From contig CP021424.1 in assembly GCA_002162095.1 (NCBI GenBank), positions 2,170,001 to 2,234,000 on the forward strand: a stretch of DNA of 64,000 nt, in the 5' to 3' direction. Both the position numbers and the translations under genes were made by a program. Positions 1 through 64,000 of this stretch are shown in pieces. The stretch comes from Armatimonadetes bacterium Uphvl-Ar2. GTDB taxonomy: Bacteria > Armatimonadota > Fimbriimonadia > Fimbriimonadales > Fimbriimonadaceae. Numbering within the stretch: position 1 is the first letter of the stretch; each line of letters opens with the position of its first letter. The notes beneath the pieces were generated by a model that saw only the letters and a program-made list of their open reading frames with translations, had not been told where the DNA came from and ran no database searches.

Positions 1-2383
1 TCTTGAACCCTGAACGCGTCTCCATGCCCGACGTGGATATGGACTTCCAGGATGACCGCCGGGACGAGATCATCCGGTACGTCAGCGAGCGATTTGGTGA
101 AGATCAGGTCGCCCAGATTGTTACGTTTGGAACTTTGGGCGCCAAGCAAGCCATCCGCGACGTGATGCGCGTGATGGGGGAGGAGCCACGGGAGGCCGAC
201 GCGCTGTGCAAGCTTCTGCCCAAAGCGCCCGGCCTCACTTTTGAGCTTGCCCTGACCGAGCCCAACAACAAGATGAAGGAAGCGGACCAAGCCCTGGCCC
301 GCGACAGCGCCGACTTCCGCGCCCGTTACAACAATGACCCCAAAGTCCGCGAAATTGTCGATCTCGCCCGCGAGCTGGAAGGACTGAACCGGCACGCCGG
401 GGTCCATGCGGCGGGGTGGTCATCTCCGGAGAGCCGCTGGCCGAAATTGTGCCCCTGGCCAGGGGCCAAAACGGCCAGGCCATCACCGGCTACGAGATGG
501 GCGTGCTGGAGAAGCTCGGCCTGCTCAAGATGGACTTTTTGGGCCTGAGCAACCTCACCGTGCTTGCCTTGGCCCTCGGCAACATTAACCGAAATCGCGC
601 GGACAAGCCGCTCACGGTTCAAGACATTCCCCTCGAAGATGAACCCACCTACGCCATGCTGGGGCGGGGCGAAACCGTCGGGGTCTTCCAACTCGAAAGC
701 GGCGGGATGCGCCGCAACATCATGGCCCTGCGCCCGCAGAACGTGCGCGAACTCGCGGCCATGGTCGCCCTCTACCGGCCCGGGCCGCTCAAACACATCG
801 CCCGGTTTGTGGACAACAAGCACGGCCGACAGAAGCCCGAGTATCTGCACCCGGTGATGGAGCCGATCCTGGAGGAAACCTACGGGATCATCGTTTACCA
901 AGACCAGGTACTGAAGCTGGTCCAGGCCATGGCGGGCTTCTCACTTGGGAAAGCCGACATCCTCCGTCGCGCCATGGGGAAGAAGGACGAGGCGATCATG
1001 ACCGGCATGCGCGCCGAGTTCATTGCGGGGTGTCAAGAGCGCGAAATCAGCGAAAAAGTGGCGGCGGCGGTGTGGGAGTTGCTCTTGCCCTTTGCCGGCT
1101 ACGCCTTTAACAAGGCGCACGCCGTGTGCTACGCGATGCTGGCCCACCAGACGGCGTACCTGAAGGCGCATTACCCGGTGGAATACATGGCCGCCCTGTT
1201 GGCCGCCTACCGCGACAAGGAAGACCGCGTGACGGTGTTCATTGACGAGTGTCGCCGGCGAAAAATTGGGGTGTTGCCCCCCGATATCCACAGCTCATTT
1301 GTCGACTTCACCATCGAAACGAAGGGCAAGCAGCAAGCCATCCGGTTTGGGCTGGCCGCCATCAAGGGCGTGGGCGAAGGCCTGGTGAACGCCATTATCA
1401 AGGAGCGCGAAGAGGGCGAGTTCACCCACCTTTACGATTTCTGCCTGCGGTTACGGCCGCACGGGCTGAACCGGGGTTCCCTGGAAGCCCTGGCCCGGGC
1501 CGGCACCCTGGATTCACTGCACGACAGCCGCCACACCATCCTCGACAATCTCGACGGGGCGCTGGTCTGGGCGGACCAGAAGATTCGCCAACGCCAAGAA
1601 GCGCAGGATTCGCTCTTTGGCGGCGACGAGCAAATGGAACTCGACCGGCCACCGCACCTCCCGCCTGGGCGCAAGGCCACCCGCGAAGAGATCCTGAGCA
1701 TGGAGAAGGACGTGATGGGGATTTACATCTCGGACCACCCCTTGCGCGGCTACGAGCGGCTGATTGGGGCCAAGAGCCAGTTCACCGTGGCTCGCATCCG
1801 CGAAATGGAAGGGGAAGTGAAGGTCACCATTGCCGGGGCGATGTCCCGCATCCGCACCAACATGACCAAGAAAGGGAAGATGGCGCGCGGGGTGCTGCAA
1901 GACTTCACCGGGGCGATTGAATTTGTGGTGTTCCCCGGGGCGCTGGAGCGTTTGCAGGATTCCTTGGTCGCCGACCGTGCGGTGGTTTTGAAGGGCTTTG
2001 CCCGGACCGATGATCGCAACCAAGATAGCGAAATGCAGCTGATCGTGAACGACATCGAGGTGCTCCCCGAGCCGGAAAGCTTAGGTGAGGATGAAGGGGG
2101 CCTCACGATGTTCGTCAAGCTGAACCGCGCGACGCGCGCGCAATTGAGGGCGATTCATGATGTGGTACGCGAACACCCCGGGGACTACGAGGTGCTCATC
2201 CAAGTCGCGGGCGCGAACTCCGCCCCGGTGGCGATCATGGAGCGCGTCGCCGCCACCGAGAAGGTGATCGAAGGCCTGCGTCAAGCCGCACCGGTGGAAG
2301 TCGAAATCTACAACGATCTGGGTCTGGCGGAGCTCCCCGCCGGGACAACGGAACCGGAACCCGACCTGGTGGAAGTAGGATAG
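1..2383 (+). CDS. dnaE: DNA polymerase III subunit alpha (5' cut by window edge; one frameshift)
   Basis: Catalytic subunit of the replicative DNA polymerase. The window opens just before the palm motif PDVDMDF with its catalytic aspartates, so the PHP domain lies outside. Fingers and tau-binding regions follow, and an OB-fold region (VTIAGAMSRIRTN, FTGAIEFVVFP) lies near the C-terminus. The frame is broken at the G run 413-416: GLNRHAGVHAAG is read in frame 3 and VVISGEPLAEIVPL continues in frame 2. One extra G would restore a standard DnaE, so the break is probably a base-calling error. A true pseudogene is unlikely because both halves are fully conserved. The downstream frame ends at 2383. 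Confidence 0.93.
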
Positions 2384-2394
2384 GTTTAAGTCTC

Positions 2395-3090
2395 GTGCGG
2401 CGCCTTCTTTTTTCCTTCGTTAGCTTGGTGCTTCTGGCCTCGGGGGCCTGGGCGCAAGATTCGTTTGACGTGCACGTGGCACAGTTCGAACTGCTGCAGG
2501 ATCGCGCGATCCAAAACGAACTGGGCATAACCGAACGCCAGCGTGACCGGATGAATGTTCACGCCGAGTGGTTCAACGCCGAGAGCAAGAAGCTGCAAGC
2601 CAAGTACGAAGGCAAGCCGGACAACGGCGGTGAAGCCGCCATGAACGAGTTGAACACCATGCGGCAGACCATGAAGGGGCGCGTGCTGGGCGAGCTAACG
2701 GCCAACCAGGTGCACCGCTTGGCGCAAATCAGCCTGCAAGATGCCGGTGTGCTGGCGCTGATGGATGACCAGGTGGCGAGCAAAGTGGGCTTGAGTTCTT
2801 CGGCCATGCAGACGTTGCGCGACGAGTTCCGCAAGAACGGGCAGAAGGCCGCGGAACTTGAGCAGAAGACACTCGGACCGATCTACGACAAGTACCGCGA
2901 GCGCGCGATTGCCGGCGACCAAGCCGCTCAACGCGCCATGCAGAACGAGCTCGATGCCGCCCGCCGGCGCATTGCCCCGCAGATGGACAAATACCAAAGC
3001 GAGTTCTTGACGTTAATGGACAAAACCCTAAGCGACGAGAACAAGATGGCCTTTGCTCGCATGCAAGGCGTGCCTTACGCTCCCCGATAG
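2395..3090 (+). CDS. secreted helical protein of unknown function
   Basis: A 231-residue protein starting at GTG 2395, 11 bases after the dnaE stop. It has a clear signal peptide (RRLLFSFVSLVLLASGAWA, cleavage likely after AWA), so it should be periplasmic or exported. The mature part is almost entirely charged amphipathic helix, with phrases such as LGITERQRDRMNVHAEWFN and LTANQVHRLAQISLQ. These resemble the periodicity of Spy/CpxP-like periplasmic chaperones and of planctomycete-type secreted helical proteins, but no family signature (such as LTXXQ repeats in the right spacing) is certain. It is probably co-transcribed with dnaE. Function not assigned. Confidence 0.75.
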   Translation: MRRLLFSFVSLVLLASGAWAQDSFDVHVAQFELLQDRAIQNELGITERQRDRMNVHAEWFNAESKKLQAKYEGKPDNGGEAAMNELNTMRQTMKGRVLGELTANQVHRLAQISLQDAGVLALMDDQVASKVGLSSSAMQTLRDEFRKNGQKAAELEQKTLGPIYDKYRERAIAGDQAAQRAMQNELDAARRRIAPQMDKYQSEFLTLMDKTLSDENKMAFARMQGVPYAPR

Positions 3091-3197
3091 ACCCGCTGGG
3101 AGGGAAGTTTGCCGCCCAATGCGGCATAATGTTCTTTCGCGCCCGTCGAGGACCCCAGGATTCTCAGACGAAACCAACGGAAAGGCTAAGTAACAGC

Positions 3198-3806
3198 ATG
3201 GCGACCTATCGAGGACGAAGATCAGATATCTGCCGCAAAGTCGGCTTCAACATTTGGGGCCGGGCCAAGTGCCCGAGCGTCAAGCGACCGTATCCCCCCG
3301 GGCAGCACGGTCCGAACCAACGCGAGCGACGCATGTCGGAATATGGCGAGCAGCTGCTGGCCAAGCAAGTCATCCGCCGCTATTACGGGATGCTGGAAAA
3401 GCAGTTCCGCCGCACGTTCGAGAAGGCTCAGCGCATGCGCGGTAACTCCGGTCTGAACTTCCTGCGCTTGCTGGAACTGCGCTTGCAGACCCAGGTTTAC
3501 CGCATGGGTTTTGCCAACACGATTGAGCAGGCCCGCCAGATGGTGAGCCACCAGCACATCTTCGTCAACGGCAAGTTGGTCGACATCCCGTCCTACCAGT
3601 GCCGCGTGGGTGACGTGATCTCGGTTCGAGATCGCGCTTCCAGCCGAGGCATTGCTCGCAAGAACAGCTACGAAGGCGCCGCCGTGCCGGTGTACATCGA
3701 GCCGGATGTGCCGAACTACGCGGGCAAGATCATCGCTCTGCCGGAACGGGAAGACTTCCCCAAGTTCATGGAAGAGCAGAAGGTCGTCGAGTTCTACGCT
3801 CGCTAA
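3198..3806 (+). CDS. rpsD: 30S ribosomal protein S4
   Basis: S4 is a primary 16S rRNA-binding protein that nucleates assembly of the 30S body. The 202-residue product starts MATYRGRRSDICRK, and an SD-like GGAAAGG lies about 12 bases upstream of ATG 3198. Visible parts are the N-terminal domain with KCPSVKRPYPPGQHG, and the S4 RNA-binding domain around residues 92-155 (LRLLELRLQTQVYRMGFANTIEQARQMVSHQHIFVNGK). An in-frame upstream start at 3129 would add a non-conserved extension and is rejected. The gene stands alone rather than in an alpha operon (rpsM-rpsK-rpsD-rpoA). It runs tail to tail with the Schlafen-like gene ending at 3811. Confidence 0.97.
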   Translation: MATYRGRRSDICRKVGFNIWGRAKCPSVKRPYPPGQHGPNQRERRMSEYGEQLLAKQVIRRYYGMLEKQFRRTFEKAQRMRGNSGLNFLRLLELRLQTQVYRMGFANTIEQARQMVSHQHIFVNGKLVDIPSYQCRVGDVISVRDRASSRGIARKNSYEGAAVPVYIEPDVPNYAGKIIALPEREDFPKFMEEQKVVEFYAR

Positions 3807-3810
3807 GACC

Positions 3811-5625
3811 CTACTCAAGAAAGGCCGAGCGCTGCGCGCGCTCAAGCACAAAACGATCACGTTCCCGACCGTGGAGCGTGATCGTTCGGTTTCCGTCCCG
3901 CACAAAAATCTCTTCCTTGGCGTTGCCGTGCTTGTCGCGGAACTTGCAGTAGGTGATGCTGGCCGTGGGCTGCACCTCAATGAGCATGAAAATCCGGTTG
4001 GCCATGCGCGGGAAGGTCACCCGGATGTTCTCGAGAGGCGGCGGCTGGAGTGCCGTGCGAAGGTGCGTGCGCAAGCGTTGTTCCAAGACATCGAGCGGAT
4101 TGCGGTCGCGAATGGCTTCGAGTTCCTCGTCAATCCCGACCGGGATGCCCGCGTCGGTCACGCCCAGGGCAATGGTGCCGCCTTGCGTGTTGAGCATGGC
4201 CGCCACAGCACGGATGATGCCGTGCCGCAACTCAGGGTCTTGCTGCTGAGTCCGGGGATTCCAGTCAAATCCTCGCTTGAACTCAAGCGTCTCGGACTCT
4301 TGTCGATAGCTGGGAACGGTCTGGTCATCCCGCACGGAGCGAATCCCGTGCCGAACCGCCCCCACCAGCTCGGGGAACTCGGGGAAGTGTACGTCTGGAT
4401 ACCACTGAAGGGAAGTGAGAGCCAAGCGCAGGCGCGCAATATACAGGTCGACGAGCGAGGGACAGATCAGGACGATGTTCTCCCGCAAGATTCTCCGTAG
4501 CGTGCGATCTGGATCCCAGGGCTTGCCCATGCGGCGCGCCGCGAGCATCTCGAGCTCCATGATCTCATCAAGGCACACCATGGCGAAGTTATCGAGTCCA
4601 TGCACCTCGTGCGCCAGCACGAACTTGCGCAACATGGGTAGCCATTGTTCAGGCGGGGTCGTATACGGGTCACAGTTCAAAAATACGGTGAGTTCCCAGT
4701 TGGCACGGTGGCTGAGGTCCTCGCCGGCATCCGAGGGAGCGTGGTCTCGCAGGGCATCGTGGAGAAAAACAATCTGGTCGAAACCGACACCCAAAGTGTA
4801 TTGGCCCGCCTCGGAGATCGACTGGAAGAGGGGAAACTCGTCACAGAATCCGCCGGGGCCAATCATCAGATGAACCAGCTCGATCGGTATGCGGGAATGC
4901 GAAGGAATGGAATTGCTTAGCTGGATCATCTCGAGAGGAAGTTGGCAAGCTTCGTAAACATTCGGGAAATCAAGGTCAAGACTGCATTCTCGGGTGGCGC
5001 TACAACTGACGGGGAGACCCACGACAATGTGGAGGGCCTGCATGAGGGGCGACTCCTTCTTCAGGAAGCCATGGTCATCAATCTGATCACTGGCAATGCC
5101 CTCCGTGACCTGACCGGGCATGAAACCCTTGTTCTGCAAAAGTCGGACGAGAATGAGGCGTGCGCAGGCCGAGAAGCCAGAATACTGATCGATGGAAACC
5201 TTTGAGGCATCGGGGCTAAACACTTCATTGAAGGGCCCTGCATAAATGCGGTCAATGTATTGCTCGACAGCAGCTTCAATATAATCGCGCGATTCCCGAA
5301 ACAGAGTGCGCTTGTTGAAGACGTGATTGAGGGTCGATTGCCACTGCTCGGCGGGGGCAGTGAGGATGAAGTTGAGAGAGCGTTCGGTCCAGCGGGGTAG
5401 CACCGGTCCGGTGACATCGAGCCGGACGGCTCCTCGAGCTTCGCGGCGAACCAGATAAGTTTGGCCGGCTTCAGATGTAAATAAGCCTAAGGCGCCTTCA
5501 TGTAAATCATCGGGGGAAGCGCAACGAAAGATGAGATGTTCATTCACCCGGTAGCCTTGCAAGACTGGCTCTGCCCCGTTTGCAATGAGCCATTGATCTA
5601 TCCAGCTCTGTTCGCCCGGCCTCAT
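3811..5625 (-). CDS. Schlafen AlbA_2-domain protein, paralogue 1 (intact)
   Basis: A 604-residue protein, last of three tandem paralogues on the minus strand. Its C-terminal ~160 residues look like a Schlafen AlbA_2 domain: ESETLEFKRGFDW (443-455), NTQGGTIALGVTDAG (479-493), and FVRDGNRTITLHGRERD (574-590). Residues E443, E448 and D491 match the ExxxxE...D pattern of the Schlafen RNase site; this is inferred by pattern, not by alignment. Residues 1-430 form a domain I do not recognise, with motifs IGPGGFCDEFPLFQS and FAMVCLDEIMELEMLAARR shared with the paralogues. RBS GGAGGTG lies 9 bases before ATG 5625. A 130-base gap separates it from paralogue 2. An RNA-cleaving or defence role is plausible but unproven. 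Confidence 0.8.
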   Translation of the reverse strand: MRPGEQSWIDQWLIANGAEPVLQGYRVNEHLIFRCASPDDLHEGALGLFTSEAGQTYLVRREARGAVRLDVTGPVLPRWTERSLNFILTAPAEQWQSTLNHVFNKRTLFRESRDYIEAAVEQYIDRIYAGPFNEVFSPDASKVSIDQYSGFSACARLILVRLLQNKGFMPGQVTEGIASDQIDDHGFLKKESPLMQALHIVVGLPVSCSATRECSLDLDFPNVYEACQLPLEMIQLSNSIPSHSRIPIELVHLMIGPGGFCDEFPLFQSISEAGQYTLGVGFDQIVFLHDALRDHAPSDAGEDLSHRANWELTVFLNCDPYTTPPEQWLPMLRKFVLAHEVHGLDNFAMVCLDEIMELEMLAARRMGKPWDPDRTLRRILRENIVLICPSLVDLYIARLRLALTSLQWYPDVHFPEFPELVGAVRHGIRSVRDDQTVPSYRQESETLEFKRGFDWNPRTQQQDPELRHGIIRAVAAMLNTQGGTIALGVTDAGIPVGIDEELEAIRDRNPLDVLEQRLRTHLRTALQPPPLENIRVTFPRMANRIFMLIEVQPTASITYCKFRDKHGNAKEEIFVRDGNRTITLHGRERDRFVLERAQRSAFLE

Positions 5626-5755
5626 CGTTTAGGCCACCTCCGGGCCATATTGCGATGTTTCTACCTGAAGCCGCCGAAAGTTGTTACCGGAATTTCTTTC
5701 AGGAGCTTACGTCATTAACAGAAAGTGAGTTCCGAGTTACTGTTTGTAATGAAGA

Positions 5756-7568
5756 CTATGTATGACTAGGCGGGACAACGCCTGGCCAAGCACGATCCAG
5801 AACAAACTGGTCTCGCTCCTGCCCTTTCAACGTGATGGTGCGGTTGCCATCGCGCACGCAAATCTCCATCTTGGGTTCGCCGTGCGTGTCTTTGTGCTTG
5901 AAATAGGTGATGTCAAAGCGCGGCTCAACCTCGATCTCCATGAGAATTCGGTTTGAAACGCGCGGGAATCGGATGGTCACAAACTGAAGCGGCGTGGGTT
6001 CGATGTATTGGCGGAGGTAGGTGCGGACGCGTTGCTCCATCACGTCCAATCGGTTTTGGCCCCGAATGTGTTGGAGCTCTTCCCCCAAGCCGAAGGGGAC
6101 GCCCTCGTTGTTCACCCCAATGATCAAGCTTCCTCCCCGGGCGTTTAGGAATCCGCAGATCGTGCGCATGCACGCTCGGCGAAGCTCTTGATCTCGTCCC
6201 TGGATTTTCGGGTTCCAATCAAAACCACGCTTCAGTTCGAGCCGGTCCGATTCGACATAGCGGGGGTGGCCACTACTCACCATGCGGTTCGTCACTTTGC
6301 CCCAGCGCATGGCGGACTGCATTTCGGGGAAATCCGGCACTTCGGGGCTATCCAACCACTGCCAAACCGCGAGCCCCAACCGCAATCGCGCCTGGAAAAG
6401 GTCGCTTTGGTTTCGACAGGCCCCCATGATTTGATGGCCCACAATGCGGCGCGCAGTGGCCAATGGATCCCAGCGCTCTCCGGACTGCACGGCCCGAATC
6501 GCATTGAGGTGCATCAGTTCGTTGAAGAGAGCCACCAGGTAGTTGCCGTGTTCGGGGTTCTCGTCAATAAAGATGAGCGAATCCATGGATTGGGTGGCGG
6601 CAATGTCCTGGGTGGTCTGGAAGGTCAACCGAGACTCGTATTGGCGGAGTTCCCAACGCACACCCTGGTGGAGGTCGCTGTACGACGAGAGCGGCTCTTG
6701 GTCTCTAAGAGAGTCCAGAAGCAAGCTCAAATGCTCAAAGGTGATCCCGACTTCGTGCGCCTCGATATCAGGTGGCCCGGCCAAAAGCGGATAGCGCGTG
6801 AGCAGCGATTCGGGTTGAGCCAACCGGTTCACAATGCCCGCCGGGATGCTGAAGAGGGTGCGCATGCGCTGGAAGTAATCGCGGACGCTGTCTTTCGTCT
6901 GGAACAGCCTCGCAAAATCCGGCAATTGGTCGCCCGGCCCCTCCGGGCTGCGTAGCCCGATGCTTGCCAGAATGATCTCCCGTAGCCACTCCGTGTGGAC
7001 CAAGTCGGCGGGGTTCTCAGCAAAGTTGTGTTCCTTGTCCATCGACGACAGGACTTCGGAAAAGGAAATGGCCCCTCGCTTGTCCAGCATCGCCAGGTGA
7101 AGGCAGCGAATGAGGACCGTGGCCAGAAAATAGTGGGAGTCATTCGCCCGGGCGTAGGCCGAGCGGAAGAACTTCTGCTCCGCCGGCGGGTCCACGAGTT
7201 CGCTGAACTCTTCTACCAAGGCCGTGATGTCGTCGTAGACGTGCTGGAGAAGGCGCTGGTCGGAGAAGAGGTGCACCTTATCCTCTAGCTTGTTGGGACC
7301 GATGTCCTTCGCCATCGTGGCCAAGTGGTCAGTTATGTAGGCGGGAGGGGGGAAGCGGAATCGAAACGAGATAGATCTCTATCAGTTCCTTGACGCACAA
7401 AGCCGGGGTTGTGCGTCGATGCTCAATGACTCCGATGCAACCGGGCGGGATTTCATGCACGCTTTGGACCAAAGCCAAAGGGCATCCGCCCAGGGTGGGG
7501 CCACGCTCGCTAGGCCTTGAATAATGCTCGACCAGCCAATCAAAAAGGGAAGGTTCGGAGCTACCCAT
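5756..7568 (-). CDS. Schlafen AlbA_2-domain protein, paralogue 2 (one frameshift)
   Basis: The reading frame is split into a 79-residue piece (7568-7329) and a ~520-residue piece (start 7324 or 7315 to 5756). The first piece aligns by eye with residues 7-78 of paralogue 1 (SLFDWLV.. with SWIDQWLI.., ending IPLPP with GPVLP). Removing one G from the plus-strand G6 run at 7347-7352 joins both into one ~603-residue protein, the same length as paralogue 1. The AlbA_2-like part has ESDRLELKRGFDW, ARGGSLIIGVNNEG and CVRDGNRTITLKGQERD. The third acidic position is N instead of D. The start ATG 7568 overlaps the stop of paralogue 3 (ATGGGTAG), implying translational coupling. Confidence 0.72.
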
Positions 7569-9434
7569 TCTCCGGCTCCTCGCTCACCACGCCTGCTCGC
7601 TTTAACTTCCAAGCAATCAAGAAGTCATCTCGCTCCCGATCATGGAGCGTGATGGTTTCCATACCACGTCGGGCGCAGAGGAGATCTTCATGAGCACCCT
7701 CTTCACGCCCGGGCACGTGATGCAAATAGGTCAGAGTCGGGCTACTCTTGACCGAGATCAACATGACCGGCTGGCGCTCTTCGTACTGCCACTCGATGGT
7801 CAACGAGTGCATAGGATTGGGAGAAATCGTTTGAGATAGCAGCTGAGTCATATACAGTTGCATCGAACGCTCAAAGGCAAATGGCTCACTGTCCGGTTCT
7901 TGGGGGACCTCGGTGATGGATCCATCCGGTCGCTTCCCGACGAGGATGGTGCCGCCTTCGGTATTCAGGAAGCCGGCGATATCACGCAAAAGTCGATGAG
8001 TGCTATCCGAGCGCATCGCGTCTCGCAGGTTCAGCGGCGGGAAATGGGGCCGGAAAATGACCCGCTCCGAGGGTTTCCAGTTGGACTGAACCGCAGCATA
8101 GTCATCCTGGATAGCCCGGCCCATTCTCACTGAATGGGTGAGATCAATTTCTTGGGCTTTCTCCGGGGTGGGCATCCAGGCCAGGGCGGCGTCTGCAATG
8201 CGCTGCCTAGTGACATACACGGCACCGAAGTTGTCGACCACCACGGTGATCTGCGAATTCACCAGGCGAATGATGTAGTCCGAGAGGTCTTCCTGGGAGC
8301 CCTCTTGCACGAGCCAATGGCGGATGAATCGCATGAGCTCATGAATCACCGACGTGGCGTAGTCGCCGAAGTTGTTGTCGGTGTCTACAACCTGGTTCAT
8401 TGCCACAACTTCGCGCCAATTGCCTGCTCCTCGCTGGAGGTCGATATCGCCGAAGAGGTCGTACAGTCGCCCGAAGGCCCGGCGTCGCGAGCCGATGTGC
8501 ACGGTGCCCGTGCGGCCTTGCCAAGCCCGGACCGTCGTCCGGTAAGCAATGTTCGCGTGGACCGCGATTTCACTGTAAAACGCGTCGAAGTGGTCCTGAC
8601 AGAAGGGGAAATTTTGGATTAGGCCGCCCGGACCAAAGACAGCCTCTATGAACTCGGGAGTGGGAGTGAAGAAGTATGAGAAGTCCGAGGGGTAAGGAGT
8701 TGCTCTGAACCCGCATAGCCGACCCGACCCAAATAGGGCACCTCGCCAATCCACTCTGCCAAGGGGTTTTCGCCTCGCTGTTCGGGTGGGGTCAACGTTT
8801 GGCGGAGGACCGCATTGAATCGGTCGAAAAGCGTCGGAGAGCCAGGATTCGCCTGAGCATCTTCGGCGAGAGCACGGAAGTACTGGGAACGTCCCTTGAA
8901 CGAAAACCAGCCCCTGGCGACGAGGCATTGCAGGCTACACGTACGCTGCAAGAATCGAAGCAGGATGTTGACGCGATAGTCCTGTGGCCCGTGGGCCGGG
9001 TTAAAGGTATGGGCCTCCTCAGTGTCCCGGAAATGACAATGCCGGGCATGAGTTTGGGCAATGTCAAGAAGACGATCCACAAAGGGCTTATAGAAGACAT
9101 TGCCGCTGAGCAAATGTTCAAGCAATTCTCCATCATTTTCATCGAAGGCTACTGTGAGATCAGTTAGCCATTTATGCACTAACCCAGGGAGATGGTCGTG
9201 GCTAATTATGATTTGACGAGGGTGCGGTAAGCTTGTCCAACGGATTCGCTGGCGCCGTCCTTCCTCGTCTAGGTCTTCAATCCAAATCGAAGTCGGTGCG
9301 GGGTCCGGGGACACCGGGGCCTTCCCCCAGTGGATCATCCACCCGGCTTGTTCAATCTTGTCCTCTCGTTGATTGAGCCCCTTTGCCAATCGCCAAGCCT
9401 CAGAACCGAACGGTTCTATTGGCTCGCAAACCAT
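7561..9434 (-). CDS. Schlafen AlbA_2-like protein, paralogue 3 (one frameshift, degenerate active site)
   Basis: First gene of the three-gene cluster. The N-terminal frame runs 9434 to about 8690 and the rest continues in another frame to 7561. One extra G in the plus-strand G4 run 8689-8692 gives a continuous ~624-residue protein passing from SEQLLTP into SDFSYFFTPTPEF. It shares FGPGGLIQNFPFCQ and a VIHELMRF segment with its paralogues. The AlbA_2-like part is eroded: PSERVIFRPHF replaces the ExLEFK motif and GKRPDG replaces the VTD turn, though NTEGGTILVG and RGMETITLHDRERDDF remain. ATG 9434 sits 6 bases behind a TACAAT -10 box, so the message is probably leaderless. Confidence 0.68.
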
Positions 9435-9440
9435 GCCCCA

Positions 9441-9446
9441 ATTGTA
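9441..9446 (-). promoter_or_regulatory. -10 box of the Schlafen-like cluster
   Basis: TACAAT read on the minus strand, 6 bases before ATG 9434, inside the 49-base gap after guaB. Transcription would start at or within a base or two of the start codon, so the cluster can be expressed independently of guaB from a leaderless message. No convincing -35 is seen at 17 bases. Confidence 0.5.
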
Positions 9447-9483
9447 ATTGGAAAATCCGACAAAAGTGCCTTGTCAAGAAAAC

Positions 9484-10962
9484 TTAGTCAGCTTCTCCGC
9501 TCACGAAGGGGCTGGAATAGTTGGGCGGCTCCTTCGTAATCCACACGTCGTGAGGATGGCTCTCGCGCAAGCCGGCGTTCGTGATTCGCACAAATTCCGC
9601 TCGCTCGCGAAGGTCTTGCAGTGAACTCGCGCCGAGGTAGCCCATGCCGCTCTTGAGGCCGCCCAGCACCTGCACCATCGTCTCATTGAGCGAACCCTTG
9701 AAGGGCACCCGGCCTTCCACGCCTTCGGGCACCATCGAGGCCCCCGTGCTCTTAATCGCGAAGTAACGGTCGCTGGAGCCTTGGCGCATCGCGCCGATGC
9801 TGCCCATGCCTCGGTAGACCTTGTAGGCCCGATTACGATAAATTTCCACTTCGCCCGGGCTTTCTTCGCACCCAGCAAACATGTTGCCCATCATCACGGC
9901 GCTGGCCCCGGCGGCAAGGCTCTTCACCACATCGCCGCTGCTACGCACGCCGCCATCAGCAATCGTCGGCAAGCCCAGCTTATTGGCTTCTTCGCAGCAA
10001 TCCAAGACGGCCGTGAACTGCGGCACCCCGACCCCGGCCACCACGCGCGTGGTGCAGATGGAGCCCGCTCCGATGCCAAGGCGAAGACCATCGGCGCCTA
10101 CCGCATGAAGGTCGCGCACGCCTTCCTTGGTGGCCACGTTCCCGGCAATCACCTTCAGGTCGGGCAGCTTGTTCTTCAGCATCTTCACGCACTCAATCAC
10201 GCCGTCGCTTTGGCCGTGGGCGGCGTCAATGACAATGAAGTCCACGCCGGCTTCGAACAGTGCCTTGGCGCGCTCGTAGGGTTCGCGGAGCGGGCCAATG
10301 GCGGCGCCGACGACCAAGCGGCCCCGGCCATCCTTGGTGGCGTTCGGGTGGCGTCGCACCTTCTCGATGTCCTTGATGGTGATGAGCCCCTTGAGGTAGC
10401 CGTCGGCATCCACGATGGGCAGCTTTTCAATGCGGTGGTCGGCCAGCAGGGCTTCGGCTTGCTCCAGGCTCGTGCCTTCCTTGGTCGTCACCAGGTTCTT
10501 GCTGGTCATCCGCTCGCTGATGGGGCGGGAGTAATCGGTCTCAAAGCGAATGTCGCGGTTGGTGAGGATGCCCACCAGCAGACCCTTGTCGTCTGTGATC
10601 GGTACCCCGCTGATGCGATACCGCGCCATCAGGTTTACGGCCTCTTGGATGGTCGTTTCGGGGTTGAGCTTGAAGGGGTCGGTGATGACGCCGTGCTCGC
10701 TGCGTTTCACCCGGTCCACCTCTTCGGCTTGCCGGTCAATCGGCATATTGCGGTGGATCACGCCCACAGCCCCCTCGCGGGCAATGGCAATGGCGAGTCG
10801 GCTTTCGGTGACCGTATCCATCGGGGCCGAGACAATCGGAACCCGCAGGCGAACACCCGGCACGATCTCGGTGGAGGTGTCAACTTGGGAAGGGAGCACA
10901 GAAGAACGACGCGGGACGAGCAAGACGTCGTCGAAACTCAAACCTTCCCGAAATGAAGCCAT
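9484..10962 (-). CDS. guaB: IMP dehydrogenase
   Basis: Oxidises IMP to XMP with NAD+, the committed step of GMP synthesis. 492 residues, typical length. Begins [17 protein letters not shown]. Two CBS domains lie around residues 95-210 ([21 protein letters not shown] and [18 protein letters not shown]). The catalytic cysteine loop is [11 protein letters not shown], and the mobile flap region is [12 protein letters not shown]. The usual GPGSICTTR reads GAGSICTTR here. A CATACT -10-like box lies 5 bases before the start (10968-10973), so this too may be leaderless. It is divergent from the DUF167 gene at 11000 and upstream of the Schlafen-like cluster on the same strand. Confidence 0.97.
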
Positions 10963-10999
10963 AAGTAAGTATGGTCAAGGGTCGGTTAGACTTGTGGGC

Positions 11000-11269
11000 A
11001 TGACGACCGACGTGGCCGTGCGTGTGCACCCCAAAGCCCGCCGGAACCATGTGGAATGGGGCGAAAACGGTCTGAAAATCTGGGTGACGGCGCCCCCGGA
11101 TTCGGGTCAGGCCAATGCTGCCGTGATGGATCTCTTGGCCAAGCGCTTGCGCTGCGCCAAGTCTTCGGTGGAGATCGTGCGGGGTCACGCCAGCCGAGAT
11201 AAAGTCGTGCGTTTCACAGGATTCACGGTAGAAGACATCCAAGCCAAGCTCTCCTCGCTGGCAGAGTAA
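11000..11269 (+). CDS. DUF167 (YggU) family protein
   Basis: An 89-residue protein of the DUF167/YggU family, whose biochemical role is unknown. Recognised by VAVRVHPKARRNHV, the core VTAPPDSGQANAAVMDLLAKRL and the end VEIVRGHASRDKVVRF. The start is ATG 11000, seven bases after a TAGACT -10-like box at 10987-10992. A longer in-frame reading from 10550 lies antisense to guaB and is rejected. It is followed after 13 bases by the aldo/keto reductase, which has its own TAGACT box, so the two need not be one operon. Confidence 0.9.
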   Translation: MTTDVAVRVHPKARRNHVEWGENGLKIWVTAPPDSGQANAAVMDLLAKRLRCAKSSVEIVRGHASRDKVVRFTGFTVEDIQAKLSSLAE

Positions 11270-11282
11270 CGTAGACTGAGGC

Positions 11283-12281
11283 ATGGCCTTTCGATCTCTC
11301 GGACGCACGGGCGTCCAAGTCAGCAATCCGTGCCTCGGCACGATGACCTTCGGGTGGGAGCCAGACGATTGGGGCAGCCACGAAGGCGAAGCCATGAAGG
11401 TGATGGCCAAGGCGCTGGATCTGGGCCTCAACTTCTTTGACACCGCCGACGTCTATGCCCGAGGCACCTCCGAGACCATCCTCGGCCGCGCCATTAAGGG
11501 ACATCGAGATTCGCTGATTATCGCCACCAAGTGCCACGGCAAGATGAGCGACACGGACCCCAACGAGTGGGGCAATTCGTATCGCCATATCGTTCAAGCC
11601 TGCGAAGCCAGCCTCAAGCGCCTCGGCACGGACTACATCGATCTCTACCAAATCCACCGCCCGCAGCCGGGCATCCCGATTGACGAGACCCTGCGCGCCC
11701 TGGACCAACTGCAAAGGCAAGGGAAGATCCTTTACGCGGGGGCCAGCACCTTTGGGGCGTGGCAACTGGCCGAGGCGCACTACATCGCCAAGGAGATGGG
11801 CACGGCGGGATTTGTGTGCGAGCAGCCACCCTACAACCTCCTCGACCGCAGCATCGAGCGGGAGCTCTTGCCGTTCTGCCGCACTTACAACTACGCGGTC
11901 ATCCCGTGGTCGCCGCTGGCGGGTGGGCAGCTCACCGGCAAGTACCTGGGCGAAGTGAAGGACGCGCGCTATAGCAAGAGCGACCCGATGAACCGGGTGA
12001 GTGCCGCCTCCAGCAAGAAGGTGGCCCAGCTGAAGCGCGTAGCGGACCGGGCGGGTCTCACGCTCACGCAGCTCAGCCTCGCCTGGGTGGCGGGGCAGCC
12101 CGGAATCACGGTGCCCATCATTGGGGCGAAGTCGCCGGAGCAACTGGAGCAAACCGTCGAGGCCTGCCGCATCGTGCTGGACGACAAGACCCGCGAGGCG
12201 ATTGATCGCATCTTTGCCCCCGAGAGTGTGACGGTGTCTTACTACCGTGCCAATTTCGGGCCGAACGAGCGTCCGCGCTAA
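11283..12281 (+). CDS. aldo/keto reductase
   Basis: A 332-residue NAD(P)H-dependent oxidoreductase of the aldo/keto reductase superfamily. The TIM barrel starts FRSLGRTGVQVSNPCLGTMTFG. The catalytic tetrad is visible: Asp and Tyr in FFDTADVYARG, Lys in IATKCHG, His in YQIHRP. Cofactor-binding segments near the C-terminus are IPWSPLAGGQL and VPIIGAKSPEQLEQTVEA. The substrate cannot be told from sequence; the family members closest in feel are YajO/YghZ-like general aldehyde reductases. ATG 11283 lies five bases after TAGACT (11272-11277), a likely leaderless start. Confidence 0.93.
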   Translation: MAFRSLGRTGVQVSNPCLGTMTFGWEPDDWGSHEGEAMKVMAKALDLGLNFFDTADVYARGTSETILGRAIKGHRDSLIIATKCHGKMSDTDPNEWGNSYRHIVQACEASLKRLGTDYIDLYQIHRPQPGIPIDETLRALDQLQRQGKILYAGASTFGAWQLAEAHYIAKEMGTAGFVCEQPPYNLLDRSIERELLPFCRTYNYAVIPWSPLAGGQLTGKYLGEVKDARYSKSDPMNRVSAASSKKVAQLKRVADRAGLTLTQLSLAWVAGQPGITVPIIGAKSPEQLEQTVEACRIVLDDKTREAIDRIFAPESVTVSYYRANFGPNERPR

Positions 12282-12304
12282 ACCGCGCGCCAAAAACAAA
12301 AAGT

Positions 12305-12333
12305 GGCGGCCCCTCCGCGAGAAGGGGGCCGCC
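12305..12333 (-). terminator. Rho-independent terminator of the prepilin-like gene
   Basis: Perfect 9-bp stem (GGCGGCCCC / GGGGCCGCC). On the minus strand it is followed by CACTTTTTGTTTTTGG, so it mainly serves the gene ending at 12413. It may also slow the convergent aldo/keto reductase transcript. Confidence 0.75.
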
Positions 12334-12412
12334 GAATTTCAGGTTTGCGCTCGAGCGTTACGCCCGAGCGCGGTTTGACCAAATCCCCGGATGTCCCGGG
12401 GATAGGCCAGCT

Positions 12413-13441
12413 TTACGGGAGGGCGACGCCGGTGAGCGGGTCCAGAACCGGAGCGCCACCGTCCGTGTAGACGCGAGCGCCCCACATGTATTGGTTCACG
12501 TTCAGAGTCTGGCTAAACTTGCGGTACTTCGCCGAACCGTCGGCCAGACCGTAGTTGTCGCCGCCTTCGATGCGGCCACCGCCCGTGTAAACGGCCAGCG
12601 GGTAGTCAGTGCGCGGAGCGGTCTTGCACAGGTTGAAGATTTGGTTGGCTCCCGTCGTGACCTGGCGGTTGTTCAGCGCCCAGATCGTCGGTCGGGTGGC
12701 ACCATCTTCTTGGCTACCGAAGTAAGCCCGCGTATTGGCTTGGTCCAGCGAGTAGCCGTTGGTGCTTCGGTGGGAAGCGCTGCGGACCGTCGCCGTGATG
12801 GAGGCCGAAGCCAGGCAGCTCAGGTTGTCGGTGAAGCCGGCGATGAGGATCGTGTCGGACACGTTGTCCAGTTGTGTTTGGCTGACCACGTTGATGCCGC
12901 GGTTGACGTCACCGATGTTGCGCATGCGGGGAATGACCGCCGAGTTCACGGTGTAGGAGATGCGCGGCACTTGTTCGTCCACGACCACGCCGCCACGGAT
13001 GTAGGCGGGGGGCACGAGGGCAGGGTTGACCGTCGTGCAGACGTTCGCCGCTTGTCCCGGGGGAACCCCAGCACCACTGTTGTTATCCGACGAGCTGAAG
13101 CAGGTCGGGGCGTGGCCTCGAATCGAGTCGAGCGGGCTCACGAACATCTGAGTGTTCTTCACGTACGGCTGAACCATGGCGGACCAGTGGATATAGCCGG
13201 AGTTCGTTCCGCCGAGAGCCGGATTGAAGGCACGGTGGAAGTACGCCGACGGGTAGGTGTCGTCATAGTCCGTGGTGTAGATCGTCATGCCCAAGCTGAT
13301 CTGTTTGACGTTGGACAAGTCGCCCGTCTTCTTAGCGGCGAACTTGGCCTTCGCGAAGACCGGGAAGAGGATGGCGGCCAGGATGGCGATGATCGCGATC
13401 ACCACCAACAGCTCGATGAGCGTAAACGCGCTGCGCTTCAT
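12413..13441 (-). CDS. prepilin-like protein with FTLIELL N-terminus (pseudopilin/DUF1559 type)
   Basis: 342 residues from ATG 13441. Type IV pilin-like N-terminus: short leader MKRSA then [25 protein letters not shown] with Glu at position 5 of the mature form. The residue before the cleavage site is Ala, not the usual Gly. The remainder is a globular domain with CDSIRGH-type and GGDNYGLADGSAKYRKF motifs, the latter matching the H-X9-DG-type C-terminus common in Planctomycetes and Armatimonadota. It would be processed by a prepilin peptidase and assembled in, or displayed by, a type II secretion or pilus-like system. An in-frame extension to 13504 lacks support. A second member lies at 56551-57402. 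Confidence 0.88.
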   Translation of the reverse strand: MKRSAFTLIELLVVIAIIAILAAILFPVFAKAKFAAKKTGDLSNVKQISLGMTIYTTDYDDTYPSAYFHRAFNPALGGTNSGYIHWSAMVQPYVKNTQMFVSPLDSIRGHAPTCFSSSDNNSGAGVPPGQAANVCTTVNPALVPPAYIRGGVVVDEQVPRISYTVNSAVIPRMRNIGDVNRGINVVSQTQLDNVSDTILIAGFTDNLSCLASASITATVRSASHRSTNGYSLDQANTRAYFGSQEDGATRPTIWALNNRQVTTGANQIFNLCKTAPRTDYPLAVYTGGGRIEGGDNYGLADGSAKYRKFSQTLNVNQYMWGARVYTDGGAPVLDPLTGVALP

Positions 13442-13615
13442 GATAAGGGTAACTCCAATGCTCACGGGCTGGAGACCCCGCGAGCCGACGAAATTTAGGC
13501 ACACGATTCGGGCCGAATGAGGTGAGTTTTGCCCGTTCCGGGACGTCCTTCGGAAACGTTAAACGACGCTTAATCTGGTCTTTATCATCCCTTAAACTTC
13601 ATAACATTCTCCTAA

Positions 13616-13652
13616 CAAAAAGCCCCCTGATCCCGGGTGGGAGCAGAGGGCG
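13616..13652 (-). terminator. Rho-independent terminator of clpC
   Basis: On the minus strand GCCCTCTG pairs with CAGGGGGC (one G-U pair) around a 14-base loop, followed at once by TTTTTG. It lies 23 bases after the clpC stop. Confidence 0.75.
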
Positions 13653-13674
13653 GATTTCGACCGAAGAACAGGCC

Positions 13675-16188
13675 TTAGTTGTTGATCAGCGTGGGCTCGT
13701 CGTCGGTGCCGGGGGCCGCATCGGTGCGCCGGAAGACGACGTTGCGGTCGGCATCCAGTTCGGCGATGAGATGATCGCCCGGCTTGAACGTGCCCATCAA
13801 GAACTGCTCGGAGAGCGGGTCTTCGATGAACCGCTGCACGGCACGGCGGAGCGGACGGGCGCCGAGGTTGGGGTCGTAACCCTTCTCCACCAGCATGTCC
13901 TTCACGTCGTCCGAGAGGGCGATCGAAATTTCCATTTCCTTGGCTTGCTCGTTGATGCGCTTGAGGTAGTGATCGGCGATCTGCAGGATTTCCTCCTTCT
14001 TCAGGTGCTCGAACACGATGACCTCGTCCACACGGTTGAGGAACTCGGGGCGGAAGAGCTTCTTCATCTCTTCCAGCATCCGGTTCTTCATGCTCTCGTA
14101 GGTGCGCGGGTCGTTGAGGTCCTGCTTGCTTTCGCGGAAGCCCAAACCCTTCTCCAGCTCGATCGGGCGGACGCCCACGTTACTGGTCATGATGATGAGC
14201 GTGTTGCGGAAGTCCACCGTGCGGCCTTGGCTGTCCGTCAGGTGGCCATCTTCCATCACTTGCAGAAGGATGTTGAAAACCTCGGGGTGCGCCTTCTCGA
14301 TTTCGTCGAGCAACACCACGCAGTACGGGTTGCGCCGCACTTGCTCGGTCAGCTGGCCGCCTTCATCGTAACCGACGTAGCCCGGAGGGGCCCCCACCAG
14401 TCGCGACACCGCGAACCGCTCCATGTACTCGGACATGTCGATGCGCACGATGTTGGATTCCTTCTCATAGAGGTATCCGGCCAGCGTCTTGGCGAGTTCG
14501 GTCTTCCCGACCCCGGTGGGGCCAAGGAAGATGAAGGAAGCGATGGGGCGCTTCGGATCCTTGAGGCCGCTGCGGGCGCGGCGAATGGCGCGCGAGACGG
14601 CGCTGACGGCGTCCTTCTGACCAATGATCCGGCCGTGGAGGTCTTCCTCCATGCGGAGCAGCTTGGCGGATTCGGCTTCGACCAGCTTGGTCACGGGGAT
14701 GCCGGTCCAGCTTTGCACGATGCTCGCAATTTCGGCCTCACCCACCGTGGCGGGCGGCTTTTCTTCGGCGGCCCAGGCATCCTCGCGGGCCTGGATCGAA
14801 TCGGAAAGCTCTTCAATGGCTTCGTTCAGCTTCTTGAGGGCTTCGCCTTCGGCGTCGTGGCGGCGCAGGTGGTCCGCTTCGGCGGAAAGTCGGTGCAGGC
14901 GCTGCTTGTCCTGGCGCACATCCACCGGCGGCATGCTCAGTTGCAGGCGCACGCGGCTGGCGGCTTCGTCGATCAAGTCAATCGCCTTGTCGGGCAGGGT
15001 GCGGTCACTGATGTAGCGCTGGCTGAGAGATACCGAGGCCTTGAGAGCTTCGTCGGTGATCTCGACGCCGTGGTGCGCTTCGTAGCGCTCTCGCAGACCC
15101 TTCAGGATGTCCACCGCTTCGTCTTCGTTCGGTTCACGCACCTTCACGGCTTGGAACCGGCGATCGAGCGCGGCGTCCTTCTCCACGTACTTGCGGTACT
15201 CCTCTTGCGTGGTCGCCCCAATCACTTGGAGTTCACCGCGCGCCAGGGCCGGCTTCATGATGTTGCTGGCGTCAATCGCCCCTTCGGCGGCACCAGCCCC
15301 CACCAGGGTGTGAAGCTCATCAATAAAGAGAATGATCTGGCCGTCCGCCTTGCGGACTTCCTCCATCACCTTCTTCATGCGCTCTTCAAATTCGCCTCGG
15401 TACTTGGTACCGGCCACCAGGCCCGCGAGGTCGAGCGCCACCAGGCGCTTGTCCTTCAGCAGGTCCGGGATGTCGCCTTGCACAATGCGCAGGGCCAAAC
15501 CTTCGGCAATCGCGGTCTTCCCGACGCCCGGCTCACCCACCAAACACGCATTGTTCTTGGTGCGGCGGCTCAGGATTTGCATCACGCGCTCAATTTCTTG
15601 CTGGCGGCCGACCACCGGGTCGAGCTTGCCGTCGCGGGCGAGTTCGGTCAGGTCGCGACCAAATTCGTCCAGCGTTTGCGTCTTGGCCTGGGCGTTCGTG
15701 CTGCCCCCTTCCTTGGCGCGTTCGCTACTGCCTCGGTTGGAGCGGTTGGAAGATTCGGTGTCTTGCAGGGCCATCACTTCGCGGCGCGCACGGTCGAGCT
15801 CAATGCCGAGCTTCGCCAGCACGCGACCGGCCAGGCCGTCGCCTTCCCGAATCAGGCCGAGGAGCAGGTGCTCCGTGCCGATGTAATTGTTGTTGAGGTT
15901 GCGAGCTTCGTCGTACGCCAGGTCAATGACGCGTTTGGCGCGCGGGGTGAGGCTGAGCTCTTGCGTCTGGCGAGAATCGCCGCGCGGAAGCTGCTTTTCC
16001 ACCTCGGTGCGGATGCGGGAAAGGCCCACATTCAGGCGCTCAAGGACACGAGCCGCGACACTGTCGTTCTCTCGCACCAGGCCCAACAGCAGGTGTTCGG
16101 TGCTGACGTAGCCCTCACCAAACTTGTGTGCCTCTTCTTGAGCGTAAAAGACGACCTTTCTTGCTCGTTCCGTAAAGCGTTGCCACAT
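13675..16188 (-). CDS. clpC: AAA+ ATPase ClpC (Clp protease chaperone subunit)
   Basis: Hsp100 unfoldase that feeds ClpP. 837 residues from ATG 16188 ([12 protein letters not shown]), the usual ClpC start; an in-frame ATG at 16215 would add nine residues. Two Clp_N repeats ([28 protein letters not shown]) occupy residues 1-145. The first ATPase domain has Walker [10 protein letters not shown] near 215, and the second GPTGVGKTE near 550, with [15 protein letters not shown]. The middle domain is short (about residues 400-470), which separates ClpC from ClpB. No ctsR, mcsA or mcsB genes accompany it, and no CtsR or HAIR operator was seen upstream. Confidence 0.94.
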
Positions 16189-16393
16189 TAGATTTTTCTT
16201 TCTGTCTCCGGTCATGCCGTCCGGTGAGCGGGGCTCACCTTTCGGAAGCTATGCCTTTTCGACGAACTCCGACCTCAAATTGTTGCCGGCTAGCTCGCCA
16301 AATGACCCTTGTTGCGCCTGTAGGTCATTGTCGGCTTGTTCTGCTTCTCACCTTACCGCTGAGCCCCGTATTCTTGTCGGGCCTCAATGCCGC

Positions 16394-16399
16394 TACAAT
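16394..16399 (+). promoter_or_regulatory. -10 box for the MCE gene
   Basis: TACAAT seven bases before ATG 16407. The predicted transcript start falls on or next to the start codon, one of the repeated leaderless-type arrangements in this window. Confidence 0.5.
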
Positions 16400-16406
16400 A
16401 AAGGAC

Positions 16407-17810
16407 ATGAATGCAGCGGCACGGGTCGGCGCCATGGTCATCGCGGTAGGGGCAATGGGGGTTTACGCTGGACAGTTCTTGCGAACCGGGGCCGGACCGG
16501 AGGCTCGCACCTACACCGCCGTTTTCGAAGATGCCGGGGGATTGGCGGCGGGCAGCAAGGTGATGTTCGCAGGCGTGGAAGTGGGCCGGGTGAAGACCGT
16601 CGGCCTGACCGATGACGCCAAAGCCGAAGTGGTGCTGCAGGTTAAGAAGGATTTGGAGCTACGGCAAGGCGTCGAGGCACTGGTGCCGACCAGCCTGGTT
16701 TCGATTGGCGTGACGGAACTGCGATTGGTGCAAGCCCGCCCGGGGACGGAGGCGCACGATCCCTCTTTGCCGCTTACCGGCCGCCTGCAAGATCCGCTCG
16801 AAGAGATCGTGCCCGACTTTGAGCCGACCTTGGTCGAGGTGAACAAGACCCTGGCCTCGGTGCAAACCCTGCTCGCCGACCGCGAGCTAAAGGCCGCCCT
16901 GGTGGGCACGCTGAAAGAAAGCCAAGGCACCGCCCGGGACGTGGGGCAGCTGGTGCGTCGCATTGACGGCCTGGTGGCCGAGAACCAAGCTACCGCCCGT
17001 AAGTCGCTGATCACCGCTTCCAACGCTCTGACCGACCTGCAAAAGGTCACCAGCGAGTTCAGTAAGCTGGTGGCGAGTGGCCAGATGCAGGACAAGACCC
17101 TGGCCCTTCTCGACAGCCTGAACGCCAGTGCCGTGCGCGCCGAGAAGCTGGTGGCGGATGTGCAGTCCCTAACTTCCGACCCCGAACTGCGGGCATCGCT
17201 CAAAGACACTCTCGAGAACGTGCGCATCGCGAGCGACAGCGCCCCCAAGCTGGCCACCAACATGGAGCAGATGACGGCCAATGGCGTGGTGATCAGCGAG
17301 GAAACGGTGGCCCTGATGAAGAAGGCCAACGAGATTGCGGAGAACGTGCAGGGTCTCATTGACAAGTTCAATCAGACGGTGGAGCGCATCGAAAAGGGAA
17401 GTGGCAGCCTGTTACCGAACGTGCAACTTGAGGCCGACGCCATTCGAACCTCCGGGCCGGACCGCATCCGCACGGACGTGAATGCCCGCATCCCGATTGG
17501 CCGCAACGAGCACCTCAACATCGGCCTCTACGATGCCTTTGAGTCGAACAAGATCAACGCCCAGATCAGCCGCCCCCTCGGACCAAAGACCGACCTTCGG
17601 TACGGGGTCTATGCCGGCCAACCCGGAGTTGGGGTAGATTCACGCGTCAGCTCTCGGTTAGGCGTGCGTGCAGACTTGTTCGGCCTTAACCAGACTCAGC
17701 TTGATGCCAAGTTACGGTACGAGTTTGGTCAGGGAGTGAACGGCTGGTTCGGAGTCGAACGGCTATTCGATCGCAATCGCCTCGCGGTCGGGGTCGGAAT
17801 CCGGCGTTAG
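16407..17810 (+). CDS. MCE-domain protein (MlaD-like lipid transport) with a beta-rich C-terminal domain
   Basis: 467 residues. One N-terminal membrane segment (VGAMVIAVGAMGVYAGQFL, residues 7-25) is followed by an MCE domain at about 35-115 (YTAVFEDAGGLAAGSKVMFAG, VEVGRVKTVGL). A long heptad-like helical region follows at about 130-335. The last ~130 residues read as alternating polar/hydrophobic strands (RTDVNARIPIG, LRYGVYAG, SSRLGVRADLFG, DAKLRYEFG, NRLAVGVGIRR), suggestive of a beta-sandwich or small barrel. MCE proteins form hexameric channels for lipid traffic between membranes. The ABC partners MlaE and MlaF are not adjacent. The next gene, rplI, starts 12 bases on. Confidence 0.85.
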   Translation: MNAAARVGAMVIAVGAMGVYAGQFLRTGAGPEARTYTAVFEDAGGLAAGSKVMFAGVEVGRVKTVGLTDDAKAEVVLQVKKDLELRQGVEALVPTSLVSIGVTELRLVQARPGTEAHDPSLPLTGRLQDPLEEIVPDFEPTLVEVNKTLASVQTLLADRELKAALVGTLKESQGTARDVGQLVRRIDGLVAENQATARKSLITASNALTDLQKVTSEFSKLVASGQMQDKTLALLDSLNASAVRAEKLVADVQSLTSDPELRASLKDTLENVRIASDSAPKLATNMEQMTANGVVISEETVALMKKANEIAENVQGLIDKFNQTVERIEKGSGSLLPNVQLEADAIRTSGPDRIRTDVNARIPIGRNEHLNIGLYDAFESNKINAQISRPLGPKTDLRYGVYAGQPGVGVDSRVSSRLGVRADLFGLNQTQLDAKLRYEFGQGVNGWFGVERLFDRNRLAVGVGIRR

Positions 17811-17822
17811 GAGACGCAAACC

Positions 17823-18356
17823 ATGAAAGTGATTTTGAAGCAAGCGGTGCCCAAGGTGGGCAAGGCTGGACAACTGGTGAAGGTGAAGCCGGGCTTTGCT
17901 CGCAACTTCCTGTTCCCCAAGGGCATGGCCGTGGTGGCTGACAAGGGCCAAATCCGCGCTCTGGAAGCCCGCAACGCCCGCGACGCCAGCAAGCTGGCCG
18001 AAACCCTGGCCGGCGCCCAAGCCATTGCCGCCAAGATCAATGGCAAGACCCTGCGCATGGAAGTCAAGGTCGGTGAAGGTGGTCGCCTGTTCGGTGCCGT
18101 CACCAGCCAAGACATCGCCGACCAGATCAACAAGGAATTTGGCGTGAACGTCGACAAGAAGGACGTGGCTCTGCTGCTCCCGATCAAGCGCACCGGCAAG
18201 TACCCGATCGAGATTGACATGCACCGCGACGTGACTATGCACATGAACGTGGCCGTGGTGGACCCGACCGCCGAAGTGGTGGCCGAAGAAGAACCGGCCG
18301 AAGCTCCGGCCGTGGCCGAAGCTCCGGAAGACGAAGCCGTCACCGAAGAAGCCTAA
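17823..18356 (+). CDS. rplI: 50S ribosomal protein L9
   Basis: L9 binds domain V of 23S rRNA and bridges neighbouring ribosomes. The first ~148 residues are a standard L9: MKVILKQAVPKVGKAGQLVKVK, FARNFLFPKGMA, a central helix, and a C-terminal domain with GEGGRLFGAVTSQDIAD. The remaining ~30 residues are an unusual acidic Ala/Glu/Pro tail (VAEEEPAEAPAVAEAPEDEA). The RBS TTAGGAG overlaps the stop of the MCE gene. It is not beside rpsF/ssb/rpsR, as is common elsewhere. A strong terminator follows at 18379-18422. Confidence 0.96.
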   Translation: MKVILKQAVPKVGKAGQLVKVKPGFARNFLFPKGMAVVADKGQIRALEARNARDASKLAETLAGAQAIAAKINGKTLRMEVKVGEGGRLFGAVTSQDIADQINKEFGVNVDKKDVALLLPIKRTGKYPIEIDMHRDVTMHMNVAVVDPTAEVVAEEEPAEAPAVAEAPEDEAVTEEA

Positions 18357-18378
18357 ACCGCACCGGGACTGCGTCCCT

Positions 18379-18424
18379 CCGCCGCCTTCACACGTCTTGG
18401 ACTAATGTGAAGGCGGTTTTCTTT
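18379..18424 (+). terminator. Rho-independent terminator of rplI overlapping the next gene's start
   Basis: Perfect 11-bp stem, CCGCCTTCACA / TGTGAAGGCGG, with a 13-base loop and then TTTTCTTTTG. The right arm contains GTG 18407, the start of the next secreted protein, so termination or folding here could limit both its transcription and its translation. Confidence 0.8.
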
Positions 18425-19675
18425 TGCTCGGCAGGTTTGTGCGCGGGCCTCTTGGCTTTGCCCACAATGGGTCAAGCGCAAGCGTGGGAATCTCCTTACC
18501 CCGTGGCCAACCTGCGTCGCTTGGCGTTGACGCCCGAACTCGATGGCGTCATAAAGGGGGGCGAGTGGGAGCCGCTGGCCACCGCCGGCAATGCCACGAC
18601 CTATTTGCAATGGGAGCCGGGGTGGATCTACTGGGCCGCCGAGGCCCCCGCCAACGAAGACATCGTGTTCAGCCTGGATTCGCTGGCCGATGGCTGGACC
18701 ACCGGCCCCGATAACTTTGAGATCCGCATCGGCTGGCGCGGCCCCAACATTACGTTTGCTGTCCGCCGCCTGAATAACCAACCCAACGGCGCCACCGCCT
18801 GGCAAAGCGGGCAGATCCCGCCCGATATGATCCAGTTTGAGGCGCGCCGCTCGGGCGGGCGTTGGACCATGGAAGCCCGGCTGATGTTGCCCGGCCCGCT
18901 GGCCCCCGCCGAGGGCAAAACCATGGGCGTGCGGGTGGATGGGCAGGTGCCGGGCGCCATTGACGAGCGCATTGGCCCCCGCCAAATGGCCAACGTGCGG
19001 CTGAGCTTGGACACGCACGTGGGGTTGCCGGAGGGTCTGCAGTGGTCCCCCCGGTTTGTGAACCGGAACATGGTGCCGCAAGACGGGTTCGCCGTGGACT
19101 ACACGCTGACCCGCGACCCGAATGGGGCCCGCCCGGATCGGTTTGCCTTCCGCGCCGAAGGCATCGGTATTGATGATCTCGGCAAGTTTGAGTACCCCAT
19201 CGAGCCGTTTGATAACCGCAACCGGACAATGTTCGGCGTGAAGTCGCCCATTCGCCCGGAGGCCAAAACCGGCTGGCGGATCGTCCGCGCGGAAATTACA
19301 GGGCCGGATAACCTCAAGTTTATGGTGCGGAGCAGCGTGCGCATTGCGCCGCTCTTGGATATCATCGCTTCACCCATTCCAGCCCTGAAGAAGAGCACAC
19401 GACCGCAGCGGATTCGCGGAGTGGTGGATCTGCAAAGCAACGGCACCCAGCGCGTGCAGGGCGTAGTGACCTATCGTTTGCCCGAGGGTTTCCGAATGCT
19501 GCGGGGCGATGAATCGAAGTTCACGATCTACCACGCCCGGGCCAAAGCCGGGACTCGGTACGAGATTGAAGCCCCCGCCGGGGCCTCGGGCGATTTCGTC
19601 ATCGGCGTGATTGTTCAGGTCGGGGACCAAAGATTCGTGCAATCCATTCCGATATTCATAGAAGACCCGGTGTAA
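18407..19675 (+). CDS. secreted beta-sandwich protein, CBM9-like N-terminal part
   Basis: 422 residues. The start GTG 18407 gives a good signal peptide (MKAVFFCSAGLCAGLLALPTMGQAQA). The mature protein opens with LALTPELDGVIKGGEWEPL and TYLQWEPGWIYWAAEAP, the pattern of carbohydrate-binding family 9-like domains (a small target binding change, then strands). The C-terminal third (RIRGVVDLQSNGTQRVQGVVTYRLPEGF) resembles NEW3-type or Ig-like extracellular domains. No catalytic residues are evident, so binding rather than hydrolysis is more likely. The start codon lies in the terminator stem of rplI. An internal ATG at 18467 would lose the signal peptide and is less likely. Confidence 0.75.
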   Translation: MKAVFFCSAGLCAGLLALPTMGQAQAWESPYPVANLRRLALTPELDGVIKGGEWEPLATAGNATTYLQWEPGWIYWAAEAPANEDIVFSLDSLADGWTTGPDNFEIRIGWRGPNITFAVRRLNNQPNGATAWQSGQIPPDMIQFEARRSGGRWTMEARLMLPGPLAPAEGKTMGVRVDGQVPGAIDERIGPRQMANVRLSLDTHVGLPEGLQWSPRFVNRNMVPQDGFAVDYTLTRDPNGARPDRFAFRAEGIGIDDLGKFEYPIEPFDNRNRTMFGVKSPIRPEAKTGWRIVRAEITGPDNLKFMVRSSVRIAPLLDIIASPIPALKKSTRPQRIRGVVDLQSNGTQRVQGVVTYRLPEGFRMLRGDESKFTIYHARAKAGTRYEIEAPAGASGDFVIGVIVQVGDQRFVQSIPIFIEDPV

Positions 19676-19679
19676 ATAC

Positions 19680-20447
19680 GTGCTTTCATACTTCGTCCCC
19701 CTTCCGACCGCATTCACGGACGACACGTCCACCCTCAGCGAGATTCGCATTGGGCGCATTGTCAAGTTCTATGCCGAGCGGGGCGCAAGTGGGTTTGTGA
19801 TCGGGGGGCCGACGGGCGAAGGCCATGCCCTCGCCATCGGGGAAAAGAAGGCTCTCTTCAAGTACGCCGTGCGCAGTGCGGGGGACAAGCCCGTCATTGC
19901 CACTTTTCCGGCCATCACCACGGCCATGACCGTGGACCTCGCTTTAGAAGCCGCCGATGCGGGCGTCAAGCACTTGGTCATCGTCCCCAGTCGCCACGTG
20001 CCGCTCACGCCCACCGAATTGGCCATGCTGGCGACGGTGCTGCGCCGCCACGTCACCATTCCGGTCGCGCTCACCCTGCCGCCGGGCATGGATGAACTGG
20101 AAGGGGTGCACGGGGTGGGCTTGCCGCAATGGGACGCATCGCGGCTGGTGGGCGGATTCGCCACCGGCGACGAGTTCCAACTTAACGATTGGATTTGCAC
20201 CCCGTTCGCGGTGCTGGGCATTCCCCGTATGGAACGCCTCTTTGCCAAGTGGGATCAACTGGGCCGCTACGCGGTGGCGCTGTTGCGGCACGGCCACGGG
20301 GCGCGGGTCGCCCGGGCGATCATGGAGCACGAAGATCTCGAAGTCGGCCCGCCGCGGCCGCCGGTCTTCATTCTGGATAGCAAGGGCCAGCAACTTCTGC
20401 AGGCCATCCTCCACGGGCTCGAAGAGAGCCCGCAGAGGATTCCGTAA
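19680..20447 (+). CDS. DapA/NanA-like aldolase-family protein, probably non-catalytic
   Basis: 255 residues from GTG 19680, four bases after the previous stop. The first ~140 residues follow the dihydrodipicolinate synthase / N-acetylneuraminate lyase TIM barrel: LPTAFTDDTSTLSEIRIGRIV, GFVIGGPTGEGHAL, EAADAGVKHLVIVPS. The stretch that should carry the Schiff-base lysine (IKEAS) is missing; after VALTLPPGMDELEG the sequence goes to DASRLVGGFATGDEFQLNDWI. The protein is about 40 residues shorter than family members. It is unlikely to be the lysine-pathway DapA; a divergent or regulatory paralogue is the best reading. Confidence 0.72.
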   Translation: MLSYFVPLPTAFTDDTSTLSEIRIGRIVKFYAERGASGFVIGGPTGEGHALAIGEKKALFKYAVRSAGDKPVIATFPAITTAMTVDLALEAADAGVKHLVIVPSRHVPLTPTELAMLATVLRRHVTIPVALTLPPGMDELEGVHGVGLPQWDASRLVGGFATGDEFQLNDWICTPFAVLGIPRMERLFAKWDQLGRYAVALLRHGHGARVARAIMEHEDLEVGPPRPPVFILDSKGQQLLQAILHGLEESPQRIP

Positions 20448-20456
20448 GCGCGCGCC

Positions 20457-22700
20457 TTACGGCGCGGTGACGGGCTGCAGGACTGGCGCATCCGCCGGTC
20501 GGGTGAGCTTGTGGTACAGGTATCGGTGAATCGCCGACATAATGTGCGGGCGTTCATCATCCCGCCACATGCCGTGGTCGCCGCGCGGATAGAACAGCGA
20601 ATCGAAGTGTCGTCCATTCTCGATGTACTTTTGCGAGAGTTGCACCACATCTTGGAACAGCACGTTGTCATCCAGAATGCCGTGGACCAAGTACAGGTTG
20701 CCCGCCATGGTGGCCGCCGAGTTCACCGGGGAGTTCTTGAGGAAGATGTCTTCCTTCTCTGAAACCATGCCGATTCGCCGCCGGGTGTACCACTCGTTGT
20801 ATTGGCGCCAGTCGGTGACGCTGGCCACCGCCACCCCCGTGTCAAACACGCCGGGCTTGGTGTTCATCACCATGCAGGTCAGGAACCCGCCGTAGCTCCA
20901 ACCCCAAATGCCGACCCGATCCGGATTGACATAGCCCAGGCTGACCAGATACTCCTTGGCCTTCACGGCTTCGTCCGCGTCAATGAGGCCCATCTTTTCG
21001 TAGTAGCCCGAGTTGAACTCGCCGCCATAGCCCCAAGAGGCGCGGAAGTCCACGTTGAGCACCACAAAGCCGAGCTCCATGACGAGGTAGTTGTCGTTGT
21101 AGCCGCTCCAGGCCACCTTGCCGCTGTTGGCGTAGATGTTGGTCACCACTGCCGGTCGCTTGTCACCCGGCTTGGCTCCCGGGGGCACCAGCAGGGTCGC
21201 CCCGATCATCCGGCCATCCGGGCCAGGGAAGCTCACGCGTTGCGGCGTGGCCCACTGGATCTTCTTGAACTCTTCCGGCTGGCTGTTGGTCAGGCGTTTA
21301 GCCGTCGGCTCCAGCGCGTAGAGTTCGTTGGGTTGGCCGAAGGTGTTGGCCAGGGTGGCCACCTTGGTGCCATCCTCGCTCACCATTGGCGGCGAGCAGT
21401 CATCAAACTGAGACGGCGTGTTCATCCCGGATTCGAACACGATGTGCTCGGTCTCCTTGCCGTTCGGTTCCAGAACCGTGATCTCGGTGATGGTGCCACC
21501 GCGCTTCATCGTAACCAAGAACAAGCGGTCGCTGTTCTTGGGTCGTAGCATGCCCACCACGTCGTGGTTCTTGGCGTAGACCGGGCGCAGGTTCTTCCCG
21601 AACGGGTCCACCGCCATCACGCTGCGGTTTGCCCACTTGCCATCAATGATGTCGGTGGTGAAGAGGAGGTCGCCGCTACGGGTCCAGGAGAAGTTGCGGA
21701 AGTCGGGGATGTAGTTGGACGGGGCCTTCTCGGTGTAAGCATCCCACTTGCGCTTGCGCGTGGGCGAGGCCACACTCATTGTGAACTCTTGGAAGTCCTC
21801 CTTGATCCACGCCAATCCTATGTAGTTGCTATCCGGAGACCATTCCATCCCGGTCAGCCACATGTATCGCGGGAGGCCTTCGACAAAGGTGATAAGGCCG
21901 CCGTCGGCGTCCACAAAGCCCACCTGATTGTTCACCGAGCGGTCGCCATTCCACATGCGGCCAATGGAAACCACTTCAGCGCGCTGCTTGGTGAAGTCCA
22001 TCATCACGTGGCCGCCGCTCCGGGTGTTGTCACTCCAGTAGATAGCCAGGCGCTTGCTGTTGGGGCTCCACACAAAACCGTCCACCGTGGTGCCGGGCTT
22101 GTTGTTGTATGTCAGCTGCTTTAGGTCGCGTTCAACTCGGTCCCATCGAAACACGTTGCCATTGCGAAGGAAGGCGATGTACCGACCGTTGGGGCTGTAA
22201 GACGGCCCGGAGACGGGCTCGTTGGTGTCGAACAGCGGCTTGAGATTGCTCCCGTCGGGTGAATACGTCCACGTGCGGCCCCGATACGACGAAAGAATCT
22301 CGTGCCCGTCCGGCGACCACATGAAGTTGCTGATGCCACCGTCGTAGAGGGCCTCTTCCTTCTTCTGCAGTTCGGTGCGGCTGTCGTCTTGCCGCAGCGG
22401 CTGGGGCACCGAATTGGATTCTAAAATCCGGCGGGTTTGGCCGCTGGGGAAGTCCATCACGTAGACGTCCAGGCGACGTTCGCCGGTGGTGTTCCACCCG
22501 TAAACGATCTTGGAGCCGTCGGGGCTCATCACCGCCCCCGCCGGAGACCGGCCGTGAATGAGAGGAAAAGAACTCTGGCGCTCTAGCGTGTACCCCGTCT
22601 TCGGCGGGGGGAGCGGTTGCGCCTGCGCGGTGCTGCCCACAAAGGGAACTGCCGCCAGAAGAATTAGCAAAGACGAGGAACGTCTCATCGCAAGGGGCAT
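20457..22700 (-). CDS. S9 family prolyl oligopeptidase / dipeptidyl peptidase IV-like
   Basis: 747 residues with a signal peptide (RRSSSLLILLAAVPFVGSTAQA). It first has a beta-propeller of WD/TolB-like repeats (VMSPDGSKIVYGWN, MWSPDGHEILSSYRG, SYSPNGRYIAFLRN, WSPNSKRLAIYWS), then an alpha/beta hydrolase domain. The catalytic triad is visible: Ser in GWSYGGF, Asp in GILDDNV, His in RGDHGM. It probably degrades peptides in the periplasm or outside the cell. The alternative start ATG 22688 is only four codons in and would leave the signal peptide intact. It faces the DapA-like gene tail to tail, with nine bases between. Confidence 0.92.
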   Translation of the reverse strand: MPLAMRRSSSLLILLAAVPFVGSTAQAQPLPPPKTGYTLERQSSFPLIHGRSPAGAVMSPDGSKIVYGWNTTGERRLDVYVMDFPSGQTRRILESNSVPQPLRQDDSRTELQKKEEALYDGGISNFMWSPDGHEILSSYRGRTWTYSPDGSNLKPLFDTNEPVSGPSYSPNGRYIAFLRNGNVFRWDRVERDLKQLTYNNKPGTTVDGFVWSPNSKRLAIYWSDNTRSGGHVMMDFTKQRAEVVSIGRMWNGDRSVNNQVGFVDADGGLITFVEGLPRYMWLTGMEWSPDSNYIGLAWIKEDFQEFTMSVASPTRKRKWDAYTEKAPSNYIPDFRNFSWTRSGDLLFTTDIIDGKWANRSVMAVDPFGKNLRPVYAKNHDVVGMLRPKNSDRLFLVTMKRGGTITEITVLEPNGKETEHIVFESGMNTPSQFDDCSPPMVSEDGTKVATLANTFGQPNELYALEPTAKRLTNSQPEEFKKIQWATPQRVSFPGPDGRMIGATLLVPPGAKPGDKRPAVVTNIYANSGKVAWSGYNDNYLVMELGFVVLNVDFRASWGYGGEFNSGYYEKMGLIDADEAVKAKEYLVSLGYVNPDRVGIWGWSYGGFLTCMVMNTKPGVFDTGVAVASVTDWRQYNEWYTRRRIGMVSEKEDIFLKNSPVNSAATMAGNLYLVHGILDDNVLFQDVVQLSQKYIENGRHFDSLFYPRGDHGMWRDDERPHIMSAIHRYLYHKLTRPADAPVLQPVTAP

Positions 22701-22757
22701 ACCACTTTTCAGCCCGGGAATGCGCCCTTGCGAACTGAGCGAGCGAGGGAATTAGGG

Positions 22758-23528
22758 CTAGGCGGGATTCACCGTGACCACCACCGGGGTGTGGTCGCTG
22801 GGGCGCTCCATGCCGCGCGGGTCCTTGTCCACGTAGCAGTCTTGGCACCGGTCCACCAGGCTCGGTGTGGCGTATATGTGGTCAATGCGCCAGCCGAGGT
22901 TGCGTTTGAACCCGTTGGGGATCATGTATTCCCAGAATGTGTAGTGCCCCGGACCCTCGGTATCGCGCCGGAAGACGTCCGTCCAGCCCCGGTCGGTCAG
23001 GCGGGCCAGGCGCACATGCTCTTCGGGGTGGTAGCCCACTACGCCGAGCTTCTTCTCGGGTTCAAAAAGGTCATCGGACGTCGGGGCGATGTTGATATCT
23101 CCCAGCCAAAGCGCCGGCCCGGACTCGATCTGTCGCATCACCTCGTCGAAGTGCTCCAACCAGGCCAGCTTGTAGGCAAACTTGTCGCTCCCAATCTTGG
23201 TGCCGTTGGGGACGTAGGTGTTGACAATGCGTACCCCGTTGATCGTGGCGCTGATTACGCGCGCATCTTGATTGAATGCCTCGCCCGGGAGGCCCTTGAC
23301 AACATCCTCCATGGGCGTGCGCGAGAGGAGGGCGACCCCGTTGTACGTCTTTTGCCCATGGATGGCCAGGTGGTAACCCCGCTCCTCGATTTCAGCCCGC
23401 GGGAAGGTTTCCTCCACCGTTTTGATCTCTTGCAAGGCCACCACGTCCGGCCCGGCCGTATCCAGCCAATGCAGAAACACGGGCAAGCGTGCCCGCAGCG
23501 AATTGACGTTAAAGGTCGCAACTCTCAC
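22758..23528 (-). CDS. xthA: exodeoxyribonuclease III
   Basis: 256 residues, from GTG 23528 (RVATFNVNSLRARLPVFL). AP endonuclease and 3'-5' exonuclease of base-excision repair. Family motifs: ALQEIKT with the metal-binding Glu, LGDINIAPTSDD, and the C-terminal PSDHTPVVV with the catalytic His. GWTDVFR and RIDHIYATPSLVDRC are also typical. The upstream in-frame extension to 23891 contains no conserved sequence and overlaps the divergent zinc-ribbon gene, so it is rejected. Confidence 0.94.
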   Translation of the reverse strand: MRVATFNVNSLRARLPVFLHWLDTAGPDVVALQEIKTVEETFPRAEIEERGYHLAIHGQKTYNGVALLSRTPMEDVVKGLPGEAFNQDARVISATINGVRIVNTYVPNGTKIGSDKFAYKLAWLEHFDEVMRQIESGPALWLGDINIAPTSDDLFEPEKKLGVVGYHPEEHVRLARLTDRGWTDVFRRDTEGPGHYTFWEYMIPNGFKRNLGWRIDHIYATPSLVDRCQDCYVDKDPRGMERPSDHTPVVVTVNPA

Positions 23529-23594
23529 GCGCAAGACCCCGCATGTGACACCATAACGAGACGATAGCCGATTGCGAGGCGTGGAAGAAAGGCA

Positions 23595-23810
23595 GTGGAA
23601 AGGGTGAACAGCGAAGGCATACCGAGAGAACAGCTCATTTATGCGCTGACTCAGCCCAAGATGGTCGCCCACGCCCGGCGTCGCAATGGGTGCCTGCTGT
23701 GCCGCGCCAAGGGTGTGAATGAGGCCGGCTTGTGTGCCAGTTGCATCCCCTTTCTCTCGCGTGAGGAACTCAAACTCATGGAGAGATGGATGGCGGGCGT
23801 CGGTCCCTAG
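23595..23810 (+). CDS. small zinc-ribbon protein
   Basis: 71 residues from GTG 23595, or 68 from GTG 23604. It has two CxxC pairs, CLLC and CASC, separated by 11 residues, the layout of a treble-clef or zinc-ribbon fold. The basic patch HARRRNG precedes the first pair, which fits nucleic-acid or protein binding. No family is recognised. It is followed nine bases later by a membrane protein and then by hisF, all on the same strand, so the three probably form one transcript. Confidence 0.65.
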   Translation: MERVNSEGIPREQLIYALTQPKMVAHARRRNGCLLCRAKGVNEAGLCASCIPFLSREELKLMERWMAGVGP

Positions 23811-23819
23811 TTCGTCGTT

Positions 23820-24662
23820 ATGGGCCCCATCCTCGTTGTTTCTCTCCTGCTGGCGGCCCTCGTTGCGGCTCTTATTTACCGTTGGTGGCATCGCAAACCC
23901 GTGCGCGGCTACCTGGCCGAGAACGAATATTGGGTGTACGTGCAGGAGACCAAGTTGCCGCCGGCGGAGAAGATGATGGACCGGATGATCTCAGCCAATC
24001 CGCACAACCGGCCCGGCCGCCCCTGCATCGGCGCGCAAGAAGGAATGATCTTCAGCGACGTGCGGCTCCACATTGCGGTGGCCCTGCGGGAGAAGAACCC
24101 CTACGCCTTCCGGCCTGACCTCTTCACCGACGACGTGGCACCTAATGCCAATCAACTGGATGCGATCGCGGCGGCCAAGGCCATCGCCAAGGTGCGCTAT
24201 GCCAGCCGGGCACCGCTGCGCAACGCCTATCACCTTCAGTTCTTGCCCCACTTGGCGCACTCGCTGTGCGACCTTATGGGCGGCACGGCGATTTACGACC
24301 GCGTGAGCGGCAGCGTGTGGCTGGCGGACGAGCTCGGAGCCGAACTCGGCAAGAACAACAACGCCAATCGCCCCGCCCTGCACGTGAACGTCACCTGGCG
24401 ACCGGATGGGGAAGGATCAGGAATTGTGATGACCCGGGGCTTGCGCAAGCGAGGGATGCCCGAAGTGGAAACCTACCCTGTACCCGCTGACCAAGAAGTC
24501 ATCGCTACAGGGTTGATGATTAAGCTGGCGCACGAGGCTCTTCGAACTGGCGATCTCCCCGAAATCCAGACGATGAACGACTTTGACTGCGAGTTCATCA
24601 TCGAATTGGAGCGTGCCGGGCCTATTCGCCGCGCGCGCATCAAACGGAAAATGACGACATGA
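23820..24662 (+). CDS. membrane-anchored protein of unknown function
   Basis: 280 residues. One N-terminal membrane segment ([21 protein letters not shown], residues 3-23) is followed by a soluble domain with no motif I can name. Notable stretches are [34 protein letters not shown] and [29 protein letters not shown]. Its last codons overlap the hisF start by four bases (ATGA), so it is translationally coupled to hisF. That says more about shared expression than about function in histidine synthesis. Confidence 0.75.
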
Positions 24663-25411
24663 ATCTCGTTCGCCTCATTCCGTGCCTTGATATCAAGGAT
24701 GGGCGCGTAGTGAAAGGGACGAACTTCGTAGGCCTTCGCGATGCCGGCGACCCGGTGGAACTGGCCGCTCATTACGAAGCCCAAGGCGCAGACGAGATTG
24801 TTTTCCTCGACATCACGGCCTCGTCAGACCAGCGCTTGCCGGTGGTCGAGCTCGCCCGGCAGGTGGCCGAAGTGCTCTTCATCCCGTTTACAGTGGGGGG
24901 CGGCATCCGGGAGGTTGAGCAAGTGCGGGCGGCGCTGCTGGCCGGGGCGGACAAGGTTTCCTTGAATACGGCGGCGGTGCAGCGGCCCGAACTGATCACG
25001 GAGGCGGCCGGCGTCTTTGGCGCGCAGTGCGTGGTGGTCGCCATTGACGCCAAGCGCCAGGGCGATCATTGGGAAGTGACCACCCACGGAGGCCGCACTT
25101 TCACCGGCCTCGATGCGGTGGAGTGGGCTCAGGAAGCCGTGGCGCGCGGGGCCGGAGAAATCTTGCTCACCAGCATGGACGGGGACGGCACCCGCCAGGG
25201 CTACGATTTGGAACTCACGCGGGCCGTGGCGGGGGCCGTTTCCGTGCCCGTCATTGCCAGCGGTGGCGCCGGAATTGCCGGGCACCTCGTGGATGCGGTG
25301 CAAAAAGGGAAGGCCGACGCGGTGCTCGTGGCCGGAATCCTGCACGATGGATTGACCACCGTGCAGTTCCTCAAGCAAGAGATGCAAGCGCTCGGCCTGA
25401 GCGTGCGCTAG
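24659..25411 (+). CDS. hisF: imidazole glycerol phosphate synthase subunit HisF
   Basis: 250-residue cyclase half of IGP synthase. With HisH it converts PRFAR and ammonia to IGP and AICAR, joining histidine and purine synthesis. The TIM barrel has the catalytic Asp in [14 protein letters not shown] and the second in [10 protein letters not shown]. The phosphate-binding loops are PFTVGGGIR and VIASGGAG. The [15 protein letters not shown] segment is intact. Other his genes are absent from the window. The stop overlaps the clpB stop by four bases on the opposite strand. Confidence 0.97.
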
Positions 25412-28002
25412 GCGCCCCGGGCGAACTGGAAGTCGGTGCCGTCCCAGGTCACGTTCACCTGGTCGCCATCGTGAATCTCGCCCGCCAAGATGCGCTTGGC
25501 CAGCGGGTTCATCAGGTCGCGCTGGATCGCCCGCTTGAGCGGCCGCGCCCCGAAAGCCGGGTCGTAGCCAATGCTCGCCAGGGCAGTGAGTGCCTCGTCC
25601 GTCAGGTTGAGCGTGATGCGTCGTTCGCGCAGTCGATCCGCAACCTGCACCACTTGCAGCCGCACGATCTCCTTGATCTGCTCCACCCCGAGCGGGCGGA
25701 AGATCACCACGTCATCCAGACGATTGAGGAACTCGGGCCGGAAGAACTGGCGCAGATCCGCTTGCACGCGCGCCTTGATCTCCTCGAATTGACCTTCCAC
25801 CAGGAGCCCATCGCCAAAGTGATGGCTGCCCAGGTTACTGGTCATGATGATGATGGCGTTGCGGAAGTCCACCGTCCGTCCCTGGCCGTCGGTAAGTCGC
25901 CCGTCGTCAAGCACCTGCAAGAGCACGTTGAAGACGTCCGCGTGAGCCTTCTCCATCTCGTCTAGCAAAACCACGCTGTAAGGTCGGCGCCGCACCGCTT
26001 CGGTGAGCTGCCCGCCTTCGTCGTAGCCCACGTAGCCCGGAGGGGCTCCGATGAGGCGGGTGACGGAGAACTTCTCGCCGTACTCGCTCATGTCAATGCG
26101 GACCATCGCCTTTTCGTCATCAAAAAGGAATTCGGCGAGGGTGCGAGCGGTTTCCGTCTTCCCGACCCCGGTGGGGCCGAGGAACAGGAATGAACCGATG
26201 GGGCGGTTCGGGTCACTGAGGCCGCTGCGGCTGCGGCGGATGGCATCCGCCACCACCTGAAGGGCTTCGCTTTGGCCCACCACGCGGGCGGCCAGCACGT
26301 CTTCGAGGCCCAGCAACTTCTGGAGTTCGCCTTGCATCAAGCGGCTGATGGGGATGCCGGTCCAGCGGCTCACCACCTCTGCGATGTCCTCCCGGTCCAC
26401 CTCTTCGCGTAGCAGGCGGCTTTCGTTCTGCATCTCGACGAGGCGTTCGTTTTCGGCGGCCAGCTCGCGTTCCCGCTGCGGAATCAGCCCATGTTGAATC
26501 TCGGCCGCGCGGCCCCAGTCCAGTTCACGTTCGGCGGCCTGGAGCTGCAGGCGCAGGTCCTCGATTTCGGACTTGAGTTGCCGAGCGGTTTCGATGGTGG
26601 ACTTCTCTTGCTCCCACTTAGCCCGCATGGCACTGGCCGATTCGGTCAGTTCGGCAAGCCGCTTCTCCGTTTCTTGCAGTCGCTCTCGGCTGGCAGCATC
26701 GTCCTCCTTGCGCAGGGCCTCACGGTCAATTTCGGCCTGGCGGATCTGTCGCTCCACCGAGTCCAGTTCCTGCGGCACGGAGTCGATCTCCATCTTCAGG
26801 CGGCTGGCGGCCTCGTCCATCAGGTCAATCGCCTTGTCCGGCAAGAACCGGTCGCTGATGTAGCGGTGGCTGAGGGTGACGGCGGCCACCAGGGCTCCAT
26901 CCGTAATGCGAACCCCGTGGTGGATTTCGTACCGCTCCTTTAGGCCCCGTAGGATCGAAATCGCCTCTTCCGGGCTCGGCTCATCTACCAGCACCTGTTG
27001 GAATCGGCGCTCCAGCGCCTTATCCTTTTCCACGTACTGCCGGTATTCGTTGAGCGTGGTGGCGCCCACGCAGCGCAACTCGCCCCGGGCCAGCATTGGC
27101 TTCAGCATGTTGGCGGCGTCCAGGCTGCCCTCGGCCTTGCCCGCGCCCACCAGTGTATGAAGTTCATCAATAAAGAGGATCACCTCGCCTGCGCTTTGCT
27201 TGATCTCCTCCAGCACGGCCTTGAGGCGTTCTTCAAATTCGCCGCGGTACTTGGCCCCGGCCACCATGGCCCCCAGGTCAAGGGCCACGACTTTCTTGTT
27301 CCGCAGGCCCTCGGGCACGTCGCCCGCCACGATGCGCTGGGCGAGACCCTCGACGACGGCGGTTTTGCCTACGCCGGGTTCGCCGATAAGCACCGGGTTG
27401 TTCTTCGTGCGGCGGCTGAGCACCTGCACCACGCGGCGGATCTCTTCGTCCCGGCCAATTACCGGGTCCAGCTTGCCGGTGCGGGCCTTTTCGGTCAGGT
27501 CTTGGCCGTACTTTTCGAGGGCTTGGAAGGTGGTTTCGGCGTTGGGGTCACTCACTCGGCGACCCGCGCGCAGCGATTCGACCGCCGCCCGGACATCCTT
27601 AGCGGTGAGTCCCTGGGCGCGCAAAGTGTTGCCGGCCCACCCCTTGTCCTCCATGATCCCCAGCAGAAGGTGGTCCGTGCTCACGTACTCATCCTTCATT
27701 TGGCTCGCCACATCAAAGGCGCGATTGAAGGTGTCCTGCAAGCGGCTGGACATGGTGCTGCCGTAGCTGGCGGCGCCGCTGACCTGCGCCCGGGTGGTGA
27801 GTTCGCGTTCGGTCTGCTGAATCAGAGCCTGGGGTTGCGCCCCGGCCTTGGCCACGATGTTGTCCACGACGCCGTCTTGGTCGCGGAGCAGGGCAATGAA
27901 CAGGTGCTCCACGTCCACCGCTTGATGCTTGTGCTCGGTAGCGATTTGCTGGGCGACCTGGAAGGCCTCTTGAGCCTTTACGGTAAGTCGATCAAATCTC
28001 AT
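25408..28002 (-). CDS. clpB: ATP-dependent disaggregase ClpB
   Basis: 864-residue Hsp100 chaperone that dissolves protein aggregates with DnaK. It starts [15 protein letters not shown]. The Clp_N domain is followed by ATPase 1 (Walker [10 protein letters not shown] near 205), the long coiled-coil middle domain (about 400-525, with [19 protein letters not shown] and [18 protein letters not shown]), and ATPase 2 (GPTGVGKTE near 605). The long middle domain separates it from ClpC. It is preceded by a HAIR-like inverted repeat at 28002-28022, so HspR-type heat-shock repression is likely. The next upstream gene, mnmE, is on the same strand. Confidence 0.97.
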
Positions 28003-28022
28003 ATGAGTGTCCTATACTCAAG
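28002..28022 (-). promoter_or_regulatory. HAIR-like operator (HspR-type) before clpB
   Basis: On the minus strand the sequence is CTTGAGT, seven bases, ACTCATA, against the HAIR consensus CTTGAGT-N7-ACTCAAG. The first half-site is perfect and the second matches in ACTCA. The operator touches the first base of the start codon, so a bound repressor would cover the transcript start or ribosome entry. Confidence 0.65.
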
Positions 28023-28092
28023 TAACGTATCAATTAGGCTGTCAGGTTTCACTTTCGGGGCTCGGGGCCTAGAAATGGGCCAAAAATTCTCA

Positions 28093-29406
28093 TCACTTGC
28101 CGATGCAGAAGTCTTGGAAGATGCGCGTGAGCACGTCCGGCGGGGTGGTTTCGCCGGTGATTTCGCCCAGGATGCGGATGGCCGAACCCAGCCCCACCGC
28201 CGCCAAGTCATCCGGCACGGGCTGCGTGAGCATGGCCTGGACATCCCCCAACGCCTCTTGCACCCGGGTCAGAGATTCGGCGTGGCGGGGGTTCACGGTG
28301 CCGATTTCCGCGTTGGGCTGGCCGGCCCAATCCTGCATCCAGTCCGTGAGCGCGGTCAGGCCCTGTCCGGTTAAGGCTGACGCTGGGACTCCCTTGGCCA
28401 CTTGCGGAGCGAGGTCGCACTTATTGGCAATTACTAGGCCCGGCCGCCCTTCCCACTCCTGAAGTAGAGCTCCGTCGGCCTCAGTCCAACCCAGAGTTGC
28501 ATCGTAAACGTGCCACACCACATCCGCATGGCGCAGAGCTTCGCGGCTGCGCTCGATGCCCATTTGCTCCACCGTGTCTTCGCTCGGGCGTAGGCCAGCG
28601 GTGTCGACGATGCGGGCCGGGACCCCGCCCAGGTCCAGCCACTCTTCCACCGTGTCGCGGGTGGTGCCCGCAATGGGGGTGACGATGGCGCGGTCGCGGC
28701 CCAAGAGCGCATTGAAGAGGGAAGACTTGCCGGCATTGGGCAGGCCGACAATGGCCACGGCCGCTCCGTGCCGCATGATGGCCCCGGTGCGCTGGGTCGC
28801 TAGCAGGGCATCCAATTCCGTCTGCACTCCTTGCACCCGAGCGGCCAGTGCCGGCCGATCTAGGTCGCCCACTTCCTCGCTAAAGTCCGTGCTGGCCTCC
28901 ACCATGGCCAGGCAGCCGACGAGTTCATCGCGAACCACGCCGAGCCGTGCCCGCAGCGCCCCGTCCCGCTGGCGATGGGCCGCGCGCAGTTGATTCTCAG
29001 TGAGGGCGTCTACGGTATCGCGCACCGCTTCGGCTTGCGTGAGGTCGATGCGCCCATTCAGGAAGGCCCGCAACGTGAACTCGCCGGGCCTCGCCATCCG
29101 TGCCCCCTGGGTCACACAGATCTCGAGGAACTGCGCCACGGAAACTGGCGACCCGTGCAAGTGAAACTCGGCACTCTCTTCCCCGGTGAAGGATTGGCCC
29201 TCGGCGAACAGCAAACAATAGCCGTCATCGCCGTGCGCGAAGTGCCCGTAGTAGGCGTAGCGTGCCTGGGGCGAAGCGGGCAACACCCGAAAGACTTGCT
29301 CCGCAAGGGCCCATGCCCCCGGGCCGGACACCCGAACCAAAGCGACGGCCGCTCGGTCCCGCCCCGTGATGGGGGCGACAATGAGTTCCGAGAGTCCGTG
29401 AGCCAC
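28093..29406 (-). CDS. mnmE: tRNA modification GTPase MnmE
   Basis: 437 residues from GTG 29406. With MnmG it installs the 5-carboxymethylaminomethyl group on wobble U34 of certain tRNAs. The N-terminal folate-binding domain has IVAPITGRDRAAVALVRVSG and GEFTLRAFLNGRIDLTQAEAV. The central G domain has G1 GLPNAGKSSLFN, G2 IAGTTRDTVEE, G3 DTAG and G4 NKCD. The C-terminal FCIGK is intact, with its essential Cys. It starts 36 bases from the divergent lipoprotein gene, so the two promoters overlap in that gap. Confidence 0.96.
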   Translation of the reverse strand: MAHGLSELIVAPITGRDRAAVALVRVSGPGAWALAEQVFRVLPASPQARYAYYGHFAHGDDGYCLLFAEGQSFTGEESAEFHLHGSPVSVAQFLEICVTQGARMARPGEFTLRAFLNGRIDLTQAEAVRDTVDALTENQLRAAHRQRDGALRARLGVVRDELVGCLAMVEASTDFSEEVGDLDRPALAARVQGVQTELDALLATQRTGAIMRHGAAVAIVGLPNAGKSSLFNALLGRDRAIVTPIAGTTRDTVEEWLDLGGVPARIVDTAGLRPSEDTVEQMGIERSREALRHADVVWHVYDATLGWTEADGALLQEWEGRPGLVIANKCDLAPQVAKGVPASALTGQGLTALTDWMQDWAGQPNAEIGTVNPRHAESLTRVQEALGDVQAMLTQPVPDDLAAVGLGSAIRILGEITGETTPPDVLTRIFQDFCIGK

Positions 29407-29431
29407 ACGGCGGGCATACCTGAAACGGGAC

Positions 29432-29437
29432 TACAAT
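29432..29437 (+). promoter_or_regulatory. -10 box for the lipoprotein pair
   Basis: TACAAT five bases before ATG 29443, too close for a ribosome binding site, so the transcript is probably leaderless. Confidence 0.5.
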
Positions 29438-29442
29438 AGGGC

Positions 29443-30120
29443 ATGAAGCAATCCTTGAAGGGCCCGGGAGGGGTCCTGAGGTCGTTTTCATTGCTGGCGG
29501 GCCTGGTGATCCTGGGCTTGGTGGGCTGCCAAAACGGCAGCGCCCCGGCCGCCGAGACTCCCGGAGGGGCCAGCCCGACGGCGAACGCCCCCACGACTCC
29601 GAACGATGCGACTTCGCCTGCTACCGGACCGGGTGGCTCGCCGGAAGCCAAGCCTAAGGACACCAAGGACGCCAACGCCAAGGGCGAAATCACCAAGTCC
29701 ACGGGACCGGAGTACCTTGGCTCTTGGCGTATCCAGGTGAGCGAGGACATGCGCGCGGCCGCCGAAGAGCAGCTCAAGAAGTCCGAGACGTCCTATCGCA
29801 ACAGCGGCCTCAGCGATGAGGAAGTGAAGCAGAAGATGGACGAGGCCCGCAAGATGATTGGGGGCGTGCTGGATGGGACCCGCTTACTATTGAGCCAGGA
29901 TGCGACCTTCCGATTGGACTCCGGGGGCTACGGTATCAGTGGTCGCTTTGCTGCGAGTGGGCCTCAATTGACTCTTTATCCGGACCCGAGCACTGCCCCG
30001 AGCGGGGAAACCGCTGGCCTGACCCAATCGGGACCCATTGAATTGACCTACGACCCGGAGACCAAGCAACTTCGAGGCCTGCAGGGCAATGCCCCCGTGG
30101 TTTTTGAGCGTGCGCAATGA
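29443..30120 (+). CDS. lipoprotein of unknown function
   Basis: 225 residues. Signal peptide with lipobox LVGC (Cys at about residue 29), so it should be lipid-anchored to the cell envelope. A Ser/Pro/Ala/Thr-rich linker (about 30-75) leads to a folded part with YLGSWRIQVSEDMRAAAEEQLKK and DGTRLLLSQDATFRLDSGGYGISGRF. The motif order (short charged helix, then xxGxW/F strands) is like small lipocalin-type or META-like envelope proteins, but no family is certain. Its stop overlaps the start of the next lipoprotein (ATGA), so the two are coupled and probably act together. Confidence 0.75.
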   Translation: MKQSLKGPGGVLRSFSLLAGLVILGLVGCQNGSAPAAETPGGASPTANAPTTPNDATSPATGPGGSPEAKPKDTKDANAKGEITKSTGPEYLGSWRIQVSEDMRAAAEEQLKKSETSYRNSGLSDEEVKQKMDEARKMIGGVLDGTRLLLSQDATFRLDSGGYGISGRFAASGPQLTLYPDPSTAPSGETAGLTQSGPIELTYDPETKQLRGLQGNAPVVFERAQ

Positions 30121-30599
30121 AGCCGATCCTGATTCCCGCCCTCTTCGCGCTGGTCATCGTAGGTTGCCAGCAGTCCTCGGCGCAGACCCAGGGCCAGGCC
30201 AATGCGCCGAAGCCTTGGGACTCCTATGTGGGGTCCTACGAGATGATTTTGGACCCCGTGGAGCTCCGCGACTTTAAGGAAAACAACCTGCCCATGCCCA
30301 AATTGGAGGTCAAAGCGGACGGCACGTGGGTGCTGACCGTGCTGGACGAGCGCCAAACCGGGACTATGGAAGGGAAGGACGGGGCCCTGGTCCTGACCGT
30401 GGTCCGGGTGAATGAGGCCCCTCTCAAGAAGGACCCAGAGAAAAAGTCCTCCCTGGCCGTGGTGAACACCGAAAAGAAGGATTTATTGATGTATGACGGT
30501 GTAAATGACGCCGAATACCGCTTCCGACGCCTGGCCGAGGGTGGGGCGGCGACCCCCGAGAAGGACCAGGATTCGAAGGAAACGTCCTCCGCGCCCTGA
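30117..30599 (+). CDS. lipoprotein of unknown function, partner of the preceding gene
   Basis: 160 residues. Signal peptide MKPILIPALFALVIVGC with the lipobox Cys at residue 17. The mature part has YVGSYEMILDPVEL, ADGTWVLTVLDERQTGTMEGK and NDAEYRFRRL, a compact beta-rich domain broadly like the C-terminal half of the preceding lipoprotein (a GxW/Y opening and alternating strands). The start overlaps the stop of the upstream gene. The rRNA promoter follows 38 bases later. Confidence 0.72.
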   Translation: MKPILIPALFALVIVGCQQSSAQTQGQANAPKPWDSYVGSYEMILDPVELRDFKENNLPMPKLEVKADGTWVLTVLDERQTGTMEGKDGALVLTVVRVNEAPLKKDPEKKSSLAVVNTEKKDLLMYDGVNDAEYRFRRLAEGGAATPEKDQDSKETSSAP

Positions 30600-30637
30600 G
30601 CCGGTGGTCCCGTTTTTCCGACGTTTCTTTGGGATGC

Positions 30638-30666
30638 TTGACTCCTTGGGGTCGGGCTGGTATAAC
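30638..30666 (+). promoter_or_regulatory. promoter of the 23S-5S rRNA operon
   Basis: TTGACT, exactly 17 bases, then TATAAC (30661-30666), a near-consensus sigma-70 promoter about 100 bases before the 23S gene. It shows that 23S-5S has its own promoter instead of following a 16S gene. Confidence 0.7.
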
Positions 30667-30724
30667 TCCTCTTTGCCGGTGGCCACGAGCCCCGGCGAAG
30701 TTGCCCCAAAGGGCGAGCATTTTG

Positions 30725-30769
30725 AAAGCTACATAGAGGTACGTAGACTGCGTAGTAAAGGCACCGAGC
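30725..30769 (+). other. 5' arm of the pre-23S processing stem
   Basis: The stretch from GAAAGCTACAT through CGTAGACTGC to TAAAGGCACCGAG is complementary to 33655-33700 after the 23S gene, with only a few bulges. This long duplex is the expected RNase III substrate that brings the two ends of pre-23S rRNA together. Confidence 0.7.
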
Positions 30770-33652
<2,883 letters not shown>

Positions 33653-33654
33653 AC

Positions 33655-33700
33655 TCGGTCCTTTACTAGGCAGTCTACGTACGCATGTAGCTTTCAAAGT
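33655..33700 (+). other. 3' arm of the pre-23S processing stem
   Basis: Contains CTCGGTCCTTTACTA, GCAGTCTACGTAC and ATGTAGCTTTC, the complement of 30725-30769. It lies between the 23S and 5S genes and should be removed during maturation. Confidence 0.7.
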
Positions 33701-33739
33701 GCTTGAAGCATAAGGCAACAAAGCACAAAAGAGTTATCT

Positions 33740-33855
33740 TTGCGTGACCATAGCGAGGGGGTCACACCCGTTCTCATTCCGAACACGGCCGTTAAGCCCC
33801 TCAGCGCCGGAAGTACTTGGTGGGAGACTGCCCGGGAGATAGGGACGTTGCGCGG
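33740..33855 (+). rRNA. rrf: 5S ribosomal RNA
   Basis: About 116 bases with the typical 5S core: the CACACCCGTTCTCATTCCGAACACG loop region, GAAGTACTTGGTGGGAGACTGCC and GGGAGATAGG. It lies about 90 bases after 23S in the same transcript. Ends are estimated to within a few bases. Confidence 0.93.
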
Positions 33856-33870
33856 AGATACATTTTCAGA

Positions 33871-33899
33871 AAGGCCCTACTTCGGTAGGGTCTTTTTTT
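33871..33899 (+). terminator. Rho-independent terminator of the rRNA operon
   Basis: GGCCCTAC, a TTCG tetraloop, GTAGGGTC, then seven T. A strong, textbook terminator right after the 5S gene. Confidence 0.9.
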
Positions 33900-33926
33900 G
33901 TTTATCCCTCCCAACTTTCGTATCCT
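33898..33926 (+). promoter_or_regulatory. promoter of the peroxiredoxin gene
   Basis: TTGTTT, 17 bases, TATCCT (33921-33926), then six bases to ATG 33933. The -35 overlaps the T tract of the rRNA terminator. The predicted message is leaderless or nearly so. Confidence 0.5.
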
Positions 33927-33932
33927 AGAGAT

Positions 33933-34403
33933 ATGGCTCTGTCCATTGGATCCCAAGTTCCTGACCTCACCCTCAAGTCGCTCACGGCGGAGGGGTTAGT
34001 GGATGTTTCCCTGCGTAGCCACGTAGGCAAAGCTCCGTTCGTGGTGCTCTTCTTCCCAGCTGCCTTCACCGGCGTTTGCACGCAAGAAATGTGCGACATT
34101 TCGAAGGGTCTGCCGGGCTTCGGCGACATCAAGGTCTATGGCATCAGCCCGGACGCACCGTTCGCGCAAGCCGCTTGGGCCAAGCAAGAAGGGATCACCA
34201 CCACGCTTCTCAGCGACTACCAGCGCGCCGCGGCGCAAGCCTTTGATGTGGTCCTCCCTGATCTTGCCGGCCTCGGCCCCGGCTCCAAGCGAGCAGCATT
34301 CCTGGTCGCCCATGACGGCACCATCAAGTACAGCGAAGAAACCGCCACGCCCGGCGATCTTCCGAATTTCGCCGCCCTGGCTGAAGCCATCAAATCCCTC
34401 TAA
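33933..34403 (+). CDS. peroxiredoxin (AhpE/Prx type)
   Basis: 156 residues. Thiol peroxidase that reduces hydrogen peroxide and organic peroxides. The active site is PAAFTGVCTQEMC: the peroxidatic Cys sits in the TGVCT motif with the conserved Pro and Thr, and a second Cys four residues on (CTQEMC) could act as resolving Cys. The thioredoxin-like fold is clear from VGKAPFVVLFFPAAF and IKVYGISPDAPFAQAAWAKQEGI. The conserved Arg is in SKRAAFLV. It is closest by eye to the AhpE/1-Cys-like redoxin group, and the reductant is unknown. Confidence 0.9.
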   Translation: MALSIGSQVPDLTLKSLTAEGLVDVSLRSHVGKAPFVVLFFPAAFTGVCTQEMCDISKGLPGFGDIKVYGISPDAPFAQAAWAKQEGITTTLLSDYQRAAAQAFDVVLPDLAGLGPGSKRAAFLVAHDGTIKYSEETATPGDLPNFAALAEAIKSL

Positions 34404-34482
34404 CAAAGAACCAAGACCGGGGGCATCAACACGTCCCCGGTCCCCCTACTCCAACCCCCAATTCTCAGGCAAAATAGTGCCT

Positions 34483-35466
34483 GTGAAGATCGGTTTGTTT
34501 TCGGCGCTCTACGGGCACCTGCCGCTCCAAGAAGTCTTGGCCAAGATGGCCGCGCAGGGGCTCCAGGCCATCGAAATCGGCGTGGGCGCTTATCCCGGCC
34601 AATCCCACATCAATCCCGATGAACTCTTGGGCAGCGCGGATGCCCGCGATCGCTTCCTTGGCCAAATCCGAGACCACGGGCTCACCATCAGTGCCCTCAG
34701 CGTCCACGGTAACCCGATCCATCCGAACAAAGAGATCGCCCAGGCGCACCACGATGCCTTCATCCGGGGCGTCAAGCTAGCGTCCGCCCTCGGCATTCCC
34801 GTCGTCAACGGCTTCAGCGGCTGCCCTGGAGACCATCCCGGTGCCGTCAACCCCAACTGGGTGACCTGCGCCTGGCCGGACGAGTATCGCGACATCCTTG
34901 AGTGGCAGTGGAACGAAGTGGTGATCCCCTATTGGACCGCACAATCCCACGTCCTCAACGAGAACAACGTCAATTTCGCCATCGAGATGCACCCCGGCTT
35001 TGTGGTCTACAACAACGAAACCTTGCTCCGCTTGCGCCGCAGCACCGGCGAACACGGCCACCGCATCGGCGCCAACTTCGACCCCAGCCACCTCTGGTGG
35101 CAGGGCATTGACCCGCTCCTAGCCGTCCGCGAGCTCGGCGAGGCCGGCGCCATCTTCCACGTGCACGCCAAGGACACGCTCATCGACCCCCACAACTCGG
35201 GCCGCAACGGCAACCTCGATACCAAGTCCTACGGAGACCACCTCGGTCGAAGTTGGGCATTCCGAAGTGTCGGCTATGGCCACGATGCCAAGTGGTGGAA
35301 CGACTTCGTGAGCATGCTGCGCAAAGTGGGCTATGACTATGTTCTCAGCATTGAACATGAAGACGGGCTCATGACATCTGATGAAGGTCTCGCCAAGGCC
35401 GTCGCCCTCCTCAAGCAGGTAGTGATTCAAGACCCGGCGGGCCCCATGTTCTGGGCCAGAGACTAA
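34483..35466 (+). CDS. sugar phosphate isomerase/epimerase (AP endonuclease 2-type TIM barrel)
   Basis: 327 residues from GTG 34483, seven bases after CAAAAT (34470-34475), a -10-like box. It has the xylose-isomerase-like TIM barrel pattern: KIGLFSALYG, GLQAIEIGVGAYPG, ISALSVHGNPIHPN. Putative metal ligands are in FAIEMHPGFVVYN (Glu), GANFDPSHLWWQG (Asp, His), FHVHAKDT (His, Asp) and LSIEHED (Glu, His). Such enzymes isomerise or epimerise sugars or inositols; the substrate cannot be inferred. A longer reading from 34138 overlaps peroxiredoxin in another frame and is rejected. Confidence 0.87.
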   Translation: MKIGLFSALYGHLPLQEVLAKMAAQGLQAIEIGVGAYPGQSHINPDELLGSADARDRFLGQIRDHGLTISALSVHGNPIHPNKEIAQAHHDAFIRGVKLASALGIPVVNGFSGCPGDHPGAVNPNWVTCAWPDEYRDILEWQWNEVVIPYWTAQSHVLNENNVNFAIEMHPGFVVYNNETLLRLRRSTGEHGHRIGANFDPSHLWWQGIDPLLAVRELGEAGAIFHVHAKDTLIDPHNSGRNGNLDTKSYGDHLGRSWAFRSVGYGHDAKWWNDFVSMLRKVGYDYVLSIEHEDGLMTSDEGLAKAVALLKQVVIQDPAGPMFWARD

Positions 35467-35512
35467 ACGGACAACGCGGTACAATCCCGGGTTCGCGGAG
35501 GCGAATTCTCAC

Positions 35513-38055
35513 TTGTCGCGGAGTTCACTTTTTCTCATCATCGTTGCCATCGTCACGGGCCTCGCGGTCTGGGCGCACCAGTCCACGCCTTATCGCTTAG
35601 GTCTGGACGTCAAGGGCGGTGCCCGTTTGACCTTCCAAATGGACCCGGAGGAGTTGGCCAAGCTTAAGGACGCCAACCCCGCCATGATCCAGCAGGATCT
35701 GGTCAAGATCATGGAGAACCGGGCCGGCGCGGCTCTGGGCGTTCAAGAAGGGTCGGTGGCCAAGAAGGGCACCGATCAGATCATTGTTGAGCTGCCCGGC
35801 TTTACCGATATTGAGCGTGCTCGCGAAACCCTGGGCTCCACGGCTAAGGTGCAGGTCTTCCACGCTCGTAGCGTAGACCTCGGGCGCTATAGCCCGGGCG
35901 GGCAAGAAGGCGATTCGAATGCGCCCTTCATCCCGTTCACCAAGCGCACCGGTGAAACTCTTAAGCCGGGCGATGCCGAATACGAGCAGATGATCGAGGG
36001 TTGGGACCTCCTCCTCGAAGGTGGAGATGTCACCAACGCCACTCCCATGGCTCAGGGCAACGGGGTCGTGCCGCTGTTCAATTTTGGTGGTCAAGGCGCC
36101 GTCAAGCTGGAGCAGATGACGCGCCGGTATCTCAACCGCTCGCCGCACCTGGCGTTCGTATTGGATGGCCGCGTACTCAGCATCTCCCCGGTCAAGGACG
36201 GCACGATCCTGAAGGACAGTGCGTTTATTGATGGCCAGTTCGATTCGCAGTATGTGGTCGGTCTCACGGACCTTATCAAGGCCGGTTCGCTGCCCGTTTC
36301 GCTTAACCTCATCCGCGAAGAATCGGTTTCGCCGACCATTGGCAACTACGCGCTCGATCGCATGATCCAGGCGGGCGCCATCAGCTTCGTCATCATCGCC
36401 ATCTTCCTTATCGTCTATTACGCCTATCCGGGCGCGATTGCGATGGTGGGGATGTTGCTGTACACGCTGTTCACCCTCACGGTGCTCAAGCTGATGAACG
36501 CCACGTTCTCGCTGGCCGCCATCGCCGGTTTCATCCTCAGCGCGGGAATGGCTATCGACGCGAACATTCTCGTCTTTGAGCGACTCAAAGAAGAGATACG
36601 CAACGGGAAAACCGTGGATAAGGCCATGCGCCTGGGCTTCAAGCATGCCCTTAGCGCCATCGCCGACTCCAACGCTTGTACCATCATCACCTCATTGGTG
36701 CTGGTTAGCTTCGGCACCGGGGCAGTCAAGGGCTTTGCCGTTACGCTCGTGGTCGGGGTCGTCATCTCGTTCATCACCGCGTTCTTCTTCACCCGCGCTA
36801 TTCTCACCGGCCTGTACTCTTTGGGCATTGGCCGCAATGAGAAGTCGTACGCGCTCAAGCGCGCCTGGTTCGGGGAAAACCTCGAAGCCGGGGCCGATTC
36901 CAAGACCCTGCCGATCATCCGCAAAACGCGCACGTGGTTCCTCATCTCGCTGGGCCTCATCATTCCGGGGCTCATCGCCCTCGGCATGGGCGGCATCAAG
37001 CAGAACGTTGAGTTCCAGGGCGGCTACCAGGCGCAGTTCGTGGTTCCGCAGGGCGGCGATCTCACCGTCGGCAATGCCCAGAAGAAGCTGGAAGATGCCG
37101 GCTTCCCGGGAGCCAACGTGAAGTTCTCCGAATACGAAGGGAAGGCCTATGTGGACGTGACGGTGCCGGCCAAGGGTGCCGCGGCGGCCAGCGACGGCGA
37201 AGAGTTGAATGCCGAGGCCAAGGATAAGTTGGCCGCGGCCCTGGGCACGACTACGGAAGGCGCGAGCTTCAGCAGCGTCGGCCCGACGGTGCAACGAGAA
37301 ACCTGGGAAGGCGCCATAAAGATGGTCGTCTACTCCACCATCCTCATCGTTCTCTATCTCACAATCCGGTTCGGGATTGCGGTGGGTGGCCTCAAGAACG
37401 GGATCAAGTTCGGGGCTCAGCAGTATTTGCCTTGCTTCACGACGTGGTCTTCGTGGTTGGCCTCTCGGCCATCGTGGGTCTAGCTCTCAACTGGGAGATC
37501 TCGGCGCTGTTCCTCACTTCCATGCTCACCGTCATCGGCTTCTCGGTGCACGACACGATCGTCGTGTTCGACCGCATCCGAGAGAACCTGCAGAAAACGA
37601 GTGGCAACGAGAACCTAGAAACGATCGTGGACCGCTCCGTCACGCAAACCGTGGCCCGCTCCATCAACACCTCGATGATGACGATCGTCCAGTTGGGCAT
37701 CCTCATCGCCATCGGCACGCCCACCCCGGACCTCAAGTTCATGTGTGTGACGATGCTGGCCGGGATCATCATCGGAACCTACTCTTCCATCTTCAACGCC
37801 TCCCCGATCCTCTACATTTGGGACAAGATGACGATGAAGCGCAAGGGCGAAGGCGCCGGTCTGGTCGCCGAAGCCGAGCGGGAAGCCAAGCTTCGCGCTC
37901 AGCAAGCCCTGGCGGGCATGCAAGCCGCTCCGGCGGCGGCCGGCAGCACGGCGGGTGTGATGAACCCCACCGGGCAAAGCGGTGCGGGCTACGCCACCAT
38001 CAAGCGGCGTGCCGGCGTGCAGCCCATCAAGAAGAAGGACGAAGACGAAGAGTAA
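35513..38055 (+). CDS. secDF: fused protein translocase subunit SecDF (one frameshift)
   Basis: Single gene coding SecD then SecF, about 847 residues once corrected; it uses the proton gradient to complete export through SecYEG. It starts at TTG 35513 with GGAGG 11 bases upstream. SecD part: YRLGLDVKGGARL, a periplasmic P1 domain, then membrane helices with SAGMAIDANILVFERLKEE. SecF part: NVEFQGGYQAQFV, then GFSVHDTIVVFDRIRENL with the conserved Asp and Arg. The frame breaks in the G4 run 37412-37415: NGIKFG passes to GSAVFALLHDVVFVVG only if one G is added. Likely a sequencing error. The tail is Ala/Gln-rich. Confidence 0.93.
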
Positions 38056-38067
38056 TCGCGCAGGCGG

Positions 38068-39513
38068 TTAGGCATCCAAGCCGGAGTGAGCCAGGGCCAA
38101 AGCGGCCAAGGGTGCTCCGGCTTTGTTGTGGCACTCTTGCCATTCGCTGGCCGGCACACTGTCGTAGACGATGCCTGCCCCGGCCTGCACATAGGCACGC
38201 CCGTTGCGGATGAGAATGCTGCGAATGGCAATCGCCAAGTCGGTATCGCCGCACGCCCCAAAGTAGCCCACCGCCCCGCCGTATAGGCCTCGCCGCGTCT
38301 TCTCTATCTCATCAATCACGGCCAGGGCGCGTACCTTGGGGGCCCCGCTCAGGGTGCCCGCGGGGAAGGTAGCCCGCACCAAGTCGTACGCCGACATCCC
38401 CTCGCGCAGGTTGCCCACCACATTGCTGACGATGTGCATGACGTGGCTGTAGCGCTCGATGACCATCAGGTCATCCACACGCACGGATCCGAAGTCGCAC
38501 ACCCGCCCTAGGTCGTTGCGACCGAGGTCAATCAGCATCACGTGCTCCGAGGTCTCCTTCTCGTCCGCCAGCAATTCCGTGGCCAGGGCGTCATCCTCGG
38601 CCTGGGTGCGGCCGCGCTTACGCGTGCCGGCAATGGGGCGCACCCGGGCTTCGCGCCCTTTCAGCCCGACGAGAAGCTCCGGCGAGGCCCCCACCACGTC
38701 CAGGTCGCCAAAGCGTAGCAAGTACATGTAGGGTGAGGGGTTCAGGCCCCGCAAAGCCCGGTAGAGCGTGAGCGGATGGGATTTGAACTCGCCTTCCCAC
38801 CGGATGCTGGGCACAAACTGCACCCCGTCCCCGGCCTTCACGTATTCCACCACGCGTTGCACCCGGTCCTCGAACTCCTCTTGCGAGAAGTTGCAATACA
38901 TGGTCGGCGGCTCCGTCTTGGTGGCGGGCAGGGGAGGCAAGGTTCCAGTCAGGCGGGCTTCTAGCCGATCCAGCTCGGCGCGCGCGGCGGCATCGCCCCC
39001 CGGGGTGCCGTCGCTCAGCGCCAAGAGCTTCATGTGCATTAGCGCGTGGTCAAAGATCACCAGGCTGTGCGTGATCATAAAGGCCACGTCGTCCAGGCCC
39101 AGATCGTCCAGGTTGTCGTCCGGGATGCGCTCCAGGAACCGCACGAAATCGTAGGCGATCAACCCCACCGCACCGCCGCATAGCCGGGGCAGTCCCTCCG
39201 CATCGGCAATCGGCACTTGGGGGCAGCGGGCTTCGACTTCGTGCAGCGGGTCCTCGCCGGGGCGCAGGGAACGCTCAAAGCTCCCCGTCTCGTCGGCTAC
39301 CATCACCCGGCCTTGATGCGAACGCACCACGGCGTGCGGGCGCACCCCCATCAGGCTGTAGCGGGCCAGTTGCTCGCCGCCGGTCACGCTTTCCAAGAGG
39401 AAGCTCAGCGGCTCATCGTGGGCGAGCTTCCAGTACGCACTTAAGGGGGTCTCCATGTCCGCACGCAGCACGCGCGTCACGGGGGTCAAGTACGTTGGGT
39501 TCGCCACAGCCAC
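38068..39513 (-). CDS. trpE: anthranilate synthase component I
   Basis: 481 residues from GTG 39513. Converts chorismate to anthranilate, the first step to tryptophan. The N-terminal LLESVTGGEQLARYSLMG contains the LLES motif used for tryptophan feedback. The chorismate-binding domain has VGASPELLVGLKGREARVRPIAGTRKRG, IDLGRNDLGRVC, GTLSGAPKVRALAVIDE and GGAVGYFG. TAGAAT (39520-39525) lies six bases before the start, so the message is probably leaderless; no trp leader peptide is present. The glutamine amidotransferase trpG is not adjacent. Confidence 0.95.
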   Translation of the reverse strand: MAVANPTYLTPVTRVLRADMETPLSAYWKLAHDEPLSFLLESVTGGEQLARYSLMGVRPHAVVRSHQGRVMVADETGSFERSLRPGEDPLHEVEARCPQVPIADAEGLPRLCGGAVGLIAYDFVRFLERIPDDNLDDLGLDDVAFMITHSLVIFDHALMHMKLLALSDGTPGGDAAARAELDRLEARLTGTLPPLPATKTEPPTMYCNFSQEEFEDRVQRVVEYVKAGDGVQFVPSIRWEGEFKSHPLTLYRALRGLNPSPYMYLLRFGDLDVVGASPELLVGLKGREARVRPIAGTRKRGRTQAEDDALATELLADEKETSEHVMLIDLGRNDLGRVCDFGSVRVDDLMVIERYSHVMHIVSNVVGNLREGMSAYDLVRATFPAGTLSGAPKVRALAVIDEIEKTRRGLYGGAVGYFGACGDTDLAIAIRSILIRNGRAYVQAGAGIVYDSVPASEWQECHNKAGAPLAALALAHSGLDA

Positions 39514-39519
39514 GACCCC

Positions 39520-39525
39520 ATTCTA
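39520..39525 (-). promoter_or_regulatory. -10 box for trpE
   Basis: TAGAAT on the minus strand, six bases before GTG 39513. It fits the leaderless pattern and leaves no room for a transcription attenuator. Confidence 0.5.
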
Positions 39526-39565
39526 CGCCCCGGGGCTGCCTCGCGCCAGCCGTCACAATGGAAAG

Positions 39566-40219
39566 GTGAGTCCAGCGGCGCGGAGGTACCAAGATGTGCA
39601 AGATCGAATCGCCCGCGCGGCCGAAGGCGCGCACCGAGACCCGGCCGACATCACTCTGGTGGCGGTGAGCAAGACGTACCCCGTCGAGGCCATCCTCGAA
39701 CTTTACAACCTCGGTCACCGCCACTTTGGCGAAAGCCGCTGGCAAGATGCCCGCCCGAAGATCGAAAGCCTCCCCTCTGATATCACGTGGCACTTCATCG
39801 GGCACCTGCAAAGCAACAAAGCCCGTCAGGTGGCCGAGCAGATGCCGGTCATTCATACCATCGACAACGAACGCCAATTGGCAGCCATCGAAAGGCAATC
39901 GGCGCTCACCAAGATTTTTATTGAGGTCAATTTGGCGCGGGAGCCACAAAAAGCAGGAATCTTTCCGGAAGACCTTGACAATTTCTTGCCATGCGTCGCA
40001 AACTACCGAAAGGTTCAGCTCCTCGGCCTAATGACCATCGGTCCGGCTGAGGCGGAACTCGAAGAGCAAGGACGTCTCTTCCGTCAACTCGCGCAAATGG
40101 CCCAAGGAGTGGGACTCGAGCAGTTGAGCATGGGAATGAGCGGTGATTTTGAAACCGCGATTGCGCACGGCGCGACCCATGTGAGGATAGGGTCCTCGTT
40201 ATTCGGTTCTCGCAACTAG
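39566..40219 (+). CDS. pyridoxal phosphate homeostasis protein (YggS/YlmE family)
   Basis: 217 residues from GTG 39566. PLP-binding alanine-racemase-like TIM barrel without racemase activity, involved in vitamin B6 balance. Motifs: ITLVAVSKTYP with the PLP lysine, HFGESRWQDARPKIE, WHFIGHLQSNKAR, LLGLMTIGP, LSMGMSGDFETAIAHGATHVRIGSSLFG. CACAAT (39554-39559) lies six bases before the start. Its position just before sepF is the usual dcw-region order (ylmE-ylmF). Confidence 0.95.
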   Translation: MSPAARRYQDVQDRIARAAEGAHRDPADITLVAVSKTYPVEAILELYNLGHRHFGESRWQDARPKIESLPSDITWHFIGHLQSNKARQVAEQMPVIHTIDNERQLAAIERQSALTKIFIEVNLAREPQKAGIFPEDLDNFLPCVANYRKVQLLGLMTIGPAEAELEEQGRLFRQLAQMAQGVGLEQLSMGMSGDFETAIAHGATHVRIGSSLFGSRN

Positions 40220-40249
40220 GTTGAACCCAACCAGGTCAGGGACGAGAAC

Positions 40250-40660
40250 ATGGAAGAAACTTTGGAACGAGCCAGTTGGCTCAGCCGCATGACGTCGCGT
40301 TTTACGCGTCAGGCCGACTACTACTACTACGAGGATGGCGATTACGAACATCCGGCCGTCGCCGTCTCTCCGCAACGAGGCGTGCCCAGCTACCGCATTT
40401 CGGTGCGCCGCCAAGTGGAAACGTTTGACGATGCCGTGGAAGCGGCCGACGGGCTGCGCGAAGGCGAACAGCAGATCTTGAACCTCAACTTCTGCCCGCC
40501 GCAACTGCGCGAAAAGATCAAGGACTGGATGTCCGGCGTGGGTTACGCCGTGGACGCTCACTGGGTCGAACTGGGCGAGAACATCTATCTCATTGCGCCC
40601 AACATGGCCGAGATCAATTCATCCCCCGCATCCCCGGGCCTCGCTGCCCGCCGCAATTAA
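40250..40660 (+). CDS. sepF: cell division protein SepF
   Basis: 136 residues. Cytoplasmic FtsZ-binding protein that tethers the Z ring to the membrane and aligns filaments. An N-terminal amphipathic segment is followed by an acidic/aromatic linker (ADYYYYEDGDYEH) and the SepF domain (RRQVETFDDAVEAADGLREGEQQILNLNF and VGYAVDAHWVELGENIYLIAP). The order yggS-sepF is conserved across many Gram-positives, Cyanobacteria and related phyla. A terminator follows at 40694-40728. Confidence 0.93.
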   Translation: MEETLERASWLSRMTSRFTRQADYYYYEDGDYEHPAVAVSPQRGVPSYRISVRRQVETFDDAVEAADGLREGEQQILNLNFCPPQLREKIKDWMSGVGYAVDAHWVELGENIYLIAPNMAEINSSPASPGLAARRN

Positions 40661-40693
40661 AACGACCGTTCGATAAGGAAACTCTCGAGTCTA

Positions 40694-40728
40694 GGCCGCC
40701 CTTGTGAAGGGGGCGGCCATTTTTTTTG
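40694..40728 (+). terminator. Rho-independent terminator of sepF
   Basis: GGCCGCCC / GGGCGGCC 8-bp stem with a nine-base loop, followed by A and eight or nine T. It ends just before the leuD promoter. Confidence 0.9.
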
Positions 40729-40743
40729 GTTCACAATAGAGGC

Positions 40744-41346
40744 ATGGCTGGTTTCACCGTCCATACCGGCACCCAGGTGGTTTATGCCGCCGACCATGTG
40801 GACACCGACCGCATCATTCCGGCTCGCTTTTTGTCGCGCGTCTCCCGTGTTGGCTTCGGCGAGTTGCTCTTTGCCGATGTGCGGGGGCCAGAGTTTCCGT
40901 TAGATCAGCCCGATGCGGCCGGGGCCAGCGTTTTGACCATAGGCACCAACTTTGGCTGCGGCAGTAGCCGTGAGCACGCGGTGTGGGCGATTCAACAAGC
41001 CGGCTTGAAGGCCGTAATCGCCCGCATTGATGTGGAAACGCCCGGCTACAGTGATATCTTCCGGCAGAACGCGGCCAACTGCGGGCTTTTGCTGGTTGAG
41101 TTGACCCCCGCCGACCACCAGGCTCTCGTCGCCGCCGGCACGGGCGCGGAAGTCACGATCAATTTGCCCGACCAAGAAGTGGTTTGCGGTGGTCAAACGT
41201 ATCACTTTGAGATCAACCCGGCCGTCAAGGCTCAGCTCATTGCGGGCCACGACCTCATCGGTACCACGCTTGTCCACCAAGGCAAGATTGCCGCCTATGA
41301 GGAGAGCGGGCGGCTTTGGTCACCTCCGGCGAGGGCAAACGCGTGA
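40744..41346 (+). CDS. leuD: 3-isopropylmalate dehydratase small subunit
   Basis: 200 residues. With LeuC it isomerises 2- to 3-isopropylmalate in leucine synthesis. Motifs: DHVDTDRIIPARFL, LTIGTNFGCGSSREHAVWAI, FRQNAANCGLL, and the C-terminal IGTTLVHQGKIAAYE. Its length and the tail region match the E. coli-type LeuD rather than the short HacB type. CACAAT (40732-40737) lies six bases before ATG 40744. leuC and leuB are elsewhere. Its stop overlaps the start of a lipoprotein gene by four bases (GTGA). Confidence 0.93.
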   Translation: MAGFTVHTGTQVVYAADHVDTDRIIPARFLSRVSRVGFGELLFADVRGPEFPLDQPDAAGASVLTIGTNFGCGSSREHAVWAIQQAGLKAVIARIDVETPGYSDIFRQNAANCGLLLVELTPADHQALVAAGTGAEVTINLPDQEVVCGGQTYHFEINPAVKAQLIAGHDLIGTTLVHQGKIAAYEESGRLWSPPARANA

Positions 41347-41954
41347 AAACCATGACCATTCTTTCTTTGGCTTTGCTCGTGGCCGGGTGCGCCGGCCCCG
41401 CATCTCAAACTCCGGTGAACACCACCCCGGCCCCGGTGAATCCCGCCCCGGTGGATCCCAAGCCGACCGAAGGCAATACTTCGGGCACTAACCAACAAGG
41501 GTCAGATCAGAACGGCACCGCCACCCAGAACCCACCCGCCAACCCCTACCGCACGCACCAACTTAAGGACCTGGAAGTGGTCGAGGTCACCATGGGCGAA
41601 CACAAGTTCAAGATGTGGGTGATGGACACCGACAGCAAGCGCATGGAGGGCATGATGTTCCTGGAGAACAAGGACTTCAAGGATGACGAAGGCATGCTCT
41701 TTGTGTTCCCGGGCACGGCCACGCGGAATTTCTGGATGAAGAACACCCTCGTGCCACTGGACATCGCTTACATCAACCGCGAAAAGAAGGTGCTGAACAC
41801 TTACACCATGGCCGCGCTAGACACCACCACGCCGTACCCCAGCAAGGGGGGCGCGATGTACGTGATCGAAGTCCGAGCCGGACTCTTTGAGAAGCTCAAG
41901 ATTGGCAAGGGAACGGTGTGCACGTTCCCCGCCACGGTCAAGGCGAAGGATTAA
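41343..41954 (+). CDS. DUF192 family lipoprotein
   Basis: 203 residues from GTG 41343, coupled to leuD; ATG 41352 is an alternative. Signal peptide with lipobox LVAGC, then a Pro/Thr/Asn-rich linker (about 22-70). The C-terminal DUF192 domain is clear: MEGMMFLENKDFKDDEGMLFVFP, NFWMKNTLVPLDIAYINREKKV, MYVIEVRAGLFEKLKIGKG. DUF192 is widespread and of unknown function. The link to leuD is probably expression only. It converges on lysS with a four-base overlap of the stops. Confidence 0.88.
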   Translation: MKTMTILSLALLVAGCAGPASQTPVNTTPAPVNPAPVDPKPTEGNTSGTNQQGSDQNGTATQNPPANPYRTHQLKDLEVVEVTMGEHKFKMWVMDTDSKRMEGMMFLENKDFKDDEGMLFVFPGTATRNFWMKNTLVPLDIAYINREKKVLNTYTMAALDTTTPYPSKGGAMYVIEVRAGLFEKLKIGKGTVCTFPATVKAKD

Positions 41955-43537
41955 TCCTCGTCGGGCGCATGCCCTTCGGGGCGCATCATCGGGAAGAACA
42001 TCACTTGCCGAATGTGGCGCGCCCCGGTGAGTAGCATCACCATTCGGTCCATCCCAATGCCGCAGCCTCCGGTGGGCGGCATCCCGCTCTCAAGGGCGTA
42101 GAGGAAGTCCTCGTCCATCGGGTGCGCTTCATCGTCGCCACTGGCCCGCTCGGCCATCTGCGCCTGGAATCGCTCGCGCTGGTCAATCGGGTCGTTGATC
42201 TCGCTAAACGCATTGCAGATTTCGCGGCCCAGCACGTAGCCCTCAAATCGCCGGGTGAAGCCGGGCCGGTTCGGGTCCTTCTTGGCCAGCGGGCTCGTTT
42301 CCAGCGGGTAGCCGATCACGAACGAGGGCTCTTGCAAGTGCGGCTCCACAAAGACTTCGAGCAGCTTCTCAATGAGACCGCCCAGGTGGCGCTCTTCTTC
42401 GGCGTTGATACGCTTGCCCGTCACCGGGTTCACCACGTTGCGATTTTTAAGTGCCGCCTTGGCGTTCTGCAGTGAAGACAAGTCCTCAGCGGTCAGGCCG
42501 GAGTGCTCTTCGATAGCGGAAAGCAGGTCCACCCGACGCCACGGCTTGCCAAAGTCCAGCACGACCTCATCTTCCGAGAAGCCCGCCACATCCTCCGAGA
42601 CGATGTCACCGTCTTGGCTTTCGCGCTTGATGCGCACCAGCGGACTGCCGAACACCTCGGTAGCCACGGTGCGGAACAGGTCTTCCACCCGTTGCATCAT
42701 CACCTCGAGGTCGGCGTACGCTTCGTAGAATTCCAGCAAAGTGAACTCGGGGTTGTGGCGGTTGCTCACACCCTCATTGCGGAACACGCGCCCAATCTCG
42801 TACACCCGGGGGATGTCACCGCACAAGATCCGCTTGAGGTAGAGCTCCAGCGAGATGCGCAGGTCCACTTCCAGGTCGTAGGCGTTGTAGTGCGCCGAGA
42901 AGGTGCGCGCGGCCGCGCCGCCCGCCTCTTGCTGCAGCATCGGGGTCTCGACTTCCAGGTAACCCCAGGCGTTGAAGCACCGCCGCACGGCCGTGACAAT
43001 ACGACTCCGGTCCACCAGGGTGCGTCGCGCATCGGGGTTCGTGATGAGGTCGAGGTGCCGGTGCCGGAACCGCACATTGGTATCGGTCAGGCCGTACCAC
43101 TGCTCCTCACCGCGCTGCTTGGGGATCGGCACTACATGCAGCGACTTGCTGAGCGGCTTGAGTTCGCTCACTTGCAGGCTGGGTTCGCCAGTCTTGGTGA
43201 TGAACAGCGACCCCACCACGCCCAGGTGGTCACCCAGGTCCAGCAGGTTAAGGGCCTCCCAGGCCGCGTCGTCAATGTCGTTCTTGCGCACGTAGATCTG
43301 GAACCGGTCGGCGCCGTCACTGAGGTGAAGGAACTGAGACTTGCCCATCTCGCGGCGGCTAACAATGCGCCCGGCGAACGGTACGACCTCGCCCTCGCGT
43401 TGGGCGGTCGTGTCTTTCAGATTTTCGGCGGTTTCGGTAAATGGGAACGACTCCACAGCGTAGGGGTCGTAGCCAATTTCGCGCAGGCGAGCAAGCTTGC
43501 CCAGCCGAATCTCTCGTTCGTTGGCGGTGTCAGACAT
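41951..43537 (-). CDS. lysS: lysyl-tRNA synthetase (class II)
   Basis: 528 residues. Charges tRNA-Lys. The N-terminal OB anticodon-binding domain (VPFAGRIVSRREMGKSQFLHLSD) is followed by the class II catalytic core: motif 1 region VRRCFNAWGYLEVETPML, motif 2 EIGRVFRNEGVSNRHNPEFT, motif 3 GGCGIGMDRMVMLLT. The segment YLKRILCGDIPRVYE is typical of bacterial LysRS. A TAGACT box (43547-43552, minus) lies nine bases before the start, leaving a leader of only about two bases. Confidence 0.97.
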   Translation of the reverse strand: MSDTANEREIRLGKLARLREIGYDPYAVESFPFTETAENLKDTTAQREGEVVPFAGRIVSRREMGKSQFLHLSDGADRFQIYVRKNDIDDAAWEALNLLDLGDHLGVVGSLFITKTGEPSLQVSELKPLSKSLHVVPIPKQRGEEQWYGLTDTNVRFRHRHLDLITNPDARRTLVDRSRIVTAVRRCFNAWGYLEVETPMLQQEAGGAAARTFSAHYNAYDLEVDLRISLELYLKRILCGDIPRVYEIGRVFRNEGVSNRHNPEFTLLEFYEAYADLEVMMQRVEDLFRTVATEVFGSPLVRIKRESQDGDIVSEDVAGFSEDEVVLDFGKPWRRVDLLSAIEEHSGLTAEDLSSLQNAKAALKNRNVVNPVTGKRINAEEERHLGGLIEKLLEVFVEPHLQEPSFVIGYPLETSPLAKKDPNRPGFTRRFEGYVLGREICNAFSEINDPIDQRERFQAQMAERASGDDEAHPMDEDFLYALESGMPPTGGCGIGMDRMVMLLTGARHIRQVMFFPMMRPEGHAPDED

Positions 43538-43565
43538 GACTTCGTGAGTCTACAGAACCCTCGCC

Positions 43566-43605
43566 AAAACAAACTGGCCCGGTCCCGCAAAGGGAGCCGA
43601 GCCAG
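43566..43605 (-). terminator. Rho-independent terminator of the fasciclin gene
   Basis: On the minus strand CTGGCTCGG..CCC pairs with GGG..CCGGGCCAG (one bulge), followed by TTTGTTTTGG. Confidence 0.7.
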
Positions 43606-43629
43606 ATCGTGAGGAAGGGAAGGGGAGGC

Positions 43630-44184
43630 TTAGCCGCCGCAGGAGCTGGTGTGCACCACGGTGTTGGAAGCCTTGGCCTGCGTACCGGCGGCCGGCGGCA
43701 CCAGCACGGTGTCGATCACGTGGATCACGCCGTTCGTGGCCATGATGTCAGCCTTGGTGACCGTGGCATTGTTGACGCGAACCTTGCCGTCCACGACGCG
43801 AATGTCCAGGGTCTGCGCCGTTTCGCCCGCCTTCAGAGCGGTCTTGGCCTTCAGCGGAGCGGCATCGATCACTTGCTTCGCGGTCACATTGCCCGGCACC
43901 ACGTGGTAGAGCAGAACGTTGGTCAGCAGAGCCTTGTCGCTCACCACGGCGTCCACGGTGGCCTTCGGCAGCTTGGCGAAGGCGGCGTTCGTCGGCGCGA
44001 ACACGGTGAACGGGCCCTTGCTCTTCAGCGTGTCGACCAGGCCGGCCTGCTTGACGAGGCTGACGAGGGTGGAGAAGTTCGAATCGCCAGCGGCGATGTC
44101 CACGATGTCCTTGGTCGGGGCGGCGGCGACGGCCACGCTGGCAATGGCGGCAACGGCCAGAGTGCTGGTGATGAGAGTCTTCAT
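43630..44184 (-). CDS. secreted fasciclin-domain protein
   Basis: 184 residues. Signal peptide KTLITSTLAVAAIASVAVAAA, then one FAS1 domain: FSTLVSLVKQAGLVDTLKSKGPFTVFAPTNAAFAKLP (H1-like box) and NGVIHVIDTVLVPP (H2 box), with LLYHVVPGNVTAKQV between. FAS1 domains mediate adhesion to cells or matrix. The protein ends in a short Ser/Cys/Gly tail (SSCGG). Monocistronic, with its own terminator. The upstream 400-base gap holds the divergent str-operon promoter. Confidence 0.92.
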   Translation of the reverse strand: MKTLITSTLAVAAIASVAVAAAPTKDIVDIAAGDSNFSTLVSLVKQAGLVDTLKSKGPFTVFAPTNAAFAKLPKATVDAVVSDKALLTNVLLYHVVPGNVTAKQVIDAAPLKAKTALKAGETAQTLDIRVVDGKVRVNNATVTKADIMATNGVIHVIDTVLVPPAAGTQAKASNTVVHTSSCGG

Positions 44185-44590
44185 GGTTGAGATCCTGTTT
44201 GGTCCGCAGAGCGGGCTCTGCTGGGGTTATCTACAGATGCAGAGTGAAGTATCTCAGCAATACCCATCAGCGCAAAATGATGTTTATTCCGCAATTCTGG
44301 GGCATAGGACAGGGAACCGGCGGGAACTTTCCGCATCCTTCGTGTCAGTCCCTTCGTCCTATATTGCAGGCGTGGCCCCCCAAAGGGCCTTGATGTTGCG
44401 CTGACTTCAGGTCTATAATCGCCCCTGCGACTGGCTCAATGTCGGTCGTATTCCGTCTAGGAGTGACCTCTCGGGCATTAGATCGGTTAGACAACGAGTC
44501 GTTCCATCTGTGGTCCGAGGGGCCGTGCGTCAGAAAATGGTGCACGGCCCTTATCACGTTCTAGGCAGCACCGCAAAGTAAGAGAGAACA
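44185..44590 (+). promoter_or_regulatory. intergenic leader of the rpsL operon
   Basis: A 406-base gap without a gene. It holds a promoter, TTGATG (44390-44395), 18 bases, TATAAT (44414-44419), giving a leader of about 165 bases. Within the leader a 9-bp hairpin, GGGCCGTGC (44520-44528) / GCACGGCCC (44542-44550), followed by TTAT, may act in attenuation or ribosomal-protein feedback. AGAGAGA before ATG 44591 is a weak RBS. The left part (44185-44385) should hold the fasciclin promoter; nothing else is seen. Confidence 0.6.
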
Positions 44591-44971
44591 ATGCCGACCG
44601 TAAACCAATTGGTCCGTAAAGGGCGAACGTCATCGCCCGTGAAGTCGAAATCGCCGGCGCTGAAGAACAACCCGTTCAAGCGTGGCGTGTGCACGGTTGT
44701 GCGCATCATGACCCCCAAGAAGCCGAACTCGGCCCAGCGCAAGGTCGCTCGTGTTCGCTTGGTTAATGGCATTGAAGTCACTGCTTACATCCCCGGTGTG
44801 GGTCACAACCTGCAGGAGCACTCGGTGGTGCTGGTTCGCGGCGGTCGTGTGAAGGACCTCCCCGGCGTGCGCTACCACATCGTGCGTGGCACCCAGCAAA
44901 CCGCGGGCGTCAACAATCGAAGTCAGAGCCGCTCCAAGTACGGCACCAAGCGACCCAAGAAGGCGAAGTAA
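44591..44971 (+). CDS. rpsL: 30S ribosomal protein S12
   Basis: 126 residues. Decoding-site protein of the 30S subunit. [31 protein letters not shown] and [18 protein letters not shown] are intact. The lysine and proline positions linked to streptomycin resistance in other bacteria carry the common sensitive-type residues ([17 protein letters not shown]). First gene of the str cluster rpsL-rpsG-fusA-tuf-rpsJ. Confidence 0.98.
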
Positions 44972-44977
44972 AGAATC

Positions 44978-45448
44978 ATGCCCCGCAAAGGACCAGCCCC
45001 CAGCCGAGTCATCCTGCCGGACCCCGTGTACGGTAGTGAACTCCTTCAGCGCTTTATCAACCGCCTCATGCTTGATGGCAAGAAGGTGAAGGCCGAAGAC
45101 ATCGTTTACACCGCGCTCAAGAACGCCGCCGAAAAGGTGGGCGACGAGCCGCTGGAAGTCTTTGACAAGGCCCTCAGCAACATCATGCCGGGTGTGGAAG
45201 TCCGCCCGCGACGCGTCGGTGGCCAGACCTACCAGGTCCCCATGGACGTTCGTCCCGAGCGACGCCGGACCTTGGCCCTGCGATGGCTTGTGACTTTTTC
45301 GCGCAAGCGCTCCGGAAAGTCCATGATCGACAAGCTGACCGCCGAATTCGTGGACGCCTACAATAACACGGGCAACGCCGTGAAGAAGAAGGAAGACACC
45401 CACAAGATGGCCGACGCCAACAAGGCTTACAGCCACTACCGATTCTAA
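44978..45448 (+). CDS. rpsG: 30S ribosomal protein S7
   Basis: 156 residues. Binds the 3' major domain of 16S rRNA and organises the 30S head. [58 protein letters not shown] and [10 protein letters not shown] are characteristic. It starts six bases after rpsL, and fusA follows 21 bases on. Confidence 0.98.
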
Positions 45449-45469
45449 TCCTCAGAAGAGCCCTTAATC

Positions 45470-47623
45470 ATGCCCCGATCCCACCCTATCGAACGCGTCC
45501 GGAACATTGGTATTGCTGCGCACATTGACGCAGGGAAGACCACCACGACCGAGCGCATCCTTTATTACGCCGGCCGCACGCACAAGATCGGTGAAGTTCA
45601 CGATGGCGCCGCCACGATGGACTGGATGGAGCAGGAACAAGAGCGAGGCATTACGATCACCTCGGCCGCCACGTCGTGCTTCTGGCGCGAAGGCTTCAAC
45701 GCCGCTGATCCCGATGCCAGCAAGGACACGCCGGAGTTCAAGATCAACATCATTGACACCCCGGGCCACGTGGACTTTACGGTGGAAGTGGAACGCTCTC
45801 TGCGCGTGCTGGACGGTCTGGTGGCTGTCTACTGCGCCGTGGGTGGCGTGCAGCCGCAATCGGAAACCGTATGGCGCCAAGCCAACAAGTACGGCGTTCC
45901 GCGCATTGCCTACATCAACAAGATGGACCGTCTGGGGGCGGACTTCTATTCGGTGGTGCAGCGTATGCGCGACCGACTGGGTGCCAATGCGACGCCGATC
46001 GTGATTCCGATCGGTGCGGAAAGCGATTTCAAGGGCTACGTGGACCTCATGACCATGAAGGCCACGCGCTACACCTCGGACGACGGCAAGCAGTACGAAG
46101 TGGTGGACATTCCGGCCGAAATGGCGGACCAAGCCGCTGAATACCGCGAAAAGCTGATCGAAGCGATTTCGGACATGGACGACTCCATCATGGAGCGGTT
46201 CCTAATGGGCGAAGAAATCCCGCTCCAGGAGCTGAAGGATGCGCTGCGCGCGGGCACCATTGCCGGCAAGATCGTGCCGGTGCTCTGCGGTTCGTCCTTC
46301 AAGAACAAGGGCGTCCAAGCGCTGCTCGACTCGGTGGTGTGCTACCTGCCGTCGCCGCTCGATGTGCGCATGACGACGGGTCTGGATCCGGACACCGAAG
46401 AAGAAGTCACCCGCAAGCCGGAAGACTCCGAGCCGTTCACGGCTCTGGCCTTCAAGATCATGTCGGACAAGTTCGTGGGTCGTCTCACGTTCCTCCGCGT
46501 GTACTCGGGTGTCCTCAAGAAGGGCAGCCAAGTCTCGGTTTGCTACCGCGACCCGCACACCAACGACCTCCGCACTCGCAACGAGCGCATTGGCCGCATC
46601 CTGGAAATGCACGCCAACAAGCGGGAAGAACTGGATGAAGTGGTGGCCGGCGAAATCGTGGGCGTGATTGGCCTCAACGATGTGCGCACGGGTTACTCCA
46701 TCTGCGACGCCAATGTGCCGCTCGCGCTGGAAAGCATTAAGTTCCCCGAACCGGTTATCCAGGTTGCGGTGGAACCGAAGAGCCGCGCGGACCAAGAAAA
46801 GCTGGGCACCAGCCTGCAGCGCTTGGCCGAAGAGGACCCGACGTTCCGCGTGCAAACCGACCCGGAAAGCGGTCAGACGATCATCTCGGGTATGGGCGAA
46901 CTCCACCTCGAAATCATTGTGGACCGTCTCAACCGCGAGTTCGGTGTGCAGGCCAACCAAGGGAAGCCGCAGGTGGCCTACCGAGAAACGGTCCAGGGCG
47001 GCGCCAGCGCCGACGGGAAGTTCATCAAGCAAACCGGTGGTTCGGGTCAGTACGGCCACTGTATCCTTGAGATCGCCCCGCTGGAAGCCGGATCCGGGTT
47101 CATTTTTGAAAACAAGACGGTCGGGGGGACGGTTCCGCGTGAATACATCCCGGCGATCGAAAAGGGTGTGCGCGAAGCCCTGAACAACGGCGTGATGGCG
47201 GGTTATCCGGTGGTGGACGTAAAGGTCGCTGTAACCGGTGGTTCGTACCACGATGTTGACTCGAACGAAAACGCGTTTAAGCAGGCTGCGATCATCGGCT
47301 TCAAGGAAGCCATGAAGAAGGCCAAGCCGGTTCTTAAGGAACCGATCATGCACGTAGAAGTCACCACTCCCGAAGACAATGTCGGGGATGTGGTCGGCGA
47401 CCTCAATAGCCGCCGAGGTCGTATCGAAGGGATGAACAGTGGTCTGGGGGGTGTGACTATCGTCACGGCTCACGTTCCGCTGGCGGAGATGTTTGGGTAT
47501 GTTACGACGCTCCGCTCACTCACACAGGGGCGCGCCACGCCAAACGTGACGCCCTCCCACTATGAGGAAGTCCCGACTAACATCGCCAACGAAATCGTGG
47601 CGAAGGCCCAGAGCGGCGGCTAA
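45470..47623 (+). CDS. fusA: elongation factor G
   Basis: 717-residue translocation GTPase. G1 [15 protein letters not shown], effector region [16 protein letters not shown]3 DTPGHVDF, G4 [10 protein letters not shown]. Domains II to V follow, with [26 protein letters not shown] at the start of domain IV and [16 protein letters not shown] at the end. Slightly longer than the E. coli protein (704), with a small insertion after the effector loop ([17 protein letters not shown]). No second paralogue in the window. Confidence 0.98.
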
Positions 47624-47644
47624 AAACAGGAGAAACTGAAAGTC

Positions 47645-48856
47645 ATGGCACGGCAAAAGTTCGAACGAACGAAACCTCACGTCAACATTGGGACGATCGG
47701 CCACGTCGACCACGGGAAGACCACTCTGACCGCGGCGATCACGGGCGTCCTCGCGGCTAAGGGTCTGGCAAAGGCCCGCGCTTACGACGAAATCGACTCG
47801 GCGCCCGAAGAAAAGGCCCGTGGGATTACGATCAACATTTCGCACCAGGAATACGAAACGGAAGCGCGTCACTATGCGCACGTGGACTGTCCTGGCCACG
47901 CGGACTTCATCAAGAACATGATCACCGGTGCCGCCCAGATGGACGGCGCGATCCTGGTGGTTGCGGGTACTGACGGTCCGATGCAGCAAACGCGCGAGCA
48001 CATCCTGCTCGCCCGCCAGGTTGGCGTCCCCTACATCACGGTCTTCATCAACAAGGTTGACCAAGTGGACGACGATGAACTGCTCGACCTCGTCGAAATG
48101 GAAGTTCGTGAGCTGCTCAGCAAGTACGGCTTCGATGGCGACAACGCCCCGATCGTTCGTGGTTCCGCCCGCAAGGCGCTGGACCAAGTCGAAAGCGGCA
48201 ACGTCAACTTCGACAGCCCCGAAGTCAAGCCGATTCTTGACCTGATGGCGGGCGTGGACAGCTACATCCCGACGCCGGAGCGCGACAAGGATAAGCCGTT
48301 CCTGATGGCCGTCGAAGACGTGTTCACCATCACGGGTCGCGGTACGGTTGCCACGGGTCGTGTCGAACGCGGTCAGCTGCGCTCGATGGAAGAAGTCGAA
48401 ATCATCGGCCTCCGCGAAGACGCCATCAAGACGGTGTGCACCGGTGTGGAAATGTTCCGCAAGACGCTGGACTACTGCGAAGCGGGCGACAACGTCGGCC
48501 TCCTGGTCCGCGGTGTGGACCGCACGGCCATCGAACGTGGCATGTGCGTGGTGAAGCCGGGCTCCATCAAGCCGCACACCAAGTTCGACGCGCAAGTCTA
48601 CGTCCTGTCGAAGGATGAAGGTGGTCGCCACAAGCCGTTCCAAACGGGTTACCGACCGCAGTTCTACTTCCGCACCACCGACGTGACCGGTACGCTCTCG
48701 CTGCCGGACGGCGTCCAGCTGGTGATGCCGGGCGAAAACGTGACGATGACCGTTGAACTCATTCAACCGATCGCCATGGAAGAAGGCTCGAAGTTCGCCA
48801 TCCGCGAGGGTGGCCGAACGGTCGGCGCCGGCGCCATCACGAAGGTCCACCTGTAA
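47645..48856 (+). CDS. tuf: elongation factor Tu
   Basis: 403 residues. Delivers aminoacyl-tRNA to the ribosome. G1 [10 protein letters not shown], effector [14 protein letters not shown]3 [13 protein letters not shown]4 NKVD. Domains II and III carry [14 protein letters not shown] and [10 protein letters not shown]-type sequence ([18 protein letters not shown]). The RBS is AGGAGA before ATG 47645. A hairpin follows at 48865-48892. Confidence 0.98.
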
Positions 48857-48864
48857 GACCAATC

Positions 48865-48898
48865 GCCCCCGGGTTCACTGGAGCCCGGGGGCAAGCTT
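48865..48898 (+). terminator. possible partial terminator between tuf and rpsJ
   Basis: GCCCCCGGG / CCCGGGGGC 9-bp stem, followed by AAGCTTTTG. The T tract is short, so some transcripts may stop here while others continue into rpsJ, giving more tuf than rpsJ mRNA. Confidence 0.55.
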
Positions 48899-48911
48899 TT
48901 GAGAACAAAAC

Positions 48912-49223
48912 ATGTCCGCACCTACCATCCGAATTCGCATCCGCGCTTACGACCACCGCATCTTGGATCAAAGCGCTGAGAAGATCACTGATACCGCGAA
49001 GCGCACTGGCGCCCGCTTGGCCGGCCCCGTGCCCCTGCCGACTCGCATTCGCCGCTTCTGCGTCATCCGTGGTCCCCACATTGACAAGGAGTCCATGGAG
49101 CACTTTGAGCTGCGCACTCACAGCCGACTCATTGATATCCATGAACCCACCAACAAGACGATTGACGCTCTGATGCGGCTCGACCTGAGCAGCGGCGTCG
49201 ATATCGAAATCAAGACGGTTTAA
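48912..49223 (+). CDS. rpsJ: 30S ribosomal protein S10 (NusE)
   Basis: 103 residues. 30S head protein that also works in antitermination with NusB and NusG. Landmarks: [68 protein letters not shown]. Normally the first gene of the S10 operon; here a terminator and a new leader separate it from rplC. Confidence 0.98.
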
Positions 49224-49241
49224 TCGGTTCGCGGACCGTTT

Positions 49242-49280
49242 CTGGGAGTTGCTTGGCCACCGGCCAGGGAGCTCCCTTTT
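49242..49280 (+). terminator. Rho-independent terminator after rpsJ
   Basis: GGGAG..TTGGCC / GGCCA..GCTCCC hairpin followed by TTTTTT. It separates the str cluster from the rplC cluster. Confidence 0.8.
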
Positions 49281-49575
49281 TTGTCCAACTCTGGCGAGAA
49301 TTCAGCCCCCGTCTCGCGTTCCAGCCCCCCTCAGCAAGAGGGCAGTCCTAGTCCGGTAGGTCATCCGGGGGGATATCGGCCCTTACCTCGCCGTAAGGCC
49401 CCTTTCAGCGGGTATCTTCTCAAGTCCGCGCCTTCGTGTGCGGACCATTTCTAAGCCGGAGAACTTCATACGCTCTCTTTGCGGGCATCCCTGAGATCAA
49501 CCTTGGGGCAAGGCCAACTGAGGAATCAGACGCAACAGAGGGGCGGGAAGAAGCGCCGGTACGAGGTTGAATACT
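49281..49575 (+). promoter_or_regulatory. leader region of the rplC ribosomal protein operon
   Basis: The gap from 49224 to 49575 (352 bases) carries the rpsJ terminator and then this leader. I see small hairpins, e.g. GTCCGC / GCGGAC (49423-49444), CTTAC / GTAAG near 49383-49398, and CCTTG / CAAGG near 49500. A TATCTT at about 49412-49417 could be a -10. By analogy with the S10 leader of other bacteria it may bind a ribosomal protein, but nothing matches a known motif. Confidence 0.4.
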
Positions 49576-50202
49576 TTGATTCCAGGAATCTTAGGGACGA
49601 AAGTGGGCATGACGCACGTCTTCGCAGAAGACGGGCGAATGATCCCGGTCACCGTCATTCAGGCGGGGCCGGTGCATGTCACCCAGATCAAGTCCACCGA
49701 CAAGGAAGGCTACAACGCCGTCCAAGTCGGGTTTGAAGAAATCAGCGACAAGCGCCTGACCTACCCGAAGTACGGGCATCTTAAGAAGGCAGGCCTTACG
49801 ACCAATCTGCGGTTTTTGCGCGAGTTCCGGGTGGACGATCCGTCGTCCTTCTCGCTCGGGCAGACCATTGATGCCTCGATCTTTGCCGATGGCGAAGACG
49901 TCCACGTGACGGGCATCAGCAAGGGACGCGGCTTTGCCGGGGGTGTGAAGCGCTACGGCTTCAAGGGTCAGCACATGACCCACGGTTATATGACCCACCG
50001 CCGCCCGCTCTCCAACGGTGCCACGGGCCCGCAGCGCGTCTTTAAGGGTTCGCGCCGACCGGGTCACATGGGCGACGATCAAGTCACCCAAAAGGGCCTG
50101 AAGGTGGTGAAGGTGGATGCCGAACGCAACCTGATCTTGGTGAGCGGCAGCGTGCCGGGCGCTAACGGCACCCTCGTGACGATTAAGAAGGTGGCCAAGT
50201 AA
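49576..50202 (+). CDS. rplC: 50S ribosomal protein L3
   Basis: 208 residues if started at TTG 49576, which gives (M)IPGILGTKVGMTHVF and nine-base spacing from GAGG (49563-49566). An in-frame TTG at 49567 would lie directly against that GAGG and is less likely. L3 is an early-assembling protein near the peptidyl-transferase centre. Landmarks: GISKGRGFAGGVKRYGFKGQ, THGYMTHRRPLSNGATGPQRVFKG, RRPGHMGDDQVT. First gene of the second ribosomal cluster. Confidence 0.96.
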   Translation: MIPGILGTKVGMTHVFAEDGRMIPVTVIQAGPVHVTQIKSTDKEGYNAVQVGFEEISDKRLTYPKYGHLKKAGLTTNLRFLREFRVDDPSSFSLGQTIDASIFADGEDVHVTGISKGRGFAGGVKRYGFKGQHMTHGYMTHRRPLSNGATGPQRVFKGSRRPGHMGDDQVTQKGLKVVKVDAERNLILVSGSVPGANGTLVTIKKVAK

Positions 50203-50204
50203 CC

Positions 50205-50813
50205 ATGGCGAACTACATTGACAAGCTCAAGGATCTGACCGTCGAGCGCAGCCTGCTGCACCGCGTGGTGGTGGCCGAAGAAGCCAACGCCCGCCAAGGC
50301 ACGCAGAGCGCCAAGACGCGCAGCGAAACCCGGGGTGGCGGCCGCAAGCCGTACAAGCAGAAGAAGACCGGTAACGCCCGCCAAGGGACGATCCGTGCGC
50401 CGCACTACGCGCATGGTGGTATGGCCCTGGCCGTCAAGCCGCGCGATTACACCAAGAAGGTGAACCGCAAGGAGCGACGCCTGGCCCTCGCCGGTGCGCT
50501 GAGCGCCCGCGTGAACGCTGGCGACGTGACGGTGGTCGACAAGATCGCCTTCGCCAAGCCGAGCACTAAGGAAGCCATCGCTTTCCTCACCAAGCACAAG
50601 GTGAACGATGTTCGCCGCGTGTTGGTGATTCTGGAAGAACACGATCCGATCACGTATCTGTGCTTCCGCAACCTGCCGAACGTTGAAGTCCGCGTCGCCC
50701 CCAACAAGGCGGGCCAGGGCACGGCGTTCTCGACGCGAGACCTGCTCGTGGCGCACAAGATTGTGATGGCCAAAGGCGTCTCCAGCAAGCTAGAAGAGGT
50801 TTGGAGCAAGTGA
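50205..50813 (+). CDS. rplD: 50S ribosomal protein L4
   Basis: 202 residues, starting two bases after the rplC stop. Landmarks: SLLHRVVVAEEANARQGTQSAKTRSE, the exit-tunnel loop RGGGRKPYKQKKTGNARQGTIRAPHYAHGG and the C-terminal RDLLVAHKIVMAKG. In many bacteria L4 also regulates its own operon. The stop overlaps rplW (GTGA). Confidence 0.98.
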   Translation: MANYIDKLKDLTVERSLLHRVVVAEEANARQGTQSAKTRSETRGGGRKPYKQKKTGNARQGTIRAPHYAHGGMALAVKPRDYTKKVNRKERRLALAGALSARVNAGDVTVVDKIAFAKPSTKEAIAFLTKHKVNDVRRVLVILEEHDPITYLCFRNLPNVEVRVAPNKAGQGTAFSTRDLLVAHKIVMAKGVSSKLEEVWSK

Positions 50814-51153
50814 AAGATCCGCACCTGATCATTGTTCGCCCGCATATCACGGAAAAGACCATGCGCCTCGCCACCGGCGACCCGCGCATCAAGGATCTCA
50901 AGAACGTCGAACGCTCCTACACCTTTGTGGTGAGCCCGACGGCCAACAAGATCGAGATCAAGTCGGCGATCGAAGACATCTACAACTCGGGCAAGAAGGC
51001 CAGTGAGCACATCACGGTATCGTCGGTCCGCACGATCAAGATGCACGGCAAGAAGCGCCGCGTGGGAGCCCGCTCGCAGGGTTACCGCCCGGACTGGAAG
51101 AAGGCCGTCGTGACCCTGGCCCCGGGCCAGATGATTGAGGACTTTGGAGTCTA

Positions 51154-51154
<1 letters not shown>
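50810..51154 (+). CDS. rplW: 50S ribosomal protein L23
   Basis: 114 residues from GTG 50810, overlapping the rplD stop by four bases; TTG 50801 is an in-frame alternative. L23 lies at the tunnel exit and docks trigger factor and SRP. Landmarks: [65 protein letters not shown]. The stop overlaps the rplB start (TAATG). Confidence 0.96.
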
Positions 51155-51984
<830 letters not shown>

Positions 51985-51996
51985 AGGAGAAGATCA

Positions 51997-52284
51997 ATGG
52001 CACGTAGTCTCAAGAAAGGGTTCTTCGTTGACGAACACCTACTCAAGAAAGTTGACGCGCTCAACGACGCGGATCAGAAGAAGTTGATCAAGACTTGGTC
52101 GCGACGGAGCACCATCATTCCCGACATGATCGGGCACACCATTGCAGTCCACGATGGCCGCAAGCATGTGCCGGTTTTGGTGACGGAAAACATGGTCGGT
52201 CACAAGCTCGGCGAATTTGCGCCCACGCGCACTTACAAAGGTCACGGCGGGTCCTTACCGGACCGGGGGACGCGACTGCGATAA
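51997..52284 (+). CDS. rpsS: 30S ribosomal protein S19
   Basis: 95 residues. 30S head protein contacting S13 and the B1 bridge. [75 protein letters not shown] lies before ATG 51997. An 85-base gap to rplV follows. Confidence 0.98.
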
Positions 52285-52369
52285 ACCGAGTCCTGAACGC
52301 TCGGGTGGGAGACAGCCATAATTGACGGTCGCGCCCCCCGAAACCGACAGGACCCGAGGGATAAACCTC

Positions 52370-52942
52370 ATGCAAGTAAGAGCAGTAGCAAAATTTGTCA
52401 AGTGCAAGCCGCTGATGGTGCGCCAGGTGGCCCGCGAACTTCGCGGCAAGCCGGCTCAGCAGATGGTGGATGTGCTCCGGTTTAAGCCGGGTCGCGGCGC
52501 GTTCGTCCTGCGAAAGGTGATCGCCAGTGCGATGGCCAACGCTCAGGAAAACCACGCCATGGATCCGCGGCAACTCATCATCGCCGAGATCAAGGTGGAT
52601 GAAGGACCGGCCATGAAGCGCATCATTGCGCGAGCCATGGGCCGAGCCAACCGCATCCTCAAGCGCACGGCGCACATCACGGTAGTGGTGGCGGACGACT
52701 TCCCGACGGAAGAGCGATCGCGAGGCGAAGGCAAAGCCAAGCCGCGACCGAAGCTCGCTGTCCCGGCTGGCAAGAAGAAGGCGGCTCCCAAGGCTGCCGC
52801 CGCTGTTGCCGAAGAAGTGAAGGAAGAAGTGACCGAAGAAGTGGTGGAAACGCCGGTGGAAGCCGAAGTGACGACCGAAACGGAAGTGACGGCGGAAACC
52901 CCGACCAACGACGCCGGCGAAGAGGCGCCTGAAACCAAGTAA
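52370..52942 (+). CDS. rplV: 50S ribosomal protein L22 with long acidic C-terminal tail
   Basis: 190 residues from ATG 52370 (MQVRAVAKFVKCKPLMVRQV). The first ~115 residues are a normal L22, including the exit-tunnel beta hairpin and RANRILKRTAHITVVV. The other ~75 residues are a Lys/Ala then Glu/Val/Thr-rich tail (EEVKEEVTEEVVETPVEAEV), absent from most bacteria. The in-frame start at 52322 is upstream of the conserved N-terminus and is rejected. Confidence 0.96.
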   Translation: MQVRAVAKFVKCKPLMVRQVARELRGKPAQQMVDVLRFKPGRGAFVLRKVIASAMANAQENHAMDPRQLIIAEIKVDEGPAMKRIIARAMGRANRILKRTAHITVVVADDFPTEERSRGEGKAKPRPKLAVPAGKKKAAPKAAAAVAEEVKEEVTEEVVETPVEAEVTTETEVTAETPTNDAGEEAPETK

Positions 52943-52945
52943 ACC

Positions 52946-54002
52946 ATGGGTCAAAAAATTCACCCGAACGGCTTTCGACTCGGAGTCATCCGAGGGCACG
53001 ATAGTCACTGGATCTTCCCCAAGAAGCAATACCGCGATGCCCTGGTGGGCGACCACCAGATTCGCACCTTCTTGAACGACAAGATCGGCAAGGGTCTTAT
53101 CAGCCGCATCGATATCGAACGAGCTGCCAACCGCGTCAAGGTGACGATTCTCACCTCGCGGCCGGGCGCCGTTATCGGTCGCGGAGGCAAGGGCATCGAC
53201 CAGATCAGCCAAGATCTGAACAAGTTGGTGCGAAAGTCCGACCCGACCGGCATGGTCCAGGTGAACGTGACGGAAGTCCGCCAACCCGAACTGGATGCCC
53301 AGCTGATTGCCGAGAACATCGCGCAACAGCTCGAAAAGCGTGTCAGCCACCGCCGCGCCATGCGGCAAAGCATGACTCGCGCCCAGCGCATGAACGTGCG
53401 CGGCATCAAGATCAAGGTCAGCGGTCGTTTGAACGGAGCGGAAATCGCCCGTACGGAAGCCGACATGGTAGGCAAGATCCCGCTGCACACGCTGCGGGCG
53501 GATATTGACTACGGTTACGGCATTGCCTATACGATCTACGGAACGGTGGGCGTCAAGGTGTGGGTGTATCGCGGCGAAGTGTTGCCCGAAAAGCAATTGG
53601 CCATGATGCAAACCCCGACCGCCGAAGAGCGTGGCCCGCGCCGCGAACGACGCGACCGCAACGATCGCGACCGAGGCCCCCGACCCGACCGTGGCCCGCG
53701 CCCCGAAGGTGGCGGTGATCGCCCCGATCGAGGCCCGCGCCCCGAAGGTGCTGGTGACCGACCCGACCGTGGCCCGCGCCCCGAAGGTGGTGCTCGACCG
53801 GACCGTGGTCCTCGCCCCGAAGGTGGTGGCGGCTACAGCGGTGGCGGTGGCGGCTTCAACCGTGGCGGCGGCCAGGCTGGCGGCGGTTTTAACCGTGGCC
53901 CGCGCCGCGACGAGAATCCCCGTGCGGGAGATGGCCTTGACCAAGGCCGACGCCGCACCAACAACGCACCCGCACCGGCACCGGTGAAGGAGGAAACGAA
54001 CA

Positions 54003-54016
<14 letters not shown>
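52946..54016 (+). CDS. rpsC: 30S ribosomal protein S3 with Arg/Gly-rich C-terminal tail
   Basis: 356 residues, versus about 220-240 in most bacteria. Residues 1 to ~222 are normal: [25 protein letters not shown] domain with [20 protein letters not shown], and the S3 C-domain with [23 protein letters not shown]. Residues ~223-356 are a disordered tail of DRGPRPEGG-type repeats, then Gly-rich ([15 protein letters not shown]) and Arg-rich segments. The tail recalls RGG RNA-binding regions. The end overlaps rplP by 14 bases, and the tail contains the rplP ribosome binding site. Confidence 0.96.
53667..53830 (+). repeat. tandem repeats coding the S3 tail
   Basis: Four imperfect units of 36-39 bases, each with a GGCCCGCGCCCCGAAGGTG-type core (near 53693, 53732, 53771 and 53807). 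They encode the [13 protein letters not shown]-type peptide repeat. Unit number could vary by slippage. Confidence 0.75.
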
Positions 54017-54478
<462 letters not shown>

Positions 54479-54482
<4 letters not shown>

Positions 54483-54688
54483 AAGGGCTGAAAGCTAAAG
54501 AACTGCGCGATAAGAGCGTGCCGGAACTGGAAGACTTGGTACGGGCCGAACGAGCGGGACTTTATAAGGCTCGCCGTGACCTCGTATTCCGTCAAACCAC
54601 GGACGTGGCTCAACTGAAGACTCGCCGCAAGAACATTGCGCGCCTTCTGACCCTCATCGAGGAGAAGAAGCGCGGAGGTGACGCATGA
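54479..54688 (+). CDS. rpmC: 50S ribosomal protein L29
   Basis: 69 residues. Two-helix protein at the tunnel exit. [52 protein letters not shown]. Four-base overlaps with both neighbours indicate coupled translation. Confidence 0.97.
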
Positions 54689-54960
54689 GCGAGAAGGAAG
54701 TGAAGGCCGTGGATCGCGGTGGCCGTAAGGTCCGCCGCGGCGTGGTCGCCAGCAACAAGATGGATAAGTCGGTGGTGGTTCGCCTCGACCGTGCTTACCA
54801 GCACCCGTTGTACGGCAAGACCGTCCGCCGCTCCAACCGAGTGACGGCCCACGATGAGCACTCCTGTGATATCGGCGACACCGTCGAAATCATGGAAACC
54901 CGACCGCTGAGCAAAACCAAGCACTGGCGCGTCGTGCGGATCATCGAGAAGGTCAAGTAA
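54685..54960 (+). CDS. rpsQ: 30S ribosomal protein S17
   Basis: 91 residues. 16S 5'-domain binding protein of the OB fold. RRGVVASNKMDKSVVVRLDRAYQHPLYGKTVRRSNRVTAHDE, IGDTVEIMETRPLSKTKHWRVVRI. A 109-base gap with a hairpin follows before rplN. Confidence 0.98.
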   Translation: MSEKEVKAVDRGGRKVRRGVVASNKMDKSVVVRLDRAYQHPLYGKTVRRSNRVTAHDEHSCDIGDTVEIMETRPLSKTKHWRVVRIIEKVK

Positions 54961-54969
54961 ACGACATTT

Positions 54970-54991
54970 GGCCAGGCGGCAACGCCTGGCC
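54970..54991 (+). other. hairpin with GCAA tetraloop between rpsQ and rplN
   Basis: GGCCAGGCG, GCAA, CGCCTGGCC: a perfect 9-bp stem with a stable GNRA tetraloop and no T tract. It is not a terminator; more likely an mRNA processing or stability element, or a protein-binding site. Confidence 0.5.
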
Positions 54992-55069
54992 CAAGACCCT
55001 ATGGGCATGGCGCGGATAAACGGTCCCCGCCCGCTGCCAACACGAAACTAAAACCAAGAGAGAAGAACC

Positions 55070-55441
55070 GTGATTCAACAGTTTTCCCGCCTGAAGGTGG
55101 CCGACAACTCCGGCGCGCGCGAGGTCATGTGCATCCGCGTGCTTAAGGGTTCTCAGCCCCGCTTCGGCTCCGTGGGAGACGTGATCGTGGCCAGCGTCAA
55201 GGCGGCAACGCCGAACATGCCCATCAAGAAGGGCGACGTGGTCAAGTGCGTCATCGTACGGTGCAAGAAGCACATTCGCCGCGCAGACGGTAGCACCCTG
55301 CGCTTCGACGACAACGCCTGCGTGGTCATTAACCCGCAGAACGGTGAGCCGCGTGGCACCCGTATCTTTGGCCCCGTGGCCCGCGAACTTCGCGATGGCA
55401 ACTACATGAAGATCGTGTCCCTCGCTCCGGAGGTGCTGTAA
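55070..55441 (+). CDS. rplN: 50S ribosomal protein L14
   Basis: 123 residues from GTG 55070 with AGAGAGAAG upstream. L14 forms bridges B5 and B8. [93 protein letters not shown]. Confidence 0.98.
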
Positions 55442-55444
55442 GCC

Positions 55445-55861
55445 ATGCCGACCAAAGCCGAACTCAAATCTAAGAAGACGAAGCTGAAGCTGCGCAGCGG
55501 CGACCGCGTCATCATCATCGCTGGCAAGGATAAGGGTCAGATCGGTTTCATCGCCGCTGTGGACCCCGAAAAGCGCCGCGCTCTCGTGCTGCAAGACAAC
55601 GATGAGAACCCGGAAATGCCGAACCCGCTGAACGCGGCCGTGAAGCACAAGAAGGCTCGTTATCAAGGCGAGCAGTCCGCCCGCTATCGCATCCCGGCTC
55701 CGATCGACCTGAGCAACCTCATGCTGCTCGACCCGAAGGACAACAAGCCGACCCGCGTGGGCCGACGTAAGGAAGGAGACACCATCGTGCGGTACGCCAA
55801 GCGAAGTGGCACCACCCTCACCGACGCGCACAACGTGATGCTGAAAGGAGATAAGAAGTAA
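55445..55861 (+). CDS. rplX: 50S ribosomal protein L24
   Basis: 138 residues, longer than the usual ~105. KOW motif RSGDRVIIIAGKDKGQIGFIAAVDPEKRRALV at residues 17-48. The middle contains an extra segment (NPLNAAVKHKKARYQGEQSARYRIPAPIDL), and the end has the usual VGRRKEGDTIVRYAKRSG. Begins 50S assembly by binding 23S domain I. Confidence 0.95.
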   Translation: MPTKAELKSKKTKLKLRSGDRVIIIAGKDKGQIGFIAAVDPEKRRALVLQDNDENPEMPNPLNAAVKHKKARYQGEQSARYRIPAPIDLSNLMLLDPKDNKPTRVGRRKEGDTIVRYAKRSGTTLTDAHNVMLKGDKK

Positions 55862-55863
55862 CC

Positions 55864-56454
55864 ATGGCTCGCAAGTCTGCCACCAAGGAAGTTAGCGACG
55901 CGAATCCGGGCCTTGCGCCCAAGTCGCGCCTGCGCAAGATCTACGCCGAGAAGGTGGCGCCGCAACTGCAAGAGGAGTTCAAGTTCAGCTCCAAGATGCA
56001 GGTGCCGCGCATGGTCAAGATCGTGGTCAACATGGGCACCGGGATTGACGAAAAGGAACTGGAAGGCGCCATGCGCGATATGCGCGCGGTGACCGGTCAG
56101 CAACCCACCGCCACCGTGGCCCGCAAGTCGGTCTCCAACTTTAAGCTGCGCGAAGGCATGAAGATCGGGTGCCGCGTGACCCTCCGAGGCGAACGCATGT
56201 ACCACTTCTTCGACAAGCTGTGCACCGTGGCGCTGCCGCGCATCCGCGACTTCCAGGGCCTCAGCCCCAAGTCGTTCGATGGCCGAGGCAACTACACGTT
56301 CGGCCTCAAGGAACAGTTGGTGTTCCCGGAAATTGATTACGATTCGTTCGACAAGATCCGCGGGATGGACATCACGATTGTGACGACCGCCGCCAACGAC
56401 GCCGAAGCCCGCGCCTTCCTGAAGGCCATGGGCCTGCCGCTCCGCGAGAAGTAA
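55864..56454 (+). CDS. rplE: 50S ribosomal protein L5
   Basis: 196 residues. 5S rRNA-binding protein of the central protuberance. LRKIYAEKVAPQLQEEFKFSSKMQVPRMVKIVVNMGTG, GQQPTATVARKSVSNFKLREGMKIGCRVTLRGERMY, RIRDFQGLSPKSFDGRGNYTFGLKEQLVFPEID. The operon ends here: no rpsN, rpsH or rplF follow, and a terminator lies at 56489-56526. Confidence 0.98.
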   Translation: MARKSATKEVSDANPGLAPKSRLRKIYAEKVAPQLQEEFKFSSKMQVPRMVKIVVNMGTGIDEKELEGAMRDMRAVTGQQPTATVARKSVSNFKLREGMKIGCRVTLRGERMYHFFDKLCTVALPRIRDFQGLSPKSFDGRGNYTFGLKEQLVFPEIDYDSFDKIRGMDITIVTTAANDAEARAFLKAMGLPLREK

Positions 56455-56488
56455 GCCTCCCGCGCCGAGCAAGGCATACAAAGAATCA

Positions 56489-56526
56489 CCCCCGGACTCG
56501 AGAGAGTGCCGGGGGGTTTTCTTTTA
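56489..56526 (+). terminator. Rho-independent terminator after rplE
   Basis: CCCCCGG (56489-56495) / CCGGGGG (56509-56515) stem with additional ACT/AGT pairing, followed by TTTTCTTTT. It closes the ribosomal protein cluster. Confidence 0.85.
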
Positions 56527-56550
56527 GCCGGGAGGAGAGAAGCGACGACC

Positions 56551-57402
56551 TTACTGGTCGCCTCGCCCGTTCCAGTAGCGGTTGACTTCGTCTTCCGTGG
56601 TGCCCTGGCCGCGCAGCGACTGGATCGGCGGGAAGCTGACGTGCGAATCCAACCAGGACACCAGTACTCGCTTCTCGTCAAACCGGCCCCACAGTTGGCC
56701 TTGGCTGTTGGCGTTGGGGAAGGTGCCCGTCCATCCGTTGTAGGGGCTCAAGCCGGCCGGCACCGGCACGGCAAACGGCGGCTCGATGCGCGAATAGCCC
56801 ACATCGTTGCGGATGAGACCGAAGCCCGCCCCGTTCAGGCCCGGCACCACTTTGTCCTTCATCGTCGCCTCGGCAAAGACAATCGTCTGCGCGCTGGCTT
56901 CAAACGAGGTCGTGCTGCGGCCGCTGAAGTTGCTCACCGGGCGGCCCGCCACGATGCTCACCGTCACGTCGTTGAGGTAGCGGAAGTTGTAACCGTAGGA
57001 AGGATTCGCCGCGTAGAGGTAGTCCTTGAACCCCGAGTTGGGGTCGAAGCGGCCCCGACCGGCCGAATCGCGCAGCAAGGGGTCATCGCCCTTGTCCTCC
57101 GGGCAAAGGAAGATCTGACGGTTCTTGGTGTAGGGCAACATCAACAGCGGATAGTAGTAGAAGCCCTGCGCCGTCGGGTACGTCGTGTCCGCCGGGTTGA
57201 ACCAGAACAGTTGCGGCAATTGATCGTCATAGTCGGCCACATAGAGCAGGTTGGCGGTGCCAATTTGCTTCATGTTGTTCAGGCTCTGCGTTTTTTTGGC
57301 CGCCGACTTTGCCCTCGCAAACACCGGGAACAGGATCGAGGCGAGAATGGCAATGATGGCAATGACGACGAGTAACTCGATGAGAGTAAACGCGCGGCGC
57401 AT
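56551..57402 (-). CDS. prepilin-like protein with FTLIELL N-terminus (second copy)
   Basis: 283 residues. MRRA then [25 protein letters not shown], again with Ala before the presumed cleavage site and Glu at +5. The globular part has [44 protein letters not shown] and a C-terminal [14 protein letters not shown], a variant of the ADGHVKF motif of this group. It is related to the gene at 12413 in layout but not close in sequence after residue 60. Probably exported and processed by a prepilin peptidase. Confidence 0.88.
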
Positions 57403-57540
57403 GGACAGATTCTGTGGAAAGCGTCTCCTGGTCCTATTGTCTGAAATGATGATCTCGTTGTCGAAAATGACGAATCTTGCTCAGTCGTCAAAAGCCACTT
57501 AACTGATTTGACGGTGCTTGTCTGTCAGGACGAACAAGAG

Positions 57541-58347
57541 TTACATGCCCACGCCGGTATAAACGCGGCGGCCATAGTGCCACAGCAGCCGGTAACCCGC
57601 GTAGGCCACCACAATCCAGGCCAATTGCCCGCCCAACGCCTGCAGCATCTGCGCCTCGGTCATGCGACCCATAATCGCCCGGGTCGGCACGTCCAGTTGG
57701 TAGTAAAAGGGCGTCCAGGCGGCCAGGGTGCGCACCCACTCGGGCATCAGGTCCACCGGCACCAGTCGCCCGCTCAAGAAGAGCATAGGGAAGTAGTAGA
57801 GGTTGAAGATCGAATCAATCTCGCCAGTGAACATAGCGATCAGCCCCAGCGCCGTCACCACCAACACGCTCACAAGGTGTCCGCCCAAGATCAGCGCCCA
57901 GACCTGCCAACCGAAGTAGAGTTGCGCCCCGCCCAGCCACTGCCAGAACATCACGACAAAGATCACCATCCAGGGCAAAAACAGCGCCGAGCGCACCACG
58001 CGCCAGGCCAGGTTGCGGGCCAGGATGAACTGCAAATACGAGAACGGCCGGATGAGGTGCGACGTGAACACGCCCTCGCGGATCTCGTAGCCGATCTCCC
58101 ACATAAAGTGGCTGCTGATCAGCGTGGAGGCGAACAGCATCACGAGGTAGTAGAGCACGAAGTCGGGCGCCCCGTAGCCCGCAATCTCGCCGCCTCGGCT
58201 GGCCGCAATCCATACAAACGGCATGGTGACCGCCGTGCTGACGTCCGTGAGAATCCAGATGACTCCCGCCGCCTTGTAGGTGATGCCTTCCTGGATGTAA
58301 ATGTTGAGGAAGGCCAGCCATTGGCGCACAATCAACGGCAGGGACAT
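57541..58347 (-). CDS. ABC-2 type permease (DUF990-like)
   Basis: 268 residues from ATG 58347, about six membrane segments (e.g. VIWILTDVSTAVTMPFVWIAA, FVLYYLVMLFASTLISSHFMW, ALFLPWMVIFVVMFWQWLGG, WALILGGHLVSVLVVTALGLIAMF). It has the pattern of the uncharacterised ABC-2 permeases COG4587/COG3694, including IREGVFTSHLIRPFSYLQFILARNLAWR and the FYYQLDVPTRAIMG motif before the last segments. Its ATPase and second permease are not adjacent. The longer reading from 58803 runs across the divergent sigma factor gene and is rejected. Confidence 0.87.
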   Translation of the reverse strand: MSLPLIVRQWLAFLNIYIQEGITYKAAGVIWILTDVSTAVTMPFVWIAASRGGEIAGYGAPDFVLYYLVMLFASTLISSHFMWEIGYEIREGVFTSHLIRPFSYLQFILARNLAWRVVRSALFLPWMVIFVVMFWQWLGGAQLYFGWQVWALILGGHLVSVLVVTALGLIAMFTGEIDSIFNLYYFPMLFLSGRLVPVDLMPEWVRTLAAWTPFYYQLDVPTRAIMGRMTEAQMLQALGGQLAWIVVAYAGYRLLWHYGRRVYTGVGM

Positions 58348-58443
58348 CCCTTGTATCTTGACTAGCTCGCGGTCGAATTGCAAGGTCCAATAGGCGGGGT
58401 TTGGCGTAACGAGGGAGGAATCCGCACGTCCGACCCAAGTAAC

Positions 58444-59088
58444 ATGATCGCGAGGACTGCCATTCGCCTGGATATGCCGCCCCGATCCGCGTCGTCCGAA
58501 CCGGAACACATCCGTGTCGCCGACGATGATATCGCCCTGGTTCTCCGCGCTAAGCGCGGCGACGAGGTGGCGATCGGGATGCTGTTTACCAAGCACCGCG
58601 ATCTGGTTTACCGATTTGTCCTGAACATGGTCCGCAACCGGGACGAGGCCGAAGACATCACCCAAGAGGCGTTTGTCCGGGCGTTCCGCAATATCGACAA
58701 GTATCAGGACCGCGCCAAGTTCACCACTTGGCTGCTGCGTATCGCGACCAACCTCTGCACCGACCGCGCCCGCATGACGCAGCGTCGGACCGTGCTCGAA
58801 CAAGAGCAGGTGGGAGAGGGTTTACGATGGATGACGGAAGGATCTACCGAAGATCCTAATGAGAACCTTTTACAGGATCATCGCCGAGAGATTCTTCGTC
58901 AAGCGTTGGAGAGTCTTTCCGAAGCCAATCGCGCCCTCATCATCATGCGAGACATCGAAGAAATGGAATACGCAGATATAGCGGCCACGCTGGGATGCAC
59001 CGTGGGCGGGGCCAAGCTGAGGGTGTTGCGAGCGCGCCGGGCACTCCGAGATCGCATCCTGCCCCTGATGGAGGAAGACCAAGACTGA
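58444..59088 (+). CDS. ECF-type RNA polymerase sigma factor
   Basis: About 214 residues from ATG 58444; ATG 58474 is also possible. Region 2: LFTKHRDLVYRFVLNMVRNRDEAEDITQEAFVRAFRNIDKYQ and FTTWLLRIATNLCTDRAR. Region 4: QALESLSEANRALIIMRDIEEMEYADIAATLGCTVGGAKLRVLRARRAL, the helix-turn-helix that binds the -35. Regions 1 and 3 are missing, as in extracytoplasmic-function sigma factors. Its stop overlaps the start of a membrane protein (TGATG), the usual sigma/anti-sigma arrangement. Confidence 0.93.
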   Translation: MIARTAIRLDMPPRSASSEPEHIRVADDDIALVLRAKRGDEVAIGMLFTKHRDLVYRFVLNMVRNRDEAEDITQEAFVRAFRNIDKYQDRAKFTTWLLRIATNLCTDRARMTQRRTVLEQEQVGEGLRWMTEGSTEDPNENLLQDHRREILRQALESLSEANRALIIMRDIEEMEYADIAATLGCTVGGAKLRVLRARRALRDRILPLMEEDQD

Positions 59089-59876
59089 TGGCACGTGGCG
59101 ACGAACAACTGAACCGCATTTTTGAGCAGGGTCTTGCGGGATCCTCGGCGGAAGAGCGCCAACTGATGGCCATCCGCGAGGGGTTGAAGTCTCTCAAGAC
59201 GGACGTGTCTTGTCCGGTGGAATTTGACGACGTGATGCGCCGCGTGCGCACCGAATCGGTGGCACTGCCCGCAGCGGCCAAGGGTGGCCTCCGGTTGCCC
59301 TGGATGTGGGGCGGCACGATGGCCGTGGCCGCCACCGTGGTGGCCTTCGCCGTCTTTATGTCGCGTCCGCAGACGGCGGTTTCGCCCACTCTGGCGGTAG
59401 ATTCGCCCACCACAGCGCCTCTCACGGCCCCGCTGGCGGCGCCCGATGCGGCTCCGGAAACCGATAGTGCGGCCTCGGCTCTGGCTGACCAGCCCGTAGC
59501 CCTCGGCGCGACGGATCTGGATAGCGCGCCCGCGACCGCGGACAACCCGGTGGCCGCGCTGAAGCGAGAAGTCGCCAACCCGCGCCGCAGCTCGGCTCGG
59601 CGAAGCCGGCCGGTCTCGCGCCCCGCGCCCGCACCCGTGACGCTCGCTCCGGCCAACATGCCGATGGCGCGCGCCAGTGGCTTGCCGGGCAATGCGGAAT
59701 CGAGCGGCCTGGGTGGATCGGGTGGCGGGGCTCCCGCGATGGCCATGGCAGCGGCCGACCAAGCGCCCAAGGAAGAAAGCGTGCCGGTGGTCTTGATTTC
59801 TGAGCGTTCGGGGCCGGTGACGGGCCAAAACGCGGCCTTTGAAGTGGAAAGTGACGATGTGGTTTTTGGCGGTTAA
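59088..59876 (+). CDS. putative membrane anti-sigma factor
   Basis: 262 residues, start overlapping the sigma factor stop. Cytoplasmic residues 1-62 (LNRIFEQGLAGSSAEERQLMAIREGLKSL) are followed by one membrane segment (LPWMWGGTMAVAATVVAFAVFM, about 64-86) and a long Ala/Pro/Ser-rich periplasmic region. The HxxxCxxC zinc anti-sigma motif is absent, so assignment rests on gene order, topology and coupling. The tail contains a Gly/Met-rich stretch (GGSGGGAPAMAMAAAD) and ends ESDDVVFGG. Confidence 0.6.
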   Translation: MARGDEQLNRIFEQGLAGSSAEERQLMAIREGLKSLKTDVSCPVEFDDVMRRVRTESVALPAAAKGGLRLPWMWGGTMAVAATVVAFAVFMSRPQTAVSPTLAVDSPTTAPLTAPLAAPDAAPETDSAASALADQPVALGATDLDSAPATADNPVAALKREVANPRRSSARRSRPVSRPAPAPVTLAPANMPMARASGLPGNAESSGLGGSGGGAPAMAMAAADQAPKEESVPVVLISERSGPVTGQNAAFEVESDDVVFGG

Positions 59877-60843
59877 CTCGGCCTTTTTAACGACGGTGGC
59901 CCTCGCCACCCCGGTTACGCCCGTTGCGCCCCCGACTTCGACGCAAGCCAATGTGGCCTACGCTCAGTTCGCCCGGGCGGTGGAGCAGAGCGGCCGCACG
60001 CGCGGCTTTGCGGTGCTCATCACCTCCGATGGACGCTGGCTGGCCCCCGATATTGACGCTGAAGGCCCGGCACCGGTGCTTTTGCTCCGGGATGGTCGCC
60101 GCATGAGCACCCGCGTGCTGGCCAACGACGAGATCACGCGCCTCGCGCTCATTTTTGGCCCTACGGACGGGGCCACGGTCATCTCCGAAGCGGGAACCCT
60201 GCGCGATGGCCAAACCGTGTGGGCGATTAGCGCCCAGGATGTGCATCGCGGCATGGTGGTCGGCGAGGATAAGGTCGGGATCGACGAAGACACCCGTCGC
60301 TACCTCCCCTTGCGCGAGTACCGCTTTGAAAATCTCTCGCTCGTCGGAAGCATGCCGGTTCTTGACCAAGAGGGGCGCCTGTGCGGCTTCCTTTCGGCCT
60401 CGCTGGCGATTGATTCCTCTTCCGCCAATATGGTCCGCAGCGGCCAGTTTGGCCCCGGTGGGATCGCCGTGTCGTACTCCATCAACCCCACGGTCTTGCG
60501 CCGCGTGGTCTCCGGTTTCCGCATGGCCGAACCCCGCGTGAATCACCCCACTATTGGCGCGTTCTGGCGGAACTACCCGGCGGGAGAAGGTGCCCTCGTC
60601 ACCCAGGTCTTGCCAGAATCTCCGGCCGCTCAGGCGGGCTTACAAGCCGGCTTTGTGATCCTCAGCATCGATGGCGAACCGGTGGATAATGCGGTCAAAC
60701 TGGCCACGATGCTCTTCAACATGAGTGTGGGCGACACCGTCAACATGACGGTGCGCGACCTGGATCGTACGTTTACGATTCAGTTGAAGGTTGGGGCCAA
60801 TGCCAAGCCCGAAGCGTCAGCTCAAGCTTCCGAGACCCGTTAA
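59857..60843 (+). CDS. HtrA-like PDZ protein without protease residues
   Basis: 328 residues from ATG 59857 (alternatives TTG 59839, GTG 59851), overlapping the membrane protein by 20 bases. A signal-type N-terminus (FLAVNSAFLTTVALA) is followed by a trypsin-like barrel: RTRGFAVLITSDGRWLAP sits where HtrA has the GYILTNHHV-type His strand, but the His is absent. No GNSGGP is present; the region reads SGQFGPGGIAVSYSINP. A C-terminal PDZ domain is clear (GALVTQVLPESPAAQAGLQAGFVILSIDGEPVDNAV). It is probably a sensor or scaffold for the sigma factor pathway, in the position of DegS/MucD in other bacteria. Its end overlaps recJ by 71 bases. Confidence 0.75.
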   Translation: MWFLAVNSAFLTTVALATPVTPVAPPTSTQANVAYAQFARAVEQSGRTRGFAVLITSDGRWLAPDIDAEGPAPVLLLRDGRRMSTRVLANDEITRLALIFGPTDGATVISEAGTLRDGQTVWAISAQDVHRGMVVGEDKVGIDEDTRRYLPLREYRFENLSLVGSMPVLDQEGRLCGFLSASLAIDSSSANMVRSGQFGPGGIAVSYSINPTVLRRVVSGFRMAEPRVNHPTIGAFWRNYPAGEGALVTQVLPESPAAQAGLQAGFVILSIDGEPVDNAVKLATMLFNMSVGDTVNMTVRDLDRTFTIQLKVGANAKPEASAQASETR

Positions 60844-62506
60844 ATTCGTTGATTCCGAGTTCAAAGGCAAGGTGGACATGGTGCCCTTGAAGGGCTTCGT
60901 AGTCGTCAGCCTCACGGAACGTCTTGCCGACGAATAGTTTGTCATCCTTACGGAGTTCAATCGTCGCTCCAGTGGGGGACTTTCCAAATCGGCGCACCCG
61001 CACAACTTCCACATCGCGCATCCCCAGCAGCGGTCGCGGGTTATCTTTTCCGTGCGGTTCCAGCAATTCGAGATCGCGGACAAGATCAAAGGAGATGTCG
61101 CCTGCTTGAACCTCCAGGTCCACCACCGTCTTGGGGACGAGCATCTCCTCGGTGATGCGCTCCGCCCCGTAGGTGGCCACAAAGGCTTCTAGCTCCGCCA
61201 CGCGCTCCGCTCCAAATGAGAAACCAGCGGCCTGCTCGTGTCCGCCGCCTTTGAGAATGATGGGGGCCAGATCGTCCACTAGCTGGCCAATGTCAAACCC
61301 CGGAATGCTGCGGCAGCTGGCCTTGCCCGTGCCGTCTTCGAGCAACGTGATGGCAATCGTCGGGCGGTAGAACGCCTCTCGCACTTTGCCCGCCACCAAC
61401 CCAATGATGCCCTCGTGCCACTCGCGCCCCACCGCGACGATGATGGGGGGCAACTCCGGGAGGCTCTTTACGGCCTCAATGGCTTGCTCCACCATCTCGT
61501 CCTGCATGGACTTGCGGATGGTGTTCGCCTCGTCCAGGTGAGCGGCGAGGTTGAACGCCTCTTGGTCGCAATTCGTCACCAGCAGGTCCAGCGAAGGGCG
61601 CGGGTCCTCGATACGTCCGGTCGCGTTCAGGCGAGGCCCAATCTGGAAGCCAATCGTGCCCGTGGTGATGGGCGGCTTGATGTTGGCGCGCTCATAGAGA
61701 TGCTTCAGGCCCACCCGCTTGGTGTTCGAGAGCCGAGGCAAGCCGAGCGCCACGATGGTGCGGTTCTCGCCGGTAAGGGGCATCATGTCGGCCACGGTGC
61801 CAATGGCGGCCAGGTCCACCACCGATCGCATCGCCGTCACGGGGTCCACGCCAAAGCGCGGCGCTAACCCCACGATGAACTTGAAAGCCACGCCCGCGCC
61901 GCAGAGTTCGGCGTAGGGATACTGCGAATCCGCCCGGTGCGGGTTAATCACCGCTGGCACGCTGGGTAGCTCTTCCGGCACGGCGTGGTGGTCGGTCACC
62001 ACCACTTGCATGCCCAACTCCATGGCGCGGGAGAGTTGATCGTGCGCCTTCACCCCGCAATCGCAGGTGATCAGCACCTTGGTGCCGATTTTGTGGGCAG
62101 CTTCGATGGCTAGTGGGTGGATGCCGTAGCCTTCCAGCGCACGGTTGGGCACGTGGGGCACGATCTTCGAGTTGGAGGAAATCCGCTTGGCGTAGCCTCG
62201 CAGCCCCTTCAGCAAGATCGCCGCGCTTGTCACCCCGTCGGCGTCGTAGTCTCCGTGGATGTAAATCGTTTCGTGGTTGCGCAGCGCCGTCTCCACGATG
62301 TCGGCCCCGGCGGCAAAGTCGGGCAACAGCTCGGGGTCGTGCAGGTGCGCTTCGTCGGGATAAAGAAAGGCTCGGGTGCGCTCCAGGTCTTGGTACTGGT
62401 TCTGCACCAGCCAGGCCGCCACAACGGGAGAAACCCCGAAGGCCGCGACAATTCTTGCCTCAGCCCCGGGGTCTCGAACCGGCCATCGCCAGATCAGTTC
62501 GGGCAC
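60773..62506 (-). CDS. recJ: single-stranded-DNA-specific exonuclease RecJ
   Basis: 577 residues from GTG 62506. 5'-3' ssDNA exonuclease in repair and recombination. DHH motifs: HGDYDADGVTSAAILL, the DCGVKAHDQ loop, VVVTDHHAVPEELP, ELCGAGVAFKF. DHHA1 part: VAVGREWHEGIIGLVAGKVREAF and GGGHEQAAGFSFG. The last third is the OB domain (LEPHGKDNPRPLLGMRDVEV). It starts six bases after the nusG stop, so it is co-transcribed with secE-nusG. Confidence 0.96.
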   Translation of the reverse strand: MPELIWRWPVRDPGAEARIVAAFGVSPVVAAWLVQNQYQDLERTRAFLYPDEAHLHDPELLPDFAAGADIVETALRNHETIYIHGDYDADGVTSAAILLKGLRGYAKRISSNSKIVPHVPNRALEGYGIHPLAIEAAHKIGTKVLITCDCGVKAHDQLSRAMELGMQVVVTDHHAVPEELPSVPAVINPHRADSQYPYAELCGAGVAFKFIVGLAPRFGVDPVTAMRSVVDLAAIGTVADMMPLTGENRTIVALGLPRLSNTKRVGLKHLYERANIKPPITTGTIGFQIGPRLNATGRIEDPRPSLDLLVTNCDQEAFNLAAHLDEANTIRKSMQDEMVEQAIEAVKSLPELPPIIVAVGREWHEGIIGLVAGKVREAFYRPTIAITLLEDGTGKASCRSIPGFDIGQLVDDLAPIILKGGGHEQAAGFSFGAERVAELEAFVATYGAERITEEMLVPKTVVDLEVQAGDISFDLVRDLELLEPHGKDNPRPLLGMRDVEVVRVRRFGKSPTGATIELRKDDKLFVGKTFREADDYEALQGHHVHLAFELGINEFNGSRKLELTLRAWHWPQPSTES

Positions 62507-62512
62507 GGTGGA

Positions 62513-63040
62513 TTACTGCTTTTCGACGCCGGTGAAATCGAGCTCCACGGGCGTATCGCGGCCAAAGATGTTGATCATGACCTTGAGCTTCTCGCGTTCC
62601 GCATTCACTTCTTCAATCTTGCCGGTGTAGTCCACAAACGGACCTTCCACCACGCGCACAATCTCGCCCTTGTTGAAGGCGATCTTGGGCACTTCCTGGC
62701 TCACTTCCAGGTTCTTCATGATGCGCTTGACTTCGAAGTCTTCTAGCGGCACGGGCTTACCACCGCTTTGCAAGAATCCGGTCACGCCCGAAGTGCTCTT
62801 GATGAGCTTGAAAACGTCGTCAGTGAGGTCCATCCGGACGAGGATGTAGCCAGGGAACAGCTTCTTTTGGATGACTGTGCGCTTGCCGTTGCGGTGGCTG
62901 AGTTCCGGCTCCGTCGGGATCAGAATCTCAACGATAAACGTGTTCCACAGGCCTAGGGCGTCGCCCCGGCGCATGATGAGCTCGGACACCTTCTTCTCGT
63001 GCATCGAGAGGGTGTGCACGGCGTACCAGCGGAGCGCCAT
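62513..63040 (-). CDS. nusG: transcription termination/antitermination protein NusG
   Basis: 175 residues. NGN domain (MALRWYAVHTLSMHEKKVSELI, KKLFPGYILVRMDLTDDVFKLIKSTSGVTGFL) and KOW domain (FNKGEIVRVVEGPFVDYTGKIEEVN). Couples RNA polymerase with Rho and the ribosome. It follows secE by three bases. The usual next genes rplK-rplA-rplJ-rplL are replaced by recJ. Confidence 0.98.
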   Translation of the reverse strand: MALRWYAVHTLSMHEKKVSELIMRRGDALGLWNTFIVEILIPTEPELSHRNGKRTVIQKKLFPGYILVRMDLTDDVFKLIKSTSGVTGFLQSGGKPVPLEDFEVKRIMKNLEVSQEVPKIAFNKGEIVRVVEGPFVDYTGKIEEVNAEREKLKVMINIFGRDTPVELDFTGVEKQ

Positions 63041-63043
63041 AGA

Positions 63044-63295
63044 TTAGGCCCCACCCCCAATGAGGATGCTGAGCACGATGCGGAATGCCTCGGAAAGCAA
63101 GAACAGCGTCACGGCCAGGATAGCGCACACGGCCAGCACGGTGCCGGTCATGCGCATGGTTTCCTTTTGGGTCGGCCAGGTCACGTGCTTCATTTCGCGC
63201 ATGACGTCTTGGAAAAACCCACTGATTCCGCGTGACTTTCGAATCCCATCAAGTGGACTTCCCGCACTGGCGGGCGTCTTCTTATCCGTACTCAT
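63044..63295 (-). CDS. secE: protein translocase subunit SecE
   Basis: 83 residues. A conserved amphipathic helix (FFQDVMREMKHVTWPTQKETMR) is followed by one membrane helix (TVLAVCAILAVTLFLLSEAFRIVLSIL). Essential clamp of SecYEG. The N-terminal ~28 residues are variable. The gene lies directly upstream of nusG, the typical order. Confidence 0.96.
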   Translation of the reverse strand: MSTDKKTPASAGSPLDGIRKSRGISGFFQDVMREMKHVTWPTQKETMRMTGTVLAVCAILAVTLFLLSEAFRIVLSILIGGGA

Positions 63296-63407
63296 TTTCT
63301 TTCCGAGAGGTATTCACCCTGGCGGGCTTGCCTCAAAAGGGGGGAATTGAGCCAATTTACCCCCTCTGCCTGGGCAAAAGAGGGCACTTGGCTAGGTGAA
63401 CGAGAAA

Positions 63408-63905
63408 TCAGCGAGAAATCGCCGTGATTTGGTAGGTAATCGGTCCAACCGGAGCTTCGTAAGTGATGCTCTCGCCCGGCTTGGCTCCCATCAGCGCGGC
63501 GCCCAGCGGCGACTCCTCACTGATCTGATCCTCATCGGGGTTAGCCTCGATGGAGGCGACCATACGAAGCGTGAATTCGATGCCGCGCTCGTCGTCCTTC
63601 ACCGTCACGCGCGAACCGAGACCCACAAACTCCGTCGGAATCGTAGACTCATCCAGGAGCTCCGCATTCGAGAAAATCGTCTTGAGCTCGGCAATGCGGT
63701 TCTCCACAATCGCCTGCTCTTGCTTCACTTCGTCCAGCTCGTTGTTATCTTCGCTGAACTCGCCGTGATCCTTGCTGTCGCGAATACGCTGCGCAATCTC
63801 GTCTCGCTTGACTTTCGTCAAGTACTCCAACTCAGACTTGAGTCGGGTGTGCCCCTCCGGCGTCAGTTGTACAGGGGATGCCTGTCCTAATTCTAGTTCG
63901 TCCAT
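63408..63905 (-). CDS. greA: transcription elongation factor GreA
   Basis: 165 residues from ATG 63905 with AGGAAAG seven bases upstream. Rescues backtracked RNA polymerase by stimulating transcript cleavage. N-terminal coiled coil with LTPEGHTRLKSELEYLTKVKRDEIAQRIRDSKDHGEFSEDNNELDE (tip acidic residues present), then the FKBP-like domain ending SPLGAALMGAKPGESITYEAPVGPITYQI. The in-frame extension to 63974 precedes the RBS and promoter and is rejected. Confidence 0.96.
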   Translation of the reverse strand: MDELELGQASPVQLTPEGHTRLKSELEYLTKVKRDEIAQRIRDSKDHGEFSEDNNELDEVKQEQAIVENRIAELKTIFSNAELLDESTIPTEFVGLGSRVTVKDDERGIEFTLRMVASIEANPDEDQISEESPLGAALMGAKPGESITYEAPVGPITYQITAISR

Positions 63906-63932
63906 AGCTTTCCTGAATCTGTGAGACCCGGC

Positions 63933-63938
63933 ATTATA
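63933..63938 (-). promoter_or_regulatory. -10 box of greA
   Basis: TATAAT on the minus strand, 27 bases before the greA start, leaving room for a normal leader with AGGAAAG. A clear -35 is not seen. Confidence 0.55.
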
Positions 63939-64000
63939 GCCCGAAGGCGACCGCTTGATGTCTAGGATTCTCAACGAATGTCGAGAGAAAAAGGTTTCGT

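Follow-up and report, generated by a model that had tools for sequence, protein, structure and literature searches.

A cluster of three truncated adenine methyltransferase-like proteins with C-terminal Schlafen AlbA_2 domains and a single intact active site in Armatimonadota

Three tandem genes between guaB and rpsD in an Armatimonadota genome encode proteins in which the front half of an N6-adenine DNA methyltransferase is followed by a Schlafen AlbA_2 domain, and only one of the three has kept all residues of the Schlafen-type active site. The genes, here called g1, g2 and g3, lie on the minus strand of the window, by which we mean the whole stretch of 64,000 nucleotides that was analyzed (G000:C1:2170001-2234000, from a genome of 2.63 Mb in one contig). 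Computation establishes how the proteins are built, which methyltransferase motifs they have lost, how intact and degraded active sites are distributed among the paralogues, and that the genes are under purifying selection yet highly diverged between species. The function that we infer, with a little less than even confidence, is that of a Schlafen RNase-like complex of the conflict type, in which one subunit is active and the other two are pseudo-subunits, with the pseudo-methyltransferase as a sensor or scaffold.

In reading order on the minus strand, guaB (9484..10962) is followed after a 49 bp gap by g3 (7561..9434), g2 (5756..7567) and g1 (3811..5625), whose end is 4 bp from the stop of the convergent rpsD (3129..3806, plus strand). 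The stop of g3 overlaps the start of g2, while a gap of 130–155 bp (in the window and in the comparison genome) separates g2 from g1. g1 is a single open frame of 604 amino acids. The other two are frame-broken, g2 at ~7347-7352 in a run of six C and g3 at ~8683-8700. For comparison we used UBA2785 (G046), an Armatimonadota genome of the same genus, which carries three open genes of 628, about 600 and 605 amino acids in identical order, flanked by guaB and rpsD. The 628-amino-acid protein is the intact counterpart of g3, and the order of guaB and its neighbor is also matched in a third species of the genus (G047). The tandem minus-strand paralogues described in the initial annotation are thus real, and the frame breaks in g2 and g3 are probably sequence errors, because the essential gene dnaE is also broken in the window. 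A programmed frameshift was considered for g2 and g3 and found to be unsupported, as the reading frames of G046 continue through the equivalent positions uninterrupted. The dnaE gene itself (window:3-2383), which lies beyond the cluster and rpsD, is split into overlapping ORFs (3-548 and 416-2383); this is probably an assembly error, and other frame breaks in this genome need careful reading. No BREX partner genes (ATPase, helicase, PglZ, HKD-helicase) adjoin the cluster, and a promoter scan gave no signal exceeding chance.

The N-terminal region of ~430 residues had initially been described as an unrecognised domain without a name. It proves to be no new domain: an N6-adenine DNA methyltransferase of the type IIG/PglX-like (Eco57I) kind is represented here by its front half, which ends before the NPPY motif and is joined directly to the AlbA_2 domain. 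Scans of the single window proteins against Pfam, PADLOC and NCBIfam gave this region no name, and the kinship emerged only via relatives and profile–profile comparison. When a profile of the N-termini from the window's genus alone was aligned by hhalign to the N-terminal part of full-length Eco57I methyltransferases, the match covered 371 collinear columns (probability 98.8, E = 8.9e-17) and stopped before NPPY; eight column-shuffled controls and one reversed control gave E values of at least 0.14. Single-copy relatives matched the PADLOC profiles for type IIG and PglX, with E values as low as 3e-12, as well as Pfam MmeI_Mtase (E = 4e-6), and a tblastn search with one relative (L042) aligned residues ~93-475 to proteins from cyanobacteria, Deinococcus and archaea that are annotated as N-6 DNA methylases (E to 1e-16). 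The AlphaFold2 model of g1 is middling (mean pLDDT 59.6, pTM 0.36). In this model, residues 283-441 (4303..4779, minus strand) form the half-Rossmann fold of an adenine methyltransferase, as also aligned by hhalign, and match CamA (Z = 10.2) and MmeI (Z = 8.8). Residues 111-450 match BrxX (Z = 9.3), and the top Foldseek match of the model is the type ISP enzyme LlaBIII. A novel N-terminal fold is ruled out by these profile and structural matches. The preceding helical region (residues ~106-282; 4780..5310, minus strand) corresponds by hhalign to the N-terminus of type IIG/PglX methyltransferases. Residues ~1-105 (5311..5625, minus strand) make up a small alpha/beta domain, modeled as a block with pLDDT of ~57-88, for which structural comparison yielded no match with Z of 5 or more.

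The window proteins thus share with the type IIG, PglX (BrxX) and MmeI enzymes of the Eco57I family a helical N-terminus, the stretch "(I/V)PDE(L/M)FE.LLG..GLL", and the motif I region with its following helices, collinear over ~370 columns, but they lack NPPY and a target-recognition domain, and their motif I is degenerate. In place of DPACGSG, g1 reads EVHGLDNFA (within HGLDNFAM), g2 DENPEHGNY and g3 DTDNNFGDY, and an NPPY-like motif IV ([NDS]PP[YFWH]) is absent from 21/21 family sequences. An active methyltransferase is therefore ruled out: the truncation precedes both motif IV and the target-recognition domain, which makes methylation impossible. Two motifs had been reported as common to all three paralogues. 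The E(I/L)M helix is indeed present in g1, g2 and g3, whereas GPGG...FP, a variant of the methyltransferase stretch "PDELFE.LLG..GLL..YNF", occurs in g1 and g3 only, the g2 equivalent being QPESLLTRYP.

The AlbA_2-type C-termini proposed in the initial annotation were borne out in all three proteins, each matching Pfam SLFN_AlbA_2 (PF04326) above the curated cut-off of 25.3 bits (g1, 56.6 bits, E = 4.5e-15; g2, 46.8 bits, E = 5.2e-12; g3, 27.2 bits, E = 6.1e-6). A profile built from the C-termini of the family matched SLFN12, 5, 14, 11 and 8 and SAMD9 in the PDB. In the g1 model the domain (residues ~443-604; 3814..4299, minus strand) aligns with SLFN14 (residues 441-600; Z = 11.8, 140 residues at 3.5 A) and with the SAMD9 tRNase domain (residues 442-604; Z = 10.0). 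In rat SLFN13 the RNase site consists of E205, E210 and D248 (PMC5862951). By sequence, the family has E443-x4-E448, together with K450 and D491 (g1 numbering), and from motif context D491 is the putative counterpart of SLFN13 D248. Both species retain all four residues in g1, as do 14/15 aligned relatives. By contrast, g2 has N in place of D, and g3 has lost all four, again in both species. Like the Schlafen/SAMD9 RNases (SLFN11/13/14, SAMD9), g1 combines the AlbA_2 fold with E-x4-E and a downstream D; eukaryotic SLFNs carry two lobes per chain, whereas the window proteins carry one lobe each, fused to the pseudo-methyltransferase. A single-copy relative elsewhere in the window's genome (L093:5928-7265, G000:C1 ~1284 kb), which occupies the ancestral S9 peptidase/HD site, retains both E residues and the K but has lost the D, and the work may be split between this locus and the guaB–rpsD locus.

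Full-length proteins of 1230–1300 amino acids, which start with a matching N-terminus and continue through NPPY and a target-recognition region to an AlbA_2 domain at the C-terminus, are found in the bacterial family of the window organism, where their genes lie beside or near a gene for an HKD-phospholipase-like Snf2 helicase. The window proteins resemble them at both ends, the methyltransferase N-terminus and the AlbA_2 C-terminus, but have only ~600–630 amino acids and stand alone, whereas the full-length form, with NPPY, belongs to a restriction-like system. The short family looks like the full-length protein minus its middle, arising via deletion or a separate fusion. In a tree of AlbA_2 domains the full-length forms are scattered rather than forming one clade, which is compatible with either route. 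The same tree places g1 and g2 as sister copies (support 98/99; 31–34% identity) and g3, which is more distant, on a very long branch that leaves its kinship to g1 and g2 uncertain. The window's genome also has a full-length protein of this kind (C1:477-481 kb), adjoining an HKD–Snf2 helicase (L086:9674-16758, C1 ~477.7-484.8 kb), and a gene for an AbiEii-like nucleotidyltransferase (L086:412-1383) is close by; this region is likely a defence island.

Among 291 genomes of the phylum, the short form is confined to one family, where it is mostly single-copy and lineage-specific. The contig scan covers close relatives only, and absence outside the phylum, which rests on plasmid searches, is not firm. 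In many genera the single-copy gene sits in a common core neighborhood (S9 peptidase, HD protein, OstA-like, purQ), as does that of the window's own genome (C1:1284 kb, 445 amino acids). Conserved triplets in unrelated genomes, to which the initial annotation had looked as support for a system, were not found; the triplet is known only from G000 and G046, which represent two species of a single genus. In G047, a third species of that genus, a lone copy adjoins guaB, on a contig that ends just past it. Directly upstream of guaB in G047 there is a gene for a HipA-like kinase (L037:7756-8967), and guaB may mark a hot spot where genes are gained. Carriage by phages was considered as well, and IMG/VR yielded three distant partial matches, none of the short architecture.

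Between the two species, dN/dS was 0.05–0.11 for g1, g2 and the N-terminal part of g3 (the C-terminal part of g3 is saturated at synonymous sites), and the cluster genes are under purifying selection. Within g1, identity is 91% for AlbA_2 and 66% for the remainder; g3 shows the opposite trend, its AlbA_2 part (72%) being less conserved than the rest. This is compatible with constraint on the effector in g1, rapid change in the sensing part and relaxation at the dead site of g3.

We propose, tentatively, that the family descends from the full-length methyltransferase–AlbA_2 protein of an HKD-helicase/N6-methyltransferase defence system, having lost the middle, and that copies of the gene multiplied between guaB and rpsD in the window's genus. 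The metal-binding E/E/D ribonuclease site would have been retained in g1, while g2 and g3 would have turned into partners that lack catalysis, so that the mixed Schlafen complex would have a single active subunit. The fast-changing pseudo-methyltransferase part would serve as the sensor or scaffold that controls RNA cleavage, and the target would be an RNA (tRNA or similar) cut under stress or genetic conflict. A precedent is PUCH (TOFU-1/TOFU-2/SLFL-3), the C. elegans piRNA nuclease. In that trimer of Schlafen-domain proteins, TOFU-2 has potential catalytic residues whereas none were identified in TOFU-1, and TOFU-2 E216A abolishes activity (PMC10567574). Here, too, there are three different Schlafen-domain proteins with catalytic residues not in all of them (intact in g1, lost in g2 and g3, in two species). 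PUCH differs in being eukaryotic and in having no methyltransferase part, and its complex was shown directly, whereas that of g1, g2 and g3 is predicted. What counts against a conflict-type role is that the cluster copies adjoin core genes and lie outside any defence island.

A narrower form of this proposal, overlapping with it in confidence, is that the cluster is a direct anti-phage effector like bacterial Schlafens, with infection setting off tRNA cleavage by g1 and thereby cell arrest. The divergence data count in its favor. Over 59 reciprocal gene pairs between G000 and G046, the four family genes (g1, g2, g3 and the single-copy gene) rank 1–4 in synonymous divergence, uncorrected for expression level (dS of at least 1.6, against a median of 0.31), as would result from an arms race or from exchange of alleles; the three cluster genes are linked, so that these represent two loci and not four independent cases. 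The genes flanking the cluster on both sides have ordinary synonymous divergence. Outside the family, the next-highest value belongs to L102:13758-15191 (1.35, 72% identity). Of the suggestion in the initial annotation of a heteromer or an arms race, the signs that fit are the one intact and two degenerate sites in both species and the extreme divergence inside conserved flanks. The full-length kin belong to a defence-type system, and a preprint, as cited in PMC12839542, reports bacterial Schlafens in anti-phage defence. BREX and BREX-related systems with auxiliary Schlafen RNases (PMC12839542) likewise bring together Schlafen RNases and kinship to PglX-type methyltransferases, but the Schlafen there is a separate fusion with a histidine kinase and wHTH (PMC12839542), and the window cluster is not adjoined by BREX genes. 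While a defence role is suggested by these observations, we consider a direct anti-phage effector doubtful: low expression or recombination can also raise synonymous divergence, the genes sit among core genes in vertical synteny, and the window proteins have no match to a known defence system in PADLOC or NCBIfam.

A DNA-side factor was judged rather unlikely. In this reading AlbA_2 would bind nucleic acid but leave RNA uncut, and the proteins would be associated with DNA and work in repair or restriction, elsewhere as partners of Vsr. Vsr is a mismatch endonuclease of DNA repair. Its gene directly abuts the single-copy relative, often overlapping it, in five genomes (L038, L041, L044, L046, L047), and this pairing in other genera points to DNA rather than RNA. 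Vsr is also commoner in carriers of the short form (11/17 vs 17/68, p = 0.003, a statistic that ignores kinship). We know of no earlier case of Vsr paired with a pseudo-methyltransferase–AlbA_2 protein. The N-terminal half comes from a DNA enzyme, and PF04326 was taken as DNA-binding in older annotation (PMC6299218). However, the window's genome has neither Vsr nor a C5 methylase, which rules out dependence on Vsr/Dcm, and the E-x4-E...D site is invariant in nearly all relatives, as would not be expected of a mere binder.

The three genes might also be independent paralogues with separate triggers or substrates, g2 and g3 being non-catalytic regulators or decoys outside any joint complex. This is consistent with their deep divergence, with the intergenic gap before g1, which permits separate expression, and with the single copy at guaB in G047. 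We regard it as unlikely, however, as the conserved order, the g3/g2 overlap and the identical active-site split in both species fit joint function better. Very improbable, in our judgment, is a decoy or guard in which the truncated methyltransferase would mimic the PglX/type IIG part that is seized by phage anti-restriction proteins and, once occupied, would switch on the g1 RNase in the three-subunit complex, converting blocked restriction into RNA cleavage; Ocr reportedly binds BrxX. Finally, that the cluster is a set of decaying remnants, as the two frame breaks and the lost methyltransferase motifs might indicate, is nearly refuted by the three open genes of G046 and the low dN/dS wherever measurable, and dnaE, broken in the same window, points to sequence errors.

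Returning to the complex with one active and two pseudo-subunits, the domains themselves are known, and what appears to be new, from the sequences, is the combination of a truncated methyltransferase with AlbA_2. In the literature we found no description of a methyltransferase that ends before its catalytic motif and is fused to a Schlafen nuclease domain, and to our knowledge there have been no experiments on the pseudo-methyltransferase–AlbA_2 family. An N-terminal domain that general profile libraries miss in the window proteins now has a name. A pseudo-methyltransferase–AlbA_2 protein would clearly illustrate how part of a restriction enzyme can be put to new use as a sensor or scaffold, and a bacterial trio of Schlafen paralogues with one intact site would parallel PUCH of the worm and offer a small system in which to test how mixed Schlafen complexes arose.
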